Shown piece after piece: positions 1-64,000 of a DNA stretch of 64,000 nt. The stretch comes from a virus. How positions within the stretch are numbered: the stretch's first letter is position 1; every line of letters starts with the position of its first letter. The notes beneath the pieces are model-generated. The model was not told the origin of the DNA, searched no databases, and was given only the letters and a program-made list of their open reading frames with translations. The stretch is taken from IMG/VR virus record IMGVR_UViG_3300006175_000011, positions 1 through 64,000 of that record. One strand, 5' to 3'. The translations under genes and the position numbers were made by a program.

Positions 1-92
1 ATGACTATTTCCCTAAGCCTATCGGTTACTTTATTTACGTCGAGTCCGAACTCGAAACCGGCCGTCGATCGTTGTGATACTTCTGTGGTCAT
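1..92 (-). CDS. Unrecognised protein, N-terminal part only
   Basis: A leftward reading frame starts at an ATG (92-90) and runs off the left edge without a stop, giving about 30 codons. The start is supported by a perfect AGGAGG ribosome binding site on the minus strand (plus positions 98-103), five bases upstream. The visible peptide begins MTTEVSQRSTAGFEFG and contains a charged helix-like stretch (VNKVTDRLREIV). It is the next gene of the leftward replication transcript, separated from the ssDNA-binding protein gene by a terminator-like hairpin. No function can be assigned. Confidence 0.6.
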   Translation of the reverse strand, partial: MTTEVSQRSTAGFEFGLDVNKVTDRLREIV

Positions 93-103
93 TATGTCCT
101 CCT

Positions 104-138
104 AAAGAAAAAGGCGACACCCGTTAGGATGCCGCCTT
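104..138 (-). terminator. Rho-independent terminator after the ssDNA-binding protein gene
   Basis: On the minus strand a 12-position stem (arms 127-138 and 111-122; one G/A mismatch and one G-U pair) with a TAAC loop is followed by a T-run (plus-strand A-rich 104-112). It lies 40 bases past the stop of the ssDNA-binding protein gene and ends at the ribosome binding site of the next gene, so it may act as a partial terminator that lowers expression of that gene. Confidence 0.7.
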
Positions 139-177
139 CCCCATGATGAACTCAGTCCATCCTAGTTTGAGCAGCGC

Positions 178-969
178 TCAATCGTCTTCGAGCAAGTCGT
201 TTTCCTCGAGCGCCTCGACGACCGCGGCCACCTTCTTCGGCAGCTTCTTGATCTTGTCGAGATCCACGTCGAGGTCGTTGTCGTCGATCACGGTCTGGAG
301 TTCGTCCTCGTCCATGTCTTCGATGTCGTCCTTGTCGTACTTCTTCTTCGACTTGGACTTCCCCTTGTCCTTGGACTTCTTACCGTCGTCCTTGTCCTTC
401 GACTTGCCCTTGTCCTTCGACTTGTCCTTCTTGGACTTCTCTTCGGGTTCGTCCTTGGACTTCTTTCCCTTATCCTTGCCCTTGTCCTTCGACTTCTTCC
501 CCCTGTCGGCGTCGTCATCGTCCTTGGACTTCTTGCCCTTGGACTTCGACTTCTTGTCGTCGCCTTCGTAGTCGTCCATCGACGTGAAGTCGGTCATCTT
601 GTACTGCCGCTTGCCGTTGTAAGTGTCCGGCGTGAAGACACCGACGACCTCCAGATCTACCAGTTCCGAGAGATCGATGTCCATCTCCTCCTCGGGAACC
701 TCGACGCCCATCGCGGTGAGCAACGCGTGGAGTTTCCACAGGCTGTTCTCCTGGAGCGGGCAATAGAACCAGGCCTTGGCGCCCTCGAACTCGCCGGCGG
801 TCACCTCGAAGGTGAACTCGATCTGCTCGTTGCCGGCACTCGATTTGCCCGAGACCGCCTCGATGCACTTCAGCGGATAGTCGCCTTCCTTGTTGATGCG
901 AGTCTTGCTCTCGACATCCTTGAAGTTGACTTTTACCGAACCGCTTTTCTTTGCTGCACGACGTGCCAT
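178..969 (-). CDS. Single-stranded DNA-binding protein, DUF669-like, with long Lys/Asp/Ser-rich linker
   Basis: Predicted phage ssDNA-binding protein (263 aa). Residues 1-125 have the look of the OB-fold-like DUF669 family (VNFKDVESKTRINKEGDYPL near the start, then FTFEVTAGEFEGAKAWFY). Residues about 135-210 are a low-complexity run of Lys, Asp, Ser and Gly. The last 50 residues form a short acidic domain with an Asp/Glu tail (EENDLLEDD), the kind of tail that SSB proteins use to dock partner enzymes. The gene ends the leftward run polymerase - nuclease - Sak4 ATPase - SSB, where a recombination/replication SSB is expected. The start at 969 follows an AAAGGA-type ribosome binding site and lies one base from the end of the ATPase gene. 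The family call is by eye; the SSB role is the likeliest reading. Confidence 0.7.
   Translation of the reverse strand: MARRAAKKSGSVKVNFKDVESKTRINKEGDYPLKCIEAVSGKSSAGNEQIEFTFEVTAGEFEGAKAWFYCPLQENSLWKLHALLTAMGVEVPEEEMDIDLSELVDLEVVGVFTPDTYNGKRQYKMTDFTSMDDYEGDDKKSKSKGKKSKDDDDADRGKKSKDKGKDKGKKSKDEPEEKSKKDKSKDKGKSKDKDDGKKSKDKGKSKSKKKYDKDDIEDMDEDELQTVIDDNDLDVDLDKIKKLPKKVAAVVEALEENDLLEDD
350..560 (-). repeat. Degenerate short tandem repeats encoding a KSKD/KDKGK linker
   Basis: The coding strand here is built from imperfect 9-18 base units rich in AAG, GAC and TCC codons. They encode repeated SKDKGK and KKSKD blocks inside the ssDNA-binding protein. The tract is in frame throughout, so length changes by unit gain or loss would keep the protein intact. 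Confidence 0.7.
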
Positions 970-970
970 A

Positions 971-1798
971 CTATTCTCGTCCTTTCACTATCTTACGTAA
1001 CTTCCGGAAGTCGGGATCTTCGATGAAATCAGGAGCCTCGATCCCCTTGGGCTTCCTGATCTTTGTCGTGTAGACCTCATTCGGGCCCACCCGCAAACAA
1101 TAAATCTTCTTTATTTCTTTGGTCGTCTTCTTCGTCTTCTCATCTTTGATCTTGGTGACCTTGATGCGAATGAAGGTGTTGCCAACGATGTTGACGCTGG
1201 CGCATAGGTCCTTGTTGACTGAAGGCATTAACCTTGTCCCGACCTCGGGAGCAAGTTGATCCATGCCGTCGTCTTCTTCGTCACCCGCGTTGAATACCCG
1301 ATCCTGTGCGATGAAGACGATATTCACATCTTCCAAGGCACGAAAGTCCATGATGACCTTGATGAGCTCGCCGGCAATATGTCCCCAGTGTTGGCGTGTC
1401 AGCGTCCCGAAGTCTCCGGGCTTCTTGCCCTTCAACTTGACCTTTTGCTTCTCGACAAGCTCACGAACTAGGATACCCTGAAGCTGCGTCATCGTATCGA
1501 GGACGACAGTCTTGTAGGGTAACTTGCCTTTACTCGCTCGTTTGTGCAGCCAGAGGAGTTGCTCGAGAAGATCGTCGCTGGTCGTGATGTCCACCGCATC
1601 GATACCTTCGACATCGCTGATCGACTCTTCGCCGTTGTCGTTGATGTTGAGGTAGAGCATCGGCTTCGGGTAAGTCGCAGCGAGTGTCGTTTTCCCGGTA
1701 CCCGATTTGCCGTAGAACGCCGAGTCCATCTTACGTTGAATGTCGGCTACCGGCTTTGACCGAGGTGCGCGGTCCTCTTTGCGAATTGTGGTCGCCAT
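971..1798 (-). CDS. RecA-like ATPase, Sak4-type single-strand annealing/recombination protein
   Basis: A 275-residue P-loop ATPase of the phage AAA_24/Sak4 group. The Walker A motif GKSGTGKTT is at residues 30-38 and a Walker B strand TVVLDTM at about 97-103. Such proteins are RecA-core recombinases that work with a phage SSB in single-strand annealing. The gene lies directly upstream of the ssDNA-binding protein gene and downstream of a Cas4/RecB-like nuclease, the usual recombination set. It has its own promoter (TTGCGT, 17 bp, TATAAC at 1856-1828) and an AAGGAT ribosome binding site ten bases before the ATG. The RecA-fold call is strong; the Sak4 role rests on context. Confidence 0.8.
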   Translation of the reverse strand: MATTIRKEDRAPRSKPVADIQRKMDSAFYGKSGTGKTTLAATYPKPMLYLNINDNGEESISDVEGIDAVDITTSDDLLEQLLWLHKRASKGKLPYKTVVLDTMTQLQGILVRELVEKQKVKLKGKKPGDFGTLTRQHWGHIAGELIKVIMDFRALEDVNIVFIAQDRVFNAGDEEDDGMDQLAPEVGTRLMPSVNKDLCASVNIVGNTFIRIKVTKIKDEKTKKTTKEIKKIYCLRVGPNEVYTTKIRKPKGIEAPDFIEDPDFRKLRKIVKGRE

Positions 1799-1827
1799 GT
1801 TTCAGTGATCCTTCGGGGTAGATTAAC

Positions 1828-1856
1828 GTTATATCACCGCGGGTCGGTGAACGCAA
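1828..1856 (-). promoter_or_regulatory. Leftward promoter with an inverted repeat filling its spacer
   Basis: Minus strand -35 TTGCGT (1856-1851), 17-bp spacer, -10 TATAAC (1833-1828), with the ATG of the Sak4-type gene about 23 bases past the expected start site. The spacer (1834-1850) is a perfect 6-bp inverted repeat, TCACCG - CGGGT - CGGTGA, spanning the whole space between the two boxes. This looks like an operator placed so that a bound protein would block polymerase. Confidence 0.6.
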
Positions 1857-1860
1857 CACT

Positions 1861-2997
1861 TTAATCCTCGGTTTGGTCGCGATCAGTCGATTTATGGCTC
1901 AAATCTTCGCTCTGGTAATCGCGTTTCATTAACCACTCGATGTCTGATCCGGTCGCCTCGGCCTTGCACAGTTCTCGGTAGTCGCAACTGTTGCATTGGA
2001 AACCTATGTTCTGGTCTTTCTTTTTACCGAAGTTGTCCTGGATCTCTTTGGCGGTATCAACAAAGTCGTCCCAGATATTATCCACGATCCGAGGCTTGAT
2101 CGGACTGTAGAGTCGGATGAACCTGTTCTTCCGGTTTGTTTCAGCATCCGTCAGCATCTTCTTGAAGTCGGCCTTCTTGTGACCTTCCTGCTCGATCCAT
2201 GCACGAACTCGGGTCGGCAGCGTATCAATGCGAGCCTGGGAGATGCGCCCTGTGGCGGTAAGTTCACCGGGAACGTTGCATGGCTTACTACTGATGTAAT
2301 CCCACAGGATCCCGTCAATCGAGGGAAAGCCCATCTCTTCTAGTGCGCGGAAATAAACCGCGGCCTGAACTGAGCGCCAACGGTCGCTTTCGCTGGGCAT
2401 CCGACTGAACGTCTTATGCTCGATGAGCCACTTCATCTTCTTCGACTTAGCGATCATATCGATCTTGCCGGTGAACCATAGACCTTCACCAAGTTCGATC
2501 CGAAACTCATGCTCTGATGCTCGGCCCTTGTGTTCTATCGGTTTGAGCGTTCCCTCCCAATAGTCGAAGTAGTCTTCCATAATGAAACCGATGTCGGCAA
2601 GAATGTTACCATACATCTCACGTTCCTTGCGGAACATGGGACCTAGGTTCTTCTCATACTCCTTGAGTACCTTTCGCCACTTCTTGCCTTCAGCCTGTGC
2701 CTCGACAACTTCGTGAACGATGCCGCCGAACATCAGCGGGCGGCTGCGTTTCTTCTTTTGGATCCCAAGCACAAACTTGTTATGGAATGCACGACGGCAA
2801 TTTCGCCAAGTCTTTACCTTCGACTGACTGATGTTGATCTGGCCGTCAGACGTTAGAACAGTTGAGTGGTCATGGCCCGGTGCTTGATTGTGACCTATGC
2901 CGGCGCGTGCTGCCGCGATCTCCGTTGGGTTTTGTCGTGTTTGGGCTTCTTTTGCTTTGCGATCTCTTCTGCGATCTTTAACTGTTCTTCCAGCCAT
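1861..2997 (-). CDS. PD-(D/E)XK exonuclease, RecB/Cas4-like, probable Fe-S cluster
   Basis: A 378-residue nuclease. With the start at 2997 the catalytic elements are Asp180 (GKIDM) and Glu193/Lys195 (IEHKT), the PD-(D/E)XK pattern. Cys67 (NCRRAF) together with Cys335, Cys338 and Cys344 (CNSC and ELC) matches the four-cysteine layout of the AddB/Cas4 iron-sulfur clasp. It probably resects DNA ends for recombination with the Sak4-type ATPase and SSB that follow. The reading frame opens at an ATG at 3024 without a ribosome binding site. I chose 2997 because AAGGAT lies about eight bases before it. Either way the 5' end overlaps the polymerase gene by about 100 bases in another frame. The first 50 residues are basic and low in complexity. 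Confidence 0.75.
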   Translation of the reverse strand: MAGRTVKDRRRDRKAKEAQTRQNPTEIAAARAGIGHNQAPGHDHSTVLTSDGQINISQSKVKTWRNCRRAFHNKFVLGIQKKKRSRPLMFGGIVHEVVEAQAEGKKWRKVLKEYEKNLGPMFRKEREMYGNILADIGFIMEDYFDYWEGTLKPIEHKGRASEHEFRIELGEGLWFTGKIDMIAKSKKMKWLIEHKTFSRMPSESDRWRSVQAAVYFRALEEMGFPSIDGILWDYISSKPCNVPGELTATGRISQARIDTLPTRVRAWIEQEGHKKADFKKMLTDAETNRKNRFIRLYSPIKPRIVDNIWDDFVDTAKEIQDNFGKKKDQNIGFQCNSCDYRELCKAEATGSDIEWLMKRDYQSEDLSHKSTDRDQTED

Positions 2998-5489
2998 TTG
3001 CTCAATCCTTTTCCTTGTGACCATGCCCCGATCTTAGCTTCGGCTTCAATCGGTACACTCAATTCAATCTCAAAGTCTTCGAGTAACGAGGGATGACTCA
3101 TGATCTCCAATCCTCGTTTATACACATACTCGACCATATCGTTGCGAACCTCGATCAGCACAGCGTCATGAACTGTGCCGACAAGCCTGAACCAATTCCT
3201 GCTGAACTCCTCACGCATCTGAAGGGCGGCCATCAAGTTCAACTCATTGGCGAATGACTGTACTGGGCTGTTAATCGCTTGCCGTTGAGCTTCTCTGCGT
3301 TCAGGAGTGTCACGACCCCCTTGTGCAGCCGGTAGTCTACGTTTTCTACCAGACAGGCTCCGGACGTATCCATTAATCTGGGCAAACCTACGTTGCTTAT
3401 CGTGCCATTTAGGAAAGGCAGGATAGAGCTCGAAGAAAGCTTCTCGAGACGCCTGTGCTTCATCATCGCTAACGTCCACTCCGTAGTTGTCGCGGGCATA
3501 CATCTTGAACTTCTTCCACCACATGCCGTAGAGGTAGCCGAAGTTGATTGCCTTTGCTTTCTTGCGGGTTTCACCCCAGTTGATGAAGGCTTCTTTGAGA
3601 TCCTGAGTCTCCTTCCACTCGTCAACAACTCGCTTGGCTTCATCACCGCCGATGCCAAGGATATACTCGATGGCATCACTGTAATTCATTTTCTCGCCGC
3701 TGTGCAACTTAGCGGTTTTGATTACTTCCTTTCGATAGGCGGCACCACGTTCAATTTCGCGAATTGCAGTTTGCCAATGAGGGTCGCCCCCTTCATTGAA
3801 GACTCGCAACAGATTGTGCTCATCAGCGAGCTCAGCGGCAATCCGGAGCTCGATCTGCGAGAGATCCATCTCGATGAGGGTCCAACCGAGCGCCGCCGAT
3901 ATAAGAGATCTGATGCGAGGATCGCGAGGAACTTGCTGGAGGTTTGGATGCTCACAGGAAAGTCGGCCTGTAACAGTTCCATGAAGTTTGAAGACCGGAT
4001 GCAGTCTTCCGGCAACGTCAATGTAAGGTCTCCAACCTTCAATGAAAGCAGAGAGTTGTTTCTGAGCTGCTCTAACTCGGAGAAGGTCACCGACCATGGG
4101 ATGGTCAATTCGAAGTAAGACGCTTTCACTAACACTGTTCTTGCCTCCCTTCGTTTTATCGACGGGCTTGATCTTTAGGACGTTAAAGAGCAGGTCGCCT
4201 AGCTGATCGGCGCTGCCCCAGTTAATCTTCCCAGTCTTCTTATCGACCAGCTTTGCTTTACCGGCCCACTTCTCCAGTTTACCCAACGCGTCGGCGAGCT
4301 CTTCCCGAAGGTATGCTTCAGCCTCATCCATCTTATCCAGATGAATGAATACGCCTTGGTACTCAGCCTCAATGAACAGCTTGATACAGGGAACCATGAT
4401 GAGATCATGGACTCGCTTGACATCGTGGTCTTCATCGAGACCGTCCTTCAACGGCTTACGCAAAGCACGAGTGTAATAGACGTCGTGCGCCGCGTATTTA
4501 GCGTTCTTCGGAGACCACTCAGTTTTGTCCTTACCCCCGATATCCCAGTCCGCCGCGCCCAGCATCATCTGTGCAAGATACTTCAGGCCGTGAAAATCAT
4601 TCTCGTCGAGCAGGAAGTGCGCGAGCATCGTGTCGAATGCCACAGTCCACTTGACACCAAACCTGACAAGCATCCACAGGCAATCGAACTTGCCATTGTG
4701 GAAAATCATCTTGCAGTATTTGCGGATACGGATCGTCGTTAGGCGAACGATCTCTTTCAAATCCTTCGGCGACCAGATCCCCGCAGTCTCCATGGGAACA
4801 ACCCATTGTCGCTTCTTGCAGCCGAACTGCATGGCGACGACGCGCGGTAGGTTATTCGATCCGTGAGTGCCCTTGTGCTGTGCGAGCAGTTCCTTCGAAG
4901 CACGACCTGACTCGATCAACTCATCCTGCATCGTGGTAAACGGATAGAGTCGCGAGGTTTCAAGGTCGGCGGATACCCAACCCGACAGGTCCTTGAGCAT
5001 CGCTTTCACCTTGGGCCAGGTGTCTACGATGTGATAGTCTAGTTCACGTTCTTCGGGAATACCCCCGAAGTCAACGCATTCCCTTAGTCTCTGTATATCG
5101 CCCTGGATGACATCGATCCATTTCTCGTCATGGAGAGCGATGTTCGGGTGTAGAAGCGGGAGTACGACTCTTTTATCTCTTTCGATCGGCTTTCCTCGTA
5201 GCTTTGTGATGCCTTGTTGGTCGAGGAAAGCTTGGCAAGGAGTGTTCCCAAGTAGGACGACATATTTAGGATCCTTCTTTTCGAGCCGTTGCATGAATGC
5301 CGACTTGGCATTCTTAATCATGGTCTTGGTTACATTCTTGCCTTCGGCCGGTGCATTCTCCAGAACGTTTGTCCACCGAAAGTCTGACTCTTCGAAGCCA
5401 CACTTAAGCATGGCCTCCATGAGTATCTTCTTGGCGCGGGGATTGATCTCGTCGTGTTCGCCTACGACAGTGATTTGCTTTCGGCTCAC
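2895..5489 (-). CDS. Family A DNA polymerase with 3'-5' exonuclease and N-terminal uracil-DNA-glycosylase-like domain
   Basis: Replicative polymerase of the Pol I family, 864 aa. Residues 1-140 resemble the UDG superfamily (WTNVLENAP at 39-47; VVLLGNTP, a later RG and the LLHPN segment at 77-116). The usual GE-PG catalytic loop is replaced by GEHDEINP, so activity is doubtful. A DEDD exonuclease follows (Asp175/Glu177 in ADLET; HNGKFD; YAAHD). The polymerase motifs are A, DLSQIELR near 540; B, KAINFGYLYG near 648; and C, VHDAVLIEV near 770. No 5'-3' exonuclease is present. The likely start is a GTG at 5489 whose GTGA overlaps the stop of the dCMP deaminase gene. UDG-like fusions to phage family A polymerases are, as I recall, known from phages with hydroxymethyluracil DNA such as SPO1. 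Confidence 0.9.
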   Translation of the reverse strand: MSRKQITVVGEHDEINPRAKKILMEAMLKCGFEESDFRWTNVLENAPAEGKNVTKTMIKNAKSAFMQRLEKKDPKYVVLLGNTPCQAFLDQQGITKLRGKPIERDKRVVLPLLHPNIALHDEKWIDVIQGDIQRLRECVDFGGIPEERELDYHIVDTWPKVKAMLKDLSGWVSADLETSRLYPFTTMQDELIESGRASKELLAQHKGTHGSNNLPRVVAMQFGCKKRQWVVPMETAGIWSPKDLKEIVRLTTIRIRKYCKMIFHNGKFDCLWMLVRFGVKWTVAFDTMLAHFLLDENDFHGLKYLAQMMLGAADWDIGGKDKTEWSPKNAKYAAHDVYYTRALRKPLKDGLDEDHDVKRVHDLIMVPCIKLFIEAEYQGVFIHLDKMDEAEAYLREELADALGKLEKWAGKAKLVDKKTGKINWGSADQLGDLLFNVLKIKPVDKTKGGKNSVSESVLLRIDHPMVGDLLRVRAAQKQLSAFIEGWRPYIDVAGRLHPVFKLHGTVTGRLSCEHPNLQQVPRDPRIRSLISAALGWTLIEMDLSQIELRIAAELADEHNLLRVFNEGGDPHWQTAIREIERGAAYRKEVIKTAKLHSGEKMNYSDAIEYILGIGGDEAKRVVDEWKETQDLKEAFINWGETRKKAKAINFGYLYGMWWKKFKMYARDNYGVDVSDDEAQASREAFFELYPAFPKWHDKQRRFAQINGYVRSLSGRKRRLPAAQGGRDTPERREAQRQAINSPVQSFANELNLMAALQMREEFSRNWFRLVGTVHDAVLIEVRNDMVEYVYKRGLEIMSHPSLLEDFEIELSVPIEAEAKIGAWSQGKGLSKWLEEQLKIAEEIAKQKKPKHDKTQRRSRQHAPA

Positions 5490-5974
5490 GGTAGTTCTAT
5501 GACCTCATGCGAGAAATACTCAACAATATAGCCCGCTGGGGTGATAATGTAAACGCCTATATTCTTGTCCTGGAGTTTTTCGAGATGGCCATTGACTCGA
5601 TAGAGTTTCTCGAAGAACACCCGATCGATCAGGCCACAGGAGATGATCCGGTCGACGCACTCCTCGCAAGGACTGTCAGTGCAGTAGAGGTCGAACGCAC
5701 TTTTCTTGGGGTGGTTCGGCTTGAATACCTCGAGCAATGCATCGATGGCATTAGCCTCAGCGTGTAACGTCCCGCAGTTGCCCGGCACAATACCAGGACA
5801 GTGATTGCCGGCGCAGTGAGGTAGACCGGCCGCTGCTCCATTCCAGCCGATACTGACAGGCACCTTGCGATTGCGCGTTATGATAGCGCCGACGTTCAAA
5901 CGATGACAGGTGGAGCGTTTAGCCGCCACCTTCGTCATCTCCATGAACATAACTTCTCGCGATATCCTACCCAT
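5486..5974 (-). CDS. Deoxycytidylate (dCMP) deaminase
   Basis: Zinc-dependent dCMP deaminase (162 aa), converting dCMP to dUMP. The zinc and catalytic motifs are His71-Ala-Glu73 and PCEEC (Cys103, Cys106), with a further Cys/His-rich insert (HCAGNHC, about 53-59) as in T4-type dCMP deaminases. It would feed dUMP to the TS-fold enzymes encoded just upstream. The ATG at 5974 shares its A with the TGA of the preceding gene; an in-frame GTG one codon earlier is possible. The gene is tightly coupled to its neighbours on both sides by overlaps, consistent with one leftward transcript from about 9170. Confidence 0.9.
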   Translation of the reverse strand: MGRISREVMFMEMTKVAAKRSTCHRLNVGAIITRNRKVPVSIGWNGAAAGLPHCAGNHCPGIVPGNCGTLHAEANAIDALLEVFKPNHPKKSAFDLYCTDSPCEECVDRIISCGLIDRVFFEKLYRVNGHLEKLQDKNIGVYIITPAGYIVEYFSHEVIELP

Positions 5975-6843
5975 CACTGCTTCCCGAACAGCATTATGAA
6001 GTCATTGCGGAAAATATGAAGACTGCCGATCTGCATAAGAAATTTCCCGGGTCGAATGTCGTCCCACCGCGCGTCGAGAGAACGGAGTCGATCAAGGACC
6101 CAGAGAAGTAGCCGGGCGGTAAGGTACAGGTCATCACGGAAATGCCGCACGAAGTCGCAACTTCGGATATGGTAATTGATGTCAAGTCTTCCGTCGCGCA
6201 TAAGAAAGTGGTATCCAATAGTACACGGCGCACGCTTCGAACCACCCCCCGTATCCTCGGGAAACCATACCGGAAGATAGGCCTGACGGGTAAGGGGATC
6301 CGCGGATAGTAGGGATACCACGTCATTGAGGTCACCGTACTCATAGAGGATGCCCTTGTGAGGGGTGTCGGTATCCAGGTCTGTGAGTCTGATCCCATAA
6401 TCATCGGCGGTCCCAGTGGGTTCGGTAACGTGCCCGGCATACTTCGGCCAATATCGTTCCATATAGTTATGATTGAATTTGCCTCGTTCATCCAAGAACG
6501 TAGCGGCACTTTTTCCGTACGGCCAGTTCTGCCACTCTTTTCCGGGATTGATCGGGAACCCACAGACTCTCTCCTCGAAATGGTCGTCAGCCCAAGGCAG
6601 GTTGGGTTTGATATCGTCCTGCAGCGTACCAAGCGTTCCGCCGATTGCTGTGCTGGGAACCATCATCTCATCCATACTCACCCCGAAAGAGACGTGAGCG
6701 ACTTCGTGCGTAGCCATCTCGGGACGAGCACTGATATCGGATCCTTGCCACTTGTCAGTGTGTACGATCTTGCTTCGATATTGAAGCAGATGCGAGGCCT
6801 GCGTAATGGCCTGATTGAAAGTGTCGAACAATACGGGCTTCAT
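5974..6843 (-). CDS. Thymidylate-synthase-fold enzyme, probable dCMP/dUMP hydroxymethylase
   Basis: 289-residue member of the TS/deoxynucleotide hydroxymethylase superfamily. The nucleophile is Cys207 (RAPCTIGYHF) and the phosphate/nucleotide-binding segment is Arg227-Ser-Cys-Asp230. The C-terminal GSLHIF (273-278) matches GSLHVY of T4 dCMP hydroxymethylase. Asp238 occupies the place of the Asn that recognises uracil in thymidylate synthase (Asn177 in E. coli). T4 dCMP hydroxymethylase also has Asp there, in a segment that aligns here without gaps by eye. The product is therefore probably a 5-hydroxymethyl nucleotide. dCMP is the substrate suggested by Asp238, but the nearby deaminase and aGPT-PPlase-like gene also allow dUMP. 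ATGA overlap with the upstream gene and a GGAGG site seven bases before the ATG. Confidence 0.75.
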   Translation of the reverse strand: MKPVLFDTFNQAITQASHLLQYRSKIVHTDKWQGSDISARPEMATHEVAHVSFGVSMDEMMVPSTAIGGTLGTLQDDIKPNLPWADDHFEERVCGFPINPGKEWQNWPYGKSAATFLDERGKFNHNYMERYWPKYAGHVTEPTGTADDYGIRLTDLDTDTPHKGILYEYGDLNDVVSLLSADPLTRQAYLPVWFPEDTGGGSKRAPCTIGYHFLMRDGRLDINYHIRSCDFVRHFRDDLYLTARLLLWVLDRLRSLDARWDDIRPGKFLMQIGSLHIFRNDFIMLFGKQ

Positions 6844-7673
6844 TCTTCGTCCTCCTCGGGTTCTTGATAATCGTTGCGATGACCGGGGTGGTTATCGCGA
6901 AGGTATTTGGTCAATTTCTTTCGAAGCCTTCCTTTGATGCGGTTGTCGGCGTCCATCTTCACTCGAAGCGCCTGTGCGAACTTGGCGATCCCGCGGTAGT
7001 GTTCTTCGCATAGGTATCTTGCCGTCCACTTAATTATCCACTCGTAGAAATACTTATCCCTTACCTTGATCGCCTCAAGCTCAGCGATAGGGTCAGCCAT
7101 GTGAGGGATGGCGGTAACAAAATACTGAGGATGCACAGTGATGTTGGCAAAGTGGCAGGTAAGCCCCAGAAAATCCATACCAGAAAAATCAAAGTCCCTG
7201 AGCAAGACATCCCGAATAAAAACCAAGTCAGCAGGAAACTTCTTAAGAAGTTCCGTTGTTCGGTAGAATACGTCAATGAAGTACGCACCGTTCTTTCCTC
7301 CTTTGACCTGAGTGATTACCACCGACTGCAAGCAAGGCCCCATTACTGAGGCCCGCTTCGACTTCTTGATAGCATCATTCTTGACGAAGTGGTTGTAGCA
7401 GGTGAAGCCCACAGATCCGTAGGACGTCTTTGACCTACGAAGTTTCCAGAGTGTCAACGCGGCTTCGATGCTTTCCTCATGGACATAAAGTCTTTTGAGG
7501 TGAGACATCTTTGCGCCAGTATAACCGGCATCCTCAAGGATGAGTGGATCTTTATGATCCCATAGGTCATCAAATCGTATGGATTTCCCCCGAATAATTT
7601 TGCGACAACCTGAATAGAAGTCAGCCTTACGACGTGACAACTTCAAGACCTCTTTGATCCACTCATCCTTCAT
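6840..7673 (-). CDS. Second thymidylate-synthase-fold protein, divergent
   Basis: A 277-residue protein whose central part follows the TS plan: possible nucleophile Cys114 (MGPCLQSVVI), an Arg-containing nucleotide segment at 137-149 (YRTTELLKKFPAD) and a following His-Phe-Ala-Asn stretch in the place of the H-x-Y segment. Asp149 sits where TS has its substrate-selecting Asn. The Asp of the RSxD motif is Glu141. It is clearly distinct from the other TS-fold protein encoded directly downstream. Two adjacent TS-like genes suggest a specialised nucleotide modification step. The alternative is a non-catalytic partner. I cannot name the substrate. Confidence 0.55.
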   Translation of the reverse strand: MKDEWIKEVLKLSRRKADFYSGCRKIIRGKSIRFDDLWDHKDPLILEDAGYTGAKMSHLKRLYVHEESIEAALTLWKLRRSKTSYGSVGFTCYNHFVKNDAIKKSKRASVMGPCLQSVVITQVKGGKNGAYFIDVFYRTTELLKKFPADLVFIRDVLLRDFDFSGMDFLGLTCHFANITVHPQYFVTAIPHMADPIAELEAIKVRDKYFYEWIIKWTARYLCEEHYRGIAKFAQALRVKMDADNRIKGRLRKKLTKYLRDNHPGHRNDYQEPEEDEE

Positions 7674-7674
7674 G

Positions 7675-8619
7675 TTATGCGTTTAATCCATCACCGATAT
7701 AACCGGTATCAATGATCTTACCCGAGTTGTCGGCCAGGTGCTGCGTAGCCTCGGGATGAAAGATCTCATCGAAGATCGCGTTATCTTGAACGAGGTCGCG
7801 ATGATCCGGTGCTTGCCAACCGGCGGGCTTCCGAATGTCATACTTGACTTCACGGCCGCTATCCTGTGCGCCTGAGTCGTCAACAGCTCGAACCTTCGCC
7901 ATGTTAGCCGTGACGACCCGTCGCCAAGCCTCGTAGAAAGCTCTACGACCGAACTGCAAATCCGCGGTGCCCAGTATCACCCAGGCAGCATCGGCAAGAG
8001 CATCGAGTTGAAGCTCGAGGATATTGATGATATCTCGACGATCCTTGCGCTCAATGGCGTCGAGCAATTTCGGGTACTCATCCCGGTATTCGCCGGTCTC
8101 CTCGTCGTGGAACTTGACGCGGAAATCATGGAGGTCGGCCGGTAACATGCGGGGCTTACCAAGATATTCCTGACCGAACTTGGCATGGAATGCCGAGACA
8201 TCGCCGATGAAGTCCGGGAAGTCATGATCCCGAATGTGGAGGCCTCGAGTCACGGCTTCGGCCTGTGCCTTGAGAACAGTCTTGATCCAGCTCGTTTCTC
8301 CGATGGTCAATCGGCTATTCTGGAGCGGCCCCGCACTGACGAGCATATAACGAACGTCGCCGGCGTCCCCGTGTTGGAAATTAAAGGCAGCAACGACTTC
8401 ATCATCCTTGTCGGTCAAGGTAACCGAGGAGTTTTCGATACCTTGTGGCGTGAAGCGTTGACCCCATCGCTCAAGACTGGTCCAGAACATCATGCCTTCA
8501 TCGTTTCGGTAAGCAACACCGGGTACCCATTCTCCGTCGAACTCACTCTTGCCAAGCTGTTCGCCGATGTAGTGATAGAAGCCGCCATCCACATGGCGAT
8601 GCGTCGGTAGAAACGTCAT
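7675..8619 (-). CDS. DUF1653 domain fused to MazG-like nucleotide pyrophosphohydrolase
   Basis: 314 aa in two parts. Residues about 5-53 (YRNDEGMMFW and a following Leu/Phe-rich strand) match the small DUF1653 fold. Residues about 130-290 look like an all-alpha NTP pyrophosphatase (MazG/HisE type), with a helix carrying DISNI-like acids (LELQLDALADAAWVILGTA) and a Lys/Asp/Arg-rich C-terminal end (VKYDIRKPAGWQAPDHRDLV) typical of phage MazG-like proteins. Such enzymes turn dNTPs into dNMPs and can remove a canonical dNTP from the pool, a common feature of phages with modified bases. AAGGAAAG precedes the ATG. The gene is spaced by one base from the next TS-fold gene. Confidence 0.7.
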   Translation of the reverse strand: MTFLPTHRHVDGGFYHYIGEQLGKSEFDGEWVPGVAYRNDEGMMFWTSLERWGQRFTPQGIENSSVTLTDKDDEVVAAFNFQHGDAGDVRYMLVSAGPLQNSRLTIGETSWIKTVLKAQAEAVTRGLHIRDHDFPDFIGDVSAFHAKFGQEYLGKPRMLPADLHDFRVKFHDEETGEYRDEYPKLLDAIERKDRRDIINILELQLDALADAAWVILGTADLQFGRRAFYEAWRRVVTANMAKVRAVDDSGAQDSGREVKYDIRKPAGWQAPDHRDLVQDNAIFDEIFHPEATQHLADNSGKIIDTGYIGDGLNA

Positions 8620-8629
8620 CGATCTTTCC

Positions 8630-9121
8630 TTATGCTTGAGTGTATTGTTGATAGAAGTAGACGGTCGCGATTAGCTGATCCATGTCGTCGCCGATACGAT
8701 AGCAGAAGTGGGCATACTGTGCAGCCCACAGGCGATACTCCTGCAACAGGTTGTTATACTTCTCGTTGACCATCTTCATGTGGTCAGCGGTATCATGATC
8801 TTTCTCGACATGACCGTCGAGACCTCGTTGCTGCGCATCGCAGTAGATCAGGATGGGTTTGGCCTCATAGAAGATCATCTGACGACCAGGTGTAATAGGA
8901 TCACCCTCGAGACGAAACTTACCATATATCGCATTCGATACCACAGGATGCCTGACGAAGATCGTTCGTTCCATGTTTGCGTACCCGTCCACGCGAGCAT
9001 TTATTTCGTCGTCCGACCGCGGTGGCCCTTCACTTTCTTGCACACGCATGGTCATATACTCGCCGAACGCTCGGGCCAGCGTCGACTTGCCGGAGTTGTC
9101 CATACCTTCAATTACAATCAT
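8630..9121 (-). CDS. P-loop kinase (dNMP kinase or 5-hydroxymethylpyrimidine kinase type)
   Basis: A small (163 aa) P-loop kinase with Walker A GMDNSGKS at residues 6-13, in the thymidylate-kinase-like style. Its position as first gene of the operon with a MazG-like enzyme and two TS-fold proteins suggests one of two roles: phosphorylating a 5-hydroxymethyl dNMP (as T4 gene 1 does), or phosphorylating hydroxymethylated bases in DNA (as 5-hmdU DNA kinases do in thymidine hypermodification). The sequence alone does not separate these. The ATG at 9121 follows AGGGGCA and lies about 45 bases downstream of the leftward promoter. Confidence 0.65.
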   Translation of the reverse strand: MIVIEGMDNSGKSTLARAFGEYMTMRVQESEGPPRSDDEINARVDGYANMERTIFVRHPVVSNAIYGKFRLEGDPITPGRQMIFYEAKPILIYCDAQQRGLDGHVEKDHDTADHMKMVNEKYNNLLQEYRLWAAQYAHFCYRIGDDMDQLIATVYFYQQYTQA

Positions 9122-9150
9122 CGTAGAGTGCCCCTGTTTTACGATTGGCG

Positions 9151-9179
9151 TTGACCGTTAAATGTTTTGACAATATAAT
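9151..9179 (+). promoter_or_regulatory. Rightward promoter of the HTH/primase operon
   Basis: TTGACC (9151-9156), 17-bp spacer, TATAAT (9174-9179). The ATG of the small HTH gene lies about 27 bases past the expected start site, after a GGGG stretch. The -10 box shares bases 9174-9178 with the -10 box of the opposing promoter, so the two cannot be occupied by open complexes at the same time. Confidence 0.75.
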
Positions 9180-9201
9180 CCGGGACTCACGCCGCTGTCA
9201 A
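9173..9201 (-). promoter_or_regulatory. Leftward promoter of the replication/nucleotide operon
   Basis: Minus-strand TTGACA (9201-9196), 17-bp spacer, TTATAT (9178-9173), about 45 bases before the kinase ATG. It overlaps the rightward promoter, with the -35 boxes at opposite ends and the -10 boxes coincident. It is the probable start of the leftward transcript that carries kinase through polymerase. Confidence 0.75.
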
Positions 9202-9212
9202 CCGGGGTAAAA

Positions 9213-9410
9213 ATGGGCAGTCTCAAAGATTTCTATAGCGTTAAAGCAGCGGCGGAGATAATAGGCATAGAGTATATGGCCTTGCATCAACGCATTCATC
9301 GAGGAACGGTGGAAGTGGAACGACCGGGAGATAATATCGTTCTCATCAAAAGAGAGGAAGTACATAGGCTCAAAGAAATCGAACGTCTCAAGAAGGAGAC
9401 GTCCGAGTGA
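9213..9410 (+). CDS. Small excisionase/MerR-like helix-turn-helix protein
   Basis: 65 aa with an N-terminal winged-helix pattern of the excisionase/MerR class: YSVKAAAEIIGIEYMALHQR followed by a hydrophobic hairpin and a basic C-terminal helix. First gene of the rightward transcript, transcribed from the shared divergent promoter region and overlapping the primase-helicase gene by four bases. A regulator of that promoter pair or a DNA-binding accessory factor for replication are both plausible. Confidence 0.6.
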   Translation: MGSLKDFYSVKAAAEIIGIEYMALHQRIHRGTVEVERPGDNIVLIKREEVHRLKEIERLKKETSE

Positions 9411-11335
9411 GCGTCATTACACAGATCTGGAAAAATCAACCAGGCAAGTTCTTCTGCATCTCAACAAAATCCGCGGGGGCTAAATGGAAAGATAATTTCT
9501 TTTCTCCCGAGGAGTTCGGTGAGATCAAGGCTTTCCTCAAGGATAATAGCGACAAGGACATATACTTCTGCCCGCACGGATTTAATCGCCGGTCTCGGTC
9601 AAAGACTGAAGCGGTAATACCCAACCTACTGTGGGCTGACCTCGACTTCTCCGATCCCCGGGACAGGCGATTGTTCAAAGGACTCAAGCCAACCTACGCT
9701 TTCGAGTCATCGCCGGGCAGGTTCGTCGGCCTGTGGGAATTAAAGGAACCGATGACCGAGTCGTTAAACCGTCGACTCACCTATCACCTTGAGGCTGACC
9801 ATGGGGGGTGGGACCTCACACAGGTCCTTCGCTTTCCCGGTACCCGAAACTTCAAATATAAAACTCAACCTGTTGTCCGAGTCCTGTGGGATGACGGGGC
9901 TAAGTACTCGATCAAACGTATCGAAGCAATCGTTCCTCAAGAGGATGAGGATGACACCGAGGGGGGTGAAGATCTCTCACCCTCCGAAGTATTCGAAGAG
10001 TACCAGGGAAAGATGCCGCGTTGGCTTCGTCGTGAACTCATGGCGAAGAAAACTCACGGTCGTGCTGATCGCAGCGAGATGCTTTGGAAGCTTGAGAATG
10101 CCTGCATCGAATGCGGCATGTCGCTTGACGAGGCTTTTGCTGTCATCAAGAACAGCGTATGGAATAAGTTCGCGGGTCGTCGCAATGAAGACACGCAGCT
10201 CCGCCGGGAGCTTAACAAGATCGTACAAGAAAACTTCAAGCAGAAACCTAAAGGCGCCAACAAACGCCATATGAAATCCGATGAAGAAGAGTCTCGTGAA
10301 GAGAAGACTCAAAACAATTTCATCAAATTCGAGTCGATGGACGACGTCCAACAAGAAAAGCTAGACTTCCTGTGGAAACCATACCTTGCACGGGGTGAGG
10401 TGTCAATCCTCGAAGGTGATCCGGGATTAGGTAAATCTTATCTTGCACAGATGGTTGCCGGTAGCATTGCGACGGGTCGTAGGATCCCGTCCCCTTATAA
10501 GGGTCAACCGAGGGTGACAGGCCCTATCGTTTACTTCGACATGGAGAACTCCGCCGGTACTGTAACAAAGCCCCGGCTCAGTCAAAACGGGTTCACTGAC
10601 TTTGCTGGTCGTTACAACGTCGTGCAGCAACCTTTCAGCATCGATGATGATGAAGCATTGGATTATATCTATGAAGAGCTTGAAGCTATCCAGCCGAGCC
10701 TTGTTGTCTTCGACACACTTAACACATACATCGGACGGGCAGATACTCATAAGGCTTCCGAGGTTGCCCAAGCCTTCGGCATGTTCATGCAGATCGCCAA
10801 AGACTTCAACTGTTCGGTACTTGTATTGCGACATCTTACGAAAGGGTCAGGTCCAGCGATATATCGTGGGCAAGGATCCGTGTCTTTCGGTGGATTGGCC
10901 CGAGTAGTTATGGTTGTGGGTGTTGATCCTGAAGATACTGACACCCGCGCTGTAGCAATCGTGAAGATGAACTTCGCTAAGCCACCACAGGCGATGACGT
11001 TCCGCATTGAAGAACGACCGAAAGGAGCATCTGAGTTTGTCTGGGGAGACTATGTTAATCTATCTGCTCAAGAAATTCTCGATGCTTCGGCACAGGCTCG
11101 TCAAGAAGGTAAGCAAGGACAGGGTATCCAGGATGCGATGGAGTTCCTGGAGTCGACAATCACTGATGCAGCTGTAGAGCTGGAGAAACTGTATAGGATG
11201 GGTGAGAAGCGAAGCATATCTAAGAAGATGCTTGATCGTGCTGCTTCTAAGATGAACGTCGAGAAAAAAGTCAAAGGACGCAAAGAAAACCGCGTCGAGA
11301 AGTGGATCATCAACAGCAAAGCAGCCAAAGAATAA
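9407..11335 (+). CDS. Primase-helicase: RepB/prim-pol-like N-terminus with RecA/DnaB-like ATPase
   Basis: 642 aa. Residues 1-180 resemble the primase domain of phage and plasmid replication proteins, with the acidic WADLDF (77-81), SSPGRFVGLW and LRFPGTRNFK. Residues about 325-560 form a RecA-like ATPase of the AAA_25/RepA type, with Walker A GDPGLGKS (about 339-346) and Walker B VVFDTLN (about 432-438). The last 70 residues are charged and may bind DNA. It would unwind the fork and prime for the polymerase encoded in the opposite direction. The start is a GTG at 9407 (GTGA overlap with the HTH gene) with AAGGAG nine bases upstream. Confidence 0.8.
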   Translation: MSVITQIWKNQPGKFFCISTKSAGAKWKDNFFSPEEFGEIKAFLKDNSDKDIYFCPHGFNRRSRSKTEAVIPNLLWADLDFSDPRDRRLFKGLKPTYAFESSPGRFVGLWELKEPMTESLNRRLTYHLEADHGGWDLTQVLRFPGTRNFKYKTQPVVRVLWDDGAKYSIKRIEAIVPQEDEDDTEGGEDLSPSEVFEEYQGKMPRWLRRELMAKKTHGRADRSEMLWKLENACIECGMSLDEAFAVIKNSVWNKFAGRRNEDTQLRRELNKIVQENFKQKPKGANKRHMKSDEEESREEKTQNNFIKFESMDDVQQEKLDFLWKPYLARGEVSILEGDPGLGKSYLAQMVAGSIATGRRIPSPYKGQPRVTGPIVYFDMENSAGTVTKPRLSQNGFTDFAGRYNVVQQPFSIDDDEALDYIYEELEAIQPSLVVFDTLNTYIGRADTHKASEVAQAFGMFMQIAKDFNCSVLVLRHLTKGSGPAIYRGQGSVSFGGLARVVMVVGVDPEDTDTRAVAIVKMNFAKPPQAMTFRIEERPKGASEFVWGDYVNLSAQEILDASAQARQEGKQGQGIQDAMEFLESTITDAAVELEKLYRMGEKRSISKKMLDRAASKMNVEKKVKGRKENRVEKWIINSKAAKE

Positions 11336-11587
11336 GGCCGCCCCGCGTAATTGCGAAGCGACCTCGGTTCAGAACTGGGATAACACGCGAGGATCAATAG
11401 CTACGGCCAAGTCATTGGAACGACGCTCCCTAGTTAATCATGCCTGATGCGGAATTGCAATCGGGCAGCGCCGGCGCCGCGGCCGACCAGGCTGATCGAG
11501 ATATAAAAATCAAGTACCGTCATCTGACGGCCGGTAGCCGAATGGCTAGCCACGATAGTGAGAGTGCATTGGAGTTTCTCCTTCACG

Positions 11588-11617
11588 TTGTCGATTAACG
11601 TTCGACACCTTTATAAT
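11588..11617 (+). promoter_or_regulatory. Possible rightward promoter
   Basis: TTGTCG (11588-11593), 18-bp spacer, perfect TATAAT (11612-11617). It is followed by CGCG-CAT-CGCG, a short hairpin near the expected start. It could drive the gene at 11759 from further upstream. Confidence 0.5.
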
Positions 11618-11641
11618 CGCGCATCGCGTGCTACCTGTCAA
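11612..11641 (-). promoter_or_regulatory. Possible leftward promoter facing the primase-helicase gene
   Basis: Minus-strand TTGACA (11641-11636), 18-bp spacer, ATTATA (11617-11612), or GATTAT with a 17-bp spacer. It exactly overlaps the rightward TATAAT. A transcript would run through the intergenic region and then antisense to the primase-helicase gene. No leftward gene is present. Confidence 0.45.
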
Positions 11642-11686
11642 CTTCATTATTCTTGACTTTTATTTCCGTAGAGTGGCATATGGAAG

Positions 11687-11737
11687 TTGACACCATCAGT
11701 GGCAAGTGGTAACGTCGATTTGCGTCATCAATGACGT
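11687..11737 (+). promoter_or_regulatory. Promoter-hairpin module for the gene at 11759
   Basis: TTGACA (11687-11692), 17-bp spacer, TAACGT (11710-11715), then a hairpin CGTCA-TCAA-TGACG (11723-11736), then the TGGAG ribosome binding site. This is the first of a series of such modules that precede accessory genes in this phage. Confidence 0.65.
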
Positions 11738-11758
11738 GTCTCAGACTGGAGAAAATCA

Positions 11759-12505
11759 ATGGCGAATGACCTCGCGAAGCTTAATAGGCTTCGTGTCAAC
11801 GCCGGGAAACCGGAACTCAAATCTTGGAAGGCATCCCAAGCGAAGCTCGATGCCGCGGTGAAGGTTTTGACCGACGCCGGCCACCTCGATGTCTTACCGG
11901 GGGCTAACACCGAAGCGAAAGCCGAGACGCCCGATCCCGTTGTTGCTGCAGCTCGACAGGAACCCGATGCACCGCCGTCCCTATCCGAAAGCGCGCTGTC
12001 CAAGAACATCTCAACACCGGCCAAACCCGAGGAAAAGGCGACTACTCACGTCAAGGCTCATCTCGCACGTGGCCTCGACACCGACGGGTATGCTCGGCAT
12101 TCTCGTGAACGGGTCCGCGACCTGCGCGAGGCCGAGAAGAGGGCGAAGAAAAAAGTCAAGCTGTCCGACGAGGACAAGAAGCAGATCAAAGATGAAGCCG
12201 AAGCTCGCGGCAAGGTCGATCCCAAGAAGGATCCTGTAAAGGCCGCTCGTCAGCAAAAGCATATCGCTGACAAGAAAGCTGCGCGTCAGGCCACCGGCAA
12301 GACGACAGCCAAGCAGGTCAATGCCAACGAGACTACTGTGGCGGATATCGCCCGTGACCTCGGCATCGACCCCAAGGTCGCCCGCGCCAAGCTTCGTCGC
12401 CACGAGGACAAGCTGACCAAGCTTCACACCAAGGGTCAGGATCGCTGGACATTTCCGAAGACCGCGGCTTCGGACATCAAGAAAATTCTGCAGGGAGCAA
12501 AGTAA
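11759..12505 (+). CDS. Lys/Ala-rich protein with SAP-like N-terminus and C-terminal HTH module
   Basis: 248 aa, very rich in Lys, Ala and Asp. The N-terminal 40 residues (LNRLRVNAGKPELKSWK) resemble a short DNA-binding helix pair seen at the start of several phage proteins. The middle, about 55-190, is probably disordered and highly charged. Residues about 195-245 form an HTH-like module (VADIARDLGIDPKVARAKLR, then a Trp-x-Phe-Pro end) that recurs in proteins at 14600 and 35204. Expressed from its own promoter-hairpin module; TGGAG precedes the ATG. Probably a DNA-organising or regulatory protein made in quantity, but this is inference. Confidence 0.55.
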   Translation: MANDLAKLNRLRVNAGKPELKSWKASQAKLDAAVKVLTDAGHLDVLPGANTEAKAETPDPVVAAARQEPDAPPSLSESALSKNISTPAKPEEKATTHVKAHLARGLDTDGYARHSRERVRDLREAEKRAKKKVKLSDEDKKQIKDEAEARGKVDPKKDPVKAARQQKHIADKKAARQATGKTTAKQVNANETTVADIARDLGIDPKVARAKLRRHEDKLTKLHTKGQDRWTFPKTAASDIKKILQGAK

Positions 12506-12706
12506 ATGTCGACCAAAGCAAAGCGCAAGACTCGCGGCGATCTTCAACTGGAAGCCGAGAGCAAGAAGAAACTCCGGGCCGAGTTCGGTCTGGATTTCAA
12601 AGGATCGAAGATCTATCAGAACTTGCCCGCGCAACTGCAGCCCAGCGACTACCATATCTTTCATCAACAGATGAAGAAGCTTCGTCGGCAAACGCGCAAA
12701 CGCTGA
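12506..12706 (+). CDS. Small basic protein, unrecognised
   Basis: 66 aa, strongly basic at both ends (STKAKRKTRG near the start, KKLRRQTRKR at the end). It starts at the ATG directly after the TAA of the previous gene, with AGGGAG upstream, so the two are co-translated. The middle (GSKIYQNLPAQLQPSDYHIF) has no family I recognise. A nucleic-acid-binding partner of the preceding Lys-rich protein is possible. Confidence 0.6.
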   Translation: MSTKAKRKTRGDLQLEAESKKKLRAEFGLDFKGSKIYQNLPAQLQPSDYHIFHQQMKKLRRQTRKR

Positions 12707-12728
12707 AGAATGTAACGGCATCGAGGAG

Positions 12729-12779
12729 TTGCGTTATGGCTCCTCGTGTCGTATTGTCATAACATCGCAATTACGCGAT
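12729..12779 (+). promoter_or_regulatory. Promoter-hairpin module for the gene at 12790
   Basis: TTGCGT (12729-12734), 17-bp spacer, TATTGT (12752-12757), then hairpin ATCGC-AATTAC-GCGAT (12764-12779), immediately followed by the GGAGG ribosome binding site. The hairpin begins about where transcription should start. Confidence 0.7.
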
Positions 12780-12789
12780 GGAGGAATAT

Positions 12790-13002
12790 ATGGCTACCGT
12801 AATCAATACGCCCGACGGTATCAAGCGATACCAGGCGTTATGCGCGAAGCAAGGGCTCAAAGCCATCAAGCTCGGCCTGCGCATCAACACCGCCTACACC
12901 CCGAAGAACTGTCGCTTGATGGCTGAGAAGCTGACGGGCAAGAAGTTCAAGGCGCGGGACTACGACGGCATGATTGCCGCGCTCGAGGAGTTCATCGCAT
13001 GA
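12790..13002 (+). CDS. Small protein of unknown function
   Basis: 70 aa. The ATG at 12790 is preferred over an in-frame ATG at 12778 because GGAGG lies between them. The protein is alpha-helical with a basic first half (KRYQALCAKQGLKAIKLGL) and an acidic C-terminal helix (MIAALEEFIA). Compact proteins like this are frequent in phage accessory regions. It overlaps the next gene by four bases (ATGA). No function can be assigned. Confidence 0.65.
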   Translation: MATVINTPDGIKRYQALCAKQGLKAIKLGLRINTAYTPKNCRLMAEKLTGKKFKARDYDGMIAALEEFIA

Positions 13003-13709
13003 ACGACAACATCGAAGATATCAAGCGCAAGATTACAGCGCTGTTGGCGAAGGCCAATAACACGGCTGCGACCGAAGCGGAAGCCGAAGCTTTCAACAAG
13101 AAAGCTCATGAGCTTATGGCCAAGTACAATGTGGCTCGAGCCGACCTCGACGCGAAGGCGCCGGCCGAACGAGTTCATCTCGAATTGACTGTGCAGCTCC
13201 GACCTTGGTCGCAGTATGTCTTGGGAGGCATCACCAAGCTTTATTACTGCACCTACTTCAGCCAAAAGCTGGATCACAAGGGGCGACAACACAAGATTAC
13301 CATCGTCGGCGAGAAGCAGAACGCCGCGGTCTGTCATGCTATCATGGTCATGGTCTTGCGTTCAATCCAACAAGCGGCTCGCGCTGCCGGCGATGGTCGC
13401 TCGTTTATGACCGGGGCGGGGATGACGGTCGCAGCTCGATGCGCTGAGATGTATTCGGCAACTCACACCACCCTGACCAGCGGTGTCGGCGCCGAGCCTC
13501 ATCGTCTCGAGCACAATCGAGAAGCCAACGCTCTTGTCTCCCTGGCCGCGGGTGAACGCGAAGGAAATACGGAATACATCCAGAAGACACTCGGCATCAA
13601 TCTCGGGGTTCGTCGGTCGAGAGGCGCACAGGTCAATGATGCAAGCGGCTTTAGCCGGGGCGTTGCTCACGGCAAGACTGTTCAACTACGTAGGAACTTG
13701 CTAGCATAA
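12999..13709 (+). CDS. DUF2786-family protein
   Basis: 236 aa. The first 45 residues match the DUF2786 pattern: a helix with KRKITALLAKANN, then acidic EAEAEAFNKKAHELMAKY. DUF2786 is common in phages and is of unknown function. The following region (about 60-170) resembles the accompanying DUF7168-type domain, with VGEKQNAAVCHAIM and a helical run. The C-terminus contains a Gly/Ala-rich stretch (ASGFSRGVAHGKTV). Translationally coupled to the 12790 gene by ATGA. Confidence 0.7.
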   Translation: MNDNIEDIKRKITALLAKANNTAATEAEAEAFNKKAHELMAKYNVARADLDAKAPAERVHLELTVQLRPWSQYVLGGITKLYYCTYFSQKLDHKGRQHKITIVGEKQNAAVCHAIMVMVLRSIQQAARAAGDGRSFMTGAGMTVAARCAEMYSATHTTLTSGVGAEPHRLEHNREANALVSLAAGEREGNTEYIQKTLGINLGVRRSRGAQVNDASGFSRGVAHGKTVQLRRNLLA

Positions 13710-13724
13710 GCAAGAAATGATGAG

Positions 13725-13775
13725 TTGCGTTAAGGCGTTATTCGTCGTAACGTAACTTCATCGCAATTACGCGAT
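13725..13775 (+). promoter_or_regulatory. Promoter-hairpin module for the gene at 13791
   Basis: TTGCGT (13725-13730), 17-bp spacer, TAACGT (13748-13753), hairpin ATCGC-AATTAC-GCGAT (13760-13775), then AGGAG before the ATG. The hairpin is identical to the one before the gene at 12790, although the surrounding bases differ. Confidence 0.7.
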
Positions 13776-13790
13776 AATAGGAGTTATGAA

Positions 13791-13982
13791 ATGAGTATTC
13801 AGTCACTCGATGATCTTCCCGCCTCGGATTACAAGAAAGCTGAGAAATCTATCAAGGCTTTCCGATCAGGCAAGATCGATGCTGATTGTCTCTACGACGA
13901 CCTCAGCAACCTCGGCTTGAACTCGGAATATGTAAGCGAGTTCGTTCAGCTCGAGGAACAAATCGAAGCGGGGGAGATCTGA
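13791..13982 (+). CDS. Small acidic protein, unrecognised
   Basis: 63 aa, acidic and helical (KKAEKSIKAFRSGKIDADCL, then VQLEEQIEAGEI at the end). First gene of a unit headed by a promoter-hairpin module; AGGAG lies eight bases before the ATG. The next gene starts one base after its stop. No family recognised. Confidence 0.6.
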   Translation: MSIQSLDDLPASDYKKAEKSIKAFRSGKIDADCLYDDLSNLGLNSEYVSEFVQLEEQIEAGEI

Positions 13983-13983
13983 C

Positions 13984-14322
13984 ATGGCGGGCTCATTAAC
14001 CTGGCCGATTGACGAAGCTTTCAAGGCGATGACCGCACAGGCGGTTGCCAACAAGGCTCCAGTCAAGTTCGTCAAGGATCAAGGTGTCTACCTGATGGCT
14101 TTCGGAAAGAAGCCCAAGGAGAACAAGATCATCTATGCCAAGGGTTTCGATCCCAACAAGGTGGCTTTCGATGACTGGTATGACAAGGCGCATAGCGTCT
14201 GTGGCGGGGACGACTTCGCCGAGGACATACCGACGGCCTTCCTTGAGAAGCTCATCGCCAAGGGCTCGAAAGGTTTCCGTATCAAGCTCACCTCGAGGAA
14301 CATGACTATGGAGGAAGTGTGA
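13984..14322 (+). CDS. Protein of unknown function
   Basis: 112 aa, mixed alpha/beta by pattern, with a Lys-rich middle (FGKKPKENKIIYAKGFDP) and aromatic residues (FDDWYDKAH). The GGGGAG ribosome binding site overlaps the end of the preceding gene, and the last four bases overlap the start of the next (GTGATGA region), so the four genes 13791-15151 appear to be one operon. No recognisable motif. Confidence 0.6.
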   Translation: MAGSLTWPIDEAFKAMTAQAVANKAPVKFVKDQGVYLMAFGKKPKENKIIYAKGFDPNKVAFDDWYDKAHSVCGGDDFAEDIPTAFLEKLIAKGSKGFRIKLTSRNMTMEEV

Positions 14323-14600
14323 TGATCGGCCGGGAGATATTCGCCGCGGCAAAGGAGAACCTCGAGAGCAAGTCGGATCGTCAGGTTCGTCTCGATTTCT
14401 TAGCCGCTCGACGGTGGTTCGGGTGGGGCGATCTTGGTAAGAATTATGACGAACCGACCCGGGCGGGTCAGGTCGAAGCAATTCTCGGCGCAGACCCTGT
14501 AGTTGTTGAAGGCGGAGCTTTTGACTTCTGGGCATCTCGGGGGATCATATCCAAGCGCCGACTCAAGGCTTGGCGCAACAGCGATGAGGGGTTCTACTGA
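14319..14600 (+). CDS. Protein of unknown function
   Basis: 93 aa. It starts at the ATG at 14322 or the overlapping in-frame GTG at 14319; GGAGG lies about five to eight bases upstream. The N-terminal half is helical and charged, the C-terminal half aromatic (FDFWASRGIISKRRLKAW). The stop overlaps the ATG of the next gene by one base. No family recognised. Confidence 0.6.
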   Translation: MMIGREIFAAAKENLESKSDRQVRLDFLAARRWFGWGDLGKNYDEPTRAGQVEAILGADPVVVEGGAFDFWASRGIISKRRLKAWRNSDEGFY

Positions 14601-15151
14601 TGAGCTACGTTTTCTACATCACGGGACAGCGACCGAAGGACGAACACCGCCGGGCCTATGTGCCGGTCATCAAGGACAGCCACAACAGGTATGCTCGATG
14701 GTTCCTGTCTTACTTCCTCAGGGGTCAGGAATATATCCGTCAAGGCAATACTTTGATCTTGACCAATGGCGACCGTCTGCGATGCGACCGACTCGATGAG
14801 CTACTGCCGTTGATCCCGGAGCCAGACTTTCATCACCTGAAGCCTGAGGATCATCAGCGTATCTTATCCTTCAAACATGGCATATGGGAAGAACAATCGA
14901 CACCCAAGACCATAGACACCATCACTGGTCCCGAGCTGGCAACCGTGATCGATCAAACGACCGCCCGGGTGACACGAGCGACACGTCCCGACGGTTATGT
15001 CACGATTACCGACCTGTGCGTCGCCTCAGGAGTCCTGCCGAGCGATGCGCGAGCGATCCTACGAACGTCAGGACGAGAAAAACCGCCGTACGGCTGGGCG
15101 TTTGCACCAGAGGAGATACCGATCATTAAGAAATTGGTGGGCATCAGGTAG
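14600..15151 (+). CDS. Protein with C-terminal HTH-like module
   Basis: 183 aa. The first 110 residues (starting SYVFYITGQRPKDEHRR) are of unknown fold. Residues about 132-182 resemble the module shared with the proteins at 11759 and 35204: YVTITDLCVASGVLPSDARA, a linker, then a Trp-x-Phe-Ala-Pro end and a final helix. This spacing suggests a winged-helix DNA-binding tail. Last gene of the 13791 operon. Confidence 0.55.
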   Translation: MSYVFYITGQRPKDEHRRAYVPVIKDSHNRYARWFLSYFLRGQEYIRQGNTLILTNGDRLRCDRLDELLPLIPEPDFHHLKPEDHQRILSFKHGIWEEQSTPKTIDTITGPELATVIDQTTARVTRATRPDGYVTITDLCVASGVLPSDARAILRTSGREKPPYGWAFAPEEIPIIKKLVGIR

Positions 15152-15203
15152 TTGATTGCGGAACCTGTATCGTTCATAATTCACGCAATCGCAATCACGC
15201 GAT
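15152..15203 (+). promoter_or_regulatory. Promoter-hairpin module for the gene at 15214
   Basis: TTGATT (15152-15157), 17-bp spacer, CATAAT (15175-15180), hairpin ATCGC-AATCAC-GCGAT (15188-15203), then GGAG at 15205-15208. The -35 box directly follows the stop codon of the previous gene. Confidence 0.7.
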
Positions 15204-15213
15204 GGAGAACATA

Positions 15214-15501
15214 ATGTCAAGGCCCATGTTATCTTTGAAGGCTCCCATCACTCGATGGAGAGTAGAGACCGCACAGATGGTGCGGATGCCTCAGGAAGTC
15301 GAGGCGTTGTCGCTCGAGGTATTACGCGAGCAACTACAATGCTATGCGGATACGTATCGAACGCGACCAGGCTTCCCGCCGCTCGGCTTGCTCACGTTTC
15401 GCTACGAGACCGATAATCGTCTTCGCGTGAAGGTTGTTCACGCATACTTCACGGGTCGGGACAGGAAGCTCAAGCGCTTCGCTCGTCTGCGGAGGACGTG
15501 A
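15214..15501 (+). CDS. Small basic protein, unrecognised
   Basis: 95 aa. The start at 15214 is chosen because GGAG lies six bases upstream; an in-frame ATG at 15202 overlaps the hairpin. The protein is rich in Arg and ends in a basic tail (RDRKLKRFARLRRT). The next gene begins within its last codon. No function can be given. Confidence 0.6.
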   Translation: MSRPMLSLKAPITRWRVETAQMVRMPQEVEALSLEVLREQLQCYADTYRTRPGFPPLGLLTFRYETDNRLRVKVVHAYFTGRDRKLKRFARLRRT

Positions 15502-15503
15502 TC

Positions 15504-15791
15504 GTGGAAAGGTATGAAGACATCGAGGAATACCGAGGGTATGTCCTCATGGTTGATCGTCTTCGTGAAGATCATCCCTGGTTCGAGGTATGGTTCTCGG
15601 ACGGCACTACGGTCATCCCGGAAATCAGTCGCTTCTGCTTCAACTGGACTCAGGCACGGTTCAATTGGTTGATCGACCACGCATTCCCATCAGCACCCGT
15701 GGTTCACTCACCCCTCGGCGATATCCATGTACCTTGGTCCAATCGAACGATTGACCTTGCGAGGGGAGCATCCGATGCCGAGACCTCGTAA
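15504..15791 (+). CDS. Small protein, unrecognised
   Basis: 95 aa from a GTG at 15504, eight bases after GGAGG (15491-15495). A GTG at 15498 is too close to that site. Aromatic-rich (EDHPWFEVWFSD, FCFNWTQARFNW), probably a compact beta/alpha domain. It overlaps the following gene in another frame by 17 bases, so the two are co-translated. Confidence 0.55.
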   Translation: MERYEDIEEYRGYVLMVDRLREDHPWFEVWFSDGTTVIPEISRFCFNWTQARFNWLIDHAFPSAPVVHSPLGDIHVPWSNRTIDLARGASDAETS

Positions 15792-16053
15792 GGTTGTCAC
15801 GACTAAGATTGATGCGGTAGAGCTGCATAGCTCGGCGATCCAACGGGCCATAAAGCTGCATAGTCCGTTCGAGATAGTTGCCGGTGATCTTGTAGGTCGT
15901 GATCCTGATGTTTACTGCGTAGTTTATACTGCGCCGCTCGGGGGTGATCGCAAAGTCATGGCCGAGCGGACTGTGCGAGCTAATGCAAAGACCCTACGAG
16001 ACATGCTTAGCGAAGCATGGGCGGAGGGCATGTGGTCTTCGGGCAGAACATAA
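15775..16053 (+). CDS. Small protein, unrecognised
   Basis: 92 aa. The ATG at 15775 follows GGGGAG and is preferred over an in-frame ATG at 15727. The N-terminus is basic (PRPRKVVTTK); the middle has a beta-rich run (PDVYCVVYTAPLGGDRKVMA) followed by a helix with Trp residues. No family recognised. Last gene of the unit that begins at 15214. Confidence 0.55.
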   Translation: MPRPRKVVTTKIDAVELHSSAIQRAIKLHSPFEIVAGDLVGRDPDVYCVVYTAPLGGDRKVMAERTVRANAKTLRDMLSEAWAEGMWSSGRT

Positions 16054-16056
16054 CAG

Positions 16057-16113
16057 TTGACGTGTAGACGCCATCGTCGCATTATGTATGTGTCCATGCA
16101 ATGACGCATGACA
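16057..16113 (+). promoter_or_regulatory. Promoter-hairpin module for the gene at 16130
   Basis: TTGACG (16057-16062), 17-bp spacer, CATTAT (16080-16085), hairpin CATGC-AATGAC-GCATG (16095-16110) extended by TGT/ACA around a bulged C, then GGAG (16119-16122). The stem bases differ from the ATCGC/GCGAT form while pairing and loop are kept. Confidence 0.7.
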
Positions 16114-16129
16114 TAAACGGAGAATGTCC

Positions 16130-16423
16130 ATGAACGTCCGTGAATACTTTCAGATGAGGATGTCGCCTGTCTGCGGCGGTGCTATCATCTTTCTCGACAA
16201 AGTCCACCCGAACAATGATCCCAAGGATCATACCACATTCGGTGAGATCCTCGCAACAATGCCTGCCGACTCGCCCTGCGGCACGGAATGCATCAGCGCT
16301 ATCGACAACGCGGCTGCCGTATGTCAGGATATCCGTAACGCGTTCGGTGATGACAAGACTCGCTTGTTCGAGAACGTCGTCTACGCCAACCTTCGCACGC
16401 TCTCGTGCTTCATCTGTGGATAA
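16130..16423 (+). CDS. Small cysteine-containing protein, unrecognised
   Basis: 97 aa from the ATG at 16130, seven bases after GGAG; an ATG at 16124 is too close to that site. It contains five cysteines (SPVCGG, DSPCGTEC, VCQDI, SCFICG), which could bind a metal, but the spacing fits no family I know. Followed after 12 bases by the gene at 16436. Confidence 0.55.
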   Translation: MNVREYFQMRMSPVCGGAIIFLDKVHPNNDPKDHTTFGEILATMPADSPCGTECISAIDNAAAVCQDIRNAFGDDKTRLFENVVYANLRTLSCFICG

Positions 16424-16435
16424 GGAGAAATACTG

Positions 16436-16954
16436 ATGTCCGACAAGTCGTATGTTCTGTCCGAAGAGCTTCGAGCCGAGCTCATGTCAATCCTCGAAGA
16501 TGTCTATGAAGGCTATCAAGGCGTATCGGGTCCACCCATCCCAATTGAAACCTTGATGGGCATCTTCAGAGAACCCATCACCCTCGACGTTCCCATCATT
16601 CCGTGGCTGTCGCCGCCTTTCACCGATGAAGATCGTAGCCGCATGATCCAAGACGTCATGAGCGAGATTCAAGATACTCTCAAGGGGGTTGCCGAGCATA
16701 TGCTCGACGGCTATGAGTTCTTGGAGCTCGTCGGCTATGCTTCGCCTTACGATGTCGATGAGCTTGTCCGCATGCTTCAGCATCTCGACAATACTGAAGA
16801 ATTGTACGTCACAGGTGAGTTCTTACGCGAGTCTGGAGAAGATGAAGATGACCTGCCCGGTCAGCTCGATTTCGCCAAGCGTATGGGCCTCATCAACGAA
16901 GAAGAGACTGAGCTCACGGAGCTTGGCAAGGAATTTGTCAAGGAACGCATATAG
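16436..16954 (+). CDS. Acidic helical protein of unknown function
   Basis: 172 aa, strongly acidic, predicted mostly helical. The C-terminal third (DLPGQLDFAKRMGLINEEET, then LTELGKEFVKERI) looks like a winged-helix-type tail in which a marker helix is followed by a short hairpin and LTxxGxxF, as in many small transcription-factor-like domains. GGAG precedes the ATG. No specific assignment. Confidence 0.55.
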   Translation: MSDKSYVLSEELRAELMSILEDVYEGYQGVSGPPIPIETLMGIFREPITLDVPIIPWLSPPFTDEDRSRMIQDVMSEIQDTLKGVAEHMLDGYEFLELVGYASPYDVDELVRMLQHLDNTEELYVTGEFLRESGEDEDDLPGQLDFAKRMGLINEEETELTELGKEFVKERI

Positions 16955-16964
16955 CATGTTGAAG

Positions 16965-17014
16965 TTGACATGAGCAGCTTAACGCGCGATTGTATGTGAT
17001 CGCAATAACGCGAT
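16965..17014 (+). promoter_or_regulatory. Promoter-hairpin module for the gene at 17026
   Basis: TTGACA (16965-16970), 17-bp spacer, GATTGT (16988-16993), hairpin ATCGC-AATAAC-GCGAT (16999-17014), then GGAG directly after the stem. Confidence 0.7.
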
Positions 17015-17025
17015 GGAGACTTGAA

Positions 17026-17163
17026 ATGCGTTCGTTCAGCTATGTCCTCTTGATGGTCCTTTCCTTCGTCGTCTTCGGCGCGCTCCTTGAGGTTGTCGCC
17101 ACGACGGTTCAGGCCTCGATTGATCGTTCCGCGGCGATCATCGATAACTCGACTTCGCGGTAA
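17026..17163 (+). CDS. Small single-pass membrane protein
   Basis: 45 aa. It begins MRSFSYVLLMVLSFVVFGAL, an N-terminal hydrophobic segment of about 20 residues that should span the inner membrane, followed by a short polar tail ending NSTSR. The start is set by the module hairpin and GGAG upstream. The next gene follows after ten bases with its own GGAG. No function can be assigned; small phage membrane peptides often target host envelope proteins. Confidence 0.65.
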   Translation: MRSFSYVLLMVLSFVVFGALLEVVATTVQASIDRSAAIIDNSTSR

Positions 17164-17173
17164 GGAGTAACCC

Positions 17174-17413
17174 ATGAGTCATATCAGCCACGAGGTAGCG
17201 TCGGCTATCTCGAATAAGTTTTTCTCGGAACATACGCCGGTGACCTCACAACCCGCACAGGATCGGGTGAAGTTGGTCTACGATGGCGTGACTTATTATG
17301 CGGTCGTTCTCACCGAAGAGGAAATGCTCAAGACTCGAGACGCCCTCAATCATGCGGAAGAAGATGATTTTCACGGAGCGTTGGACATCTTGATCGAGCG
17401 TTTCGCGGTTTAA
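17174..17413 (+). CDS. Small protein, unrecognised
   Basis: 79 aa with an alternating strand pattern in the middle (VKLVYDGVTYYAVVLTEEEM) and an acidic C-terminal helix. AAGGAG lies six bases before the ATG. Co-transcribed with the small membrane protein at 17026. No family recognised. Confidence 0.6.
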   Translation: MSHISHEVASAISNKFFSEHTPVTSQPAQDRVKLVYDGVTYYAVVLTEEEMLKTRDALNHAEEDDFHGALDILIERFAV

Positions 17414-17418
17414 ACCAG

Positions 17419-17481
17419 TTGCGCTTCAGCGTCCGTTGTCGTAACGTGTAATTGTCGATATGCAATGACGCATTGCGACAA
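17419..17481 (+). promoter_or_regulatory. Promoter-hairpin module for the gene at 17492, two-tier stem
   Basis: TTGCGC (17419-17424), 17-bp spacer, TAACGT (17442-17447). The hairpin has an outer stem TTGTCG/CGACAA (17452-17457 and 17476-17481), a small internal loop and an inner stem ATGC-AATGAC-GCAT (17460-17473). GGAG follows directly. This is the largest stem of the series and keeps the AATGAC loop. Confidence 0.7.
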
Positions 17482-17491
17482 CGGAGTTTGA

Positions 17492-17764
17492 ATGATGACC
17501 AACCCGGCCAATGATTATCTCATCGCCGCGTTCCGTGCTTACTTCGCCGACGCGGGCGATATCACCGTCGATTTCGACGGCGATGAAAGGATCCTGGTTC
17601 ATGTCCTTCGGCCGACGAACGTGGCTGACAACTTCCGCCTCGTCTCGTGGGAATGCGTAATCGGCTCCGACGATGATCGTTACCTCTTCGTCCGCGCCCC
17701 TTATCTCGCATGGGACGGCGACGTTAATCGCGTCTTGACCGTTCCTCTGATGCCGGAGGCCTGA
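17492..17764 (+). CDS. Small protein, unrecognised
   Basis: 90 aa, acidic, with strand-like runs (GDITVDFDGDERILVHVLRP and CVIGSDDDRYLFVRAPYLAW). Two ATGs (17492, 17495) lie six and nine bases after GGAG. First gene of an apparent operon 17492-19587 with many overlaps. No family recognised. Confidence 0.6.
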   Translation: MMTNPANDYLIAAFRAYFADAGDITVDFDGDERILVHVLRPTNVADNFRLVSWECVIGSDDDRYLFVRAPYLAWDGDVNRVLTVPLMPEA

Positions 17765-17765
17765 C

Positions 17766-17978
17766 ATGCCGCAACTCATCCAGATCAATCGCTTCCCGAC
17801 ATCGGGCTGCGAAGCCGCATTTCGATGCGGAAGGGAATTTGCGGACAACTGTCTGCCGATCACCGACATCCCATTAGCGCTGTCATTCTGTGACACGCCG
17901 CAGGAAGAAACGTGGTTGTTGATAGGCATCGACTACGAAAAGCTCGAGATGCTCACCGCTATGGAAAGGAGACGGTAG
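17766..17978 (+). CDS. Small protein, unrecognised
   Basis: 70 aa, starting one base after the previous stop, with GGAGG about six bases upstream of the ATG. It contains several cysteines (SGCEAAFRCGREFADNC) that might bind metal. No assignment. Confidence 0.55.
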   Translation: MPQLIQINRFPTSGCEAAFRCGREFADNCLPITDIPLALSFCDTPQEETWLLIGIDYEKLEMLTAMERRR

Positions 17979-18302
17979 ATGGTACAGGGTAAGTTGATGA
18001 CGTTCGCTTGCGTCCATTGTGGAATGATCCACACAGCCGGTGAAGCGCCATTCATCCTTCGTGATGTCTACAAACCCGAGTGTATGGATTTGGGTCATCG
18101 CGAAAGTCTCATCTGCGAGCTCAAGCAAGTGAGTCCGCTCCGTCGTGATGTCTGCGAAGTCGTGATTGCTCGACTGATGGAATACGACGATGATGTTTTC
18201 GAGATCACGAAGTTCGAGACTCGTGAACCGGCTGTCGGCATCATTATCCATTATATCGATCTCCATGGGCATGAGCTTACCTACATGGAAAGGCCTCGAT
18301 AA
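17979..18302 (+). CDS. Small protein with N-terminal Cys/His pair, unrecognised
   Basis: 107 aa, start directly adjacent to the previous stop, AAAGGAG upstream. An N-terminal FACVHCGMIH is a CxxC-type knuckle, and two further cysteines (PECMDLGH, LICEL) could complete a zinc site. The rest is mixed alpha/beta. One-base overlap with the next gene. Confidence 0.55.
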   Translation: MVQGKLMTFACVHCGMIHTAGEAPFILRDVYKPECMDLGHRESLICELKQVSPLRRDVCEVVIARLMEYDDDVFEITKFETREPAVGIIIHYIDLHGHELTYMERPR

Positions 18303-18724
18303 TGGTAGCTCGTCAAAAGCGCGGACATCTTCCGCCTGTCGATCCACAGCTCAAGGCTGCGATCAACGCCAACCTCAAATACATCCGTAGCGGTCAAGCT
18401 GCACGCGATAAGGCTGCAGCCGCGGGTGTTCGACGCGAACAACGTCGTCGGCTGAAGGAGCTCAACAGACTCGTCAAGCAACTCAACAAGAAAGAGGACA
18501 GTTTGCGTGACGAGCTCGTGCAGACCGATCGGTTCTTCGAGCAATGTGAAGCCAGCGACAATCCCTTGGGTTATGCGGAAGGCATGACGGCCGCACAGAA
18601 GCAAGGCTTGCTTGAGGAGATCGACTCTGCCCGTGAGGGTTGTCTCACAGAACTACTCAAGGTGGAAACTGACCGTGACATCGCCTTGAAGGAAATCATC
18701 CACTTGGAAGGAAAACTATCATGA
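18302..18724 (+). CDS. Coiled-coil protein, unrecognised
   Basis: 140 aa. Residues 30-75 and 95-135 have long heptad-like runs of Leu, Lys and Glu (QRRRLKELNRLVKQLNKKED and a later LLKVETDRDIALKEIIHLE), so a dimeric coiled coil is likely. The N-terminus is basic. GGAAAGG lies upstream. Four-base overlap with the small membrane protein that follows. Confidence 0.6.
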   Translation: MVARQKRGHLPPVDPQLKAAINANLKYIRSGQAARDKAAAAGVRREQRRRLKELNRLVKQLNKKEDSLRDELVQTDRFFEQCEASDNPLGYAEGMTAAQKQGLLEEIDSAREGCLTELLKVETDRDIALKEIIHLEGKLS

Positions 18725-18888
18725 AGTCTTATCCGATGATGTTGGGCATGTTCTTCTTTGCCTTGATCGTGGCAAGCGTGAACATCCACAAAGCCGAATA
18801 CGGTTGGGCGACGTGGTTCATCGGCATCGCGCTGCTCACGCTCGTATGGATCGGCGTAGCACTATTCAAGGAGAACCACCATGGCTGA
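18721..18888 (+). CDS. Small two-pass membrane protein
   Basis: 55 aa with two hydrophobic segments, about residues 6-20 (MMLGMFFFALIVASV) and 31-49 (TWFIGIALLTLVWIGVALF), joined by a short charged loop (NIHKAEYGWA). The ATG overlaps the end of the coiled-coil gene, with GGAAGGAAA upstream. The size and layout are holin-like, but it is far from the lysis genes, so a host-envelope role is equally possible. Confidence 0.6.
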   Translation: MKSYPMMLGMFFFALIVASVNIHKAEYGWATWFIGIALLTLVWIGVALFKENHHG

Positions 18889-19045
18889 AGAGTATTACGT
18901 CGAGATCATCGAGATCAAGACCATGAAGGTCGAGAGCCGCATGGGGCCATACTCCTCGAAGCGGGTGGCCGAACAATGCAAGCGTGGTGCGGACATCAAT
19001 CTTAACCACGCTGAATACTATGTCGATCTGAGAAAGGTGAAGTAA
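18881..19045 (+). CDS. Small charged protein, unrecognised
   Basis: 54 aa, starting inside the end of the membrane-protein gene in another frame, with AAGGAG eight bases upstream. The sequence looks like a short beta-alpha-beta unit (YYVEIIEIKTMKVESRMGPY, a helix with Cys, then EYYVDLRKVK). No family recognised. Confidence 0.6.
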   Translation: MAEEYYVEIIEIKTMKVESRMGPYSSKRVAEQCKRGADINLNHAEYYVDLRKVK

Positions 19046-19046
19046 C

Positions 19047-19412
19047 ATGGCTGAGTGGAAATACATCATGCTCGAGCACGACACCGAACAGGCTACGAGC
19101 AACTACCCGATCATCTTCCCCGGACACATGATCCACAGTGACGTGGCCGAACGGGTGATGAGAGTGCCGATCTTAAACCAGATCCATCGGCTGCAGCCCG
19201 TGTCTGCCGGCTTCATCAACTTCATAGCCAGCGGCTGTTCGGGTGAAAGCGAGAGTATGCGACTCGCATCACGGCCGGAGGATCGTGCGATCATCAACCT
19301 GATGCCGTACAGCAACGGTAGAAGGGATGCTATGCTCGCAATCGAGCCGATGATGCTCATGAAGCACGTCGAGCACTGCCTCGCGCTTATCAAGGACCTG
19401 AACGATGACTAA
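19047..19412 (+). CDS. Protein of unknown function
   Basis: 121 aa, starting one base after the previous stop. The pattern suggests an alpha/beta protein with several Met and His residues near the C-terminus (MLAIEPMMLMKHVEHCLALI). It overlaps the next gene by eight bases. No family recognised. Confidence 0.55.
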   Translation: MAEWKYIMLEHDTEQATSNYPIIFPGHMIHSDVAERVMRVPILNQIHRLQPVSAGFINFIASGCSGESESMRLASRPEDRAIINLMPYSNGRRDAMLAIEPMMLMKHVEHCLALIKDLNDD

Positions 19413-19587
19413 CAGGCCTATACCGCACAGGTCGTGGTCACCGTGGTTTAAGCGTCGGCATCAGGCCAGAAGACTTCATAAACACATCCAGGAACAGTTG
19501 CTGACTCGGCAATATATGTATAGCAGAGGTCTCGGCGATGTCATCTATCAACTTAACGATTGGCTCGGTAGCTACTCACGGCACTAA
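19405..19587 (+). CDS. Small basic protein, unrecognised
   Basis: 60 aa, very basic in the first half (PWFKRRHQARRLHKHIQEQL). Last gene of the rightward operon. Its 3' end overlaps the 3' end of the leftward gene at 19576 by 12 bases, so transcription converges here without an obvious terminator. A nucleic-acid-binding role is possible. Confidence 0.5.
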   Translation: MTNRPIPHRSWSPWFKRRHQARRLHKHIQEQLLTRQYMYSRGLGDVIYQLNDWLGSYSRH

Positions 19588-19755
19588 TTGCCAGATCTTA
19601 TGCTCGAAGTCGTGCTTACCTCTCTTGAAGTATGCTTCCGCAGATGGTAAGTCTTTCTCAATATAATCCTGCGCGGATTTAAGGGTTGTGGTTATGCAGC
19701 GCACTTCGGGCATAATTTCCTTGCTGCTCTCAATGGTTACCATATACTTCATCAT
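19576..19755 (-). CDS. Small protein encoded downstream of the HTH regulator
   Basis: 59 aa. The ATG at 19755 shares its A with the TAA of the regulator gene (TAATG), with GGAG seven bases upstream, so the pair is translationally coupled. It starts MMKYMVTIESSKEIMPEV and ends with a charged helix and KIWQLVP. No family recognised. As partner of a regulator it could be an anti-repressor, but nothing in the sequence shows this. Confidence 0.55.
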   Translation of the reverse strand: MMKYMVTIESSKEIMPEVRCITTTLKSAQDYIEKDLPSAEAYFKRGKHDFEHKIWQLVP

Positions 19756-20300
19756 TAGTCTTCTCCTGTTTCTGGTAGCGACCATACGCTGTCGCCTGCG
19801 GGTACTCGATCTTTAACTACGCCAAGAGCTTTTGCAGCTGTGCGGAGTTGCTTACGGCTGTACCCGCCGCTATTCGCTGCCTTTTGGATATCTTCCCAAT
19901 TCATAGGTCCGTGGGATAATAAGTTTCTTATGTGGACTTCGCATTCACGGTACTGATAAGATTGTATCTCGATCTCTTCAAGTAGTTCTGTGGAGTTAGG
20001 TATCCGGGCGAGTGCATCGCGGACATATGCTGCGTGAGCTCGTGCAGGTGAACCTCTGCGGCCTTTGATCCCAATCATCATATGCTTGATAGCTGTACGG
20101 AGGATTAGGTTCCACCATGGCCATTGTGGAGGTTGCTTGATCCACCTATCCCATGTCCTACGGTCTATTGCCAAGATACGGCAGGTTGCGCTGATATTGC
20201 CATTTGTGGCTTCATATAACAGATCTGTCAGAGCCTCGAACTCCTTGAGATCTAGCGTTGGAAGATCTGCGAATTGATTATATCTTTTCTTGACTTTCAT
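19755..20300 (-). CDS. Two-domain HTH protein, probable transcriptional regulator
   Basis: 181 aa from the ATG at 20300 (AAGG upstream; the longer frame from 20396 lacks a site). Residues about 18-50 form a classic HTH (LTDLLYEATNGNISATCRIL followed by AIDRRTWDRW). The last 55 residues form a second winged-helix-like unit (MNWEDIQKAANSGGYSRKQL, then AAKALGV and a VWSLPE end). Leftward from a strong promoter at 20374-20346 and next to a 16-bp palindrome. Its position at the boundary of leftward and rightward transcripts suits a regulator. Confidence 0.6.
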   Translation of the reverse strand: MKVKKRYNQFADLPTLDLKEFEALTDLLYEATNGNISATCRILAIDRRTWDRWIKQPPQWPWWNLILRTAIKHMMIGIKGRRGSPARAHAAYVRDALARIPNSTELLEEIEIQSYQYRECEVHIRNLLSHGPMNWEDIQKAANSGGYSRKQLRTAAKALGVVKDRVPAGDSVWSLPETGED

Positions 20301-20345
20301 GGTTACGGCCTTGTTTAACGTAATGGGTTGGTGCTTACAAACACA

Positions 20346-20374
20346 AGTATACCTTTTTTTCGCCTTAATGTCAA
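20346..20374 (-). promoter_or_regulatory. Strong leftward promoter of the HTH regulator gene
   Basis: Minus-strand TTGACA (20374-20369), 17-bp spacer, TATACT (20351-20346), with an A-rich spacer half. It is the closest match to the bacterial sigma70 consensus seen in the window. The ATG is about 40 bases downstream of the expected start. Confidence 0.75.
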
Positions 20375-20460
20375 ACCACTGTGCTCTTATGCTCAAATAC
20401 GGGTTGGTTGGTCTTGTATTTGGGTAAAGATTAGCATAAATGGCATACTGGCGTAATGGA

Positions 20461-20476
20461 TTTACATATATGTAAA
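20461..20476. promoter_or_regulatory. 16-bp perfect palindrome, operator candidate
   Basis: TTTACATATATGTAAA is a perfect 16-bp palindrome in a short AT-rich segment, 90 bp upstream of the leftward regulator promoter and upstream of the rightward promoter at 20529. It reads like a dimer-binding site. The HTH protein encoded at 19755 is the obvious candidate to bind it. Confidence 0.5.
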
Positions 20477-20528
20477 AAAAGAGAGAGTTGTTTTGTATTC
20501 GCGCGAACCTTTTGGCCCACGTGATTTA

Positions 20529-20555
20529 TTGTCAATGGATATGAGTCTGTATAAT
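20529..20555 (+). promoter_or_regulatory. Rightward promoter in the non-coding region
   Basis: Perfect TATAAT (20550-20555) preceded by TTGTCA (20529-20534) at 15 bp, or by TATTGT at 17 bp. The expected start site coincides with an ATG at 20562, so the transcript could be a leaderless message or a small RNA. Confidence 0.5.
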
Positions 20556-20770
20556 AGTCTTATGGGACCAGCTGGACCAGCCGAGAGACGGGCCAAATAT
20601 AGACCACGTAATTACGTGTCTCTGTTAGAGACCGCGTAGAACGGGTAGCAGCTTGGCCAACATCTTGTCTATGCAGACAGCTAACTAAGTGGCACTAAGA
20701 TGCGTGTCACTGGAAGATACAGATAGCTATTGAGTCTGGCCAAGCCAGAATACTCGATGGAAATAAACAG

Positions 20771-20820
20771 TTGATCTCTGGATATTTATGTTCGATTGTG
20801 TATTATCGCAATGACGCGAT
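20771..20820 (+). promoter_or_regulatory. Promoter-hairpin module for the gene at 20833
   Basis: TTGATC (20771-20776), 17-bp spacer, GATTGT (20794-20799), hairpin ATCGC-AATGAC-GCGAT (20805-20820), then GGGAG before the ATG. Confidence 0.7.
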
Positions 20821-20832
20821 GGGAGCTACGAC

Positions 20833-21036
20833 ATGATTATCAAAACCACATTGGTCATCGGCTGCGATGCGACGGACCCGTCTGCCAATGACGTGACATT
20901 GGATCTACGCGAGCTGCTCGTGACAAAGCTCCAATCGATTGGTCGTTGCGAATTGGTCGGGATGATCGATGACGGCTTGATTGTCGAATTGGATCTCGAC
21001 GTAGCCGATCCGTCCGTATATCGCGTGGCCGATTGA
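20833..21036 (+). CDS. Small acidic protein, unrecognised
   Basis: 67 aa with beta-like runs (IIKTTLVIGCDATDPSANDV and LVGMIDDGLIVELDLDVAD), acidic overall. Isolated single-gene unit: own promoter-hairpin module, GGGAG ribosome binding site, and a terminator hairpin nine bases after the stop. No family recognised. Confidence 0.6.
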   Translation: MIIKTTLVIGCDATDPSANDVTLDLRELLVTKLQSIGRCELVGMIDDGLIVELDLDVADPSVYRVAD

Positions 21037-21044
21037 TAATGATG

Positions 21045-21068
21045 CGGGTCTCACGGCCCGTTTCATTT
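21045..21068 (+). terminator. Terminator after the gene at 20833
   Basis: CGGGTC-TCAC-GGCCCG (21045-21060; one G-U pair) followed by TTTCATTT. Short, but correctly placed just past the stop codon. Confidence 0.6.
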
Positions 21069-21195
21069 GGGCAACGATTGGCTTGGCCAAGCTTAGTGTT
21101 AGAGACCGTATGGTACGGGTAGCGCATCTGTGGGAATAAGGCGGATTGGCCAATCTCACTATCTCTGGTTGGGCCAGCCATGTACACATGGAGCT
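21069..21195. other. Non-coding segment with TTGGCCAA palindromes and a repeat shared with 20620-20650
   Basis: Contains GCTTGGCCAAGC (about 21087-21098) and GATTGGCCAATC (about 21144-21155), both perfect 12-bp palindromes, a related GGGCCAG near 21171, and between them the second copy of the block TGTTAGAGACCG...ACGGGTAGC. No ribosome binding site or plausible gene. It ends where the dinucleotide-depleted island starts. Confidence 0.5.
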
Positions 21196-21249
21196 TATGA
21201 TGCGTGCATACGCGTGCATTTAATGCATGTACGATTGCATTATTTGCAA

Positions 21250-21309
21250 TCGACAACATGCGATTGCGTTCGTATATTGATGACATCGAAACGCAATGAC
21301 GCGTTCGAT
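21250..21309 (+). promoter_or_regulatory. Promoter-hairpin module inside the island
   Basis: TCGACA (21250-21255), 17-bp spacer, TATATT (21273-21278), then a hairpin ATCGA-(bulged A)-ACGC-AATGAC-GCGT-TCGAT (21285-21309). The layout and the AATGAC loop match the other modules of this phage, so the island is wired into the same expression scheme. Confidence 0.6.
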
Positions 21310-21330
21310 ATGATGAAAGTGAAACACGCA

Positions 21331-21639
21331 ATGTCACGCAACAACAAAACGATTGCATTTCCGTGCGTTTTGAAAACGATCATTTCGCACACGCATCGCG
21401 ACGACAAAACGTTCGCACGCAACGACAAACAAATTCGCGCGACATTGCGCGCAAAATCGATCAACGATCACATTCGCAACACGTCGTGGATCGCAACGAA
21501 TATGCGTGAATATGACGCGATACGTCGCGCATACGATGCGCGTTACGATGCGTCGTTCGCACGCGCAAAGCGTGTCACGAAATCGCGTGTCGCGCCGAAC
21601 GTCGTCGTTGTCGACGACAATGCGAACGTTGACGCGTAA
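21331..21639 (+). CDS. Island protein, basic, glycine-free, unrecognised
   Basis: 102 aa starting MSRNNKTIAFPCVLKTIISH. It contains no glycine, only two prolines and one tryptophan, and many Arg, Asp, Ala, Val and Thr. Arg uses only CGN, Ser only TCN, Leu only TTG, and Thr only ACA/ACG, exactly the codons that avoid the missing dinucleotides. Of the rare exceptions inside the gene, CCG (Pro, twice) and TGG (Trp) are unavoidable and one is a Lys AAG. The start is uncertain: ATG 21331 follows AAAGTGA, and in-frame ATGs at 21310 and 21313 lie directly after the hairpin. The leftward frame across the same DNA is also open but has no start signal. No family recognised. Confidence 0.6.
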   Translation: MSRNNKTIAFPCVLKTIISHTHRDDKTFARNDKQIRATLRAKSINDHIRNTSWIATNMREYDAIRRAYDARYDASFARAKRVTKSRVAPNVVVVDDNANVDA

Positions 21640-21701
21640 CGCAATCGCATGGCGTTGAACGCGAATACGCGCAACGCTACACGTTGAAAGGATAACACGC
21701 G

Positions 21702-21779
21702 ATGACACGCATTGACGTATATGCGTTAACAATGATCGTTTGCGTAACGTTGATCGTTGTAACGTATTTGTCGCATTGA
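21702..21779 (+). CDS. 25-residue transmembrane peptide in the island
   Basis: MTRIDVYALTMIVCVTLIVV followed by TYLSH and a stop. About 18 hydrophobic residues make a single membrane span. AAAGGA lies nine bases before the ATG and accounts for two of the nine forbidden dinucleotides in the whole island, which argues that the site is functional. A toxin-like or envelope-targeting micropeptide is possible; nothing shows which. Confidence 0.5.
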   Translation: MTRIDVYALTMIVCVTLIVVTYLSH

Positions 21780-21791
21780 ACGCACGCGACA

Positions 21792-21831
21792 CGCATATGA
21801 CCGCCCGCATGCAAAAACCGGGCCATATGCG
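21792..21831 (+). terminator. Long hairpin at the right border of the island
   Basis: Outer stem CGCATATG (21792-21799) pairs with CATATGCG (21824-21831). Inner stem GCCCG (21803-21807) pairs with CGGGC (21819-21823), with a three-base bulge and an 11-base loop. There is no T-run, so it may protect or process a 3' end rather than terminate. Its inner stem is where normal CC/GG use resumes. Confidence 0.45.
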
Positions 21832-21880
21832 TACAGCACGCACCTGGTCCCCATCTATATTTCTAAGGTTTTAAGACTTA

Positions 21881-21892
21881 ACGTAATTACGT
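21881..21892 (+). promoter_or_regulatory. ACGTAATTACGT hairpin before the gene at 21906
   Basis: A 12-bp palindrome (stem ACGT, loop AATT) sits just before the GAGG ribosome binding site, in the same place as the module hairpins. The same 12 bases followed by GTC also occur at 20606-20617. A clear -35/-10 pair is not visible upstream, so this may be a degenerate module. Confidence 0.45.
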
Positions 21893-21905
21893 GTCGAGGT
21901 AAATC

Positions 21906-22187
21906 ATGAACCTAATGTCTGATGCTCCACAAGACGGACAATGCATCCTTCTACTCTTTTGGCCTAGGCTCTACAAGAACAAACGGGTCAAGGGAATAAA
22001 CTTCAACGGCTACGAGAGGACGACCTTTCCCAAGTGGGAAGAGTGTCGGTGGATCAGTAACGAAGCAAGGACTGGATCTCCACCTCACTGGGAACCTTGG
22101 TGTGGGGAGAAGAATACCTATAGCTCCCAGCATATAAACAACAAAGACGCTATAGGCTGGCTACCTGTACCTGAAAGAGGAGACTGA
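21906..22187 (+). CDS. DUF551-like small protein
   Basis: 93 aa with the layout of DUF551-type phage proteins: a start like DAPQDGQCILLLFWPRLYKN, aromatic and Trp residues in the middle (WEECRWISNEA), and a C-terminal GWLPVPE. GAGG precedes the ATG. The function of such proteins is not known. First of a run of tightly packed rightward genes to 25492. Confidence 0.55.
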   Translation: MNLMSDAPQDGQCILLLFWPRLYKNKRVKGINFNGYERTTFPKWEECRWISNEARTGSPPHWEPWCGEKNTYSSQHINNKDAIGWLPVPERGD

Positions 22188-22188
22188 T

Positions 22189-22536
22189 ATGGAGATCTAT
22201 CAACAAGCGCACGACCTAATCGAGAGACTCGAACGTCAAGACAGGAACACAATGAACATGGACTGTGACGCAGCAGCTCAATTCTTGACAACCCTCTTCG
22301 GCAAACCACCTCCTCGGCCAAGTCTCCCCGAACCCAAACCGCAATATCTCGAAGACGGCTACTATTGGTTCAAGTGCGAGAGAGCCTCAGCCCGATCCAT
22401 CGCTCAGCACGTCAGAGGACACTGGTACACCGTCAATGAAGACGGACCAATCGACATACTCGAACTTAACCGTCGAGGTTGGATACTGGACGAGATGGTC
22501 CACGACGAGAAAGCTTGGAGGCCGGGAGAAGACTGA
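22189..22536 (+). CDS. Protein of unknown function
   Basis: 115 aa: a helical N-terminal half (DLIERLERQDRNTMNMDCDA), a Pro-rich linker (FGKKPPP-like at about 38-50) and a C-terminal half with Tyr/Trp-rich strands (LEDGYYWFKCERAS and RGHWYTVNEDGP). The latter resembles small phage domains that also occur near DUF551 genes. GAGGAG lies upstream. Next gene after 50 bases. Confidence 0.55.
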   Translation: MEIYQQAHDLIERLERQDRNTMNMDCDAAAQFLTTLFGKPPPRPSLPEPKPQYLEDGYYWFKCERASARSIAQHVRGHWYTVNEDGPIDILELNRRGWILDEMVHDEKAWRPGED

Positions 22537-22586
22537 ATAAAGACAAGCCGGCGGCACTACGTGTTATAGACATAAAGGAAGTACCT

Positions 22587-22724
22587 GTGAGACTAATACC
22601 CCTATTACTCTTGATCGCAGTAATCATGTTGGCCGGCTATGGCAGCACAATGATGCGAGGCCTGTCCTGGGGCGTAGGCCGGGAGGTCGCCCACACCGCA
22701 TTCCACCACAGGCGGTATAGATGA
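22587..22724 (+). CDS. Small single-pass membrane protein
   Basis: 45 aa from a GTG, with AAGGAA six bases upstream. It begins MRLIPLLLLIAVIMLAGYGS, a signal-anchor-like hydrophobic segment, followed by a basic tail ending HHRRYR. Four-base overlap with the next gene. An upstream in-frame ATG at 22479 would overlap the previous gene and is less likely. Confidence 0.55.
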   Translation: MRLIPLLLLIAVIMLAGYGSTMMRGLSWGVGREVAHTAFHHRRYR

Positions 22725-22951
22725 CCTACTTCGTAGAACGAACAGTATTCGAAGCTGAAGCTTTTGCGAGCAACACCCGAGAAGCTATGATAGATAATCA
22801 ACTCAACGATTATCTAGACGATCGACACAACCACTCTCAGCCTAGAGGGCTAGTGTCGGTACAACAGACTTCGGAGAACAGCAAAGACAAAACCTTAAAG
22901 GTTGAATTTCTTCTAGTCTGGCGAAATCACAAAGTGGAAGCCTACAGATGA
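22721..22951 (+). CDS. Small protein, paralogue of the 22948 product
   Basis: 76 aa with a strand-helix-strand pattern: TYFVERTVFEAEAFASN, a polar middle, then RGLVSVQQ and VEFLLVWRN. The C-terminal half of the next gene product has the same spacing (RLVSVAP, then FLVTWE), so the two are probably tandem duplicates. ATGA overlaps on both sides. Confidence 0.55.
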   Translation: MTYFVERTVFEAEAFASNTREAMIDNQLNDYLDDRHNHSQPRGLVSVQQTSENSKDKTLKVEFLLVWRNHKVEAYR

Positions 22952-23250
22952 AGACACCCAGCTGTCCGTACTGTGGCGAGCCCATGATACGGCAGCTAAA
23001 ACAAAAGCCTTTCTACTCTTGGATATGCTACAACAGTCACAAGGAGAACACCATGAAGTTCCGTACCGAGATCTTTGTCACCGAGTCACGTGGCCGAGAC
23101 ATGAGTCGACACCTCGACGTTCTATTGAATGAACGACGATTTCCCGTAACCCGCCTGGTGTCAGTCGCCCCGTTCGGACCACCGGCACCTTCAAGCCATC
23201 ACGACTTCAAGGACCTGTGTCAATTCCTCGTAACGTGGGAAGTGCCGTGA
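22948..23250 (+). CDS. Small protein with N-terminal Cys knuckle; internal start likely
   Basis: 100 aa. The first 35 residues have PSCPYCGEPM and a later Cys, like half a zinc ribbon. An AAGGAG ribosome binding site lies inside the frame, just before an ATG at 23053 that begins MKFRTEIFVTESRGRD, so a 65-residue shorter product is likely. That shorter part matches the preceding protein in pattern. The longer form may be a fusion of a zinc-knuckle gene with the duplicate. Confidence 0.55.
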   Translation: MKTPSCPYCGEPMIRQLKQKPFYSWICYNSHKENTMKFRTEIFVTESRGRDMSRHLDVLLNERRFPVTRLVSVAPFGPPAPSSHHDFKDLCQFLVTWEVP

Positions 23251-23492
23251 AGGCATGGACTCCCGAGCATCGCAGGAAAGAGTGGCGTAGGTGCGTCTGC
23301 ACTTACCTCCCGAAAGCATTCGCTAAGACCACGCCGCCACACCCGAGCAGCAAGGTTATACCAAACCTCCTGTTCAGCGCAACGTTGGTCAATCACGGTC
23401 CGCGGTATTGGGCGTTTGCATCCGTCGCGCAACGTGATAGGTTCGTTCAATACATCCACGGCGCTCAAGCATGCGAGGATCCCTGCCCATGA
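23247..23492 (+). CDS. Small basic protein, unrecognised
   Basis: 81 aa from a GTG at 23247 (GTGA overlap with the previous stop, GGAAG upstream). Basic N-terminal half (PEHRRKEWRRCVCTYLPKAF), then an aromatic run (HGPRYWAFASVAQRDRFVQY). Four-base overlap with the next gene. No family recognised. Confidence 0.5.
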   Translation: MKAWTPEHRRKEWRRCVCTYLPKAFAKTTPPHPSSKVIPNLLFSATLVNHGPRYWAFASVAQRDRFVQYIHGAQACEDPCP

Positions 23493-23887
23493 TATTCCGA
23501 CGAAAGCCGAAACCCGTTCCTTGTCCGAGCGACATTCTCGCACAGCTAGTAGCCGCTCGTATGATTGCCGCCCCAGAGACTGTGAGGTATCATTCCGCCC
23601 ATTCCTCCGCCCTGTGGGAAGACAAGGACACGGGTATTAAGCTTAAGGCGGAGTCACTCCACAAATCCTGGCTTTTCACGGGTGTTGATACTTTCACTCA
23701 CCGGGGGGTGGAGCTTCGACCAACGGGTCTCGGCACAGATGCACTCATAAAGGCCTTGAACTTTTGCCGAGACGTCCAACTAGCTAGGATCCAGGCAGAG
23801 AAACAATATGCGGGAGACATGGCGGCACTTGACGCAATGGAGAAACTACTGAAAATAGGAAGTAGCAATGGCGAAGAAACTAACTGA
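23489..23887 (+). CDS. Protein of unknown function
   Basis: 132 aa from the ATG at 23489 (overlapping the previous TGA, GAGGA eight bases upstream; an earlier ATG at 23471 is less likely). Basic start (IFRRKPKPVPCPSD), a middle with Trp residues and an alternating pattern, and a C-terminal helix (EKQYAGDMAALDAMEKLLKI). It overlaps the next gene by 20 bases. Confidence 0.5.
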   Translation: MIFRRKPKPVPCPSDILAQLVAARMIAAPETVRYHSAHSSALWEDKDTGIKLKAESLHKSWLFTGVDTFTHRGVELRPTGLGTDALIKALNFCRDVQLARIQAEKQYAGDMAALDAMEKLLKIGSSNGEETN

Positions 23888-24050
23888 GCAACAAGATGAA
23901 AACCTAGGTCAAATCCACCACAGCGCCTTGGAACTGTGTCGTCTGGTGCTGCTGTGTACGATCAACCGACGGGTAGGTCGTGAGTGGTGGCTGAAAATGA
24001 CTCACGCCCACGAATACATCGGCAAAGCACTGGAGAAGATACAGCCATGA
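23868..24050 (+). CDS. Small helical protein, unrecognised
   Basis: 60 aa, probably two helices (SALELCRLVLLCTINRRVG and AHEYIGKALEKI). GGAAGTAG lies before the ATG. ATGA overlap with the next gene. No family recognised. Confidence 0.5.
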   Translation: MAKKLTEQQDENLGQIHHSALELCRLVLLCTINRRVGREWWLKMTHAHEYIGKALEKIQP

Positions 24051-24259
24051 ATAAAGTTCACTTTCGCTATCCCATCTTCTGGACTGCTTGTAACCTGGCG
24101 GCTCGACGCAGGGCACTCGGTTCAAAGATTAGGGTCACCAGCAACAAGGCGCTAGTCACCTGTGGTAGCTGCAGGAATACTCAAGGGTTCTTCACTATGG
24201 ATGACAAGCCCGACGACGTTGTGACCGACAAGACACCATCACTTCGGAAGGACGGGTAG
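24047..24259 (+). CDS. Small protein with possible zinc site
   Basis: 70 aa. Cys residues in FWTACNLAA and LVTCGSCRNT could form a zinc knuckle, and the spacing resembles short phage zinc-ribbon proteins. The N-terminus is basic. The start overlaps the previous stop (ATGA), with a GAAGATA site upstream. Assignment uncertain. Confidence 0.5.
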   Translation: MNKVHFRYPIFWTACNLAARRRALGSKIRVTSNKALVTCGSCRNTQGFFTMDDKPDDVVTDKTPSLRKDG

Positions 24260-24260
24260 G

Positions 24261-24500
24261 TTGAAGGGGTTATTGGCCACGCCGATCCCGCTTTGGCAAC
24301 TAGCGCTGATCCTTGCGATCTACGTTATCTACAAAGAGGTCGTGAAGCTTCTGTGGAAGCTAAGCATCAAGGCGATCAAAGGAAAGATCAATGGAAGAGA
24401 AAGCTTACAACAGCCTGAGTACGAAAGTCAGGAACGCCCTGCACCGCAACAGAGCCAAGAGCTTCCCGCCGCTGACCGGGTTTCACAGCCCGCTGGTTGA
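24261..24500 (+). CDS. Membrane protein with disordered tail
   Basis: 79 aa from a TTG start, GGAAGGA eight bases upstream. Residues 10-32 are a membrane span (PLWQLALILAIYVIYKEVV), followed by a basic stretch and a Gln/Pro-rich tail (RPAPQQSQELPAADR). Its 3' part overlaps the next gene by 110 bases in another frame; both frames look real because each has its own ribosome binding site. Confidence 0.5.
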   Translation: MKGLLATPIPLWQLALILAIYVIYKEVVKLLWKLSIKAIKGKINGRESLQQPEYESQERPAPQQSQELPAADRVSQPAG

Positions 24501-24606
24501 CACGAAGCCTTGGGAGTTGCCGATCAGGGATCTGCTCAAGATCAAGGGTATTGGGCCGGCGGCGATTAAGGAAATTGCTCAAGTAGCGGAGAAACTCTGT
24601 GTCTGA
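24391..24606 (+). CDS. RNA polymerase alpha-CTD-like helix-hairpin-helix protein
   Basis: 71 aa. Two blocks match the C-terminal domain of the RNA polymerase alpha subunit. LSTKVRNALHRN corresponds to the first helix (bacterial consensus LSVRAYNCLKRA, with the conserved Asn and Leu kept and the DNA-contacting Arg replaced by Lys). DLLKIKGIGPAAIKEIAQVA corresponds to the helix-hairpin-helix (DLLKIRNLGKKSLEEI). GGAAAG precedes the ATG. It overlaps the hypermodification gene by eight bases. It could bind UP-element DNA or compete with host alpha-CTD for activators. Alternatively it is simply a small HhH DNA-binding protein serving the base-modifying enzyme encoded next. Confidence 0.6.
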   Translation: MEEKAYNSLSTKVRNALHRNRAKSFPPLTGFHSPLVDTKPWELPIRDLLKIKGIGPAAIKEIAQVAEKLCV

Positions 24607-25492
24607 TATGGAAAAGGTTTATTGGCGCTTTGCAAATGAGCGCCTGCGCATGTATCACCGTCGGCTCAAGGGTAAGGAGTCACTGACGAAGGATTCCATT
24701 CTTCGGGATCATCGGTTCACCAACGCCTATCGCGCCAGCGACCGCGTCAGTCAATACCTGATCCGTGAAGTTCAATACGGCGAAGAAGAACGCAAGAAAG
24801 AACTGTTCTTCCGGACATTGCTCTTTAAGATCTTCAATAAGATCGAGACCTGGCAAATGATCCAAGGCCATTTCGACGAACCTATCACTAGTCATGACCT
24901 TAAACATATTCGCAAGCTTCTGGTGAAACACGGGGGCAAAGGCCTTTACTCCGCAGCGTACATCCAGGCAAGTCCGGCCGGCAAGGGTGTCAGTAAAGCT
25001 ATCGCACACATTGATCTATTGACAGCTCTCATGGATTTACCTCTTTGGAAGAACGTCCGCGATGCCCGATCACTCGAGGAAGTTTTTCTTCACATGAGGT
25101 CTATCCGTAGTTTCGGTGATTTCCTTGCCTACCAATATACTATCGACTTGAATTACTCTACGATGATCGACTTCGACGAGAACGACTTCGTAGTTCCTGG
25201 GCCCGGAGCACTGGACGGTATCAGCAAGATTATGCCCGGCACGCATCCCGTGAAGGCGATACGCCATATGACCAAGCGTGCCCGCGATGAGATGGGTGAT
25301 ACCCTCTTCGGTAGACAGCTTCACCTGATCGATTGTCAGAATCTCTTCTGTGAGATCAGCAAATACACCCGCGTTAGTCATCCGACGATCCAGGGCGTAT
25401 CAGGTAGGACCACGATCAAACAGAACTATACGCCACACTCAGAGCCTTTGCCTCGACCATTCTTTCCGCCGAAGTGGAACCTCGAGTATTGA
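24599..25492 (+). CDS. DNA base hypermodification protein (aGPT-PPlase / HMUDK-helical family)
   Basis: 297 aa. The pattern FANERLRMYHRR, TKDSILRDHRFTNAYRASDR, then LFFRTLLFKIFNKIETW and, later, GDFLAYQYTIDLNYS and LIDCQNLFCEISKY is the signature I associate with the alpha-glutamyl/putrescinyl-thymine pyrophosphorylase and 5-hmdU-kinase helical families. Members act on 5-hydroxymethyluracil-derived bases in DNA, adding amino acids or other groups in phages with hypermodified thymidine. Together with the TS-fold enzymes, kinase and MazG-like proteins it points to modified DNA. The start is a GTG at 24599 or the in-frame ATG at 24608. It overlaps the alpha-CTD-like gene. The exact reaction cannot be read from sequence. 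Confidence 0.7.
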   Translation: MSDMEKVYWRFANERLRMYHRRLKGKESLTKDSILRDHRFTNAYRASDRVSQYLIREVQYGEEERKKELFFRTLLFKIFNKIETWQMIQGHFDEPITSHDLKHIRKLLVKHGGKGLYSAAYIQASPAGKGVSKAIAHIDLLTALMDLPLWKNVRDARSLEEVFLHMRSIRSFGDFLAYQYTIDLNYSTMIDFDENDFVVPGPGALDGISKIMPGTHPVKAIRHMTKRARDEMGDTLFGRQLHLIDCQNLFCEISKYTRVSHPTIQGVSGRTTIKQNYTPHSEPLPRPFFPPKWNLEY

Positions 25493-25496
25493 CCGG

Positions 25497-25525
25497 TTGA
25501 CGCCGGTGACCAGTCAACACACAAT
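25497..25525 (+). promoter_or_regulatory. Promoter before the gene at 25548
   Basis: TTGACG (25497-25502), 17-bp spacer, CACAAT (25520-25525). Same -35/spacer as the module family, but no clear hairpin follows before the AAAGGAG ribosome binding site. Confidence 0.55.
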
Positions 25526-25547
25526 GACATAGTGAAAGGAGACTAAG

Positions 25548-25796
25548 ATGTCCAGCAGTAATCAAGACATCCTCGATGCACTCGAGTCCATTGCTCGTGA
25601 GGCACCAGTGAGTTTACTCGAACAACGAGGTATGATGGCCTGCGCTCACATATCCGCGGCAATCAGCCTCAAACGCATCGCCGATAAGCTCGAGGAAGGA
25701 CTCCCCGTCAGCGTTCCTCAAGAGACCTATCTCAAGGTCATCGACCTGGCTTATGAAGCCGGTCAATCATTTACTCGCGGAAGGAATGCAGGATGA
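25548..25796 (+). CDS. Small helical protein, unrecognised
   Basis: 82 aa, helical, starting SSSNQDILDALESIAREAPV and containing a basic/acidic helix (ISLKRIADKLEEGLPVSVPQ). AAAGGAG lies seven bases before the ATG. Four-base overlap (ATGA) with the next gene. No family recognised. Confidence 0.6.
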   Translation: MSSSNQDILDALESIAREAPVSLLEQRGMMACAHISAAISLKRIADKLEEGLPVSVPQETYLKVIDLAYEAGQSFTRGRNAG

Positions 25797-25990
25797 GCCG
25801 TACCAAGATTAGCACGTTGACGAGGCAACCGCTCTACCTTCGGCAGCCCACCGAGGCGGAACAAAAAGAGATTAATCCACAGGGATCGGCAACCTTCCTT
25901 CTGGTTGATGGATCTAACAAGGCGGTTGCTATGATCGAGATCGATGACCTGTTCGACGAGAACGGTAATCGTTTCGAGGACGATACGTGA
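25793..25990 (+). CDS. Small protein, unrecognised
   Basis: 65 aa with a strand-rich second half (GSATFLLVDGSNKAVAMIEI). Coupled to the upstream gene by ATGA; GGAATGCAGG lies upstream. No family recognised. Confidence 0.55.
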   Translation: MSRTKISTLTRQPLYLRQPTEAEQKEINPQGSATFLLVDGSNKAVAMIEIDDLFDENGNRFEDDT

Positions 25991-26001
25991 GATTTAACCG
26001 G

Positions 26002-26043
26002 TTGACGTAGACTCCCATCATTGCGATAACAGTGATGTCATCA
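26002..26043 (+). promoter_or_regulatory. Promoter-hairpin module for the gene at 26059
   Basis: TTGACG (26002-26007), 17-bp spacer, GATAAC (26025-26030), a small hairpin TGAT-GTC-ATCA (26033-26043), then GAGGAG before the ATG. Confidence 0.6.
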
Positions 26044-26058
26044 ACGAGGAGATAATCA

Positions 26059-26217
26059 ATGCCGAAGACCACCCTGAAGCTCGACCGCGACACCAAGGGC
26101 ACGTTCGTTTTCAAGAACGACGCCGAGGACGCGCCGATCCCATCGCTCTACATCAAGAAGCATGCCTTTCCCGGCGATGCGCCGAAGTCGATCACCGTCG
26201 AGTTCAAGGCTGCCTGA
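26059..26217 (+). CDS. Small beta-rich protein, possibly structural
   Basis: 52 aa starting PKTTLKLDRDTKGTFVFKND and ending SITVEFKAA, an alternating pattern suggesting a small beta sheet. GAGGAG precedes the ATG. The stop TGA overlaps the ATG of the next gene by one base. No family recognised. Confidence 0.6.
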   Translation: MPKTTLKLDRDTKGTFVFKNDAEDAPIPSLYIKKHAFPGDAPKSITVEFKAA

Positions 26218-26498
26218 TGCCTGTCTACCGCCCGAAGCTCGTTTCCCAGAAGGCGGTCGTGGAGTACCGGTCCTCGTCGGATCGGTACTTCATTTGCTAT
26301 CCCGATCTCAAGATGGAGTTGGTGATGGCGTTCAAGAGTAAGCAGACTGCTGCCGAGATAGCGATCAACGCTGAAGCCGGCACTCCCTTCTTTACGATGA
26401 TCCCGACTGTGGATTATGACACGCCCTATCCCCGGCCGGATTATGAATATCCGCCGGTGCGCAATCCCGCGGTGTTTCCGCTGGTATTGAAGGATTGA
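26217..26498 (+). CDS. Small protein, unrecognised
   Basis: 93 aa with an aromatic, Pro-rich C-terminus (YDTPYPRPDYEYPPVRNPAV). Translationally coupled to the preceding small gene (TGATG). Pro/Tyr-rich tails occur in minor virion proteins, but nothing else supports that here. Confidence 0.55.
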   Translation: MPVYRPKLVSQKAVVEYRSSSDRYFICYPDLKMELVMAFKSKQTAAEIAINAEAGTPFFTMIPTVDYDTPYPRPDYEYPPVRNPAVFPLVLKD

Positions 26499-26545
26499 CA
26501 TTTTAACGTGATTGCGTTAATGTCTCATAGTCGCATTTCGCGACT
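26495..26545 (+). promoter_or_regulatory. Promoter-hairpin module for the gene at 26558
   Basis: TTGACA (26495-26500), 17-bp spacer, TAATGT (26518-26523), hairpin AGTCGC-ATTTC-GCGACT (26529-26545), directly followed by GGAG. This stem is one base pair longer than most in the family. Confidence 0.7.
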
Positions 26546-26557
26546 GGAGATAATCGT

Positions 26558-26860
26558 ATGTCCATGACAGTGCGAGTTCAGGCACGAGCCTGGGGCGCTA
26601 TCGTGACCGTCGCCAAGACGACTCAGGGCGAGGAAGGTCACATCACCGAAGACCACGAGGAACACGTTCTCGGCGCAAACGAGGATCGAGTCTTCCACGT
26701 CGAGCCCGGTTATTCGGTGACCGCCGTTCACGGCAAGGAACCCACCGCCGAAGAGGAAACTGCCGAAACCGTTTCGGCCGAGGATCCCGCGGCATCCGGC
26801 AAACGCAAGGGCTTCAAATCGCCCGCCGACAATGAGTCGGCTACCGACACGCAGATCTAA
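26558..26860 (+). CDS. Acidic protein, unrecognised
   Basis: 100 aa, strongly acidic, with an N-terminal beta-like part (TVRVQARAWGAIVTVAKTTQ) and a disordered Glu/Thr/Ala-rich tail. The last residues (SPADNESATDTQI) resemble the end of the acidic protein at 33601 (NSPASNTRI). GGAG precedes the ATG. A hairpin without a T-run follows the stop. Confidence 0.55.
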   Translation: MSMTVRVQARAWGAIVTVAKTTQGEEGHITEDHEEHVLGANEDRVFHVEPGYSVTAVHGKEPTAEEETAETVSAEDPAASGKRKGFKSPADNESATDTQI

Positions 26861-26867
26861 CCTCGAA

Positions 26868-26893
26868 CGAGGGGTCGTTTCGACGGCCCCTCA
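26868..26893 (+). other. Intergenic hairpin between two accessory genes
   Basis: GAGGGG pairs with CCCCTC about 12 bases later (about 26869-26892), with inner CG pairs. There is no T-run, and the GGAG of the next gene follows directly. It may slow exonucleases or separate the two messages. Confidence 0.5.
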
Positions 26894-26905
26894 CAGGAGA
26901 TGACA

Positions 26906-27286
26906 ATGGCCAAGAACGGCATCCCGAAGACCGCCATAACTGAGAAAACCCTGAGGAAGCACATTCGGGGAGCCGCGAAGTCTCACTCTTCCGTTAGTGC
27001 ATGGGCTGTGGAAAACGGACTCACAGCACAGCAAGTCACGGCTTTTCTGCGTAAGACGCAAGGTGCTGGACTCAAATTGCCCGAACTACTCGGGTATCGG
27101 CCTCAGTTAATCTTCATCCCATTGAATGAGGACCTGATCTGCACCCTTCCACCGCCGCGCGTAAAAGCTACCAAAAGGCCCACGAAAAAGGTCGATCATA
27201 GCCTTGAACCTGTTGTAAAGAAGGGCAACAAGCCTAAGGACGACCGTAAAGACACCAAAAAGCGATTGAAAAAGAGGAAGAAATAA
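26906..27286 (+). CDS. HTH-like protein with Lys-rich tail
   Basis: 126 aa from the ATG at 26906, seven bases after GGAG. Residues about 12-50 have an HTH pattern (SVSAWAVENGLTAQQVTAFL). The last 45 residues are a long Lys/Asp-rich tail (KKGNKPKDDRKDTKKRLKKR). A DNA-binding role is likely. One-base overlap with the next gene. Confidence 0.5.
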   Translation: MAKNGIPKTAITEKTLRKHIRGAAKSHSSVSAWAVENGLTAQQVTAFLRKTQGAGLKLPELLGYRPQLIFIPLNEDLICTLPPPRVKATKRPTKKVDHSLEPVVKKGNKPKDDRKDTKKRLKKRKK

Positions 27287-27633
27287 TGCCCCTGCTTTTC
27301 TACGGGGTTTTGCCCAATAAGCGTAAACGAAGGCTATACAGCAAGAATTTACGCGAGATCGAGACCTCTTTGTTCGATCATTTCAAGATCAAAGACCTTG
27401 CGCCTTACAGTCGACTGCATCATGTGGCCAATTTCTGGCACCTGATCTCGCTCGACACCACGGCGATTGCTTGGCACACCGACGACGGTGAGAAAGAGCA
27501 AGTCATATTCATTCCCGGTATTCATAACCAGATTGACTCGTTAGCTATCGCTCGACTTGAGTTTGGATCGGTTATGCCCGGCGCCACGACATTCCGGTTC
27601 AACAACAAGGTCTATGTCCATGAGTATACTTAA
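27286..27633 (+). CDS. Protein of unknown function
   Basis: 115 aa, starting PLLFYGVLPNKRKRRLYSKN, then a helix and an alternating strand region around FWHLISLDTTAIAWHTDDGE, ending in a strand pair. Starts within the stop of the upstream gene (ATAATG). No family recognised. Confidence 0.55.
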   Translation: MPLLFYGVLPNKRKRRLYSKNLREIETSLFDHFKIKDLAPYSRLHHVANFWHLISLDTTAIAWHTDDGEKEQVIFIPGIHNQIDSLAIARLEFGSVMPGATTFRFNNKVYVHEYT

Positions 27634-27832
27634 TGGGATGGTGAACGTAGTTCTACCACCGGAGGCGGTTGACTTTCTCATTCGTAACTGCGATGACAGC
27701 ATCAAGCAAGGTCAACGTCTGCTGATGCCTTTAGCTGATGTCGAATTGACGCCGCCTCAAAGGGACGACATTCGGAGCATGATGACCAAGTTTGAGATCA
27801 TCAAGGCCGCGGCGGAAAGGTCATTACGATGA
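27620..27832 (+). CDS. Small helical protein, unrecognised
   Basis: 70 aa; ATG 27620 is chosen because AAGG lies nine bases upstream, with other in-frame ATGs at 27614 and 27638. It contains LPPEAVDFLIRNCDDSIKQG and a helical C-terminus. Overlaps the ends of both neighbours; the last bases overlap the ligase start (ATGA). No family recognised. Confidence 0.5.
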   Translation: MSILNGMVNVVLPPEAVDFLIRNCDDSIKQGQRLLMPLADVELTPPQRDDIRSMMTKFEIIKAAAERSLR

Positions 27833-28728
27833 TAAAGCGCCCGATGAAGGGACCTCAGGCTACGGACCTGACAATCATCAAGTTTCCTGTGATCGCTTTT
27901 CCCAAGATTGACGGATTCCGCTGCATCCTCGGCACAGAGCCGATGACGAGCCGTTTATCTCCTTTTCCTAACAAGCACTTCATGAAGGAAGCGTCCGGCC
28001 TTTTGGACTGCGGTGCCTTACTCGATGGCGAAATCGTCTGTGGCAGTAAAAAGAAGAAAGGCGTCCTCGGGCGCACGAGCAGCGGACTGACGACCCGAGA
28101 AGGCGAGCCCGATTGGACTCTATGGGTATTTGATGCACCGAGCGTCGGCTTCTTTCGTGTTCGTTTCCTCGAGGCTACTCAAATTGTCAAGGATCTTGAC
28201 CATCCCCGAATAAAGATCCTAAAGGGTCGGATCATTGAAAACTTGCCATCCTTGAACCGGTTCATTGAGGAATGTCTGGCCAAAGGTTATGAGGGTGTAA
28301 TCACCCGTAATCCGGAAGGTTTCTACAAACAGGGTAAGTCCACACTCCGTGAACAAGGCATGCTGAAGATTAAACCCTTCGAAGATGCCGAGGGTCGAGT
28401 TACAGGTTACTTCGAAGAGGAGAAGAACAACAATGAAGCAAAAAGGGAAATCACCGGCAAGCTCAAGCGATCAAGCGCCAAAGCGGGTAAAGTCGGAAAA
28501 GGACGTCTCGGAGGACTCATACTCGAGGATGTTAAATCAGGCGTTGAGGTCCGGGTGGGAGGCGGCTTCACCCAACAGGAACGGATCAACCTCTGGCCAA
28601 TTCGTAAAAGCCTCCTCGGCAAACTTGTCAAATACAAGAAGCAGCAAGTCGGAGAAAAGGATAAGCCGCGCCATCCGGGCTTTCGCGAATTTATTGGGTG
28701 GCGACCGGATTGGGATCTGGCAGAATAA
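27829..28728 (+). CDS. ATP-dependent DNA ligase
   Basis: 299 aa. Motif I is PKIDGFR with the adenylated Lys at residue 26. Further nucleotidyltransferase motifs are LLDGEIV, a WVFDAP strand, EGVITRNP and MLKIKPF. A C-terminal OB-like part follows (LILEDVKSGVEVRVGGGFTQ). The length fits the compact phage ligases of the T7 type. It would seal nicks after replication and recombination. AAAGG lies upstream and the ATG overlaps the previous stop. A new promoter follows directly after the gene. Confidence 0.85.
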   Translation: MIKRPMKGPQATDLTIIKFPVIAFPKIDGFRCILGTEPMTSRLSPFPNKHFMKEASGLLDCGALLDGEIVCGSKKKKGVLGRTSSGLTTREGEPDWTLWVFDAPSVGFFRVRFLEATQIVKDLDHPRIKILKGRIIENLPSLNRFIEECLAKGYEGVITRNPEGFYKQGKSTLREQGMLKIKPFEDAEGRVTGYFEEEKNNNEAKREITGKLKRSSAKAGKVGKGRLGGLILEDVKSGVEVRVGGGFTQQERINLWPIRKSLLGKLVKYKKQQVGEKDKPRHPGFREFIGWRPDWDLAE

Positions 28729-28733
28729 ACCAG

Positions 28734-28781
28734 TTGATGGACAGTTATCCGTATGCGATAATGTTGACGCAACGACGCAAC
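28734..28781 (+). promoter_or_regulatory. Promoter-hairpin module for the gene at 28793
   Basis: TTGATG (28734-28739), 17-bp spacer, GATAAT (28757-28762), a weaker hairpin GTTG...CAAC (28763-28781), then GGAG before the ATG. Confidence 0.6.
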
Positions 28782-28792
28782 GGAGATATAAC

Positions 28793-29023
28793 ATGCGAAC
28801 GATTGAACTCGAGGACGACGACTTCGCACAGGTACGAGCTGCATTGATGACGATGAGTGAGGTCAGCGACATGCAGATCAACACATCGCTTGAACTGATC
28901 GCTCGACTAAGGCGCGATGAGCCTGACGCCGCTGCGGGGACAATCACCGACCTCGAGGGACAGGTTCAAGACTTCGAGCTCGACAGCGAAAACCTTAAGC
29001 GCATCGCGCAACTATTCAGCTAA
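28793..29023 (+). CDS. Small acidic protein, unrecognised
   Basis: 76 aa, acidic, mostly helical (DFAQVRAALMTMSEVSDMQI and a Leu-rich C-terminal helix LDSENLKRIAQLF). The ATG at 28793 follows GGAG of the promoter-hairpin module. No family recognised. Confidence 0.6.
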   Translation: MRTIELEDDDFAQVRAALMTMSEVSDMQINTSLELIARLRRDEPDAAAGTITDLEGQVQDFELDSENLKRIAQLFS

Positions 29024-29034
29024 GGAATTGATCG

Positions 29035-29463
29035 ATGAATGGACTTGAAGCAATGACGCGGGTTCTTGCGCTCTCCGAGCAGGCCATCCGCGACAGAGGT
29101 ATCGATCCCCAGGATCCCGCCAACATGGAAGATCGAGACGTCATAGCTATGGCGGTTATAAGCGCTCTGCTTAATACGGCTATGCCGATTGTGCGTTTCC
29201 GCGCTCACGTCCAGATTGAGGATTGCGAGACCAAGAAGGTACCTCAGGGGGAGTTCACCGTACTCGGTGTCAACATGACCTCGATCCGCGCCGGTCTCGA
29301 AACGCTGATGCAACATCCGCTGAAGGTTCATGTGTCCCTGTGGGAACAACGCGCTACGGGTGCTGATATGATCTCTGGTTATCAGGGCCCAACAAAGGCA
29401 CAGAACTTTCGAGTATGGATACGCAGCATCGAGTCGCTGCAAGCAATGCCTACTGTGCAATGA
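29035..29463 (+). CDS. Protein of unknown function
   Basis: 142 aa, helical first half (MTRVLALSEQAIRDRGIDPQ), beta-rich second half (VRFRAHVQIEDCETKKVPQG). AAGGAATT lies upstream. Four-base overlap with the next gene. No recognisable family. Confidence 0.55.
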   Translation: MNGLEAMTRVLALSEQAIRDRGIDPQDPANMEDRDVIAMAVISALLNTAMPIVRFRAHVQIEDCETKKVPQGEFTVLGVNMTSIRAGLETLMQHPLKVHVSLWEQRATGADMISGYQGPTKAQNFRVWIRSIESLQAMPTVQ

Positions 29464-29816
29464 CACGCAAACGATCATCCAAAGACGTTGACACGTCGCG
29501 TCAGAAGCGCGTCAGGTCGTCGCGTTCAAGTGATCGTAGGAAACAACGCGCAACGAAGGACAACGCACCTGAGAGCGTCGAGTGGTTGACCAGGTCATCA
29601 GCTCGTATGTCAGCGATGAAGATTCTGAACGACTATAGAGAACGTCCCTACGTTTTGTCCATGCCTCGAGAAGAAGGTCCCGAACCCATATCGGGGTTTT
29701 ATCCCTGCTCAATTGTGGTTCGCGGCAATCGAGTATTCTACTATTTCTTATTTCGTGAGCATCGGGACGCAACTTGCGCGAAATGGCCTGACGCTCGCAA
29801 GGAGTTTACACCCTAA
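29460..29816 (+). CDS. Basic protein, unrecognised
   Basis: 118 aa from the ATG at 29460 (ATGA overlap). The first 45 residues are highly basic (TRKRSSKDVDTSRQKRVRSS), the rest has strand-rich aromatic stretches (FYPCSIVVRGNRVFYYFLFR). Probably binds nucleic acid. It is followed by a promoter and a hairpin. Confidence 0.5.
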   Translation: MTRKRSSKDVDTSRQKRVRSSRSSDRRKQRATKDNAPESVEWLTRSSARMSAMKILNDYRERPYVLSMPREEGPEPISGFYPCSIVVRGNRVFYYFLFREHRDATCAKWPDARKEFTP

Positions 29817-29857
29817 CGCTATGGTGCGATAATACCTTCGGCAGTGTCGGAGGTATT
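29805..29857 (+). promoter_or_regulatory. Promoter and SD-masking hairpin before the gene at 29858
   Basis: TTTACA (29805-29810), 17-bp spacer, GATAAT (29828-29833). An inverted repeat AATACCT/AGGTATT (29831-29837 and 29851-29857) encloses the GGAGG ribosome binding site (29849-29853) and ends at the ATG. A message starting at this promoter would lack the left arm, while a read-through message would have a masked site. Confidence 0.55.
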
Positions 29858-30223
29858 ATGAGTAGCGTTCAGTCCCTAAGCAACGAGAAACTCGCCCAAG
29901 AACTGGAACGGGTTAACGGCGAACGTTGGTTGCAAGAACTACTCCTCGAAGTGGCTCATCGCCTGCGTCAATCCGACGTGCAAGGCTTGCTGTTTGCCAC
30001 CGAGGCAGTTGACGCGATCACCAAATCTCCAATGGTCAGCAAAGAGACAGCGGAGTTGGTTGAGACGCTCATCATGGCGCCGGTCTTGAAGCGCCAATCT
30101 TCCTCAAAGCTTTCAACGATTGCTGGTCGTATCTTAAACGGTGCTGACTACACCCACGGCGAAGTCATATCATTAGCGGCATGTGTGATGTCTCAGGACG
30201 AAACACGAGGACAATCGCAATGA
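29858..30223 (+). CDS. Helical protein, unrecognised
   Basis: 121 aa, almost all helical by pattern (LSNEKLAQELERVNGERWLQ near the start; several Leu/Glu-rich helices). Start fixed by GGAGG four bases before the ATG. No family recognised. Its stop overlaps a possible 33-codon frame. Confidence 0.55.
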   Translation: MSSVQSLSNEKLAQELERVNGERWLQELLLEVAHRLRQSDVQGLLFATEAVDAITKSPMVSKETAELVETLIMAPVLKRQSSSKLSTIAGRILNGADYTHGEVISLAACVMSQDETRGQSQ

Positions 30224-30321
30224 TGCATCAATCGACGTTTTTGATCGATCCTGAGGCGTCTGAGGCGCGTCTCAGGTGCATTATTCGACGTTGCGACGTA
30301 TCAACGTGCGCGATTGCGTGA
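30220..30321 (+). CDS. Possible micropeptide, 33 codons
   Basis: Starts at an ATG overlapping the previous stop (ATGATG), with GAGG nine bases upstream, and reads MMHQSTFLIDPEASEARLRC to a stop at 30321. The 3' end overlaps the convergent MazG-like gene. Kept at low confidence because it is short and shows no recognisable motif. Confidence 0.35.
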   Translation: MMHQSTFLIDPEASEARLRCIIRRCDVSTCAIA

Positions 30322-30618
30322 CGACAACGCCTTGGGCGTCTTTTTCACGACGGCCTTGATGTCACCCATCCACTTCACAAATCTCTTGCGTTTTGAAGCC
30401 GCTCGGCGTTCGATACGCTCACGATCCAGTCCATTGCGATCGATGAAATAGTTGAGGGCATTGAGAACGTCAGCGGCTTCGTCCTCGACCGACAGGATGA
30501 CCGAACGTTTGCGAGCCGGGTGCTTTCCCGTTGGGAATGCCGCAAGCTTCATCAACTCCACACCCAGTTCATTGAGTTCTTCCTGCAGCTTGATGATACC
30601 CCGCCATTGCTTCGCCAT
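30301..30618 (-). CDS. MazG-like nucleotide pyrophosphohydrolase
   Basis: 105 aa with the MazG core: KLQEELNELGVELMKL (the first metal-binding Glu pair) and SVEDEAADVLNALNYFIDR (the second acidic motif EDEAADV). A basic C-terminal helix follows. It should hydrolyse dNTPs to dNMPs. It is the second MazG-type protein in the window (the other at 7675), and the only leftward gene between 20300 and 32015. AGGAGG precedes the ATG, and a promoter lies just upstream. Confidence 0.7.
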   Translation of the reverse strand: MAKQWRGIIKLQEELNELGVELMKLAAFPTGKHPARKRSVILSVEDEAADVLNALNYFIDRNGLDRERIERRAASKRKRFVKWMGDIKAVVKKTPKALSSRNRAR

Positions 30619-30641
30619 ATGTCCTCCTGTGGTAATGTCGC

Positions 30642-30670
30642 ACTATATCTTGTTGGTTCAGGTAGGTCAA
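30642..30670 (-). promoter_or_regulatory. Leftward promoter of the MazG-like gene
   Basis: Minus-strand TTGACC (30670-30665), 17-bp spacer, TATAGT (30647-30642). About 18 bases of leader follow, with AGGAGG near the ATG. Confidence 0.7.
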
Positions 30671-30731
30671 TCACCATGTTCTATCCTCTTAAGTGCCCTC
30701 GGTATATAAAGTGAGCCATCATTCGGGCGTA

Positions 30732-31241
30732 ATGGGGGCCAAGGTGATACGAGAGACATTGGATATGTGGGTTCAAATGAAGAAACACTTCGAGGTTCGT
30801 GCCACGGAGTGGTACAGTGCTCTGGTCCTGTCAGGGTGGGGCGCCTACACCATACTTCATCCCGGGCTTTATCGAGGTCCGGCGAACCCCTACTTTCAAT
30901 CCATGCTCGAGTATGCTCCCCAAGAGAGATGGGGACTAGCCGCCTTCATGGTAGGCTTCATCCGTATCACCGCCCTCTTTATCAACGGTAAGTGGGGAGT
31001 AACACCCACAGTTCGCATCGCCACCAGCTTTGTCTCGATGCTGGTCTGGTTCTGCGTATCTGTTGGTCTGTTCAAATCGGGCTTGCCCAATTACGGACTT
31101 ATCCTGTACCCCGCTTTACTGCTCGCCGACGCTCATTCCTCGTATCGAGCGGCAATCGATGCTGCCGAGGCCCGTGAGCTGAAGAAACTCCATAAAGCAG
31201 CAGGGGCAGAAAACAATGTCAGAGCCTTCCGCCGCGGTTAG
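30732..31241 (+). CDS. Polytopic membrane protein, unrecognised
   Basis: 169 aa from ATG 30732 (other in-frame starts, GTG 30693 and 30711 or ATG 30765, cannot be excluded because no strong ribosome binding site is visible). Three or four hydrophobic segments, e.g. YSALVLSGWGAYTILHPGLY and WGLAAFMVGFIRITALFI, then FVSMLVWFCVSVGLF and LILYPALLLADA, followed by a basic helix. Together with the next gene it could be a membrane pair. A holin role is possible but it lies far from the lysis cassette. Confidence 0.55.
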   Translation: MGAKVIRETLDMWVQMKKHFEVRATEWYSALVLSGWGAYTILHPGLYRGPANPYFQSMLEYAPQERWGLAAFMVGFIRITALFINGKWGVTPTVRIATSFVSMLVWFCVSVGLFKSGLPNYGLILYPALLLADAHSSYRAAIDAAEARELKKLHKAAGAENNVRAFRRG

Positions 31242-31554
31242 TCATGCCGCGTCCGTCGACTGGAACATCGTTGCTGCCGCTCTAGCCACCTTCTCCGGAA
31301 CCCTGTGCGTTACAGTCTGGGGTTTCTTGACAGGCAAGAAGAAAATCACCGAGCGGTTAGAAGGCAGGGATGGAAACGGCGGCGTCAACAGCGCTGCAAT
31401 CCTCGACAACACAATGATCCTTCAGCAGGTGCTGATCCAACGCGAGACTCGCGACGGGCTGTTACTCAACAGTCATGCTCTGACAGCTCTGTGTTCAGCA
31501 ATCGAAGATAACACGAACGCCGTAGAGAAGTTGACCAAGAAACTCGACGGATAA
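31216..31554 (+). CDS. Single-pass membrane protein with helical tail
   Basis: 112 aa with one membrane span (WNIVAAALATFSGTLCVTVW) and a helical cytoplasmic part, ending in an amphipathic helix (DNTNAVEKLTKKLDG). It starts 26 bases before the end of the previous membrane-protein gene, so the two are co-translated. Function unknown. Confidence 0.55.
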   Translation: MSEPSAAVSHAASVDWNIVAAALATFSGTLCVTVWGFLTGKKKITERLEGRDGNGGVNSAAILDNTMILQQVLIQRETRDGLLLNSHALTALCSAIEDNTNAVEKLTKKLDG

Positions 31555-31691
31555 TCTCTTAAAGCCTTCACCGCTAGTATTAGGCGGTCGGATTGTTCCA
31601 GAGGTTCCCGTCGCCATCGCGTTGAGCTTGCTCCGCCATCCGCGCCCGGTCCGCTCAGGTTCCCGATATTCCCACACATAGGAGAATAGCA

Positions 31692-32015
31692 ATGTACGTT
31701 ATTGCGAAGATGGGCGTTCAGTCGATTGAGGATTATGGCTGGAGTCGCAAGTTGAAGATGTCCTGTGTCTATGACAACGGCATCAACACGGGCGACAACG
31801 AGGAAAATAAATCCTTCACCCGCGCGAGCCCCAGTGGCGAGCTGTGGATGACCATCGATAATAAGAATGTTTGGCCGGCATTCCGTTTGCCGGACGGCGT
31901 TGGCCAACAACAGTCCCAGCACTACGTTGTCTTCATCGACGCAGCGGAACATAGCCTCGCCGACGTTTACAAGATGCTCGGATCACTTCCTCTTAAGGAA
32001 GAGACTGTAGACTAA
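31692..32015 (+). CDS. Protein of unknown function
   Basis: 107 aa, beta-rich N-terminus (YVIAKMGVQSIEDYGWSRKL) and helical end (AEHSLADVYKMLGSLPL). AGGAG precedes the ATG. The 137 bases upstream (31555-31691) contain no gene and no obvious promoter box. It is followed by an 11-bp inverted repeat at the convergence with the leftward ThyX unit. Confidence 0.55.
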   Translation: MYVIAKMGVQSIEDYGWSRKLKMSCVYDNGINTGDNEENKSFTRASPSGELWMTIDNKNVWPAFRLPDGVGQQQSQHYVVFIDAAEHSLADVYKMLGSLPLKEETVD

Positions 32016-32020
32016 TAGTC

Positions 32021-32091
32021 GAACCGGGGGCCATGAAGCCGAGTTCCTGCTATCATGCCTTTTCGAGCTTCGCGCTCTTTGCCCCCGGTTC
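32021..32091. terminator. 11-bp inverted repeat between convergent genes
   Basis: GAACCGGGGGC (32021-32031) pairs perfectly with GCCCCCGGTTC (32081-32091) around a 49-base loop that holds a smaller GAGC/GCTC hairpin. It lies between convergent stops at 32015 and 32098 and can fold on either strand, so it is a probable bidirectional terminator or 3'-end stabiliser. The long loop and missing T-run make intrinsic termination less certain. Confidence 0.55.
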
Positions 32092-32097
32092 ACACTT

Positions 32098-32481
32098 TCA
32101 GTTGAGGTCGATCTTCTTAAAGCTGATCCCTCGTTCCCGAAGCATCTGCTCGAAGTGTTCAACGAAGCTTCGTTCCTCACCTGTGCTAACTATCAAGCCC
32201 ATGTCGGCTAAAACAGTCTGGATGATCTGTGCACTTGGCGTTTGGTCACACAGACTCAATCCTTGGAAGAACAAAGCCACCTTATCTCTGTCATTGTCGA
32301 ACCACTCTTTCAAGTAATGCTGCATAGCTCGACGTGAACAATGCGGGTCGCCGCATTCGCAAGGGAGAGTCTCGACATGATCGTAGAATTGCTGAGCTCC
32401 CGGGTACCTCTTGACCATGTCGAGGAAGACTTCCTGACAAGAGGATCCCAGAATAACGGCAAGGTCAAGTATCTCGATCAT
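32098..32481 (-). CDS. Cysteine-containing protein of unknown function
   Basis: 127 aa, coupled to the upstream ThyX gene by a four-base overlap. It contains a Cys/His cluster (LPCECGDPHCSRRAMQHYL) that could bind a metal, followed by a helical C-terminus. No family recognised. Confidence 0.55.
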   Translation of the reverse strand: MIEILDLAVILGSSCQEVFLDMVKRYPGAQQFYDHVETLPCECGDPHCSRRAMQHYLKEWFDNDRDKVALFFQGLSLCDQTPSAQIIQTVLADMGLIVSTGEERSFVEHFEQMLRERGISFKKIDLN

Positions 32482-33332
32482 ACGCGTGTCTCCATTATGG
32501 CTTCATGAGGAATAGTCTTGCGGTACTGTATCCAACCCTCAAAATTGCCGTGCAGTTGAGGATGTCCCCAACTTTCATCATCTTTCCACTTACCCGAATT
32601 TACTCGAGTATCCGGCGTTGCCTGATGTTCCGCTGGTGAGGCGTGAACCGGTTGGCTCACAACGAGTTTCTCGTAACGCGCCATCTCTGAGACGAAGTCC
32701 GCCTTACCGTCGAAGGGTGCATAGCTGAGCCTTGCGCTCCGAGCTGTGGAGATCATCTTCAACTCGTCAAGTGTGTAGCCGCCCTCTCGTTCGTCCTCGG
32801 TAACCCAAGGCAAGTGCCAACTGCCCGGCTGACGAAGCACGGGTTGAGATTGTTCCATTGCCTTAAGCATCAACTGCGCGAGCTCGTCAAGTTCAGGTTG
32901 AGCGTATTCGCTGATCCGTAGAGTGAAGAAATTCTTCCACCATGTTGCGGTCACTTGTACGTCGATCCAGCCGAACCACTCGAGCGGTCGATTGGCCCAC
33001 TGTTTGTGAACACCTAATGCCTGAAGCTTAGACACTGCAATTCTAGTATCTTTCGCAAGGTCGATCCAGATGGATTGAGCCTCATATTGCTGAGCAAGTG
33101 TCAGCTTCTCCGTAGATTGCATACCCGGCTTATTCATTCCAAACTGGGGAACGAAGACCTCCTCGGTCAATAGGATCTTGCTAGGCACTGCCCGACTTGA
33201 CCGAGCATTGCGACTGAAGACTCGATGCGTCATCAGCTCAGCGTGGATCGCACGCCAGTATCTCAAGTGAAATGTCGTCAGCCTGATACCCTGTGGGCTA
33301 ACGCTATCGGCGATGATCTTTACTTCGGCCAT
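32478..33332 (-). CDS. thyX: ThyX-type flavin-dependent thymidylate synthase, permuted motif order
   Basis: 284 aa. Near residue 35 it has HAELMTHRVFSRNARSSRAV, corresponding to the ThyX signature RHRxxSxNxxSxR (first Arg replaced by Thr). WWKNFFTLRISEYAQPELDE resembles the helix that in canonical ThyX lies near the C-terminus. The block that is normally N-terminal (ARLSY, then KLVVSQPVHASPAEHQA, like the canonical ARVSY and HxSPFEH) occurs at the C-terminus instead. Phage proteins of this type are usually annotated ThyX. The reaction would be dUMP to dTMP with FAD, methylene-tetrahydrofolate and NADPH; a variant one-carbon reaction is possible. It starts inside the end of the preceding leftward gene and overlaps the next by four bases. 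Confidence 0.75.
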   Translation of the reverse strand: MAEVKIIADSVSPQGIRLTTFHLRYWRAIHAELMTHRVFSRNARSSRAVPSKILLTEEVFVPQFGMNKPGMQSTEKLTLAQQYEAQSIWIDLAKDTRIAVSKLQALGVHKQWANRPLEWFGWIDVQVTATWWKNFFTLRISEYAQPELDELAQLMLKAMEQSQPVLRQPGSWHLPWVTEDEREGGYTLDELKMISTARSARLSYAPFDGKADFVSEMARYEKLVVSQPVHASPAEHQATPDTRVNSGKWKDDESWGHPQLHGNFEGWIQYRKTIPHEAIMETRV

Positions 33333-33520
33333 TTAAACCACCATTTACCTTTCTTGTCTGCTTTCTTGATCTTAGTTTGCCACTTCTTTCTTAATCGACC
33401 ATCCTCCTTGGATTGCTTGACAGATTTCCATACCCATTTGCCATTCTTTGACTTGACGGCAACGGCTATGGGCTTGATACCAGTGCTGGGCGGTGGTCCC
33501 AACGGTATTGACTTCGCCAT
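33320..33520 (-). CDS. Small Lys/Trp-rich protein, unrecognised
   Basis: 66 aa from the ATG at 33520, four bases after GGAGG (a second ATG directly upstream is too close). Very basic, with repeated Lys-Trp pairs (KNGKWVWKSVKQSKEDGRLR and a WWFKWPK end). First gene of the leftward ThyX unit, overlapping ThyX by 13 bases. A nucleic-acid-binding or membrane-active role is possible. Confidence 0.55.
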   Translation of the reverse strand: MAKSIPLGPPPSTGIKPIAVAVKSKNGKWVWKSVKQSKEDGRLRKKWQTKIKKADKKGKWWFKWPK

Positions 33521-33546
33521 CATTCCTCCGTAATGTGAGGGAACCA

Positions 33547-33586
33547 TTTACGCTGACGAGCGTTTATGGCATTGAGGGAACGTTCC
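33547..33586 (+). promoter_or_regulatory. Weak promoter-hairpin module for the gene at 33601
   Basis: TTTACG (33547-33552), 17-bp spacer, CATTGA (33570-33575), then the palindrome GGAACGTTCC (33577-33586) and AGGAG. Boxes are weaker than in the other modules, but the layout is the same. Confidence 0.5.
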
Positions 33587-33600
33587 ACAAGGAGAAAACC

Positions 33601-34053
33601 ATGAGTACGTTTGGTGAAGGTACACTGAACCCCGGTTCGCAAGTCGACAAAGACAACCCAACGCCCGAGGAAGTTCATGAGGCCGAGGAAGGCCAGCAAA
33701 AGCAGGAAACTGTTCCGCCGGCCAATCCCAATGAGCCGACCGAGATCCTCGACGAGTCGGACGACGAAACGCGGGACCGTCACATCGCTTCGACGGAACT
33801 GCCCGTCGGTGAGCTGACCCACCCGGAAACGCAGGCCGATACCGCGCTGGCGGACGATGCGAAGGAACTGATCGTTCCCGGCGCCGCAACCGGCCCTGAT
33901 CCTGCCGGTGTGGTTCGCAATGACCACGGCCGCGTCGCCTATGCGCCTCCGGGATCGATGGACGCTGCGGTCAACGGCGTTCAACAGGATGCGTCTGGTC
34001 ACGTCTCGTCGGTCGGCACCGACAACAGTCCGGCGTCGAATACCCGCATCTAA
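33601..34053 (+). CDS. Acidic, probably disordered protein
   Basis: 150 aa, rich in Glu, Asp, Pro, Thr and Gly with few hydrophobic residues (e.g. NPTPEEVHEAEEGQQKQETV). A short motif near the end (RVAYAPPGSMDAAVNGV) and the C-terminal NSPASNTRI recall the acidic protein at 26558. AGGAG precedes the ATG and a strong terminator follows. A single-gene unit with its own promoter suggests high expression. It could be a virion decoration or a DNA-mimic protein; neither is shown. Confidence 0.55.
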   Translation: MSTFGEGTLNPGSQVDKDNPTPEEVHEAEEGQQKQETVPPANPNEPTEILDESDDETRDRHIASTELPVGELTHPETQADTALADDAKELIVPGAATGPDPAGVVRNDHGRVAYAPPGSMDAAVNGVQQDASGHVSSVGTDNSPASNTRI

Positions 34054-34075
34054 CTTCGGGTGAGGGACAGAGAAG

Positions 34076-34104
34076 GGAGTCATCGGAAACGGTGGCTCCT
34101 TTTT
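34076..34104 (+). terminator. Strong rho-independent terminator
   Basis: GGAGTCATCG (34076-34085), GAAA tetraloop, CGGTGGCTCC (34090-34099; two G-U pairs), then TTTTT (34100-34104). It ends the message of the acidic protein gene and faces the convergent leftward gene ending at 34106. Confidence 0.85.
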
Positions 34105-34105
34105 C

Positions 34106-34315
34106 TTAGAAATCGATCTTCGTAGCATAATCCCACCGATGATTGCCCGACATATTCTTACATCTATGTTCCACTGAACCATCCCTGATACACTTGACAC
34201 GGTAGATCACCATCGTCAGGTTGCAATAATCCCGTTTGATAATCTCGATGATCTTCCACTTATAACCCTCGCCCCATTCTCGGTTGAGTGCGGCCTTGAT
34301 TTCCCTTTTCTTCAT
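34106..34315 (-). CDS. Small basic protein, unrecognised
   Basis: 69 aa, with KREIKAALNREWGEGYKWKI near the start and strands with cysteines later (CNLTMVIYRVKCIRDGSVEH). Four-base overlap with the upstream gene. Last gene of the leftward operon that begins at 35956. No family recognised. Confidence 0.55.
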   Translation of the reverse strand: MKKREIKAALNREWGEGYKWKIIEIIKRDYCNLTMVIYRVKCIRDGSVEHRCKNMSGNHRWDYATKIDF

Positions 34316-34806
34316 GTATTATCCCCGAAGGATCGACGCAGCCGTTTCTTGCTGCAGTCTGGACCATACCCTTCCTTGATCGATGTCGGATCAGTCAATT
34401 CAAGGCCACACATGCCGCAGCGACCGACGTGATAGAACGTCACGCCCGTCGGCACAGTCTTATCGCGATTGAGTATCAGCCAAAACCAGTCGAACGCTCT
34501 GAAGGCTTCGCTGCGGGCTTCTTTCATCCCTGTGCGACGAGTCGTTCGGAATAGCATATCGTCTTTGAAGATTGCACCAAGATAAAGGTACTCGTTGTCC
34601 GAGGTTAGACGAGAAACATACCAGATGCCCGTATCCTTGTCCTTGCGAACTTTGAAGGTGAAGTGCTTTCCGGTCTTGTTGGATTTGATGCTGAACTTGG
34701 CATTGCCCGCAAGGATGAACTCATACACGAGTTCGCCCTTGTCCATAGGCTCTATTAGAGTAAGCCCTTCAGGATACCCGAACAGGTCAGCTCCTTGGGT
34801 CATCAT
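34312..34806 (-). CDS. DUF6011-like zinc-binding protein
   Basis: 164 aa. The C-terminus has HVGRCGMCGLELTDPTSIKE followed by GYGPDC, the Cys4-type signature of the small phage DUF6011 domain (CxxCxRxLxxxxSxxxGxGPxC). The N-terminal 110 residues form a beta-rich part (KTGKHFTFKVRKDKDTGIWY) of unknown role. Function unknown; probably a nucleic-acid-associated protein. Coupled by overlaps on both sides. Confidence 0.65.
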   Translation of the reverse strand: MMTQGADLFGYPEGLTLIEPMDKGELVYEFILAGNAKFSIKSNKTGKHFTFKVRKDKDTGIWYVSRLTSDNEYLYLGAIFKDDMLFRTTRRTGMKEARSEAFRAFDWFWLILNRDKTVPTGVTFYHVGRCGMCGLELTDPTSIKEGYGPDCSKKRLRRSFGDNT

Positions 34807-35207
34807 ACTCTTCTCCCCGCGGTGTTAGCCAAGAATCTTGCTATCTCTTTGCCTATCGTAATTCCTAAGCATGACACGGCTTCGGGTCCATCAAGCAAAT
34901 GGATTTGCTCCGCTCGAATAATGTATTCCGCCGTGGGCGAGGGCCTTATAAACTCGAGCGAAGCCGCCACCTTCATTGAACCCGGATTTAGGGCGGCTAA
35001 TCTGATGTCCACATGGGGCTCAAGGGTTGCTATCATCCGAGCGATCTCACCCTCAAACTGGACTAAACGTTGTTGTAGTGCTCGCTTGTCCGATGTTAAG
35101 CTTGAAATATCCTCAGCGGCGATGTCATGAAGACGGGTTAATTCCTTCAGCTCGTTCTCGGTCTCCCGAGCGCGCCGTCGCTGGTTTCTTCCAAATCGCT
35201 TGCTCAT
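34803..35207 (-). CDS. Coiled-coil protein, unrecognised
   Basis: 134 aa. Basic start (SKRFGRNQRRRARETENELK) leading into a coiled coil (LTRLHDIAAEDISSLTSDKR, QRLVQFEGEIARMI), then a mixed C-terminal half. Four-base overlaps with both neighbours. No family recognised. Confidence 0.55.
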   Translation of the reverse strand: MSKRFGRNQRRRARETENELKELTRLHDIAAEDISSLTSDKRALQQRLVQFEGEIARMIATLEPHVDIRLAALNPGSMKVAASLEFIRPSPTAEYIIRAEQIHLLDGPEAVSCLGITIGKEIARFLANTAGRRV

Positions 35208-35956
35208 TTCTTCTTCGCCTTGTTACGTGCTTTGAGATCTGCGGCTAACTGATCGACAACCTTCTTTTCAATCTTCCCAGCCTCGTCTTTGGGCCAGGAC
35301 CACCCATGGTCGGGTTTGGTGAGTTTGAGCGCTCGGAGAACTCCCCGGACTTCGCGACCCTCGAGTTTGAGTTTCTGTGCAATGTCATTGGCAGAGATGA
35401 AACCATCCGTATTAGGTTTGGGCTTCGGCTCGCGTTTAGGCAGTCGATCCTTTCTTGCGGACTTAGGGGTTTTTGACTGAACGTCACTTCCGCTTCCGTC
35501 ATCATGAATTGTTGACCGCCCGGCATCGTCAGTATCATGGGACCGAGTACTATCGTTGTCGTCTCGCCTTCCATAGAGAAAGTTGGCAACGGACCTGATG
35601 AGCTGATCGTCTCGCCACTCGATTTCCGCTTCCGTGTACTCATGGTTCATGATATCCTTCAGTTGATCCTTGTGAGCTCGGACCTTCACACCACGCGATG
35701 TAACGATCATGGCATCTCGATCAAGCCAAAGCTCCCATTCATATTCGTCTTTGGCAATGACCCGCTCGACAAACTGTTTCGCAGCATGGGTTCCGTAGAA
35801 CTTCAGAACGAGCACCTTACCGATAGGATCACCCGTGCGCGCATACGTGCAGTAGATGACGTATCGATGGCCGTCGACTTTGGCAGAGTAAGCGGGTTCG
35901 AGTTTATTCTTCGCTTTCTCTTCATCCGTTACATGGGATTTTCTTGCTCGTGCCAT
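35204..35956 (-). CDS. Two-part protein with C-terminal HTH-like module
   Basis: 250 aa. Residues 20-120 form a mixed alpha/beta domain (RYVIYCTYARTGDPIGKVLV and a Trp-rich segment). Residues 125-185 are a charged, disordered linker. Residues about 185-240 form the HTH-like unit also seen at 11759 and 14600 (FISANDIAQKLKLEGREVRG, then WSWPKDEAGK). First gene of the four-gene leftward operon; TAGGAG lies 12 bases before the ATG and a TATAAT promoter upstream. A regulator of the divergent structural operon is a fair guess. Confidence 0.55.
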   Translation of the reverse strand: MARARKSHVTDEEKAKNKLEPAYSAKVDGHRYVIYCTYARTGDPIGKVLVLKFYGTHAAKQFVERVIAKDEYEWELWLDRDAMIVTSRGVKVRAHKDQLKDIMNHEYTEAEIEWRDDQLIRSVANFLYGRRDDNDSTRSHDTDDAGRSTIHDDGSGSDVQSKTPKSARKDRLPKREPKPKPNTDGFISANDIAQKLKLEGREVRGVLRALKLTKPDHGWSWPKDEAGKIEKKVVDQLAADLKARNKAKKK

Positions 35957-35963
35957 ATGAACG

Positions 35964-35993
35964 TTGCTCCTATCGGGGAATGACGATCATTAT
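35964..35993 (+). promoter_or_regulatory. Rightward promoter of the terminase/structural operon
   Basis: TTGCTC (35964-35969), 18-bp spacer, CATTAT (35988-35993), about 30 bases before the terminase small subunit ATG. Its -10 overlaps that of the leftward promoter. Confidence 0.5.
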
Positions 35994-36017
35994 AGACAAA
36001 ACTTATTAAAAGAGCAA
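35989..36017 (-). promoter_or_regulatory. Leftward promoter of the operon 35956-34106
   Basis: Minus-strand TTGCTC (36017-36012), 17-bp spacer, perfect TATAAT (35994-35989). Both promoters here carry the same -35 hexamer, TTGCTC, and share the AT-rich core. This is the same geometry as at 9151-9201. Confidence 0.65.
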
Positions 36018-36023
36018 CCGCTA

Positions 36024-36575
36024 ATGTCTCGTTTCATCCGAACTTACAAATGCCGGAAGATCTTTCTGGATTGTCTGGCTGCGGGTGACTCCGTATCAAG
36101 GGCTGCTCATGCCGCCGGCGGAACGACCAGCAACTTCAAGGCATGGAAAAAGTCCGACCCCGATTTTTCGTCTGATTGGGATGACGCCATCGAGGAAGGA
36201 ACGGATTTCATCGAGGACGTTGCGACAGAACGAGCGATGAAGAAGTCGGATCCTCTGATGTTGGCAATCCTCAAGGCTCGTCGTCCCGAGAAGTATGACC
36301 GCAATTCCGGCAGGGCCGGCGTGGAGTTAACCATCAATGTTGAAGGCGCGAAATCCAAGCTGCTCAATAAGATTGCGCGGCTCCAGGCTCAGGGGCAACT
36401 TCCCGAAGGAAGCCCGGAAGCGGTCTCACAAATATCTGGGGATAAAGAAAAAGAGTCGACCACAGTCGAGGAGACAAAGTTACTCCCCGCCCCCGGAGAC
36501 GAGGGAATACCTCTTAAGGGACGGAAGCGCCGAGCCGTTGAACCAGGCAATCGACGGAAAGCTGCTGCGCAATGA
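36024..36575 (+). CDS. Terminase small subunit
   Basis: 183 aa from ATG 36024 (an in-frame TTG at 35964 lies inside the promoter). The N-terminal HTH (RKIFLDCLAAGDSVSRAAHA then TSNFKAWKK) and the acidic central helices fit the DNA-recognition and oligomerisation parts of small terminases. The tail is charged. It recognises packaging sites for the large subunit encoded next. Its 3' end overlaps the large-subunit frame. Confidence 0.75.
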   Translation: MSRFIRTYKCRKIFLDCLAAGDSVSRAAHAAGGTTSNFKAWKKSDPDFSSDWDDAIEEGTDFIEDVATERAMKKSDPLMLAILKARRPEKYDRNSGRAGVELTINVEGAKSKLLNKIARLQAQGQLPEGSPEAVSQISGDKEKESTTVEETKLLPAPGDEGIPLKGRKRRAVEPGNRRKAAAQ

Positions 36576-38163
36576 GCATCTCAAGACCATTGACCTCAGC
36601 AAACTCGATGACCTAACCGATGAAGAGGCGGACGAACTTCTCCACACTTGGGAACTCTGGGCTCGACCCAATCAGCTCGAACCCGAAGTCATTTTACCCA
36701 ATGGTGAGCGGTGGACCACCTGGCTCATCTTGGCGGGTCGCGGTTTCGGAAAGACTCGATGTGGTGCAGAGACAATTATTAAGTGGGTTCGTTCCGGTCA
36801 CTGTAAGCGAGTTGCACTCGTTGCTGAAGACTCCGCCGATGCGCGAGACGTTATGGTGGAGGGTGAGAGCGGGATCCTTGCCTGTTCTCCACGAGACTTC
36901 ATTCCTAAGTACGAACCTTCTAAACGACGTCTCACCTGGCCTAATGGCGCAGTTGCTACACTTTTCTCCGCTGAGGATTATGATAGTCTTCGCGGACCTC
37001 AGTTCGATGGGGCCTGGTGCGATGAGCTGTGTAAATGGCGCTACGCTCAGGAGGCTTGGGACAATCTCCAATTTGGACTCCGTCTTGGAGACCATCCCAA
37101 GCAAATCGTTACTACAACTCCTAAGCCTATCCGACTGCTGAAGGACATTATCCTTCGCAGCGATACCGCGATCACCAAGGGTAATACCCGCGAGAACCTG
37201 GTCAATCTTGCTCCCCCGTTCGTTAAGGCGGTGATCGAGAAGTATGAGGGAACGCGGATCGGTAGACAGGAGCTTAACGCAGAAATTCTGGATGACGTTC
37301 CCGGCGCATTGTGGTCTCGCCCGATGATCGACGAGCATCGCATCAGACCTGTGGACAGTCAAACGCCTCTCATCCTTCCCCATTTCGTCCGAGTAGTTGT
37401 TGCTGTCGATCCTCCGAAAGAGGTGGGAGAAGCCGGTGCGGAATGCGGTATTACCGTTACGGCTAAAGACATCAATGGTCATGGGTATCTGCTCGAGGAT
37501 CTGTCACTTCCCGGTTCACCCGAAGAATGGGGACGAGTTGCTGTCCAAGCCTATGACGAGTGGGAAGCCGACCTTGTTGTCTATGAAGCTAACCAAGGCG
37601 GTGAGATGGTGGCAGCCGTTCTACGTCAAGCCGCGAAGTCTTTGCGTGACGACGGGATGAGGACTGCTGACTTCGTTCCTTTGAAAGCGGTTCATGCAAC
37701 TAAGGGCAAGTATGTTCGTGCCGAGCCGGTGTCTCAGCTTTATGAACAGGGCAAGATGCATCACGTTGGTTACTTCCCCGATCTTGAGGATCAGCTGTGC
37801 GAATACACGCCGGACGGCTCAATGGGTTATTCACCTGACCGAATGGACTCTTTGGTGTGGGGCTTCACTGAGTTGCTTGTCGGATCGATCAGCCATGAAG
37901 GATTGATGGATTACTACCGTCAGGAAGCACAGGCGATAAAGGATCGGGTATCGGGCAAATTGCTCGTTGCTCCTGGCACTTTCGTTTCTCTTCAAGGGCC
38001 TGCGGGTATAAATACGGCATTCGGGATTAGTGGGGCTAAGTATCTTCTGAACGCTGAAGGTAAATTCGACGTAAAAGAAGAAGACGTTTCAGGTCTGCAA
38101 AGTGCCGGTTTTGTTAGGGTATTCGCCAAGGCGATTGATGGGGGTTCGACTGTAAATGGCTGA
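36538..38163 (+). CDS. Terminase large subunit
   Basis: Packaging motor, about 541 aa from a TTG at 36538. The frame is open up to 36337, but an earlier start would overlap the small subunit deeply and has no ribosome binding site, so the start is uncertain. Walker A GRGFGKT lies near residue 68 and Walker B GAWCDE near 160, followed by the coupling motif TTTPKP. The RNase H-like nuclease has VVAVDPP near 288, VVYEANQGG near 350 and PDRMDSLVWG near 437. The last 80 residues are an extension of unknown role. It overlaps the portal gene by eight bases. Confidence 0.85.
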   Translation: MNQAIDGKLLRNEHLKTIDLSKLDDLTDEEADELLHTWELWARPNQLEPEVILPNGERWTTWLILAGRGFGKTRCGAETIIKWVRSGHCKRVALVAEDSADARDVMVEGESGILACSPRDFIPKYEPSKRRLTWPNGAVATLFSAEDYDSLRGPQFDGAWCDELCKWRYAQEAWDNLQFGLRLGDHPKQIVTTTPKPIRLLKDIILRSDTAITKGNTRENLVNLAPPFVKAVIEKYEGTRIGRQELNAEILDDVPGALWSRPMIDEHRIRPVDSQTPLILPHFVRVVVAVDPPKEVGEAGAECGITVTAKDINGHGYLLEDLSLPGSPEEWGRVAVQAYDEWEADLVVYEANQGGEMVAAVLRQAAKSLRDDGMRTADFVPLKAVHATKGKYVRAEPVSQLYEQGKMHHVGYFPDLEDQLCEYTPDGSMGYSPDRMDSLVWGFTELLVGSISHEGLMDYYRQEAQAIKDRVSGKLLVAPGTFVSLQGPAGINTAFGISGAKYLLNAEGKFDVKEEDVSGLQSAGFVRVFAKAIDGGSTVNG

Positions 38164-39700
38164 TCGTGCTGCCGCCGGCGGAGGACGCGCCATCGCGCTT
38201 AACCCCAACAGTCTTAATTTCGGCTACACCATCGGCGGTACTTATGGCAACAGCGGCCAGGGTGCCGCAGGGTTCTTCGGTCCCGGTCAGCCGATGTCGC
38301 CGCAGGCACCACCGGAAGTGGCGGGCCGAGCGTTCGATTTTCCCCAAGGTGTCAACCTCCTCACGTCGACTCGCCCCTACTCGCCGGTCACCTATGAGCA
38401 GTTGCGGTCATTCGCCGATGGCTATGATATCCTTCGCCTCATCATCGAGACGCGTAAGGATGCCATGGAACGTTTGCGTTGGGTTATCCAACCGAAGGAC
38501 CCCAAGGAGAAGATCACCCCGCAGCGCAAAAATAAAGTGAAGGCGCTGACCAAGTTCTTCATGAAGCCCGATGGTGAACACCACTGGAATGCTTGGCTTC
38601 GAATGATGCTTGAAGACCTATTCGTGATCGACGCGGCGACTGTTCACCGTCGTCGCACTCGCGGCGGCAAGCTGATCGCCCTCGATCAGATCGACGGTGC
38701 CACAATGCGTCGTGTCCTCGACGACTGGGGTCGTACACCCGAAGGGGATGATGTTGTCTCATATCAGCAGATACTGAAGGGAATGCCGGCCGTCAACTAC
38801 ACGAACAAGGAAATCTTGTTCCGGCCGCGTAACCTTCGCATTCATAAGATCTACGGCTACTCGCCCGTCGAGCAGCTGCTGATGACAATCAATATCGGTC
38901 TTCGTCGTCAGATCTTCCAGCTTAATTTCTTCACGGAAGGCAACGTGCCGGCCGCGTTGATCGGTGTTCCCGAAACTTGGACACCCGACCAGATCCGCAC
39001 ATTTCAGGAATGGTTTGACGGTATCCTTGCCGGCAATCTCGCTGAAAGGCGTAAGGCACGGTTTGTTCCGAACGCCGTCGGCAATACTTATATACCCACG
39101 CAAGAGACTGAGCTTTTCGGTAAAGCTGAAGAGTGGCTTGCTCGCGTAGCTTGCTTCGCCTTCAACGTTTCGCCCCAGCCTTTTATTCAGATGATGAACC
39201 GAGCCACCGCGGATACAGCTCAACGGGAAGCAGCTGCGAACGGTTTGGCTCCCATCCAGATGTGGGTGAAGGATCTTGTCGACTCCGTACTGTCCGAAGA
39301 TCTGGATGCAGAGGACTTCGAGTTTGTCTGGCGCGGCGACGATGAACTTGATCCAGTCAAACGTCAGCAGATCACCGCGGACAACGTTAAGATCGGTTTG
39401 CTTACTGTCAACGAAGGTCGAGTTGCTCAAGGCAATGAGCCCTACGATGATCCGATCTACGACAAGCCCATGTTTGTGACCTCGAATGGTCTCGCACCCT
39501 TGCTAAGTCCCGCACAGGGTACTCATGGTGTGGACAGTCAGGGTAACCCGGTTTCCAAGCCACAACCGGATCCCAATCCCGATGATGCGAGTCAGGAAGG
39601 GGATGATGTCGAAAAGACACTCAACTCCCTTATCGCCAATGGGGATCAAGAAGCGTTGGCTGAATACCTGCGTAAGTTAAACAAGGAGCACTACTCATGA
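38156..39700 (+). CDS. Portal protein
   Basis: 514 aa. Pattern of siphophage portals: DILRLIIETRKDAMERLRWV near residue 95, an Ile/Tyr-rich core with GYSPVEQLLMTINIGLRRQI, and the Ala-rich, Gln-rich segment ATADTAQREAAANGLAPIQM characteristic of the crown/stem region. Gly/Ala-rich first 50 residues. Encoded between the large terminase and the protease. The dodecameric portal forms the DNA channel. ATGA overlap with the next gene. Confidence 0.85.
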   Translation: MADRAAAGGGRAIALNPNSLNFGYTIGGTYGNSGQGAAGFFGPGQPMSPQAPPEVAGRAFDFPQGVNLLTSTRPYSPVTYEQLRSFADGYDILRLIIETRKDAMERLRWVIQPKDPKEKITPQRKNKVKALTKFFMKPDGEHHWNAWLRMMLEDLFVIDAATVHRRRTRGGKLIALDQIDGATMRRVLDDWGRTPEGDDVVSYQQILKGMPAVNYTNKEILFRPRNLRIHKIYGYSPVEQLLMTINIGLRRQIFQLNFFTEGNVPAALIGVPETWTPDQIRTFQEWFDGILAGNLAERRKARFVPNAVGNTYIPTQETELFGKAEEWLARVACFAFNVSPQPFIQMMNRATADTAQREAAANGLAPIQMWVKDLVDSVLSEDLDAEDFEFVWRGDDELDPVKRQQITADNVKIGLLTVNEGRVAQGNEPYDDPIYDKPMFVTSNGLAPLLSPAQGTHGVDSQGNPVSKPQPDPNPDDASQEGDDVEKTLNSLIANGDQEALAEYLRKLNKEHYS

Positions 39701-41586
39701 GTAAGGCGAAGGCGCCGCGGGTATTCGTCCCGCTGACCAAAGTGGACGAGGAACAGCGCCTCGTCTACGGTCGTATCACCCAGGAAATTCTCGACAAGTC
39801 GGGCGAGGTCATGGACTATGACTCGTCCAAGCCGCATTTCGAGAAGTGGTCAAACGAGATCAGTGAGGCCTCCGGCGGTTTGTCGAAGGGCAATGTCCGT
39901 GTTATGCACGGCCTGTCTGTCGCAGGCAAGTTGACCGATCTCTCGTTCGATGACGAGGACAAAGCAATCGACGTCTGTGCGAAGATCGTGGACGACGCCG
40001 AATGGCTCAAGGTTGTCGAGGGCTGCTATACGGGCTTCAGCGTCGGCGGCAAGTATGAGAAGCGTTGGACCGAGACGGCGAACGACAACAGCAAGATCAA
40101 GAAGTTCACTGCCGGCCCCAATGAGGTTTCGCTGGTCGATAACCCCTGCGTGCCGTCCGCGACCTTCGCAATGGTCAAGGCCGACGGCGCCGAAGAGCAG
40201 GTCGCTTTCAAGGTCGAGAATGACGACGACGTCTGGCCGTCTTTCTCGAAAGCTGATGCGGATGCTGCCGAAGCGGTCACCGAAGAACCCACCGAGCAAC
40301 CGAAGACCGCCATCGAAAAGGCGATTGCTTCGGTTACTGTGGCCCCGACGAATGACGCCGTGGTTTCCCGTGCCGAGGAATTGGCCAAAGTTGCCAATGA
40401 CGGGACGACGTGGATGACCCACGTGGAAGCTGCCCGGGATCAGCTCGTGAAGGAAGCCAACGGGGGTTCAACCGATGAAAGCCAGAAAGACGGGGACAAA
40501 TCCAAGAAAAAGAAAACTGAAGCAGGATCGAGCGACGATGATGAGACTGCCGACGATGAGACCAACGAGGATGAAGTGGAGAAAACCACCCCTCCCGGCG
40601 TGAAGCAGGTGTGGACGGCCAGCGACGGCGAAGTCTTCGAGAAGAAGGCCGACGCCGAAGCTCATGAGGCCAAGCTCAGCAAGGGTACCGCTCCGAAGAC
40701 GGAAGCCGAGAAGCTTCGTGAACGTCTCGAGAAAGCAACCACGCCGGCAGAACCTGTGGTCGTTGTCGGCCTGTTCGAGGATTACGACCGACTCGAGAAG
40801 GTCTTCAATGCGCTGACCACGCCGTGGGATGCCGAAGCGAGTTCGCCGAAACTCGAGAAGGGCATGTACTCGATCAATCGCTTCTCGAACGTGTTGTCCG
40901 ACATGGCTTCATTGTCTCGATGCATCAAGGCTGAGGCAGCTCGTGAAGATGGCGACGAGGAAGACAAGGCCGTCAGCCAGGCACTGATCGATTGCGTCAA
41001 ATCGCTCGGTACGTCGTTCCTCGACTACGCCAAGAACCAGATCGAGGAATTGCTCGCCGGCCAGGATGACGAAGTCCTTGTCTCAACCTACGACTATTAC
41101 TATGCGGCAACCAAGGAAGACGGTGAAAACCAACTCGCCAAGGATGTCTGTTCGGTGATTGACGAAGGTCGCGAGTCCAGCCGTGATCGTCGCGAGGAAC
41201 TGTCGAAGGCCTTCGGTTATGTCGAGGGGAATGAAGCAACGGAGGACGACGAGCTGTCGCCGCCGATGCAGAAGCGCTTCGATGAACTGACCGCACACAA
41301 TGAGTCGCTGACCAAGGTTGCCACCGAGGCAGTCGAGAAGGTCGAGGAATTGACCAAGCGGATGCAGGTTATCGAGGACACTCCGCTGCCCCGGGCACCG
41401 AACCCGGCGAACATCGCCATGCGTCCCGGTGACGGTAGCTTCTTCGGCAAGGCCGCCGGCACTCAGGAAGAGAAGGTAGCAGTGTTGCATGACATGCTCA
41501 AGACTCATGGCCCTGACGGACTTGCGCTTGAGCTCATCAAGGCATCACAGATGAACCCGCAGCAGATCATGCACCGCGGGCAATAA
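39697..41586 (+). CDS. XkdF-like head maturation protease with long scaffold-like tail
   Basis: 629 aa. Residues 1-160 follow the XkdF/S78-type prohead protease plan: YGRITQEILDKSGEVMDYDS near the start, KPHFEKWSNEI, a likely catalytic His in VRVMHGLSV and Ser in TGFSVGGKYE, then EVSLVDNPCVPSATF. The rest is long, acidic and Lys-rich (about 185-360), with helical coiled-coil stretches to the end, as expected of a scaffold fused to the protease. It probably helps assemble and then process the capsid. Directly upstream of the major capsid protein gene. Confidence 0.75.
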   Translation: MSKAKAPRVFVPLTKVDEEQRLVYGRITQEILDKSGEVMDYDSSKPHFEKWSNEISEASGGLSKGNVRVMHGLSVAGKLTDLSFDDEDKAIDVCAKIVDDAEWLKVVEGCYTGFSVGGKYEKRWTETANDNSKIKKFTAGPNEVSLVDNPCVPSATFAMVKADGAEEQVAFKVENDDDVWPSFSKADADAAEAVTEEPTEQPKTAIEKAIASVTVAPTNDAVVSRAEELAKVANDGTTWMTHVEAARDQLVKEANGGSTDESQKDGDKSKKKKTEAGSSDDDETADDETNEDEVEKTTPPGVKQVWTASDGEVFEKKADAEAHEAKLSKGTAPKTEAEKLRERLEKATTPAEPVVVVGLFEDYDRLEKVFNALTTPWDAEASSPKLEKGMYSINRFSNVLSDMASLSRCIKAEAAREDGDEEDKAVSQALIDCVKSLGTSFLDYAKNQIEELLAGQDDEVLVSTYDYYYAATKEDGENQLAKDVCSVIDEGRESSRDRREELSKAFGYVEGNEATEDDELSPPMQKRFDELTAHNESLTKVATEAVEKVEELTKRMQVIEDTPLPRAPNPANIAMRPGDGSFFGKAAGTQEEKVAVLHDMLKTHGPDGLALELIKASQMNPQQIMHRGQ

Positions 41587-41678
41587 GAGGCAACGAGGCA
41601 ACCGGGGACGGGAGCCGACTTCACCCTTACCGGGGACGGTGAGGTTAACCACCAACTGCAAAAGAAAGTGAGTACAGT
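41587..41678. promoter_or_regulatory. Leader of the capsid gene with an 11-bp direct repeat
   Basis: A non-coding gap of 92 bases before the capsid ATG. ACCGGGGACGG occurs twice, at 41601-41611 and 41629-41639 (28 bases apart). TCACC (41621-41625) can pair with GGTGA (41638-41642) around the second copy. No clear -35/-10 pair. Probably a translational or processing leader for a highly expressed protein. Confidence 0.5.
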
Positions 41679-43190
41679 ATGCAGAATTTTCAGGAACAGG
41701 GCCTCGTTGCTGGCGCATCGATGGATGCCCTGATGAAGGCGTTGGCAAGTTCGCCCGCGCTCACGGCGGAGACCAGCAACCTCCCCGATCTGGCCAAGTC
41801 GACGTTCTCGCAGTCGGGATCGGCAACCACCGGGTTGACGTTCTATGACCTCGAGGCCGGCGCAAAGATGCTCTATCCGGTTCTCACTCCGCTTCGGAAT
41901 GAGATCCCCCGCGTTTCGGGCAAGGGCGGTATCCAGGCAAACTGGAAGGCCGTTACGGGCATCAATACCTCGGGCATCCGCGTCGGCGTTTCGGGCGGTA
42001 ACCGCGGTGCGGTCATGGCTGTTAGCGTTGCCGACTATGCGGCTGCCTACAAGGGCATCGGCATCGAAGACAACGTGGACTTCGAGGCGCAGTACGCCGG
42101 TCAGGGTTTCGCGGACATTCGTGCCCTCGCAGCCAAGGTCGGTCTCCAGGCGCTGATGCTCGCCGAAGAGATCCTGCTCCTCGGCGGTAACGGCACTCTC
42201 GCCCTCGGCACGACCCCGACGCCCAGCGTCTCGGTTGTTACGACCGGCGGTGCTCTGGCCGCCACGCAGTATGTCAATGTCGTCGCCCTCACCCTCGAGG
42301 GTTACCTGAACGCCTCGGTTACCGCGGGCATCCCGACCAGCGTGACGCGTACCAACGCGGACGCTTCGACGGACACCTTCGGCGGCGGATCCGCTCAGGT
42401 ATCGGCTCAGGCCACTGCAACTGTCTCGTCGGGAACGACCAACTCGATCACCGCTACTGTGGCGGCCGTTCGGGGTGCCGTTGCTTACGCGTGGTTCTGG
42501 GGCTCATCGACTTCGAACGGCGTGCTCGGGGCGATCACCACGAAGAATGCCTACACGATCACGGCGGCTGCTGCCGGAACTCAGACGTTGGCTTCTTTGC
42601 CCGCGTCGGACAACTCCGTCAACAACCTCGTCTTCGACGGTCTGCTCATCCAGGCGATGCGTTCGGGCAGCAATGCCTATTACAAGTCGCTCGACGGTGC
42701 ATCGCTGACTGCCGACGGCGCAGGCGGTATCGTGGAGATCGACGCGGCTCTCAAGAACCGCTGGGATCTCTACAAGCTGACTGCCGATACGATCTGGATC
42801 AGCTCCGATCTGGCTTTGTCCATCTCGCAGAAGATCCTGCAGGGCAACGCGAACGGCGCTTACCGCATCGTCGTCAACATGGAGCAGGGGATGATGGTCG
42901 GGGGCGTGATGGTCGCCACCTACCTGAACCGCTTCTCGATGGCCGGCGCGAACGTGGTGAAGATCCGCATCCACCCGAACATGCCACAGGGTATGATCCT
43001 GATGACCTCCAATACGATCCCCTATCCGGTCTCCGGCGTCGGGAACGTGATGCAGGTCCGTACTCGTCAGGAATACTACCAGATCGAATGGCCGCTGCGC
43101 ACTCGTAAGTACGAGTACGGCGTCTACGCCGACGAGGTTCTGCAGCACTACTTCCCGCCGTCGATGTCCGTCATCGCGAACATCGGTTAA
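41679..43190 (+). CDS. Major capsid protein with inserted Ig-like domain
   Basis: 503 aa, HK97-type by context and pattern (N-terminal arm, then AGAKMLYPVLTPLRNEIPRV and the long helix ALAAKVGLQALMLAEEILLL). Residues about 185-300 are Thr/Ser/Ala/Val-rich and resemble a bacterial Ig-like or FN3-like beta-sandwich (ATVSSGTTNSITATVAAVRG, YAWFWGSSTS), inserted between two parts of the capsid fold. Such insertions decorate the outer surface of phage heads. AAAGTGAG lies ten bases before the ATG. Codon use is strongly optimised (C-ending codons), as expected for the most abundant virion protein. Confidence 0.8.
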   Translation: MQNFQEQGLVAGASMDALMKALASSPALTAETSNLPDLAKSTFSQSGSATTGLTFYDLEAGAKMLYPVLTPLRNEIPRVSGKGGIQANWKAVTGINTSGIRVGVSGGNRGAVMAVSVADYAAAYKGIGIEDNVDFEAQYAGQGFADIRALAAKVGLQALMLAEEILLLGGNGTLALGTTPTPSVSVVTTGGALAATQYVNVVALTLEGYLNASVTAGIPTSVTRTNADASTDTFGGGSAQVSAQATATVSSGTTNSITATVAAVRGAVAYAWFWGSSTSNGVLGAITTKNAYTITAAAAGTQTLASLPASDNSVNNLVFDGLLIQAMRSGSNAYYKSLDGASLTADGAGGIVEIDAALKNRWDLYKLTADTIWISSDLALSISQKILQGNANGAYRIVVNMEQGMMVGGVMVATYLNRFSMAGANVVKIRIHPNMPQGMILMTSNTIPYPVSGVGNVMQVRTRQEYYQIEWPLRTRKYEYGVYADEVLQHYFPPSMSVIANIG

Positions 43191-43200
43191 TGGGAACGGG

Positions 43201-43227
43201 GGGAGGCATTGCGCGGTGTCTCCTCCC
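43201..43227 (+). other. Hairpin after the capsid gene
   Basis: GGGAGG (43201-43206) and CCTCCC (43222-43227) form a stem with a 15-base loop, 10 bases past the capsid stop. No T-run follows, so it is more likely an mRNA 3'-end stabiliser or weak terminator. Confidence 0.55.
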
Positions 43228-43254
43228 ACTCTCTGCGCGCACGGGAAAATAGTC

Positions 43255-43929
43255 ATGCCGGGAACCACGAAATTATGGGCGCCTCCCGAGATAGCGCCGG
43301 GATCGGACATTACCACCGCATACGGTAACTATAAGGTGGGGAGCGACTCGACCGTGACTGTGGATAGTCGGGTGGTCACCACCCTACTCAACGCAGGGTA
43401 TAATATGTCGGCCATGACTCCTTACCCCATTGTTACGGGCGTCACCGAGGTCGCCATCGACGGTACCCATTCCACCTACTATGTTACTTCTGGAGGTACG
43501 GGGGGTCACGAGCCACTTCGGCTAAACTTCCCTTTCTTGGACATCGGCGGCTTCGTCAATGCCCAGCTTATCGGCCTCAGAACAACCATCGTGTTGGTCA
43601 ACCAACCGAACGGTTCGGACGTTGTCGATCTAACTGTGGGTCTCGGGGGCAACCTCAAGTCTTACATCGAGAACAACGTTCCTCTCGGTGTCGAAAGGGA
43701 AATCTCTGACATCCAACTTGATTACGTTGGAGCTTTCGTCTGCTTAATGTGGGCTGGGGATCACTGGGCAATCGACATGGGACTCAGTCGTAACCAGTCG
43801 ACATATACTCCGATCAATCTTGCAGGTGACTGGAGCCAAATCCTTGTTCAGAACCTTCCCACGGCTGACCCCGGCGTTCTCGGCCAGCTGTGGAGCAATC
43901 TCGGCATTCTTTCCATCAGCGCCGGGTAA
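43255..43929 (+). CDS. Virion protein of unknown role, after the capsid gene
   Basis: 224 aa from ATG 43255 (an in-frame GTG at 43216 lies within the hairpin region). Beta-rich: repeated Val/Thr/Gly strands (EVAIDGTHSTYYVTSGGTGG) and a hydrophobic C-terminal half with Trp residues (GAFVCLMWAGDHWAIDMGLS). It lies between the capsid and connector genes, where decoration or head-stabilising proteins are often encoded. The fold suggests a trimeric virion protein, but no family is recognised. Confidence 0.5.
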   Translation: MPGTTKLWAPPEIAPGSDITTAYGNYKVGSDSTVTVDSRVVTTLLNAGYNMSAMTPYPIVTGVTEVAIDGTHSTYYVTSGGTGGHEPLRLNFPFLDIGGFVNAQLIGLRTTIVLVNQPNGSDVVDLTVGLGGNLKSYIENNVPLGVEREISDIQLDYVGAFVCLMWAGDHWAIDMGLSRNQSTYTPINLAGDWSQILVQNLPTADPGVLGQLWSNLGILSISAG

Positions 43930-43959
43930 TATCAACATCTATCTTGAAGGGACACAACG

Positions 43960-44256
43960 ATGACGAAGATTTTCATGCAAGCCCCGAAGGGGACCACGTC
44001 CGCGACCATCGAAGGTCACGAATACGAAATTCCCAAGAACGGGAAGATCGAAGTGAAATCCGACAACCATGTCGAGACACTGAAGCGCCACGGGTTCATC
44101 GAGACCGATCCCGACGGCGAGCCGGACTTCGACGGCATGGAAGACGGTGAACTCATCACCTACATCGAGGAACACGGCGGCGATGCCGATGACTCGATGA
44201 AGCGTCGCAAGCTGCTCCGCCTGGCGAACGAGGCTTACGAAGAGTCGAAGGGCTAA
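43960..44256 (+). CDS. Small acidic virion-region protein
   Basis: 98 aa. The N-terminus (KIFMQAPKGTTSATIEGHEY, then IPKNGKIEV and a later LKRHGFIET) looks like the small beta-hairpin protein often found before head-tail connectors. The second half is acidic. AAGGGA precedes the ATG. Next gene after three bases. Probably a minor head or connector accessory protein. Confidence 0.55.
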   Translation: MTKIFMQAPKGTTSATIEGHEYEIPKNGKIEVKSDNHVETLKRHGFIETDPDGEPDFDGMEDGELITYIEEHGGDADDSMKRRKLLRLANEAYEESKG

Positions 44257-44259
44257 ACC

Positions 44260-45075
44260 GTGAAAACTGAGAGGCTGACAACACTTGCCGCCGTCAAGGA
44301 TTGGCTGGACATCACGGGTGATGAGAGCGACAGCACTCTCACTCGCTTGATAGATGCGGCCTCTCAGTTTATCCTGAGCTGGACAAGCCGGGATAGCTTT
44401 CAATCTCAACCCTATACCCAAACCTTTCGAGGCAATGGGAAACAGTCCACCCTTCTGAAGAATTGGCCGGTCCTTTCGGTCAGCTCTGTGGGTTTGGGTG
44501 GAATGTCTGTTTCTCCATCTTCTGCATTCGTCAACGGCCTGCCTGGTCGCGGGTACTTCATTAGCGATCCTCGCGATGCACCACAGTCGCTTGAGCTGGT
44601 CGGCTATTGCTATACCTATCAATGCCTGTGTCAGGTAACCTATGTCGCGGGCTTTCGTACCTCACAGACTTCGGAGATCCCGGCACTAGCGGATGGAGCG
44701 ACGTATGCAGTCATTGTTCCGAATAGTGGTGGCTGTTGGTCTAATGACCTTGGCGTCACTATCAATGGTATCGATGCGCCGCTGTCAGATACCGGCACTC
44801 CCGATGTCGGTCAGTATGCCGTGGACGAGTGGGGCACCTACTCCTTCAATGCCGCCGACATAGGTCAAGTCGCAGTGATCTCTTACGACTATACTCCTTG
44901 GGTATTGTCGCAAGCAGCAACCGAACTGATCGGTGAGTGGTTCAAGCGGAAAGATCGTATTGGTCTCTTGTCGAAGACTTTGGGTGGTCAGGAAACCATC
45001 ACTTTCTCGCAAAGGGATATGAACGACTCCATCAAGTCGGCGTTGCAGCTTTACAGCAATGTGATACCTCTCTGA
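44260..45075 (+). CDS. Head-tail connector (gp6-like) with extra beta domain
   Basis: 271 aa from a GTG. The first 45 residues (LAAVKDWLDITGDESDSTLT and LIDAASQFILSW) match the N-terminal helices of HK97 gp6-like connectors that form the ring under the portal. The usual small protein is enlarged here by an inserted beta-rich part (about 130-215, ALADGATYAVIVPNSGGCWS). The C-terminal helix (AATELIGEWFKRKDRIGLLS) again matches the family. The stop overlaps the ATG of the next gene. Confidence 0.7.
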   Translation: MKTERLTTLAAVKDWLDITGDESDSTLTRLIDAASQFILSWTSRDSFQSQPYTQTFRGNGKQSTLLKNWPVLSVSSVGLGGMSVSPSSAFVNGLPGRGYFISDPRDAPQSLELVGYCYTYQCLCQVTYVAGFRTSQTSEIPALADGATYAVIVPNSGGCWSNDLGVTINGIDAPLSDTGTPDVGQYAVDEWGTYSFNAADIGQVAVISYDYTPWVLSQAATELIGEWFKRKDRIGLLSKTLGGQETITFSQRDMNDSIKSALQLYSNVIPL

Positions 45076-45581
45076 TGGATGCTGACTTCCTCTATGTCGA
45101 TCTCGTCGGAGATCGTGCTCTTACGAGAAACCTTGGTCAGATGCCCGACATTGTTCGGGAGATACTTCTGGCTAAGGTAGAGTCGTGGACAGCTGAACTT
45201 AAGCAGAAAGTCGAAGATAACATCGCTGACCGCCTGCAGAAGAAAACGGGAAAATTAGCCGAGAGCGTTCAGATGGAAGTAACCTCTGACGGTGTGAAGG
45301 TTGATGGCCGTGTCTATATCGCCGGCGTACCCTACGCACAGATACAGGAAGAAGGCGGGTTCACTCCCGCTCACGACATCTTTCCGAGAAACGGTAAGGT
45401 CCTTGCTTTCATGGCGGCGACGGGACACAAGGTGTTCGCGACCCATGTGTTTCATCCGGGCGGCCATATCCCCGGAAAGCACTTCATGAAGGATGCCTAT
45501 CGCGAGATGGGCCCGAAGTTAAGTAAGGGTGTTAAGAACGCCGTCGTTCAAGGTATCCGCGAACATATGAGGTCGTCATGA
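45075..45581 (+). CDS. HK97 gp10-like neck/tail completion protein
   Basis: 168 aa. The helical start (VREILLAKVESWTAELKQKV) followed by KKTGKLAESVQMEV, then YIAGVPYAQIQEEGG and a C-terminal HIPGKHFMKDAYREM match the HK97 gp10-like family, which joins head and tail. The ATG overlaps the previous TGA (TGATG) and the end overlaps the next gene by four bases. Confidence 0.75.
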   Translation: MDADFLYVDLVGDRALTRNLGQMPDIVREILLAKVESWTAELKQKVEDNIADRLQKKTGKLAESVQMEVTSDGVKVDGRVYIAGVPYAQIQEEGGFTPAHDIFPRNGKVLAFMAATGHKVFATHVFHPGGHIPGKHFMKDAYREMGPKLSKGVKNAVVQGIREHMRSS

Positions 45582-46057
45582 TCGACGAGGAAGCCATCTA
45601 CTATGCCTTGGCCGAACTCATGTCAACGGTTCGTTGGACTCGTGCGGGGGACACAACACCCAGCACCCGCAAGTTCGTCACGATCTCTCGACGGGTCAAG
45701 CTATTTGCGGATGTCGGTGCGAGCCAACAGCCCGCATGCTTCCAGGCAGAGTGGGCGTCCGACGAGCAGCAGACTAGCAATCTGCCCTATAAGACAACAC
45801 TGATGGCCAACTGGATTATCTATCAGTGTGTGGCGAACGACCCCAAGGGTATCGGCGCCATCGAGAATAACCTGATCCTCAAGGGAGTTCGCGCAGCCCT
45901 TGCGCCGAAGCCTAACGACATTGGATTTTCAGACAAGCGAAATACTCTTAATGGTTTGGTGTACCATTGCTTTATTCAGGGACGACTGTTCCGTGACCCG
46001 GGCGACATCGATGGTCAGGGCATGTTGATCGTTCCTATTAAACTTTTGGTGCCATAA
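45578..46057 (+). CDS. Tail terminator/completion-like protein
   Basis: 159 aa. Position and pattern (EAIYYALAELMSTVRWTRAG, beta strands, then YKTTLMANWIIYQCVANDPK and a C-terminal MLIVPIKLLVP) fit the tail terminator family that caps the tail tube and meets the neck. In this order (connector, gp10-like, terminator, tube) the assignment is likely though the sequence alone is not decisive. Confidence 0.6.
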   Translation: MIDEEAIYYALAELMSTVRWTRAGDTTPSTRKFVTISRRVKLFADVGASQQPACFQAEWASDEQQTSNLPYKTTLMANWIIYQCVANDPKGIGAIENNLILKGVRAALAPKPNDIGFSDKRNTLNGLVYHCFIQGRLFRDPGDIDGQGMLIVPIKLLVP

Positions 46058-46148
46058 TGATTTTCACGGGCCCGGAGGCGGGGGATAACCTCAAATCTGT
46101 GAAAGCGGGGAATGAGCCCTGTGGGGTTAATAACAAGGAGCTTGAAGT

Positions 46149-46904
46149 ATGACTCAGTATGTCTTCGGCACCGGGCAGCTCTTTGCTATGCCCGTAGGCG
46201 GTGGTGCCCCGCTTCGTTTCGGCGCGTTGCAGGACGTGTCGGTGGATTTCAACGGCGACATCAAGCAGCTGTTCGGGCAGTATCAGTACGCGCTCGATAC
46301 GGCTCGCGGCAAGACGAAGATCGAATGGAAAGCGTCGACCGGCAATATCGACATCGAGGCTTTCAATCAGCTCTTCTTCGGCGGCACGGTCGATACGGGT
46401 AACGAGCTGATCCAGGTGTTCAACGAAACGGGTACTGTCCCGGCGATGACCACCTATACGATCACCGTCGCCCATGCTGCCGACTTCGTGATGGACCTGG
46501 GCGTGAAGAAAGCGTCGGACGGTACGCCCATGAAGCAGGTCCCCTCGAGTCCGGCCGCCGGTGAATATAGTGTCAGCACCGGCGGTGTCTATACCTTCGC
46601 CGTTGCCGATGCGTCACTTGCCGTCCTGATCGATTATATGTACGAGTCGTCTTCCACGGGCGGTTCGCTGGAACTGACCAACCAGCTGATGGGATCGACG
46701 CCTCGTTTCCAGATGGTGCTGTCGCAGGTGTACGAGGGCAAGACCTTCACCCTCATTCTGTACAGTAATACCGCCGAGAAGCTGTCGCTCCCGCTCAAGC
46801 AGGACGACTATCTGATCGGGGAGATGTCGGGTCAGTCGTTCGCCGACGCCGCCAACCGCGTTGCTCGCATCACCACGACTTCGGTCACGGGCGGCGGCGC
46901 GTAA
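46149..46904 (+). CDS. Major tail (tube) protein
   Basis: 251 aa. Beta-rich with the typical tube pattern: an N-terminal strand pair (VFGTGQLFAMPVGGGAPLRF and VSVDFNGDIKQLFGQYQY), then GKTKIEWKASTGNIDI and a C-terminal strand (YEGKTFTLILYSNTAEKLSL). It lies between tail terminator and tail chaperone genes, the standard place. Strongly biased codon use, own leader (46058-46148) with AAGGAG, and a terminator directly after the gene all suggest high expression. Confidence 0.8.
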   Translation: MTQYVFGTGQLFAMPVGGGAPLRFGALQDVSVDFNGDIKQLFGQYQYALDTARGKTKIEWKASTGNIDIEAFNQLFFGGTVDTGNELIQVFNETGTVPAMTTYTITVAHAADFVMDLGVKKASDGTPMKQVPSSPAAGEYSVSTGGVYTFAVADASLAVLIDYMYESSSTGGSLELTNQLMGSTPRFQMVLSQVYEGKTFTLILYSNTAEKLSLPLKQDDYLIGEMSGQSFADAANRVARITTTSVTGGGA

Positions 46905-46921
46905 TAGTTGAACGCGAGCCT

Positions 46922-46952
46922 GTGGGAGGGATTTCGGTCTCTCCCACTTTTT
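46922..46952 (+). terminator. Rho-independent terminator after the tail tube gene
   Basis: GTGGGAG (46922-46928) pairs with CTCCCAC (46941-46947), followed by TTTTT (46948-46952). It probably acts as a partial terminator that keeps the tube message more abundant than the downstream chaperone and tape-measure message. Confidence 0.8.
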
Positions 46953-46974
46953 CATTCTATGAGAGGGACAACTC

Positions 46975-47430
46975 ATGGCTAAGATCAAAATCGGTGACCG
47001 GGATTATGTGATCCCCCCTTTGAACTTCATCGCGCTGGAACGCGCCTGGCCTTACATCGAGAAGGCTACGGTAACGATCCATCCCATCGATGGCCCTTCA
47101 GCCATTATTCGGGTGATCGCCGCCGGCCTGATGGAGGACAACAACTTCGATCCCAAGCTCTTCGGCTGGACTCCGCCCGAGACCCCGAAAGACGCTGATG
47201 CGCTGGAGGTGTTGGCCACGCAGTTGCCGCCAAGCGACGAAGAGATCTTCGATGCGGTGACAATCTTCTTGAAGAAGAATTTGAAGTCTTCTCAGTTGCC
47301 CGAGCTCACTGCGACTCTCGATGAGATTACTGTGGAGGCTGGCCTGGTCGCCCCCGAGGGGGAAGCTCCGGCTCCGGTGGAGATGGAGATCGCTTCGCCG
47401 GAGACTGCAGCGAATACATCGCAGAACTAA
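46975..47430 (+). CDS. Tail assembly chaperone (gpG-like)
   Basis: 151 aa with the helical N-terminal pattern of siphophage tail chaperones (YVIPPLNFIALERAWPYIEK) and an acidic tail. GAGAGGG precedes the ATG. It lies directly before the tape measure, and its 3' end overlaps a second open frame in the -1 register, as in the lambda G/GT pair. The chaperone coats the tape measure while the tube polymerises. Confidence 0.75.
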   Translation: MAKIKIGDRDYVIPPLNFIALERAWPYIEKATVTIHPIDGPSAIIRVIAAGLMEDNNFDPKLFGWTPPETPKDADALEVLATQLPPSDEEIFDAVTIFLKKNLKSSQLPELTATLDEITVEAGLVAPEGEAPAPVEMEIASPETAANTSQN

Positions 47431-47678
47431 TAGCCGCGGGGATTGAGGGCGGCAGTTGGGATACGATACGAAAGAAATGGGGGCTTGCCCGCTACAACGT
47501 GATGCTCGATTGGTGGGAGAATAACGGCCCACCCGTCTACGTCGCTGCTGCCGCTTATCTCGGTCTCATCAAGGCACCCGGTAAGAAAAAGAAAAACGGC
47601 AAAGTCGATGCATCCGCTGGTAAAGGCAATCTCGACGAATTGCTGAAGTTAGCTGGACCTGGCGGGATGATAAACTGA
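47325..47678 (+). CDS. Tail chaperone frameshift extension (gpT-like part of a GT fusion)
   Basis: A frame in -1 register to the chaperone gene is open from 47325 (after a TGA at 47322) to the TGA at 47676-47678. It has no good start codon of its own. Beyond the chaperone stop it encodes SEYIAELIAAGIEGGSWDTI, then YNVMLDWWENNGPPVYVAA and a basic tail, typical of the T part. The stop overlaps the tape measure ATG (TGATG). A ribosome shifting -1 between 47325 and 47430 would make a fusion of about 235 aa. The GGGGG(AA) run near 47358 is the best slip candidate, though it is not a perfect heptamer. Confidence 0.65.
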   Translation, partial: DYCGGWPGRPRGGSSGSGGDGDRFAGDCSEYIAELIAAGIEGGSWDTIRKKWGLARYNVMLDWWENNGPPVYVAAAAYLGLIKAPGKKKKNGKVDASAGKGNLDELLKLAGPGGMIN

Positions 47679-50600
47679 TGGCTGATGACGTAAACATTAA
47701 CATAGGCATCAATCCCACAACGGCTGAGACCGGTGCTAAGAAGGCTGTGAAGGCGGTTAACACCGTCTCGCAGTCTTCTAAGGATTTGGAAGCCTCCTTC
47801 AGGCGTATCAAGACCGCGCTTGATCCCACCTGGCAAGCTCAGCAAAAATACAACCAGGCTTTGGCCGATGTCGTGAAGCTACAGAAGGCTGATCGACTTT
47901 CGAAGGACGAAGCAACGGCCGCTCGTAAGGCGGCCAAAGCGGCGTATGACGCAGAGACCGCGTCGATCACTCGTCGCATTGCCGCAGCTCAAGCCTTGGC
48001 CAGTGCTGATAAGGCAGCGGCTAGTGAGTCTGCGGCGGCGGCGCGTAAAAGGTCTCAGGAAGAAGTTGCCGCAGCACGACTTGCGACCCAGGAAAAGATC
48101 AACCTCGCTCGTCAAGAACGAGCCGAGAAGCAAAAGCTGTTTCAACAGGAACAAGCTCAGATCAAGCTGGCTGCTCAGCTCGCCCGCCAGGCAGCGCTTG
48201 ACGCGGCTCGAGCAAATAAGCCTATATCTCAACGCGCCATCGGCCCTGTGGAACCAGGATCCCGTAATAGCGATGCATCAATCAAGCAACTTGAATACCG
48301 CATTCAGCAAGCGATGGGTAAGCTTTCTCGATTGACCGAGGAGGCTGAGGCTGCGGCAGTCCGAGCAGCGGGCGCGGCTAGCACGGAAATTGCACAACGG
48401 GCTCAGCAGACCGCCACAGCTCGTGCGGCGTCAGCGCAAGAAACCCGTGATCGTATCCTTGAGATGGAGCGCGACCTTTCCTCCCAGATTGGTGCACTTG
48501 AGGCGGAGGAGGCTGCACAAGCTAAGGCTGCGAACGAGGCACGTAAAACATCGGCCAAGGATGCTGCCGATGCTGCGGCCAAAGGGGCTCGTGATACAGC
48601 TGCTGCAAAGAAAGCTGAGCTTCAAGCTATTCGTGATGCCCAAAAGGCCACTGAGGATGAAGCAAAAGCAATCGCTCGTCAGGCACAAGAACTTCAGGAG
48701 TTCCGTGCTCAGCTGAACCCCGCCTATGCTGCTCAGCTTCGTTATAATGAGACCATGCAGCGCGCGACCGCGTTGCTCATGCAGAACAAGCTTGCTGAGG
48801 GTGAATGGATTGCCATTCAAAGGCAAGCGAATATTCAGATGGATATCAACACTCGGCAGATGGGTCGAGCAAATCAGGTTGGTATTCAGCTAGGTTATCA
48901 GGTTCAGGACGTTGCAGCTTCGCTCGCGTCCGGGATCAAGCCACTTGTTATCTTCGCTCAACAATCTGGTCAGTTCGCTTATGCTCTTCAGATGGCCGGT
49001 GGCAGAGCAGCACAGTTCGCTTCGATCTTGGGCGGTGTCTGGGTACAAGGTGCACTTGCCGCGGTCATCGTTCTATCCCAGCTGTGGGGTAAAGTTGATG
49101 AGGGTAAGACCAAGACGATCGACTTGCAGAATGCGGAACAACGTCGCACAGCTACGGTTCAAGAACTTACGAAAGCTCTAAAGGAATATACCGAAGCTCA
49201 GCAAAAGAGCAACAATACTCTGCTCGAGGGCTTGAGAATTACCGATGCCGTTAACTTCACCGAAGCGGGTAAGTTGTCCACTCAGCTCGCCAAAGCGAAG
49301 GAGGAGTTAGAACAAGCTAAGAGAAATAGAGATGCAACTCCCACTACCGGTGGTGGTGTCGCTGGTACCGGTGGTGCTGCACGAGCTCAGGCTGATACTG
49401 AAGTCGCGAAGGCTCAGGAGAAGGTTGACGATCTAATCAAGGCAGTCGGCGCGGCAACTAACGCATTAACCGAGTCTCGTGTTGCCCTGGGTAAAGCCAC
49501 GGGTACGATGACCGCTGAGGACATCCTCTACAACAAGAACCAACAGAAGATCATCGATACCTATCGGAAGAGTTCTCAGAGTCTTCTGGAGTACATGACC
49601 TATCTGAAACAGCTTCGGGCCGAGGAGGATCGTCACAAGGCTGCTAAGGCTGCGGAGTCTCAAGATAGAAAGATCTTAAATAACGTTCAGGATGAAGACT
49701 TCCGTAATCCCCTGGACTCAATGACGGTTACCTCGCCGTTCGGTATGCGTAACGGCAAGTTGCATGCCGGCGTAGATCTACGCGCAGCTGTGGGAACTCC
49801 CGTCTATGCACCTCAGGGCGGTGTAGTAGATAAGAAAACCGGACTCAACCTTGATCCCAAGGGGTATGGCAATCTCATCACCCTTGACTTCGGCGCGGGG
49901 ACAAAGGCACTATTCGGTCACCTGAGTAAGATCCTCGTGAAGCCAGGTCAGGCTGTCAACATGGGTGATCTGATAGGTTACACCGGCGGCACTAAAGGTG
50001 CCACGGGTGCCGGCGATAGTCAAGCTCCCCACCTTCACTATGAGGTTCGTCGCGACAACAAACCCGTAAACCCACTGCTGAGCAGGTATCCCACCGACGG
50101 CAGCGCGACGGGTGCCGCAGCATTGAAGGCCGCAGATGAAGCAGCAAAGCAACTTGCTCGAGACCTGTCGGCAGCTATCGACGTAAAAGAGGAATTGATT
50201 AAGGAGGATGACTCCAAGCCGCTCGAGGCGCAACTCAGCGAGATCACCAAGCTCGAAGATGCGCGTATCGAGATTATGCGTAATGCTTTCCACGAGGGTT
50301 CAAAGGAATTTGAGGAAGCACAACGACATAAGCTTAAAGTCGTAGATCAGATCAATCAGCAGATCGTTCAGCGTGAGATGGCCCGCATCAAGCAGGAACT
50401 CTCGCTTCAAGAGACTGCGGCTAAATCGCGTCAAGACGTCGAGAATGAGAAGCAGGGCGGTAAGGCCGACATAGTTGACTACAAGGCCAGTACCGGGATC
50501 ATCACCGCACGTCAGGCAGTAATCGAGAAAGCTCGTCTTCTCGATGAAGAGTACCAGATGCAGCAGCGTCACGAACGGGAGATGTATGAGCTTAAGAAAA

Positions 50601-51679
50601 ATGCCCTTATGGCTGAGCTTGCTCTCGACAACCTGAAACCTGAAGAAAAGCTTAAGATCAACAATGAGTTGAAGCAGATTGAAGCCGAGTATCTCGGTCA
50701 GGATGAAACCGCACAGGCGCAGTATGCTCGACGTGTTGCGGATATCAACCGTCAGCAGGCCGAAGCCGCTATGGCCGGCTGGAAGGAAATCACGTCTCAA
50801 CTGTCGAGTACTTTAGCTTCAACGTTTCAGGGACTGTGGACTCGGTCGACCACACTCGCACAGGCATTGCTTAACATGGCAGATCAGATGGTATTCCGTC
50901 TGGTCGACATCGGGTTAAGGGCGGGTCAGCAACAGCTGGAGAACTGGATCCGTGTTCATATCTTGAAACAGAGAATGGACGATGCTGAGGTTCTTCACAA
51001 GCAAGTTAATGAGGCAGCGAAGACCGCAATAGTCTTGAGCGGTACGGGAGTACAGACCGGAGCGCATGTTGCCGCGGGCGGTACCGAGATGGCGATACAC
51101 GCTGCGACCACAGCCTCCAAGGTTGCCTCTGAAGCAATTCAAACAGGCGCTGCGGTCACCGGCGCGACCACCCAGACTGCGGTTGCTGCGGTTGCGGGTA
51201 CCACCGAGATTGGTACGAACGCGGCTGTTGCTGCGGCCGGCGCGTACAAGTCGACGGTTGTTATTCCGTTCATCGGTCCCGTTGCGGCGCCCGTTGCTGC
51301 GGGTCTCGCCCTTGCGGCTGTGTTGGGTTTTGCCTCACTGATCTCGGCTCGAGGCGGTCAAGGTGAAGTTTCTGATGACGGGCAGTTGTCCGTGCTTCAC
51401 AAAAAGGAAATGGTCCTTCCTGAAAAGTTCGCTGTTCCTCTGCGTCGTCAGCTGACCGCACGTAGCAGTTCGGGAATGATCGGGTCCGCCGCGTTCCTCG
51501 GCACTTCTGTGCGCGAGAGCAGCACGTTGAACCAAGGCGGCCCGACCTTCAACTATCAGCCGCAGCATAAGAACATGGGCGCAAGCCTTGACACTCTCCT
51601 CCGCGAAGATGGTAGAACGATGCGCCGTTGGCTTCAGAACGAATGGCGCAATGGTCGCTTCAAAGGACAATCCGCATGA
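47678..51679 (+). CDS. Tape measure protein with internal M23 peptidase domain
   Basis: 1333 aa, by far the longest gene. The N-terminal 330 residues are Ala/Lys/Glu-rich coiled coil. Hydrophobic segments lie around 410-475 and near the C-terminus (IPFIGPVAAPVAAGLALAAV at about 1195-1215). Residues about 680-790 are an M23 (lysostaphin-type) peptidase with the metal ligands in HAGVD and HLHYE and the core VTSPFGMRNGKLHAG. It sets tail length and the peptidase probably opens peptidoglycan during DNA entry. At roughly 1.5 angstrom per residue the length suggests a tail near 200 nm. It starts within the stop of the frameshift extension and overlaps the next gene by four bases (ATGA). Confidence 0.85.
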   Translation: MADDVNINIGINPTTAETGAKKAVKAVNTVSQSSKDLEASFRRIKTALDPTWQAQQKYNQALADVVKLQKADRLSKDEATAARKAAKAAYDAETASITRRIAAAQALASADKAAASESAAAARKRSQEEVAAARLATQEKINLARQERAEKQKLFQQEQAQIKLAAQLARQAALDAARANKPISQRAIGPVEPGSRNSDASIKQLEYRIQQAMGKLSRLTEEAEAAAVRAAGAASTEIAQRAQQTATARAASAQETRDRILEMERDLSSQIGALEAEEAAQAKAANEARKTSAKDAADAAAKGARDTAAAKKAELQAIRDAQKATEDEAKAIARQAQELQEFRAQLNPAYAAQLRYNETMQRATALLMQNKLAEGEWIAIQRQANIQMDINTRQMGRANQVGIQLGYQVQDVAASLASGIKPLVIFAQQSGQFAYALQMAGGRAAQFASILGGVWVQGALAAVIVLSQLWGKVDEGKTKTIDLQNAEQRRTATVQELTKALKEYTEAQQKSNNTLLEGLRITDAVNFTEAGKLSTQLAKAKEELEQAKRNRDATPTTGGGVAGTGGAARAQADTEVAKAQEKVDDLIKAVGAATNALTESRVALGKATGTMTAEDILYNKNQQKIIDTYRKSSQSLLEYMTYLKQLRAEEDRHKAAKAAESQDRKILNNVQDEDFRNPLDSMTVTSPFGMRNGKLHAGVDLRAAVGTPVYAPQGGVVDKKTGLNLDPKGYGNLITLDFGAGTKALFGHLSKILVKPGQAVNMGDLIGYTGGTKGATGAGDSQAPHLHYEVRRDNKPVNPLLSRYPTDGSATGAAALKAADEAAKQLARDLSAAIDVKEELIKEDDSKPLEAQLSEITKLEDARIEIMRNAFHEGSKEFEEAQRHKLKVVDQINQQIVQREMARIKQELSLQETAAKSRQDVENEKQGGKADIVDYKASTGIITARQAVIEKARLLDEEYQMQQRHEREMYELKKNALMAELALDNLKPEEKLKINNELKQIEAEYLGQDETAQAQYARRVADINRQQAEAAMAGWKEITSQLSSTLASTFQGLWTRSTTLAQALLNMADQMVFRLVDIGLRAGQQQLENWIRVHILKQRMDDAEVLHKQVNEAAKTAIVLSGTGVQTGAHVAAGGTEMAIHAATTASKVASEAIQTGAAVTGATTQTAVAAVAGTTEIGTNAAVAAAGAYKSTVVIPFIGPVAAPVAAGLALAAVLGFASLISARGGQGEVSDDGQLSVLHKKEMVLPEKFAVPLRRQLTARSSSGMIGSAAFLGTSVRESSTLNQGGPTFNYQPQHKNMGASLDTLLREDGRTMRRWLQNEWRNGRFKGQSA

Positions 51680-52812
51680 CCAATCGAATTGTAGATGGCC
51701 TTGATTGGTTTGCTTCGGGGCAGAACACCGCAACAAGACAAATGCTCTTTGCCGCGAACGGGTGGTATGCTTATGGACAGCAGCTCTCGGACCCTTGTGA
51801 TGTTATCACGGGGGCTTTCGGCTTTGGTAAAGCTTTCCTCTACGACAAGACCGTTGGCAGCTTCTCCTCCTACACCAACGGCTATGTTATCCCCATCGGT
51901 GTAAGCGTTAGTGAGGGGTTTGTCGGATTTCACTATTACAGGTATGACGACAGCTTTTTCGGTCAACCAGGAATGGTCTGCTTCTTTGACGCGGTTAACA
52001 ATCAGTGTCAAGTCAGCATCTGCTTCGAAGATTATGGCATTATCAAGGTTTGGAGAGGTTTCCGTCCCAACGGGACTTCACCTTCAACTGCCGATCTTCT
52101 AGGCACCTCAGCGGTTGGGGCTTATCAAGACGGCGAACAGTTTCACGTTGAGGCTTACGTTAAGGTGGACTCGACTGATGGGGAGGTGGAGGTAAGAATA
52201 AACACCGCTCAGAAAGTTAGCATCGTTGGCTCGAATACGAAGGGGTCGTCGGGCTCGTCGGTGGCAGACTCCCTCTGGATTGGTGCGTGTCAGACTGCCG
52301 TGTCGGGAGTCCACGCAACACACTATTGGCTGGATAATCTCTTCTTCAACGATACGGCGGGGACGATCAATAACGATTGGCTCGGGAACGTTCGAGTGAA
52401 GACGCAGTTCATGATCGCTAATGGTCCTCACATCTCCTTCTCAATTGGTGGTAGTTCGCCGGCGGCAACTAATTGGCAATCTGTGCAGAACACTTTGCTC
52501 GATGGGACCAAGTTCGTCTATTCGGGAACGGTTGGTAATTATGATCTCTACGACCCTGATCCCAACTTGAATGCGCCCCTTGTCCACTCGCTCCAGATCC
52601 GCGGAGCCCTGTGGCAGGATGACGCAACGCAACGGGTTGCGAAGTACCTCGTCCAGATTGCCGGCGTGGATTATGATGCACCGACCAGTTTCTACACAAA
52701 TCAGACACCCACCTTCTACAAGGATCGTATGGAAGTTAACCCGGCTACCAGCGCAGGATGGACAGGTGCAGATGTTAACGGACTTTATGCTGGTGTGAAG
52801 GTCGAGGCATGA
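51676..52812 (+). CDS. Tail protein with LamG/concanavalin-like fold
   Basis: 378 aa from ATG 51676 (ATGA overlap). Strand-rich with Trp/Tyr/Asn: a LamG-like sandwich is suggested by FHVEAYVKVDSTDGEVEVRI and, 60 residues later, ATHYWLDNLFFND. The tail protein at 57704 has the same two elements at the same spacing (LEYDVTFSAASGIVKIWVD, then FDHLYFWG). It is inserted between the tape measure and the DUF2460-type gene, a place where gene transfer agents have no such gene. Probably binds a surface sugar. Confidence 0.55.
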   Translation: MTNRIVDGLDWFASGQNTATRQMLFAANGWYAYGQQLSDPCDVITGAFGFGKAFLYDKTVGSFSSYTNGYVIPIGVSVSEGFVGFHYYRYDDSFFGQPGMVCFFDAVNNQCQVSICFEDYGIIKVWRGFRPNGTSPSTADLLGTSAVGAYQDGEQFHVEAYVKVDSTDGEVEVRINTAQKVSIVGSNTKGSSGSSVADSLWIGACQTAVSGVHATHYWLDNLFFNDTAGTINNDWLGNVRVKTQFMIANGPHISFSIGGSSPAATNWQSVQNTLLDGTKFVYSGTVGNYDLYDPDPNLNAPLVHSLQIRGALWQDDATQRVAKYLVQIAGVDYDAPTSFYTNQTPTFYKDRMEVNPATSAGWTGADVNGLYAGVKVEA

Positions 52813-53690
52813 CTGGTCAGCTTCAAGACGATCTGTTTAACCTGGAGCCCTTGACTGAGGGTAGTCCAAACCTGACAGTGCCGTTAGTCAACCTCGAACC
52901 ACTCGCCGAAGGTCAACCTAACACCCAAGTTAATCTTTTTGTTCTTGAGCCTCTCTCCGAGTCTGTTCGTCATCTACGCGCTAATCTCTTTGTTCTTGAG
53001 TCGCTTCAACCTGTTGTGCCGGAGTTTGATATGACCACGACGCCGTTTCCCGGTTTCGGTAATTCGACAATCGATCCGACGAAGCCCGCCGCTGCTGACC
53101 CGTTCAACACGGCTCTTCCTGGATTAGCTTTCTCGGTTCATAAGAAACCGTTATTCAAGACGAACATCCATGAAGCCCCTTCGGGCAAGGAAGTTCGTAA
53201 TTCCATGGCGCAATACCCGCGTTGGGAGTTCAACTTGACTTATGAGTTTCTTGAGGACAAGACTGGGGCTGACTCTTCTCTCAAGACAATCATGGGTTTC
53301 TTTATGCTATGCGGGGGCAGCTTTGCAGCTTGGCTGTTCAAGGATCCTGACGACTACCTAGTCGTCAACGGTCTATGCGGTGTTGCGGACGGGACAATTA
53401 CTGCGTTTCCATTTCTTCGTGACATGGGAGGCTTCCCCGAACAGGTCGGTCAGGTGGATCAATCCAACGACATCAACGTCTATGTTGACGGTGTTCTTCA
53501 AGACCCAGGTGACTATACGATCAATGGCGATGAGTTCATCTTCACTTCAGCACCGTCGAGCGGTAATGTGACCGCCGACTTTCAATTCTTCTTTGTCTGT
53601 CGTTTCCTCGAGGATCAATTGGACTTTGAGAAATTCATGGATAAACTCTGGCAACTGCAAGAATGTGACTTCAGGAGTATTATCCAGTGA
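52809..53690 (+). CDS. DUF2460-type tail protein with N-terminal LEPL repeats
   Basis: 293 aa. Residues about 110-293 match the DUF2460 (GTA gp12-like) tail-tip protein: FKTNIHEAPSGKEVRNSMAQ, YPRWEFNLTYEFLED, a GFFMLCGGSFAAWLFKDPDDY core and an FRSIIQ end. The first 65 residues are four imperfect repeats of 16-19 residues, each with NLEPL or VLEPL/VLESL (e.g. LFNLEPLTEGSPN), which are not part of the family. Forms part of the distal tail ring. ATGA overlap with the previous gene. Confidence 0.75.
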   Translation: MTGQLQDDLFNLEPLTEGSPNLTVPLVNLEPLAEGQPNTQVNLFVLEPLSESVRHLRANLFVLESLQPVVPEFDMTTTPFPGFGNSTIDPTKPAAADPFNTALPGLAFSVHKKPLFKTNIHEAPSGKEVRNSMAQYPRWEFNLTYEFLEDKTGADSSLKTIMGFFMLCGGSFAAWLFKDPDDYLVVNGLCGVADGTITAFPFLRDMGGFPEQVGQVDQSNDINVYVDGVLQDPGDYTINGDEFIFTSAPSSGNVTADFQFFFVCRFLEDQLDFEKFMDKLWQLQECDFRSIIQ

Positions 53691-54589
53691 GACCAATTAC
53701 TCCTCAACCCGGATACACGGAAGCCGACGTTGTAGCTGCGTTGGTTTCGGGTCAGTTTATATATGCAGATTGTATAACCTTCATTCCGAAGACCGGTCCC
53801 AAGCTTCGATATACGACCGCACAGAAGATGGTTACCGTTGTTCCCATCGGCGAGGTTGGTCGGCAATCTTACACAACTGAGGTTCTTGTCGAGGGTCTCA
53901 AGACCAAGAACACCCTCGGCACTGATGTCGATGAGCAAGAGGTGACCCTCACTTATCCCGATAGTCCGGTCTATCAAGCCTCGATGACTTGGGCTCAGGC
54001 TCTACTGAAGGGTCGTCTCGACGGAGCACTTGTTGTTCGGGATCGATACATCGCCCTAAGTTGGGACAGTCCATGGCTTGGAGGCATGCCCATGTTTATG
54101 GGTTTGGTGTCCACCCTTAATGGCGTCGGCGATATGTCCGCCACAATGAACGTCAAGTCAAACCTCATCCTGCTCAATCGACAGGCTCCCGCATACCTGT
54201 GGGAAGCAAGCTGCAAGAACACTTGGGGAGACTCTGGCTGCGGTGTCGATCAGGGAGCCTGGTCAGTGTTGGCAGCTATCGGCGCATCTCCAACTCGTTC
54301 GGTTATTCCCTGGTCCGGTGCAACGGATGACTACAACTCTGGCAAGATCCACATTGTCGGCGGCGACAGTGTGACCCGTGTTCGGACGATTGCTAGAGTT
54401 GCCGGCGGTGATCTATACCTTGCATTCCCGCTGGACTATGATCCTACCGCCGGTGATAGCTTCATCGCCTTTCCCGGATGCACCCGCACCAACGATGCCA
54501 CGCATGGTTGTCCGAAGTATTGGGGCAGTGCGTGGCCTAGTCACTTCGCGGGAGTACCCTTCATACCTGTTGCGGAAACAGCCGTATGA
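53687..54589 (+). CDS. DUF2163-type tail protein (GTA gp13-like)
   Basis: 300 aa from a GTG (GTGA overlap, AGGAG eight bases upstream). The C-terminal part, IAFPGCTRTNDATHGCPKYW then FAGVPFIPVAE, is the phage_BR0599/DUF2163 signature. The Cys residues in SCKNTWGDSGCGVD fit as well. The protein belongs to the tail-tip complex between DUF2460 and NlpC/P60 proteins in alphaproteobacterial gene transfer agents. Four-base overlap with the next gene. Confidence 0.8.
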   Translation: MRPITPQPGYTEADVVAALVSGQFIYADCITFIPKTGPKLRYTTAQKMVTVVPIGEVGRQSYTTEVLVEGLKTKNTLGTDVDEQEVTLTYPDSPVYQASMTWAQALLKGRLDGALVVRDRYIALSWDSPWLGGMPMFMGLVSTLNGVGDMSATMNVKSNLILLNRQAPAYLWEASCKNTWGDSGCGVDQGAWSVLAAIGASPTRSVIPWSGATDDYNSGKIHIVGGDSVTRVRTIARVAGGDLYLAFPLDYDPTAGDSFIAFPGCTRTNDATHGCPKYWGSAWPSHFAGVPFIPVAETAV

Positions 54590-55062
54590 CGGTCGATGAG
54601 CAACGAGCGCTGGTGCGCGACATCGCGAGGAGCTGGGTTCGCACTCCCTATCGTCACCGGGCGGCGATCCTGGGCGTCGGCGTCGATTGCGCGCGCATAC
54701 TCATTGAAGTATATGCGTCAGCCGGGCTAATCGAACGTTTCGACCCAGGCAAATACTCAAGGGATTGGCACCTTCATCGCAATGAGGAAAGATACCTCGC
54801 CACCATCGAACGCTTCGCTGGTCCACCGATCAAAGACAATACGTCCATTGATGCCTGGGATGATGGGGTTTACAAACCCTTAACGGGGGACATCCTAGTA
54901 TGGCGAGTGGGGAGAACCTTCAGTCATAGCGCGATTGTGACGGATTGGCCTTTCGTCGTCCATGCCTCCGCCCCGTCGGAGATAGTTGAGGAAGTATCCG
55001 TTATGGACACGATTGTCTACCGTCGCCCTGTGAAGGTGTATTCCTTGTGGAGGGGTGAATGA
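54586..55062 (+). CDS. NlpC/P60 family cell-wall peptidase (GTA gp14-like)
   Basis: 158 aa. The catalytic Cys is in GVGVDCARILIEVYASAGLI (near 42), the His in RTFSHSAIVTDWP (near 126), and a third polar residue in VVHA. Cleaves peptidoglycan cross-links during entry. It lies between the DUF2163 and host-specificity genes, as in GTAs, with four-base overlaps on both sides. Confidence 0.85.
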   Translation: MTVDEQRALVRDIARSWVRTPYRHRAAILGVGVDCARILIEVYASAGLIERFDPGKYSRDWHLHRNEERYLATIERFAGPPIKDNTSIDAWDDGVYKPLTGDILVWRVGRTFSHSAIVTDWPFVVHASAPSEIVEEVSVMDTIVYRRPVKVYSLWRGE

Positions 55063-57704
55063 GTCTTTTTCTCGGGGGCAGCAAGAATAAGGTAAAGCCT
55101 CAGTTCACGGGGCTTTCTGTCCAGACATCCACAGGTGCTGTCCCGATACCCCTGTGGTACGGGAAGAACCGCGGCGCACCCAACATCATCTGGCAAGATG
55201 ACTTTCAGTCTCACAAACAGAAGCAAACTGGCAAGGGCGGCGGCGGTAAAGGTGTTGACTCCTACACCTACTCCGCTAGTTTCATTCTTGGTTTGTGTTG
55301 GGGTGAGATCAATAACATCACCAAGGTTTGGAAAGATCAGTCAACTGAAGCTGATTTCTCCAGTCTCGGTTTTTCGCTATTCAAGGGCACCAATCCGCAG
55401 GCGCCTTGGGGATACCTGACATCGGCTCATCCGACTGCCGCCTTGGGGTATCCGAACATCGCGTATCTCGCAACGCAGAACTATGACCTTGGCCAATCCA
55501 ATTCATTTCCGCAACACAGCTTCGAGGCCGAGGCTTTGCTTTACAATACAGGTGTCGGTGGAACTGTTCCCGATGCTGACCCCGCGTTGCTTATTCAAGA
55601 TTACCTTGCTAATCCGATCCACGGTGTCGGCTTCGACCTGTCTGTTCTGTCGAACCTAGAGTCAACGCCCGACGCCCCGACGACTGGGGATAGTACTTTT
55701 CAGACGTATTGCCGTGCAATGGGGTTTGCCCTGTCGCCGTTTCTGTCCACACAGGAGCAAGCCGGGGCGACCCTCTCGCGCTGGGTGGACCTGTGCAATA
55801 CTGCGGTTGCCTGGACGGGTTATAGCTTGAAGCTTCATCCATATGGTTCTGATGAGGTTACAGCTAACGGAGTTACATATCTTCCTGATTTCCCGATCCG
55901 GTACTCTATTGGGTTCGGCGATGTTATCTACAGTGAGGGTGAAGATCCCGTTACCTTTGATCGTAATGAGCCTGCGGATGCATACAACGCCTTTTCGATT
56001 GTTATCTCCAATGCCGCTAACTCATACAATGACAAACCCGTCCAGTGGCGCGATCAAGGATTAGTAGACGAGTTCGGTTTGAAGAACGCCGACTCGATGG
56101 ATGCGAAGGAGGTAACCAGCGCCGAGATGGCAGCTATAATGGTTACCTACATGGGTCAACGTAAAGCTTATATCCGCAACAAATTCAAGTTCAAGTTACC
56201 GCCGAGCTATTGCCGACTAGAGCCCGCTGACATCCTTGAAGTTACCACTCCCCGATTGGGGACTTTCTTGGTTATGATAACTGACATAACCGAAGACGAC
56301 GTTGATGATCTTGAGATTGAGGCCGACGAATACTTTGGCAGCATCTCCGGGAAGACCTCAACTCAATCTCAGGCGACGAGCAATAACCCGATCAATACCA
56401 ACGTTCCTCCCGGACCCGTCAATCCACCGGTAATCTTTGAACCGCCCTCGTCGCTTGCTTCATCTCCCCAGGTCTGGGCTGCGATCTCCGGCGGCGATGG
56501 GACAATCATGAACCCGAACTGGGGCGGTGCTTTCGTCTATATCAGTACGGACAACGTGAAGTTTGACAAGATCGGTGAGGTCGATCAGTCTTCACGTCAG
56601 GGCATTTTGACCGCGGGACTTGCTACCTATGGCGGAACGAACCCCGATACCGTGCACACCTTGAGCGTTAGCTTGTTGATGAGCGGAGGCGAGTTGGAGG
56701 ATGCTTCACCCGATGATGCAGAGGCGGGCGTAACTGTCAGCTATGTCGGCGGTGAACTCCTGTCCTACGAAACGACAAACTTGACAGGCACTGACGCCTA
56801 TGACCTGACAGATCTGTGGAGAGGCCAATACGGCTCGACCATCGGGGCTCACCTAACTAACGATCAGTTTGCCCGCCTGGATAATTCGATCTTCAAGTAT
56901 AACCTGCCCGCCGACTACATCGGTAAAACGCTATATCTCAAGTTCCAGTCGTTCAATATCTTTGGCGGGGCCGTAGAGGACCTGTCCACCTGTGCAGTCT
57001 ACACGATTGTCACCACCGGTGCGGGATTTGGTACCGGCACAGATGGTAAGCCGAAGACTCCGACAGGACTATCGGGTTCTGCGGGTTCGGTGTTCGCGAA
57101 ACTGACCTGGACAGCCAACTCGGTTAATGACAACGTGACAGGTTATCAGGTTTGGCGCGCCACGGGTGCGTCACAACCGTTCGGCAGTGCAACACTCATC
57201 AACACAACGACCGCTGCAGCCTCGGAGTATGTTGACGCGTCTGTGACTGCCCAACAGGCATATACATACTTCCTCGTTGCGGTGAACGTCATAGGTGACA
57301 GTGCAAACACGAGTGGGATCAATTTGACGCCGACGGCCTCGACAGCCCCGCAGCCCTATGGGTTTGCGTTCGGTCAGACTCCGGTGGTCAGCAAGAACCT
57401 TGCTTATTTCGATACGCCTTTAGCTTGGACGATACCCACAGGGCTGACCGATGCGCAAGGAACGATTGTCGATAACGATACAGACACCGCGGTTGCTCCC
57501 ACGTCTCAGACTGACTTCGACATCCAGTCACCGCCGGGGACATCGATAGGAACGATGAGGTTTGCAACGTCTTCACTGACAGCAACCTTCATTAAGGCAT
57601 CCTCCACCTCTGTGCCTTTGGGACAGATCACTCAGATTGTCGCTCCCTCAAACCTCAACGGTATCAAGGGTAAGATTACTGGCTCCATCAAGGGAACACG
57701 ATAA
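55059..57704 (+). CDS. Central tail fibre / host-specificity protein (GTA gp15 / gpJ-like)
   Basis: 881 aa. The N-terminal part (VPIPLWYGKNRGAPNIIWQD) and the internal FILGLCWGEINNITKVWKD match the large tail-tip host-specificity proteins of alphaproteobacterial phages. The middle is beta-rich (about 290-560). Residues about 665-765 form an FN3 domain (KTPTGLSGSAGSVFAKLTW, YQVWRATGASQ, AYTYFLVAVN). The C-terminal 110 residues are Thr/Ser/Gly-rich. Four-base overlap with the peptidase gene. It probably forms the central spike that contacts the receptor. Confidence 0.8.
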   Translation: MSLFLGGSKNKVKPQFTGLSVQTSTGAVPIPLWYGKNRGAPNIIWQDDFQSHKQKQTGKGGGGKGVDSYTYSASFILGLCWGEINNITKVWKDQSTEADFSSLGFSLFKGTNPQAPWGYLTSAHPTAALGYPNIAYLATQNYDLGQSNSFPQHSFEAEALLYNTGVGGTVPDADPALLIQDYLANPIHGVGFDLSVLSNLESTPDAPTTGDSTFQTYCRAMGFALSPFLSTQEQAGATLSRWVDLCNTAVAWTGYSLKLHPYGSDEVTANGVTYLPDFPIRYSIGFGDVIYSEGEDPVTFDRNEPADAYNAFSIVISNAANSYNDKPVQWRDQGLVDEFGLKNADSMDAKEVTSAEMAAIMVTYMGQRKAYIRNKFKFKLPPSYCRLEPADILEVTTPRLGTFLVMITDITEDDVDDLEIEADEYFGSISGKTSTQSQATSNNPINTNVPPGPVNPPVIFEPPSSLASSPQVWAAISGGDGTIMNPNWGGAFVYISTDNVKFDKIGEVDQSSRQGILTAGLATYGGTNPDTVHTLSVSLLMSGGELEDASPDDAEAGVTVSYVGGELLSYETTNLTGTDAYDLTDLWRGQYGSTIGAHLTNDQFARLDNSIFKYNLPADYIGKTLYLKFQSFNIFGGAVEDLSTCAVYTIVTTGAGFGTGTDGKPKTPTGLSGSAGSVFAKLTWTANSVNDNVTGYQVWRATGASQPFGSATLINTTTAAASEYVDASVTAQQAYTYFLVAVNVIGDSANTSGINLTPTASTAPQPYGFAFGQTPVVSKNLAYFDTPLAWTIPTGLTDAQGTIVDNDTDTAVAPTSQTDFDIQSPPGTSIGTMRFATSSLTATFIKASSTSVPLGQITQIVAPSNLNGIKGKITGSIKGTR

Positions 57705-59263
57705 TGGCTCTTCCTGATTACATCTTCACAGAGGGTTTCGACAAGTACGGCCCCACGGGAGAGCCGAACATCTCCACCAACATTACCCTATTCGGCGAGT
57801 GGACCAGTGCTATCTTGAATAGCGGTCCCGGAGGTATGAACCTAGTAGCCGCACTCTCAGGAACGGGTTATGCGCTTAGCATATCGGAGGCAGGTTCTTC
57901 CGGTGGTACTCTGTTAAACAAGACGGTATCGGGAAACTTTCCACGCGTTCTTGGGGGTTATACTTTTTCCGTCGCTACACTCTCGGGCGGAAATCAACAG
58001 GGTATTCAATTCAACGACGGATCCACCGCCCAATTGTCCATCGGCATCAACGACTCCGGCCATATTGAGGTTCGTAGGGGAGGATTTGCCTCGGGCACGG
58101 TTATAGGAACTTCCACGAGTTCTTACTCACCGGGAACTAACCACGTCCTTGAGTATGACGTTACCTTCAGTGCGGCCTCCGGTATAGTTAAGATTTGGGT
58201 GGATACTATCCTTACCTCCATAAACCTGACAGGTCAGAATACCAAAACCACCGCTAATGCTTACTCGAATGCCTTCACCCTCGGAGCGGGTACGAACTTC
58301 AACTCCTATAATATCACCTTCGATCACCTCTATTTCTGGGGATACCTCGCGGCAGGCGGATCAGAAACACCCGCATTAACTAACCCAATCATCGAGACGC
58401 AGTTCCCGATCAGCGACGACACAAAGGTCTTCACCTTCGGTGCTGCGGTGTTTGGGCAGGTTTATTCTACAGTCGCGACAACGACCACGAATGCTCCCGG
58501 CGCGAATCGTCTATCATTGAGGAAGTACACCGCTGAAGTCGCCGGCACTCTTAACGCGATCAACATTATCCCCGGCGCGACTAGCGTTGGTGTAAAAAAC
58601 AAGGGAGTTATCTACGCAGACTCCTCGGGAGCACCGGGGACTCTGTTGTCCTCCGGTAACGAGATTGTGGGGATGACCAGTGGAACAACCTTACTCTTGC
58701 CCCTAGTAACCCCTCAATCCCTGGTAGCCGGCACTGTCTACTGGATCGGGTATATCACCGACACTAGCGTGGCTGTGAGAGTCACCGATGCAAGCAACCT
58801 CGGCTATGGTGCCGCTAACACCTATGCCTCCGGTGCTCCCGGCACAGCTCCGGCGATGACCTCGGCTCAGTCAAGTTGGATGATGTGGGGAAGCGTCTCT
58901 GGTGTTGCAACAAACTGGAACGAGGTGAACAAGAATCCGCCACTCGGTAACCTCAGCTACGTTCAATCTTCAACGATTGGCGATGAGGATCTGTATAATT
59001 TCCCCGCCCTCAGCAGCACTCCTTCTGTGGTTTACTCGGTCGCAGTCAAGGCAAACGTGGCAAAGAGCGACTCCGGTGCTAGAACTGTAGACCTTCGAAC
59101 CAAGTCTGTGTCAACCTCCAGTTCCGGTAGCAATACGGGATTGGCTCCCTTGACCACCTACAGTTTCTTAGCTTCCTACTTCACGGTCGATCCAGCAACG
59201 GGCGTAGCTTGGGTAGGATCGGGTGTCAATGCCGCAAGGCATGGCTTGAAGATCGCTTCGTAA
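57704..59263 (+). CDS. Tail fibre-like protein with LamG domain
   Basis: 519 aa. A LamG-like sandwich at about 20-215 (YTFSVATLSGGNQQGIQFND, LEYDVTFSAASGIVKIWVD) is followed by a second Thr/Gly-rich beta domain. The start overlaps the previous stop (ATAATG). It resembles the tail protein at 51676 in layout. Probably binds the cell surface. Confidence 0.6.
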   Translation: MALPDYIFTEGFDKYGPTGEPNISTNITLFGEWTSAILNSGPGGMNLVAALSGTGYALSISEAGSSGGTLLNKTVSGNFPRVLGGYTFSVATLSGGNQQGIQFNDGSTAQLSIGINDSGHIEVRRGGFASGTVIGTSTSSYSPGTNHVLEYDVTFSAASGIVKIWVDTILTSINLTGQNTKTTANAYSNAFTLGAGTNFNSYNITFDHLYFWGYLAAGGSETPALTNPIIETQFPISDDTKVFTFGAAVFGQVYSTVATTTTNAPGANRLSLRKYTAEVAGTLNAINIIPGATSVGVKNKGVIYADSSGAPGTLLSSGNEIVGMTSGTTLLLPLVTPQSLVAGTVYWIGYITDTSVAVRVTDASNLGYGAANTYASGAPGTAPAMTSAQSSWMMWGSVSGVATNWNEVNKNPPLGNLSYVQSSTIGDEDLYNFPALSSTPSVVYSVAVKANVAKSDSGARTVDLRTKSVSTSSSGSNTGLAPLTTYSFLASYFTVDPATGVAWVGSGVNAARHGLKIAS

Positions 59264-59264
59264 G

Positions 59265-59720
59265 ATGGCTCTGGGAACCTTTACCTGGTTTGACAAGGCG
59301 CTCGTCAAGATCGCCAACGGAACCATCAATCTTGCGGGCACCAACTTCAATGTGGTGCTTGCGACTATCAGTCAACCTATGTCGAAGTCATTTGTGGGAT
59401 CGTCGGGAGCCGCACGTTACGCCGACCTTACTGCGGAACTTGCAACGGCAAACGGATACACCAATGGTGGTCTTGCATTAAGTGGTTTCAGCTTGATCGG
59501 GTCAGGATCCTCAGTCAGCTGGAGTACCGCCGCAATGACTTGGACCTTGACCGGGGGCGGCATAGCATTTCGGTATGCCTTGATCTTCGATAACTCGGCG
59601 ACCAATAAAGACTTACTTTGTTTCCTTGACATGGATACTTCGGCCGGAAGCAACATTACCGTGTCCGCGGGTCCTTTGGTTATTACGCCTAATCCCTCAA
59701 TTGTAGGCTGGAGTTCTTAA
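59265..59720 (+). CDS. Tail-associated beta-rich protein, unrecognised
   Basis: 151 aa. [20 protein letters not shown] near the start and a Gly/Ser/Thr-rich strand pattern with [20 protein letters not shown], then [11 protein letters not shown], resemble small proteins often found beside phage tail fibres. Separated from both neighbours by one base. Function unknown. Confidence 0.55.
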
Positions 59721-59721
59721 G

Positions 59722-61068
59722 ATGGGCACTGCTACCAACCTACTTAATCGCGTTAAGGTAAATACCGCCACCACCGGGACGGGAACGGTCAACCTTGGAA
59801 CTGCATCAGGGTTCTATCAGACTTTTGTTGCCGCGGGTGCTATATCGGGTCAAATCTATTCTTACCTGATCGAGGATGCCGCCGCTTGGGAGATCGGGTA
59901 TGGTATTTACACTGCGGGCAGCCCGGGGACTTTAACTCGTTTGATGACGCAATCTTCCACAGGATCTTTACTCAACCTTTCTGGCAGCGCTACCGTCGCC
60001 TGCGTTGCTTTGGCCGATAGCTACGATCACGGTTTCTGGACACCCGCCCCCGCATTTCTGCTTAATCCATCAGCGCTCGCCGCAACTCCCACGGGTGCTT
60101 TTAGCGGGACAGCTCTACAAGCACTGCAGGCTTACTATGTCGATAGTTTCTTCTGGACAACCACATCGGGCGCACAACAACTTGTTATGGATTTTGTTGA
60201 CAGCGTTCCTCTTGCCGGTATTATGCCCATTCAGAATGTTGCCGGAGCTCAGGGATTGTGGGACATCGGAGGCTCTACTGACAACGTAAGCTACACAACC
60301 CTTGCGGCTAGTCAAGATTGGGGAACTAATCAATACTCGCCCATAACCTTTAACAACACAAGCTATTATCGCTACTACCGTTTGCTTAAGGCATCGGGTT
60401 CAACCTCTAGTACACCTTATCAGCGATGGTTCCACTTCAAGGCTCTTGCTCAGTCTCGAATTAGTACGGGAGCGGCTGCCCCCTCAATTCGCAATAGCTC
60501 AATCACCTCCTCCAGCAATAACGTCTATACTGTTACCTGGCCTTCGGGCGCCGCTGCAAATGACACGGTCTTTATTTTCGTGGGTCATGGTTACGGGTAC
60601 AGCAGTAATTCGGGAACAGCCTGGAATGTTGCTCAGAACCTGACGGGATCGAACTTCAATGGCGTGATGCTTTACAAGACATTAACTGCTGCGGATATCA
60701 CCGCCGGATCAATGACGATCACCATGGGAGGTTCCTATAATGGTGTCATTTGTGCGGTCTGCATGGTAGGGACAGTTAATGTTCGCGGCATATCTGCTTC
60801 GCGTAATGGGTCGGGCTCGTCCCCCATTGTTCTTCCCACCACTGTCGCCCCTCAGGTTAATGATCGCGTACTACACTTCGGGTCCAACCGCGGAAACTCG
60901 GTCAATACTGTGAGTCTTGGAACAAGTGTCCAAAACGTTGCAGCTGTGGAGGCGTCCGGTATTCTCACGAGTCAGTCTATATCAAGCGCGGGGAATATCT
61001 CTCCAAGCTTTGCCTATGCGACGCCCGGATCGGGTAACTATCAAGCTTCAGTGTCGATGTATCAGTAA
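59722..61068 (+). CDS. Tail fibre-like protein with discoidin-like domain
   Basis: 448 aa. The first 95 residues ([46 protein letters not shown]) are the type of attachment domain that recurs in phage side-fibre proteins. Residues about 110-250 resemble an F5/8 (discoidin) sandwich ([34 protein letters not shown]). A third beta-rich domain follows. GGAG lies nine bases before the ATG. The stop overlaps the next start. Confidence 0.55.
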
Positions 61069-61661
61069 TGGCCGGCTTTGATCCCATTGGCTCACCGCCA
61101 GTTGCTTCACTGGGTGGTGGATCGATACCGCCGGGGTATTATTATCCTGGTCCCGGTATTCTAACCTTTGGCGGCTTCTCACCAATCACCACGGGCATCA
61201 CGCCAACCTTTGCGTCGGTGGTATTCCGCGAGGCTCTGTATTCAGGTAACAGTGCTACAAGGATATCTATACTAAGTCGCGAGTCCTTGTATGCCGCCAC
61301 AGCTGTACTAAGGGAAGGACTAGCCGTTCGAGAGATAATGATCTCGAGCACATCACCGCTTCCTCGCACCGTATCACTTCATTCAATTAGTCGAGAAATC
61401 CTGAAGTCTTTCCACTCGACCTCAATGTCGGCGATTGCTCGCGAGGTTCTACACGACGCTACGGCTACCACTCGGATTGCTGAGGTATCTCGAGAAATTC
61501 TCTTTGCGATAAGTTCCGCTGTTAAAGACAGTCAACTAATCCGTGAAGCTTTGTATGCTGCTAATCCTCGTGCTGCAATATCCAGCGTAGTTCGAGAAGT
61601 CATGAGATCCGGCGGTGTTGCGGCTACGCAGGATGACGGGTTTGTATCAATTCTTTGGTAG
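61068..61661 (+). CDS. Repeat protein with (I/V)xREhL units
   Basis: 197 aa. After a Gly/Pro-rich first 40 residues the protein consists of about eight imperfect repeats of 16-23 residues, each marked by Arg-Glu followed by a hydrophobic pair (e.g. FREALYSGNSATRI, ISREILKSF, IAREVLHDATATTRI, VVREVMRSG). Such repeats make regular helical or fibre-like shapes. It is the last gene of the tail module and probably a fibre or tip accessory. It starts within the previous stop. Confidence 0.55.
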   Translation: MAGFDPIGSPPVASLGGGSIPPGYYYPGPGILTFGGFSPITTGITPTFASVVFREALYSGNSATRISILSRESLYAATAVLREGLAVREIMISSTSPLPRTVSLHSISREILKSFHSTSMSAIAREVLHDATATTRIAEVSREILFAISSAVKDSQLIREALYAANPRAAISSVVREVMRSGGVAATQDDGFVSILW

Positions 61662-61671
61662 GAGAAAGACT

Positions 61672-62175
61672 ATGCATATCTGGGGCGACAGCAATAAGTC
61701 AAAGATCGCTTTGCTTCATCCGAACTTTCAGAGGGTGTTGAACCGTTACATCGAGATCTCGCGTCACGACTCGACTATCGTGGAGGGTCTTCGCACAGAC
61801 GAACAATGCTACATCAACTTCGGCAAAGGTCGTACGGCAGCTCAATGCCTGGCCGGTGGGTGTCCCGCGAAGTATGCTCAGCCGTCACTGGCGAAGGTCA
61901 CCTGGCTCGGCCACGCGCTGTCGAGTAATCATCGCAAGCAGGCCGACGGTTGGGGACACGCTGCGGATATATACCCGTACCCTGTGAGCCTGGTGCTCGG
62001 TCGTCCCGACAAGGAGTGGTTGCCGATCTTCAAGGAAATGAATGAGGACATGATCCAGGCCGCAAAGGATGTCGGCATGGCGGGCAAGATCCGCTACGGG
62101 GCGGATTGGAACGGCAACAACGTGTTGCATGAGCGGGGAGAGACCGACAACCCGCATTGGGAATATGTCGGATAA
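61672..62175 (+). CDS. M15-type L-Ala-D-Glu/D-Ala peptidase, endolysin
   Basis: 167 aa from ATG 61672 (AGGAG seven bases upstream). The pattern DSTIVEGLRTDEQCYINFGK, then SNHRKQADGWGHAADIYPYP with His/Asp zinc ligands, is typical of phage M15 (VanY/endolysin) peptidases. A final WEY includes the aromatic end often seen. It degrades host peptidoglycan at lysis. Followed by the holin-like gene. Confidence 0.8.
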   Translation: MHIWGDSNKSKIALLHPNFQRVLNRYIEISRHDSTIVEGLRTDEQCYINFGKGRTAAQCLAGGCPAKYAQPSLAKVTWLGHALSSNHRKQADGWGHAADIYPYPVSLVLGRPDKEWLPIFKEMNEDMIQAAKDVGMAGKIRYGADWNGNNVLHERGETDNPHWEYVG

Positions 62176-62185
62176 GGAGGAATGT

Positions 62186-62560
62186 ATGGTTGACATGCCG
62201 GACTACGACAAACCCTTGGATGAAGATCCCGCAGTGCTGAAGGTGAATGCCTCAGCGTCTGTGGCACTTCTCGGGGTGGCTCTGAGGCAGATCGGATTGA
62301 TCGGCGGCGGTGTCGCCTCGATCTACAGCTACCTCGGTGCTCACGATATCAAGGGACTCTTCACCTACCTCGGAAGTCATGAGTTCCTGGTAATCGTCCT
62401 GATGTTGGGGGGCTTCGTCGCAACAGCTTGGGGATACGTCACCGCGTGGACTCACAAGAAGCTGTTGCGGGAAGTCGCCGACACCAAACCCTCGGACATC
62501 GTTATCGTCCATGAAGGGTTTTGGTATCGGCTGACACATCTGTTTACCGGGGACAGATAA
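62186..62560 (+). CDS. Holin-like membrane protein
   Basis: 124 aa from ATG 62186, five bases after a perfect AAGGAGG. Two hydrophobic segments (about VALLGVALRQIGLIGGGVASI and FLVIVLMLGGFVATAWGYV) separated by a short loop, with a charged N-terminus and a basic C-terminal part. The position next to the endolysin gene supports a holin role. Class cannot be fixed by sequence. Confidence 0.65.
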   Translation: MVDMPDYDKPLDEDPAVLKVNASASVALLGVALRQIGLIGGGVASIYSYLGAHDIKGLFTYLGSHEFLVIVLMLGGFVATAWGYVTAWTHKKLLREVADTKPSDIVIVHEGFWYRLTHLFTGDR

Positions 62561-62562
62561 CC

Positions 62563-63225
62563 CTAGGAGATAGCACCAAAATCAGATCCGCCTAGGCGGA
62601 GAGTGGGAGTCGGCTTGAATTGTCCCTCCGAGTCGGCTCCCACTTCATATTCATACTTCTCGAACTCTTCCTGCACAGCAAGGCTCAGCTCAAGTGCATT
62701 CTGCTGCTGACGCAACAGTCCTTCGATATTTTCGATCTTGCCCTTGAAGATCTCGGCGATAGGGTCCTGTTCCTGAAGTGACTTGAAACGACTCGCTAGC
62801 TTTTTGGCTATGCGAAGTTTCTTCTCCGTCGCTTTGATGTCGGCAACAACTTGACGCCGTGACGTCTTCATGCTGACAACGATCTTCAACTTGATGTCTT
62901 GCCAATCGACGTTGCTCTCTCCCGCACTGAACGGATGATCTGCGGCAGTCACCTCCGAGTCGATGACGTTCTGGATCATGCCGTCCATCACCGAACGAAT
63001 AGCCTCCGGAGTTACCGGATTGGGATCGGTCTTGCCGGTCTCATCGTAGCGCTTGCGTCGCTCAGGATCGCTGAGTATGTCAAACGCTTCTTTGATCTCT
63101 TCGAACTTCGCCTTGTCGCCGCCATCCTTGTCGGGATGGTAGATCTTCGACAGCGCACGATACTGCGCCTTGACCTGTGCGAGTCCGGCATCCCGGTCTA
63201 CCTGCAAGACATCGTACGGGTTCAC
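62563..63225 (-). CDS. DnaJ-domain protein
   Basis: 220 aa. Residues 1-65 are a complete J domain with the HPD motif (ALSKIYHPDKDGGDKAKFEE, then LSDPERRKRYDE), which stimulates host DnaK. The rest is a helical region with no Gly/Phe or zinc-finger part, so it is not a normal host DnaJ. It may recruit DnaK to a phage substrate. Four-base overlap with the spanin gene upstream, in the leftward lysis-associated group. Confidence 0.85.
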   Translation of the reverse strand: MNPYDVLQVDRDAGLAQVKAQYRALSKIYHPDKDGGDKAKFEEIKEAFDILSDPERRKRYDETGKTDPNPVTPEAIRSVMDGMIQNVIDSEVTAADHPFSAGESNVDWQDIKLKIVVSMKTSRRQVVADIKATEKKLRIAKKLASRFKSLQEQDPIAEIFKGKIENIEGLLRQQQNALELSLAVQEEFEKYEYEVGADSEGQFKPTPTLRLGGSDFGAIS

Positions 63226-63542
63226 TGCTTGATTTCCTTTGTCGTCAGGTTATGCGCAGCCGCCCAATCGATGATCGACTGACGCATAGAGTCATAGAGG
63301 GAAGTCTTCGCATCATTGCGACGTTGACAGCCCGCGTAATCATATGCAGCGTTGGCGTCTTCGGTCACGATTGTTGCGATAGACTTATCGTGGAGCTGGT
63401 TCAGGGGCAGGCACCGGGCACGTAACTCCGCCGTCAGCGGTGGCGGCACAGGGACTACTGTTGCTGGCGCTGCGGGCCTTGTTGAGGACCCGAAGCATCC
63501 CGTCAGAGATACCAGCATTGGGATCAGTAAAGCGTACTTCAC
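63222..63542 (-). CDS. Outer-membrane lipoprotein spanin (Rz1-like)
   Basis: 106 aa with a lipoprotein signal (MKYALLIPMLVSLTGC, lipobox LTGC, Cys16) and a Pro/Ala-rich stretch after it (STRPAAPATVVPVPPPL), as in Rz1. It starts inside the Rz-like gene in another frame, the usual nested arrangement. It is longer than typical Rz1, with a helical C-terminal extension containing two more Cys. Confidence 0.75.
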   Translation of the reverse strand: MKYALLIPMLVSLTGCFGSSTRPAAPATVVPVPPPLTAELRARCLPLNQLHDKSIATIVTEDANAAYDYAGCQRRNDAKTSLYDSMRQSIIDWAAAHNLTTKEIKQ

Positions 63543-63846
63543 TCTTTATCTCCTTCGTGAGCGTGGGTTGAACGATTGTCTTGTTCTCGATGTCGAGGTT
63601 GCTGAGTTGATCGTGGAGTTTCTGATCGACACCCGTAAGGAAAGTTTGCATTTTAGCTTCCGCTGCTTTCTTGTCCTCGTTCAACATTCCTTGAAGCTTG
63701 AGGTTAACAGCATCCTGTCGAGCTTGAGCCAGTTTGTTCTGAGTCTCCGCTCGTTGATAACCTTGATGATCGATGAACCACACAGCCGCGGCTAAGGCCA
63801 ACGCCGCTACGCCGTAGGGAACAAGTTTCAATAACCATAGTGGCAT
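63385..63846 (-). CDS. Inner-membrane spanin (Rz-like)
   Basis: 153 aa: an N-terminal membrane anchor (WLLKLVPYGVAALALAAAVW) and a long periplasmic helix (KLAQARQDAVNLKLQGMLNE and following), then a Cys-containing Pro-rich end. With the Rz1-like lipoprotein it should fuse inner and outer membranes in the last step of lysis. AAGGAG lies eight bases before the ATG. Confidence 0.75.
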   Translation of the reverse strand: MPLWLLKLVPYGVAALALAAAVWFIDHQGYQRAETQNKLAQARQDAVNLKLQGMLNEDKKAAEAKMQTFLTGVDQKLHDQLSNLDIENKTIVQPTLTKEIKSEVRFTDPNAGISDGMLRVLNKARSASNSSPCAATADGGVTCPVPAPEPAPR

Positions 63847-63847
63847 G

Positions 63848-64000
63848 TTACTTCTCCTTGATCTTGACTTGATAGAGCTTGTGAACCCAGGTGACTAACT
63901 CGGGTGATGCGCGATAGCCCGCATTCCACACTGTCGAGATCTTGCCCTGTGCGCCGGCACGCTGGAGCACCTTGCGAAGTCTGGTGATGTTGACTGCGAA
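63848..64000 (-). CDS. C-terminal part of an unrecognised protein (partial)
   Basis: The frame enters from the right edge and ends with TAA at 63850-63848, leaving the last 50 residues. The visible part (NITRLRKVLQRAGAQGKIST, then VWNAGYRASPELVTWVHKLY) is basic and helical and could be an HTH-type end. It lies four bases upstream of the Rz-like gene and carries its ribosome binding site. Unidentified. Confidence 0.55.
   Translation of the reverse strand, partial: FAVNITRLRKVLQRAGAQGKISTVWNAGYRASPELVTWVHKLYQVKIKEK

Follow-up and report, generated by a model that had tools for sequence, protein, structure and literature searches.

A five-gene viral kit, with two thymidylate-synthase-fold proteins, that probably exchanges DNA cytosine for a chemically altered cytosine

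The question raised by this locus is why a virus should carry two thymidylate-synthase (TS)-fold proteins side by side among genes of nucleotide metabolism, and which base of its DNA such a set would alter. The stretch of DNA analysed, referred to here as the window, spans 64 kb of a 67,016-base IMG/VR virus record. A preliminary description had proposed a nucleotide-modification operon at 5486-9121, and this proved to be real: five closely packed open reading frames lie there on the minus strand, in the order described, with families matched by Pfam or PHROG profiles. The order begins with a thymidylate-kinase-like dNMP kinase of 163 aa (8630..9121; phrog_761, thymidylate kinase, 1.5e-8), whose P-loop is evident in the sequence and whose position is the same in related cassettes, and continues with a MazG-like nucleotide pyrophosphohydrolase of 314 aa (7675..8619; phrog_671, 7.8e-13), whose place is conserved and which is a candidate dCTPase. 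The label DUF1653, also attached to the latter at first, is unconfirmed, since the protein has no Pfam match at E<=1. There follow TS2, a second TS-fold protein of 277 aa (6840..7673), TS1, a predicted TS-fold dCMP-modifying enzyme of 289 aa (5974..6843; PF00303, 3.1e-7; phrog_160, 1.7e-28), and a dCMP deaminase of 163 aa (5486..5977; PF00383, 4.1e-16; phrog_174, 7.1e-31), with four-base overlaps between TS2 and TS1 and between TS1 and the deaminase. The final gene of the conserved order, also on the minus strand, encodes a family A DNA polymerase with a UDG-like N-terminus (UDG-PolA; 2895..5489; PF00476, 1.1e-68; PF03167, 5.5e-7), and the window also encodes a DNA ligase.

The identity of the altered base can be approached through one residue of the TS fold. 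Asn177 of E. coli TS selects dUMP, and Asp at this place selects dCMP, as in T4 dCMP hydroxymethylase (D179) and MilA (D186) (PMC6400193, PMC5175136 and PMC8670742); in PMC8670742, contigs with modified cytosine are told apart from unmodified ones by Asp rather than Asn at 177, and TS, dCMP deaminase, DNA ligase and phosphoribosyl-ATP pyrophosphohydrolase domains are linked to modified cytosine. Among the enzymes aligned here, Asn is found in the uracil-type M6 gp58, the Goe9/SPO1-type dUMP hydroxymethylase and the LuckyBarnes TS, and Asp in the T4 enzyme and in AfhB, the dCMP hydroxylase of Escherichia phage HY126 (PDB 9iqu, 9iqc). Both TS-fold enzymes of the cassette keep the catalytic Cys and carry Asp at 177 (TS1, 41/41; TS2, 40/40), which makes cytosine the base most likely to be altered, a choice that the sequences support well, and the virus would probably swap the cytosine of its DNA for a chemically altered one by means of the five-gene kit. 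The modified-cytosine contigs of the MetaGPA study share with the window an Asp177 TS together with dCMP deaminase, pyrophosphohydrolase and ligase domains, but those highlighted pair TS with a carbamoyltransferase, which was not found here, and the available portions of that report make no mention of a second TS-fold partner (PMC8670742).

The AlphaFold2 model of TS1 is confident (pLDDT 90.9) and has T4 dCMP hydroxymethylase as its best Foldseek match (4.7e-13); MilA and AfhB also stand at the top of its fold matches, among thymidylate synthases, and AfhB is the best PDB sequence match of the TS1 profile. Three residues are invariant in 41/41 sequences: the catalytic Cys207 (codon 6223..6225, minus strand), Asp238 (6130..6132, minus), the counterpart of E. 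coli Asn177 and T4 Asp179, and Arg204 (6232..6234, minus), which lies three residues before the Cys (Cys-3) in the place of T4 Asp145. A candidate folate-activating Glu, E91, matched to T4 Glu60 by helix position, is kept in 40/41, and the residue directly after the Cys is Thr or Ser, Thr being present in both the T4 enzyme and AfhB. The published signature of hydroxymethylation consists of Asp at Cys-3 and a Ser-x-Tyr motif, and the D145N substitution abolishes hydroxymethylation (PMC6400193). TS1 thus resembles a T4-type dCMP hydroxymethylase in its catalytic Cys, its Asp at 177/179 and its candidate Glu, whereas it lacks Asp or Glu at Cys-3 in all 41 aligned sequences and has His-x-Tyr (His125 in 39/41) in place of Ser/Thr-x-Tyr, the motif that holds Ser94 and Tyr96 in T4. 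In the enzymes compared, Cys-3 is Asp in T4, M6, Goe9, LuckyBarnes and AXL3, Glu in AfhB, Asn in the Xp12-type enzyme of phage YB23 and Leu in E. coli TS; Arg occurs in none of them. TS1 also forms a separate deep clade (100/100 support) in a tree where several reference rows are long branches. From its residues, it looks like a dCMP-modifying TS-fold enzyme in which a defining mark of the hydroxymethylase class is missing, and 5-hydroxymethyl-dC is a possible rather than an established product, because the Asp/Ser signature is absent. In the initial suggestion of a base derived from 5-hydroxymethylcytosine, the cytosine is most likely right, given Asp177, and the hydroxymethyl group is possible.

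TS2 presents a more distant member of the same fold. It matches no Pfam family, its sole PHROG match (phrog_34294) is of unknown function, and sequence comparisons with the PDB, by single sequence and by profile, gave no matches. Its AlphaFold2 model is nevertheless confident (pLDDT 89.8), and Foldseek places AfhB first in the PDB (4.4e-6, probability 1.00, TMq 0.46), ahead of thymidylate synthases, T4 dCMP hydroxymethylase and MilA, all at moderate TM-scores; 81 PDB structures match at E<=0.001, and the best 50 of these 81 are nearly all TS-fold enzymes. The model thus assigns TS2 a TS fold by a match that is only moderate. In a library of viral folds, its best match is an uncharacterised protein of phage PMBT14 (TM 0.76), taken to occupy the same cassette position. 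The order of helices and strands in the model suggests that TS2 retains the nucleotide-binding core (Cys114, Arg138 and Asp149) and carries extra C-terminal helices, and it seems to lack the folate-handling segment (W80 and Y94 of E. coli TS, and also E58). Cys114 (codon 7332..7334, minus strand) is present in 40/40 sequences and in 74/74 of a wider set, and Asp149 (7227..7229, minus), at the position of E. coli Asn177, in 40/40 and 76/76. We rejected the view that TS2 is dead or unrelated, since the wider family never varies at the Cys, the Arg and the Asp. Profile comparisons of TS2 with TS1 and with a mixed TS profile were both not significant, despite alignments that are in register at the Cys and the Asp.

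The preliminary description had regarded two adjacent TS-fold genes as unusual; the pairing turns out not to be peculiar to this genome, but to belong to a recurrent and widely spread cassette. The same order is annotated, in some cases interrupted by small inserted genes, in Brevundimonas phages Polewnik and Strzyga, Pseudomonas phages PMBT14 and Lebethron, Serratia phage Serbin, Yersinia phage P744, a Desulfofustis phage, Mycobacterium phage Muddy, Gordonia phage GTE2 and Streptomyces phage KimJongPhill, and it recurs in dozens of viral contigs; its conservation across dozens of distantly related genomes excludes chance as the source of the cassette. In many phages TS1 is annotated as thymidylate synthase and TS2 as hypothetical, and a literature search of incomplete coverage found no publication on the paired cassette. 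Scanning viral contigs with a profile yielded 46 TS2 loci; one of them is cut off on the downstream side, and in each of the other 45 TS1 follows there. Conversely, TS2 is present at 69/80 TS1 loci, or 69/75 if only uncut loci are counted. Of the other 11, five are truncated where the contig begins, and the last six are uncut loci in which no TS2 was found within the stretch fetched, indicating that TS2 is not always needed. By these counts (45/45 versus 69/80), TS2 looks dependent on TS1, and TS1 is usually, though not invariably, accompanied by TS2. Nor are the two tied to each other, as one locus (L010) encodes a TS2 89% identical to that of the window and a TS1 only 56% identical. Where other cassettes have TS2, those of actinophages encode a protein distantly related to it (hhalign 87.7%, E 3.4e-6).

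Cytosine replacement is a known route by which phages escape restriction, and a T4-style pathway of this kind, with a new clade of TS-fold enzymes at its centre, is the probable function of the cassette. The MazG-like protein would convert dCTP to dCMP, which TS1 would bind with Cys207 as nucleophile and Asp238 reading the cytosine, placing a folate-borne one-carbon unit on C5. TS2, from the overlapping gene, might be a second TS-fold protein that binds dCMP and assists as partner subunit or by carrying out a second catalytic step. The kinase would then take the modified dCMP towards the triphosphate for incorporation by the adjacent PolA, with the dCMP deaminase and ThyX maintaining the supply of dTMP. 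The analysis itself shows the genes present and their conserved order, the predicted folds, the residues of the active sites and the clade; we infer the substrate, the direction of each step and replacement throughout the genome. The likeness to T4 includes the fold, catalytic Cys and dCMP-selecting Asp shared by TS1 and gp42, and a gene set that unites a pyrophosphohydrolase, a dNMP kinase and a dCMP deaminase, whose T4 counterparts are gp56, gp1 and cd; the cassette differs in the Arg and His that TS1 has for Asp145 and Ser94 and in its second TS-fold protein, and no TAGT glycosyltransferase was found in this genome. Counted against the cytosine-replacement pathway are the missing hydroxymethylase signature of TS1, the modest TMq of TS2, the non-significant TS1-TS2 comparison, the six uncut loci lacking TS2, and the finding of neither TAGT glycosyltransferases nor carbamoyltransferases in 44 cassette genomes. 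The cassette is of a known general kind, and its enzyme pair looks new. A further step, offered tentatively, is that TS1 and TS2 form a two-protein TS-fold system adding the C5 group to dCMP by a chemistry not yet described, with Arg for the water-activating Asp, His for Ser, and a partner reduced to the nucleotide-binding core. Were the pair reading true, many cultured phages, such as Mycobacterium phage Muddy and Gordonia phages, would have in their DNA an uncharacterised base, produced by two likewise uncharacterised enzymes whose annotations read thymidylate synthase and hypothetical; a two-protein system of novel chemistry would be spread widely among the phages of Proteobacteria and Actinobacteria.

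Other products of a cytosine pathway can be envisaged. One is plain 5-methyl-dCMP, as in Xanthomonas phage Xp12, whose type of dCMP methylase is represented here by that of YB23, a phage in which both Xp12 primer sites occur (viral contigs gave no match to the published Xp12 primer). Such a product would suit a TS1 without the water-activating Asp and the 44 genomes without decorating enzymes, and the Xp12-type enzyme likewise has the TS fold with Asp177, no Asp at Cys-3 and an adjoining dCMP deaminase gene; 5-methyl-dCMP seems unlikely, however, given that Cys-3 of the Xp12-type enzyme is Asn rather than Arg, that TS1 falls outside the clade of that enzyme and that no TS2 was detected among the neighbours tested. 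Another is 5-hydroxy-dCMP, made with flavin by TS2 or TS1 in the manner of AfhB, the leading PDB match of TS2 by fold and of the TS1 profile by sequence. AfhB shares with TS1 the fold, Asp177 and the Thr after the Cys, yet its Cys-3 is Glu rather than Arg and its motif Thr-x-Tyr rather than His-x-Tyr, its annotation reveals no neighbouring TS pair, and TS1 keeps the folate-type Glu, so that this product is distinctly improbable.

A gene away from the cassette bears on a third alternative. The aGPT-PPlase-family gene noticed at 24599 is real, encoding an HMUDK_hel protein of 297 aa (24599..25492, plus strand; PF18723, 7.9e-79, 265 bits), but it occurs in this genome only among 42, being found in 0/41 other cassette genomes searched, many of which are fragments; a pattern search of viral contigs gave no relatives. 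Profile searches for the HMUDK and ADDT families recovered PF18723; neither the P-loop kinase PF18748 nor ADDT (PF18724) was found at E<=1 anywhere in the 67-kb record, although the same search detects both in M6. HMUDK_hel may be an add-on that modifies the base further, acting afterwards within DNA, or may be unrelated to the cassette. A second MazG-like protein (105 aa; 30301..30618, minus strand; phrog_4856, 1.2e-6), also noticed at the outset, is present and its membership of the pathway is uncertain. Thymidine hypermodification as in Pseudomonas phage M6 would have TS1 make 5-hydroxymethyl-dUMP, from dUMP supplied by the deaminase, for entry into DNA, phosphorylation by HMUDK and decoration; HMUDK_hel is indeed common to M6 and this genome, and its nearest relative is in LuckyBarnes, a phage with an Asn177 TS, itself without PF18748 and with two TAGT-family glycosyltransferases. 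The M6/SPO1-type dUMP hydroxymethylases have the TS fold in common with TS1 but combine Asn177 with Asp at Cys-3; with Asp at 177 in both enzymes here, PF18748 and ADDT not found and HMUDK_hel confined to one of 42 cassette genomes, this reading is highly doubtful. The 5-hydroxymethyluracil option of the preliminary description was set aside on the first two of these grounds, and its pathway changing one pyrimidine is supported, with cytosine most likely the base.

The ThyX noted at 32478 is likewise present, as a flavin-dependent thymidylate synthase-like protein of 284 aa (32478..33332, minus strand; PF02511, 5e-10; phrog_85, 7.6e-82) that is a candidate separate source of dTMP, which fits TS1 not being that source; a ThyX match was obtained in 16/44 cassette genomes searched, this one included. 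That TS1 is a plain thymidylate synthase in a cassette that only boosts dTTP, as its annotation in many phages and the dCMP deaminase in the operon would allow, is very improbable in view of the Asp177 of all members, the separate ThyX, and a fold that Foldseek places nearer to T4 dCMP hydroxymethylase and MilA than to most thymidylate synthases.

Some loci that encode TS1, one of the paired TS-fold proteins of the window's cassette, carry an additional ORF resembling its partner TS2 (L137, 7041-7883; L124, 7721-8488; L116, 7008-7577; L144, 6809-7501; L106, 8198-8740), which brings the number of TS-fold genes to three per region. Six uncut TS1 loci show no TS2 in the stretch examined, and three of these have, upstream of TS1, an ORF judged by eye to be C5-cytosine DNA methyltransferase-like (L128, 2958-5117; L131, 4339-5697; L139, 4821-5939); this putative methyltransferase might act as a substitute for TS2.

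In Brevibacterium phage LuckyBarnes (L016, 6994-9456), HMUDK_hel is adjoined by two TAGT-family glycosyltransferases and a TS with Asn177, and the PF18748 kinase is lacking, which suggests that HMUDK_hel is able to exist without this P-loop partner.

Within the window, the N-terminal part of the DNA polymerase I (2895-5489) is a uracil-DNA-glycosylase-superfamily domain (PF03167, 5.5e-7). The window also encodes an ATP-dependent DNA ligase (27829-28728; PF01068, PF14743), a domain that is likewise associated with modified-cytosine contigs in PMC8670742.

Follow-up and report, generated by a model that had tools for sequence, protein, structure and literature searches.

Overlapping divergent promoter-like sites with a conserved -35 pair and an exchangeable regulator and core in a phage replication region

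Promoters that serve two divergent transcripts are a recent discovery in bacteria, and little work has been done on how they are controlled (PMC12825309). Opposing RNA polymerases cannot bind to such promoters together, and in five tested examples from E. coli basal activity was too low for competition, which arose only after one -35 box was improved or when an activator was acting (PMC12825309). At PsoxS/soxR, described in the same source, SoxR located in one spacer blocks the opposite transcript. The site reported here resembles the bidirectional promoters of Warman, Grainger and colleagues (PMC12825309, PMC10268837) in that -10 bases are shared and the divergent genes are functionally linked. 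In contrast to the published examples, it lies in a phage replication region, its near-consensus -35 boxes are conserved across deep divergence, and regulator and core are exchanged jointly while the -35 pair stays. The divergent Pr/Pc promoters of pLS20, with the regulator RcoLS20 (PMC4207663), likewise overlap and one of them drives a DNA-binding regulator; in pLS20, however, each -10 box lies on the -35 box of the other promoter, one promoter is weak and needs activation, and the regulator acts as a tetramer with looping of the DNA. A literature search restricted to titles and the beginnings of abstracts, and reaching only a minority of subscription papers, found no such promoter described in a bacteriophage, which is no proof of absence. 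We read the locus as a probable, well-conserved phage member of an established promoter class, most notable for the exchange of its regulator and core.

The analysed window comprises 64,000 of the 67,016 bases of a virus record in IMG/VR (IMGVR_UViG_3300006175_000011), and the named phages nearest to it by primase are the Brevundimonas phages Polewnik and Strzyga. When the left 24 kb was compared with named phages for closely similar DNA, no match came up, and relatives were gathered by protein-level searches. One 11-kb contig (IMGVR_UViG_3300025915_000144; L002, L004 and L010) had best segments matching the primase and polymerase of the window at 100%, so it represents the same phage or a very close one. 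The site lies within 91 bp of intergenic DNA, flanked by a thymidylate-kinase-like gene that points leftward and by two overlapping rightward genes for an HTH protein and a primase-helicase (Table 1). The initial annotation had placed leftward polymerase, recombination and nucleotide genes on one side of the gap and a small HTH gene followed by a primase-helicase gene on the other, in agreement with the gene calls and family matches.

Table 1. Coordinates of the divergent promoter-like sites and of the surrounding genes in the window.
Feature	Position	Strand	Remarks
Rest of packed leftward arm: pyrophosphohydrolase-like, unknown, thymidylate synthase, dCMP deaminase, DNA polymerase, exonuclease, Sak4-like	971..8619	-	
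Thymidylate-kinase-like P-loop protein, first leftward gene	8630..9121	-	PHROG 761
Inward-facing pair GTTGAC-N41-GTCAAC framing the putative bidirectional promoter	9150..9202	.	pair class in 22/27 non-redundant loci
Rightward -35, TTGACC	9151..9156	+	
MALH-class spacer block GTTAAATGTTTTGACA, candidate HTH site	9157..9172	+	between rightward -35 and -10, over predicted leftward start
Leftward -10, TATATT	9172..9177	-	18-bp spacer
Rightward -10, TATAAT	9174..9179	+	17-bp spacer
Leftward -35, TTGACA	9196..9201	-	
65-aa MerR/Xis-like winged-helix protein, MALH type	9213..9410	+	
Primase-helicase	9407..11335	+	PHROG 3123; primase and helicase families

Two opposite promoters overlapping over a shared -10 core had been proposed for the gap, and the sequence scan, the simulation and the conservation described below all confirmed this arrangement. 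Both promoter-like sites are of the sigma70 type and carry 11 of the 12 consensus bases, as TTGACC-17-TATAAT on the plus strand and TTGACA-18-TATATT on the minus strand, and four bases (9174-9177) are common to the two -10 boxes, a shared -10 being the mark of a bidirectional promoter. The minus-strand site needed correction: its TTGACA is present as proposed, but the TTATAT at 17 bp (9178-9173) has only 3/6 of the -10 consensus and the TATATT at 18 bp is the better box. Judged from the usual distance between -10 box and start, rightward transcription would begin near 9185-9186 and leftward transcription near 9165. The predicted divergent starts, derived from the -10 positions only, are thus about 20-21 bp apart in the window (23 bp in the clade with a YdaS-like HTH protein, see below), near the distances of 10, 18 and 23 bp given as common in the published work.

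Promoter-like words are frequent in this DNA, with 22 observed in 20 kb compared to 15 expected, as would suit a chance resemblance to promoters in AT-rich intergenic sequence. Two plus-strand and two minus-strand sites of 11/12 or better occur in the 64 kb, and nowhere else in the window than at the present locus do opposite sites overlap with both at 11/12 or more. In a simulation of 60 windows that preserved the dinucleotide transitions, none contained a pair at 11/12 and one contained a pair at 10/12. A single further overlapping pair with at least 10/12 is found in the window, at 11588-11641 (TTGTCG-18-TATAAT and TTGACA-17-GATTAT), in the 423-bp gap 3' of the primase gene; when this pair was sought in 18 relatives, only L020 had overlapping sites no more than 700 bp from the primase, and these were of different make-up.

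Relatives of the primase and polymerase for the comparison came from IMG/VR, from phages with names and from a single genome contig. The pair TTGAC-N(32-43)-GTCAA was present at the kinase junction in 22 of 27 non-redundant loci, compared to a mean of 0.07 loci and a maximum of 2 in 1000 rounds of dinucleotide shuffling. This conservation is stronger evidence than the scan of a single window that the observation is real, and a chance resemblance, contradicted both by the 22 relatives and by the lack of an equally good pair in the simulated windows, is hardly credible. Primase identity to the window goes down to about 37% among the loci with the pair, and in the strict holders the interior between the six-base arms measures 34-43 bp. 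The exact pair is missing from L046, L069, L071, L073 and L076; L073 has GTTGAT instead of GTTGAC, and the right side reads TGTAAAC in L046 and L071. The strict-pattern scan covered 59 loci including near-copies, 27 with the pair and 32 lacking it. The latter are made up of seven loci in which the pair is degenerate or absent at the kinase junction (the five named above, L077 and L078), L063, which has different neighbour genes, and 24 more distant primase loci, at all of which the pair was absent and six of which (L034-L037, L039 and L040) belong to named phages whose genes are arranged differently. The count of 27 non-redundant loci excludes near-copies (L014, L019, L021, L029, L032, L077 and L078), repeat fetches of the same contigs, L063, the distant loci and L092, which was found later. 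Locus L012 matched the conserved DNA string exactly, but it was dropped as the match falls within protein-coding sequence at a different locus. The same junction of kinase, YdaS-like HTH and primase genes was also seen on a 3.9-kb genome-bin contig labelled Alteromonadaceae (L085), which probably derives from a phage and was binned with bacterial DNA.

In the 22 loci with the pair, -10-like boxes are located 16-18 bp inside both TTGACs, and the cores overlap in the relatives as well. The mean best -10 score at these spacings was 4.31 in the rightward and 4.91 in the leftward direction, while the maxima in 2000 rounds with shuffled interiors were 1.49 and 1.37, respectively (the -10 weights were approximate), and the mean score for a single spacer was highest at 17 bp in both directions. 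Since the boxes score far above the shuffles in both directions, both promoters are probably real and conserved. An A at position 2 together with a T at position 6 of the -10 box was found in 18/22 loci rightward and in 13/22 leftward. The leftward box reads TATAAC, lacking the usual final T, in six of the 22 loci (manual count), and there the leftward promoter is less sure. These boxes end in the same way as the Caulobacter RpoD -10 consensus GCTANAWC (PMC8144410).

The position of these boxes also bears on whether the GTTGAC...GTCAAC arms could instead form an operator, each being a half-site for some DNA-binding protein encoded by phage or host, with a real promoter in one direction only. 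On both arms TTGAC is preceded by G almost without exception, and further inverted TTGACG/CGTCAA repeats are found 3' of the primase in L017, L018, L020 and L066, the second arm having by eye no properly spaced -10 box, as would be expected of operators. Against this stand the -10-like boxes 16-18 bp from both arms and the persistence of the arms together with an unrelated HTH family and in L027, which keeps the pair although a search ahead of its primase found no HTH gene. We consider operator half-sites quite unlikely. A replication origin with the repeats as initiator sites would fit the location between the replication arms and the cumulative GC skew minimum near 8-9 kb, but the third-position GC skew by gene has no origin-type sign change there and the spacing of the pair suits two promoters, making an origin very improbable. 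Control by CtrA, the site of which is TTAA-N7-TTAA, was also considered and rejected, this motif not being seen in the core by eye. Such control is described for alphaproteobacterial phages (PMC9437464).

The structure model of the HTH protein is a winged helix (mean pLDDT 87) and its nearest folds include MerR-family regulators, RacA, BldC and the Xis protein of mycobacteriophage Pukovnik. MerR-family chains matched the model with Z up to 8.6, the best Foldseek E value was 0.005 with zero matches reaching 0.001, and Pfam MerR_1 was matched with an E value of 0.0075, too weak to pass the cut-off of that family. Pukovnik Xis (PDB 4j2n) was both the best PDB sequence match (E = 0.0014) and the second Foldseek match; it is also a small phage winged-helix protein, whereas the present HTH gene is the first of a replication operon. 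Of 13 members, 9 matched PHROG 66 ("excisionase and transcriptional regulator"), but the window protein did not. As modelled, the protein is a MerR/Xis-like winged helix, with weak sequence support for this assignment. Two traits of MerR systems are absent, namely the C-terminal effector-binding domain (the protein has 65 residues and one final helix) and the over-long promoter spacer of about 19 bp (17 bp in the window). The relatives have two types of recognition helix, MALH and KTLL, that are split at one branch of the HTH tree with a support of 99. In a further clade the HTH protein is unrelated to the MerR/Xis-like class and YdaS-like, the match to Pfam YdaS_toxin being below the cut-off.

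Comparison of the loci points to a joint exchange of HTH type and core. On the primase tree 5 and 6 MALH/KTLL changes were needed, at least 4 and 5 of which are forced by well-supported branches, and on the kinase tree at least 3. The primase tree offers four well-supported independent pairs, and in all of them the HTH type and the core switched together (sign test, p = 0.125, which is as low as four pairs allow). Among the loci in the trees, the sequence AAANNNTTTGAC was found in 6/6 with MALH and 0/8 with KTLL; one more MALH locus, L092, has kept TTTTGACA and lacks the left arm. The exchange of core and HTH gene can be seen directly in L018 and L020, where identity in 60-bp steps was 0.72-0.93 in the kinase gene and 0.70-0.95 in the primase gene as against 0.55-0.61 in core and HTH gene. 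In the YdaS-like clade the outer arms are retained and the centre is TTGACCAGTTTAATGTCAA or near it.

The 16-bp spacer block has a mean pairwise identity of 88% within the MALH class, compared to 34% for the adjacent kinase leader and 62% for the right-hand spacer; the KTLL block is kept less well, with about 0.50 identity within its class (L013 excluded). In the window GTNAAANNNTTTNAC occurs once (0.04 expected), and GTNAAANNNTTTGAC occurs once in the 67-kb record. Palindrome tests per locus were below 0.05 only in L026 (0.04), with 0.075-0.585 in the YdaS-like class and 0.23-0.675 in the MALH class, and palindromy is kept merely as a hint because these tests were mostly not significant. In L015 both arms of TTGAC-N9-GTCAA were altered, to TTTAC-N9-GTAAA.

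Both promoters might be real and yet be left alone by the HTH protein, in which case its type and the core would travel together only as neighbours. The two are adjacent, any exchange ending in the kinase and primase genes carries both, and four independent pairs are too few for significance. Linkage of neighbouring DNA does account for part of the co-exchange, but it would leave unexplained why the MALH block is so much better conserved than the equally linked kinase leader next to it, and we regard mere neighbourhood as unlikely. The pattern suggests a shared switch with a replaceable regulator. An earlier proposal that the HTH protein could bias the direction of transcription is in this respect backed, as far as the link between gene and core goes, by the repeated co-exchange and by a conserved block confined to the MALH class, whereas binding itself is a prediction.

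We think it rather probable that the locus is a conserved bidirectional sigma70-type promoter in whose spacer the HTH protein blocks the leftward start and damps its own gene. Two inward-facing -35 boxes would flank one AT-rich core, and because this shared core contains both -10 boxes, host RNA polymerase would load in one orientation at a time, to transcribe either the leftward polymerase/nucleotide operon or the rightward HTH and primase-helicase genes. The initial annotation had proposed such exclusion; for the promoter class it agrees with the literature, according to which opposing polymerases cannot co-bind, and for this phage we infer it, together with the use of the two promoters. Competition between the two outputs is plausible since both promoters are near consensus. 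On the whole the initial interpretation has partial support, the balance between the two outputs being a prediction. The HTH protein would most likely sit on the spacer block, a prediction supported by its conservation within the MALH class, and would there, by analogy with SoxR, cover the predicted leftward start and part of the region before the leftward -10 box while lying inside the spacer of its own promoter. We would then expect it to act as a repressor, stopping initiation in the leftward direction and lowering its own expression, and not as an activator. MerR-type activators correct 19-bp spacers, and repression is favoured over activation of this type because the spacer is 17 bp and not 19 bp, although whether the protein represses or activates is a matter of guesswork.

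The nearest parallel is PsoxS/soxR with SoxR (PMC12825309), which also involves a MerR-type winged helix, the candidate site here being likewise in one spacer and over the opposite start. Unlike SoxR, the present protein has 65 residues and no effector domain, the spacer is 17 bp instead of 19 bp and binding is predicted, and unlike at PsoxS/soxR the promoter with the candidate site in its spacer has the regulator gene on its downstream side.

A more tentative idea, which we regard as possible but doubtful, is that the bidirectional promoter forms a fixed chassis for host RNA polymerase, on which the regulator gene and the core operator are swapped as a cassette (MALH, KTLL or, in another clade, YdaS-like). 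If so, a replaceable orientation selector would set the order and balance of the polymerase operon and the primase-helicase, and it might also decide mutual repression among co-infecting phages. The choice of direction would here set replication enzymes against each other, and the natural exchanges of regulator and core offer ready-made pairs for asking if a small winged-helix protein picks the orientation of polymerase.

Two minor observations concern the DNA 3' of the primase in relatives. Within 700 bp of the gene in L018, L020 and L066, eight-base inverted repeats (ATTGACGY...RCGTCAAT) surround a rightward promoter-like site, and the second arm is not accompanied by a suitably spaced -10 box. 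Behind a leftward promoter-like site 3' of the primase, interleaved complementary stretches were found on the minus strand of L018 (about 4921-5125), L020 (about 4921-5132) and L072 (about 4930-5149), formed by GCCCCG/CGGGG and CCTGATC/GATCAGG and in L072 by other letters; an Rfam search of these stretches gave no match, and by eye they could form an H-type pseudoknot RNA.
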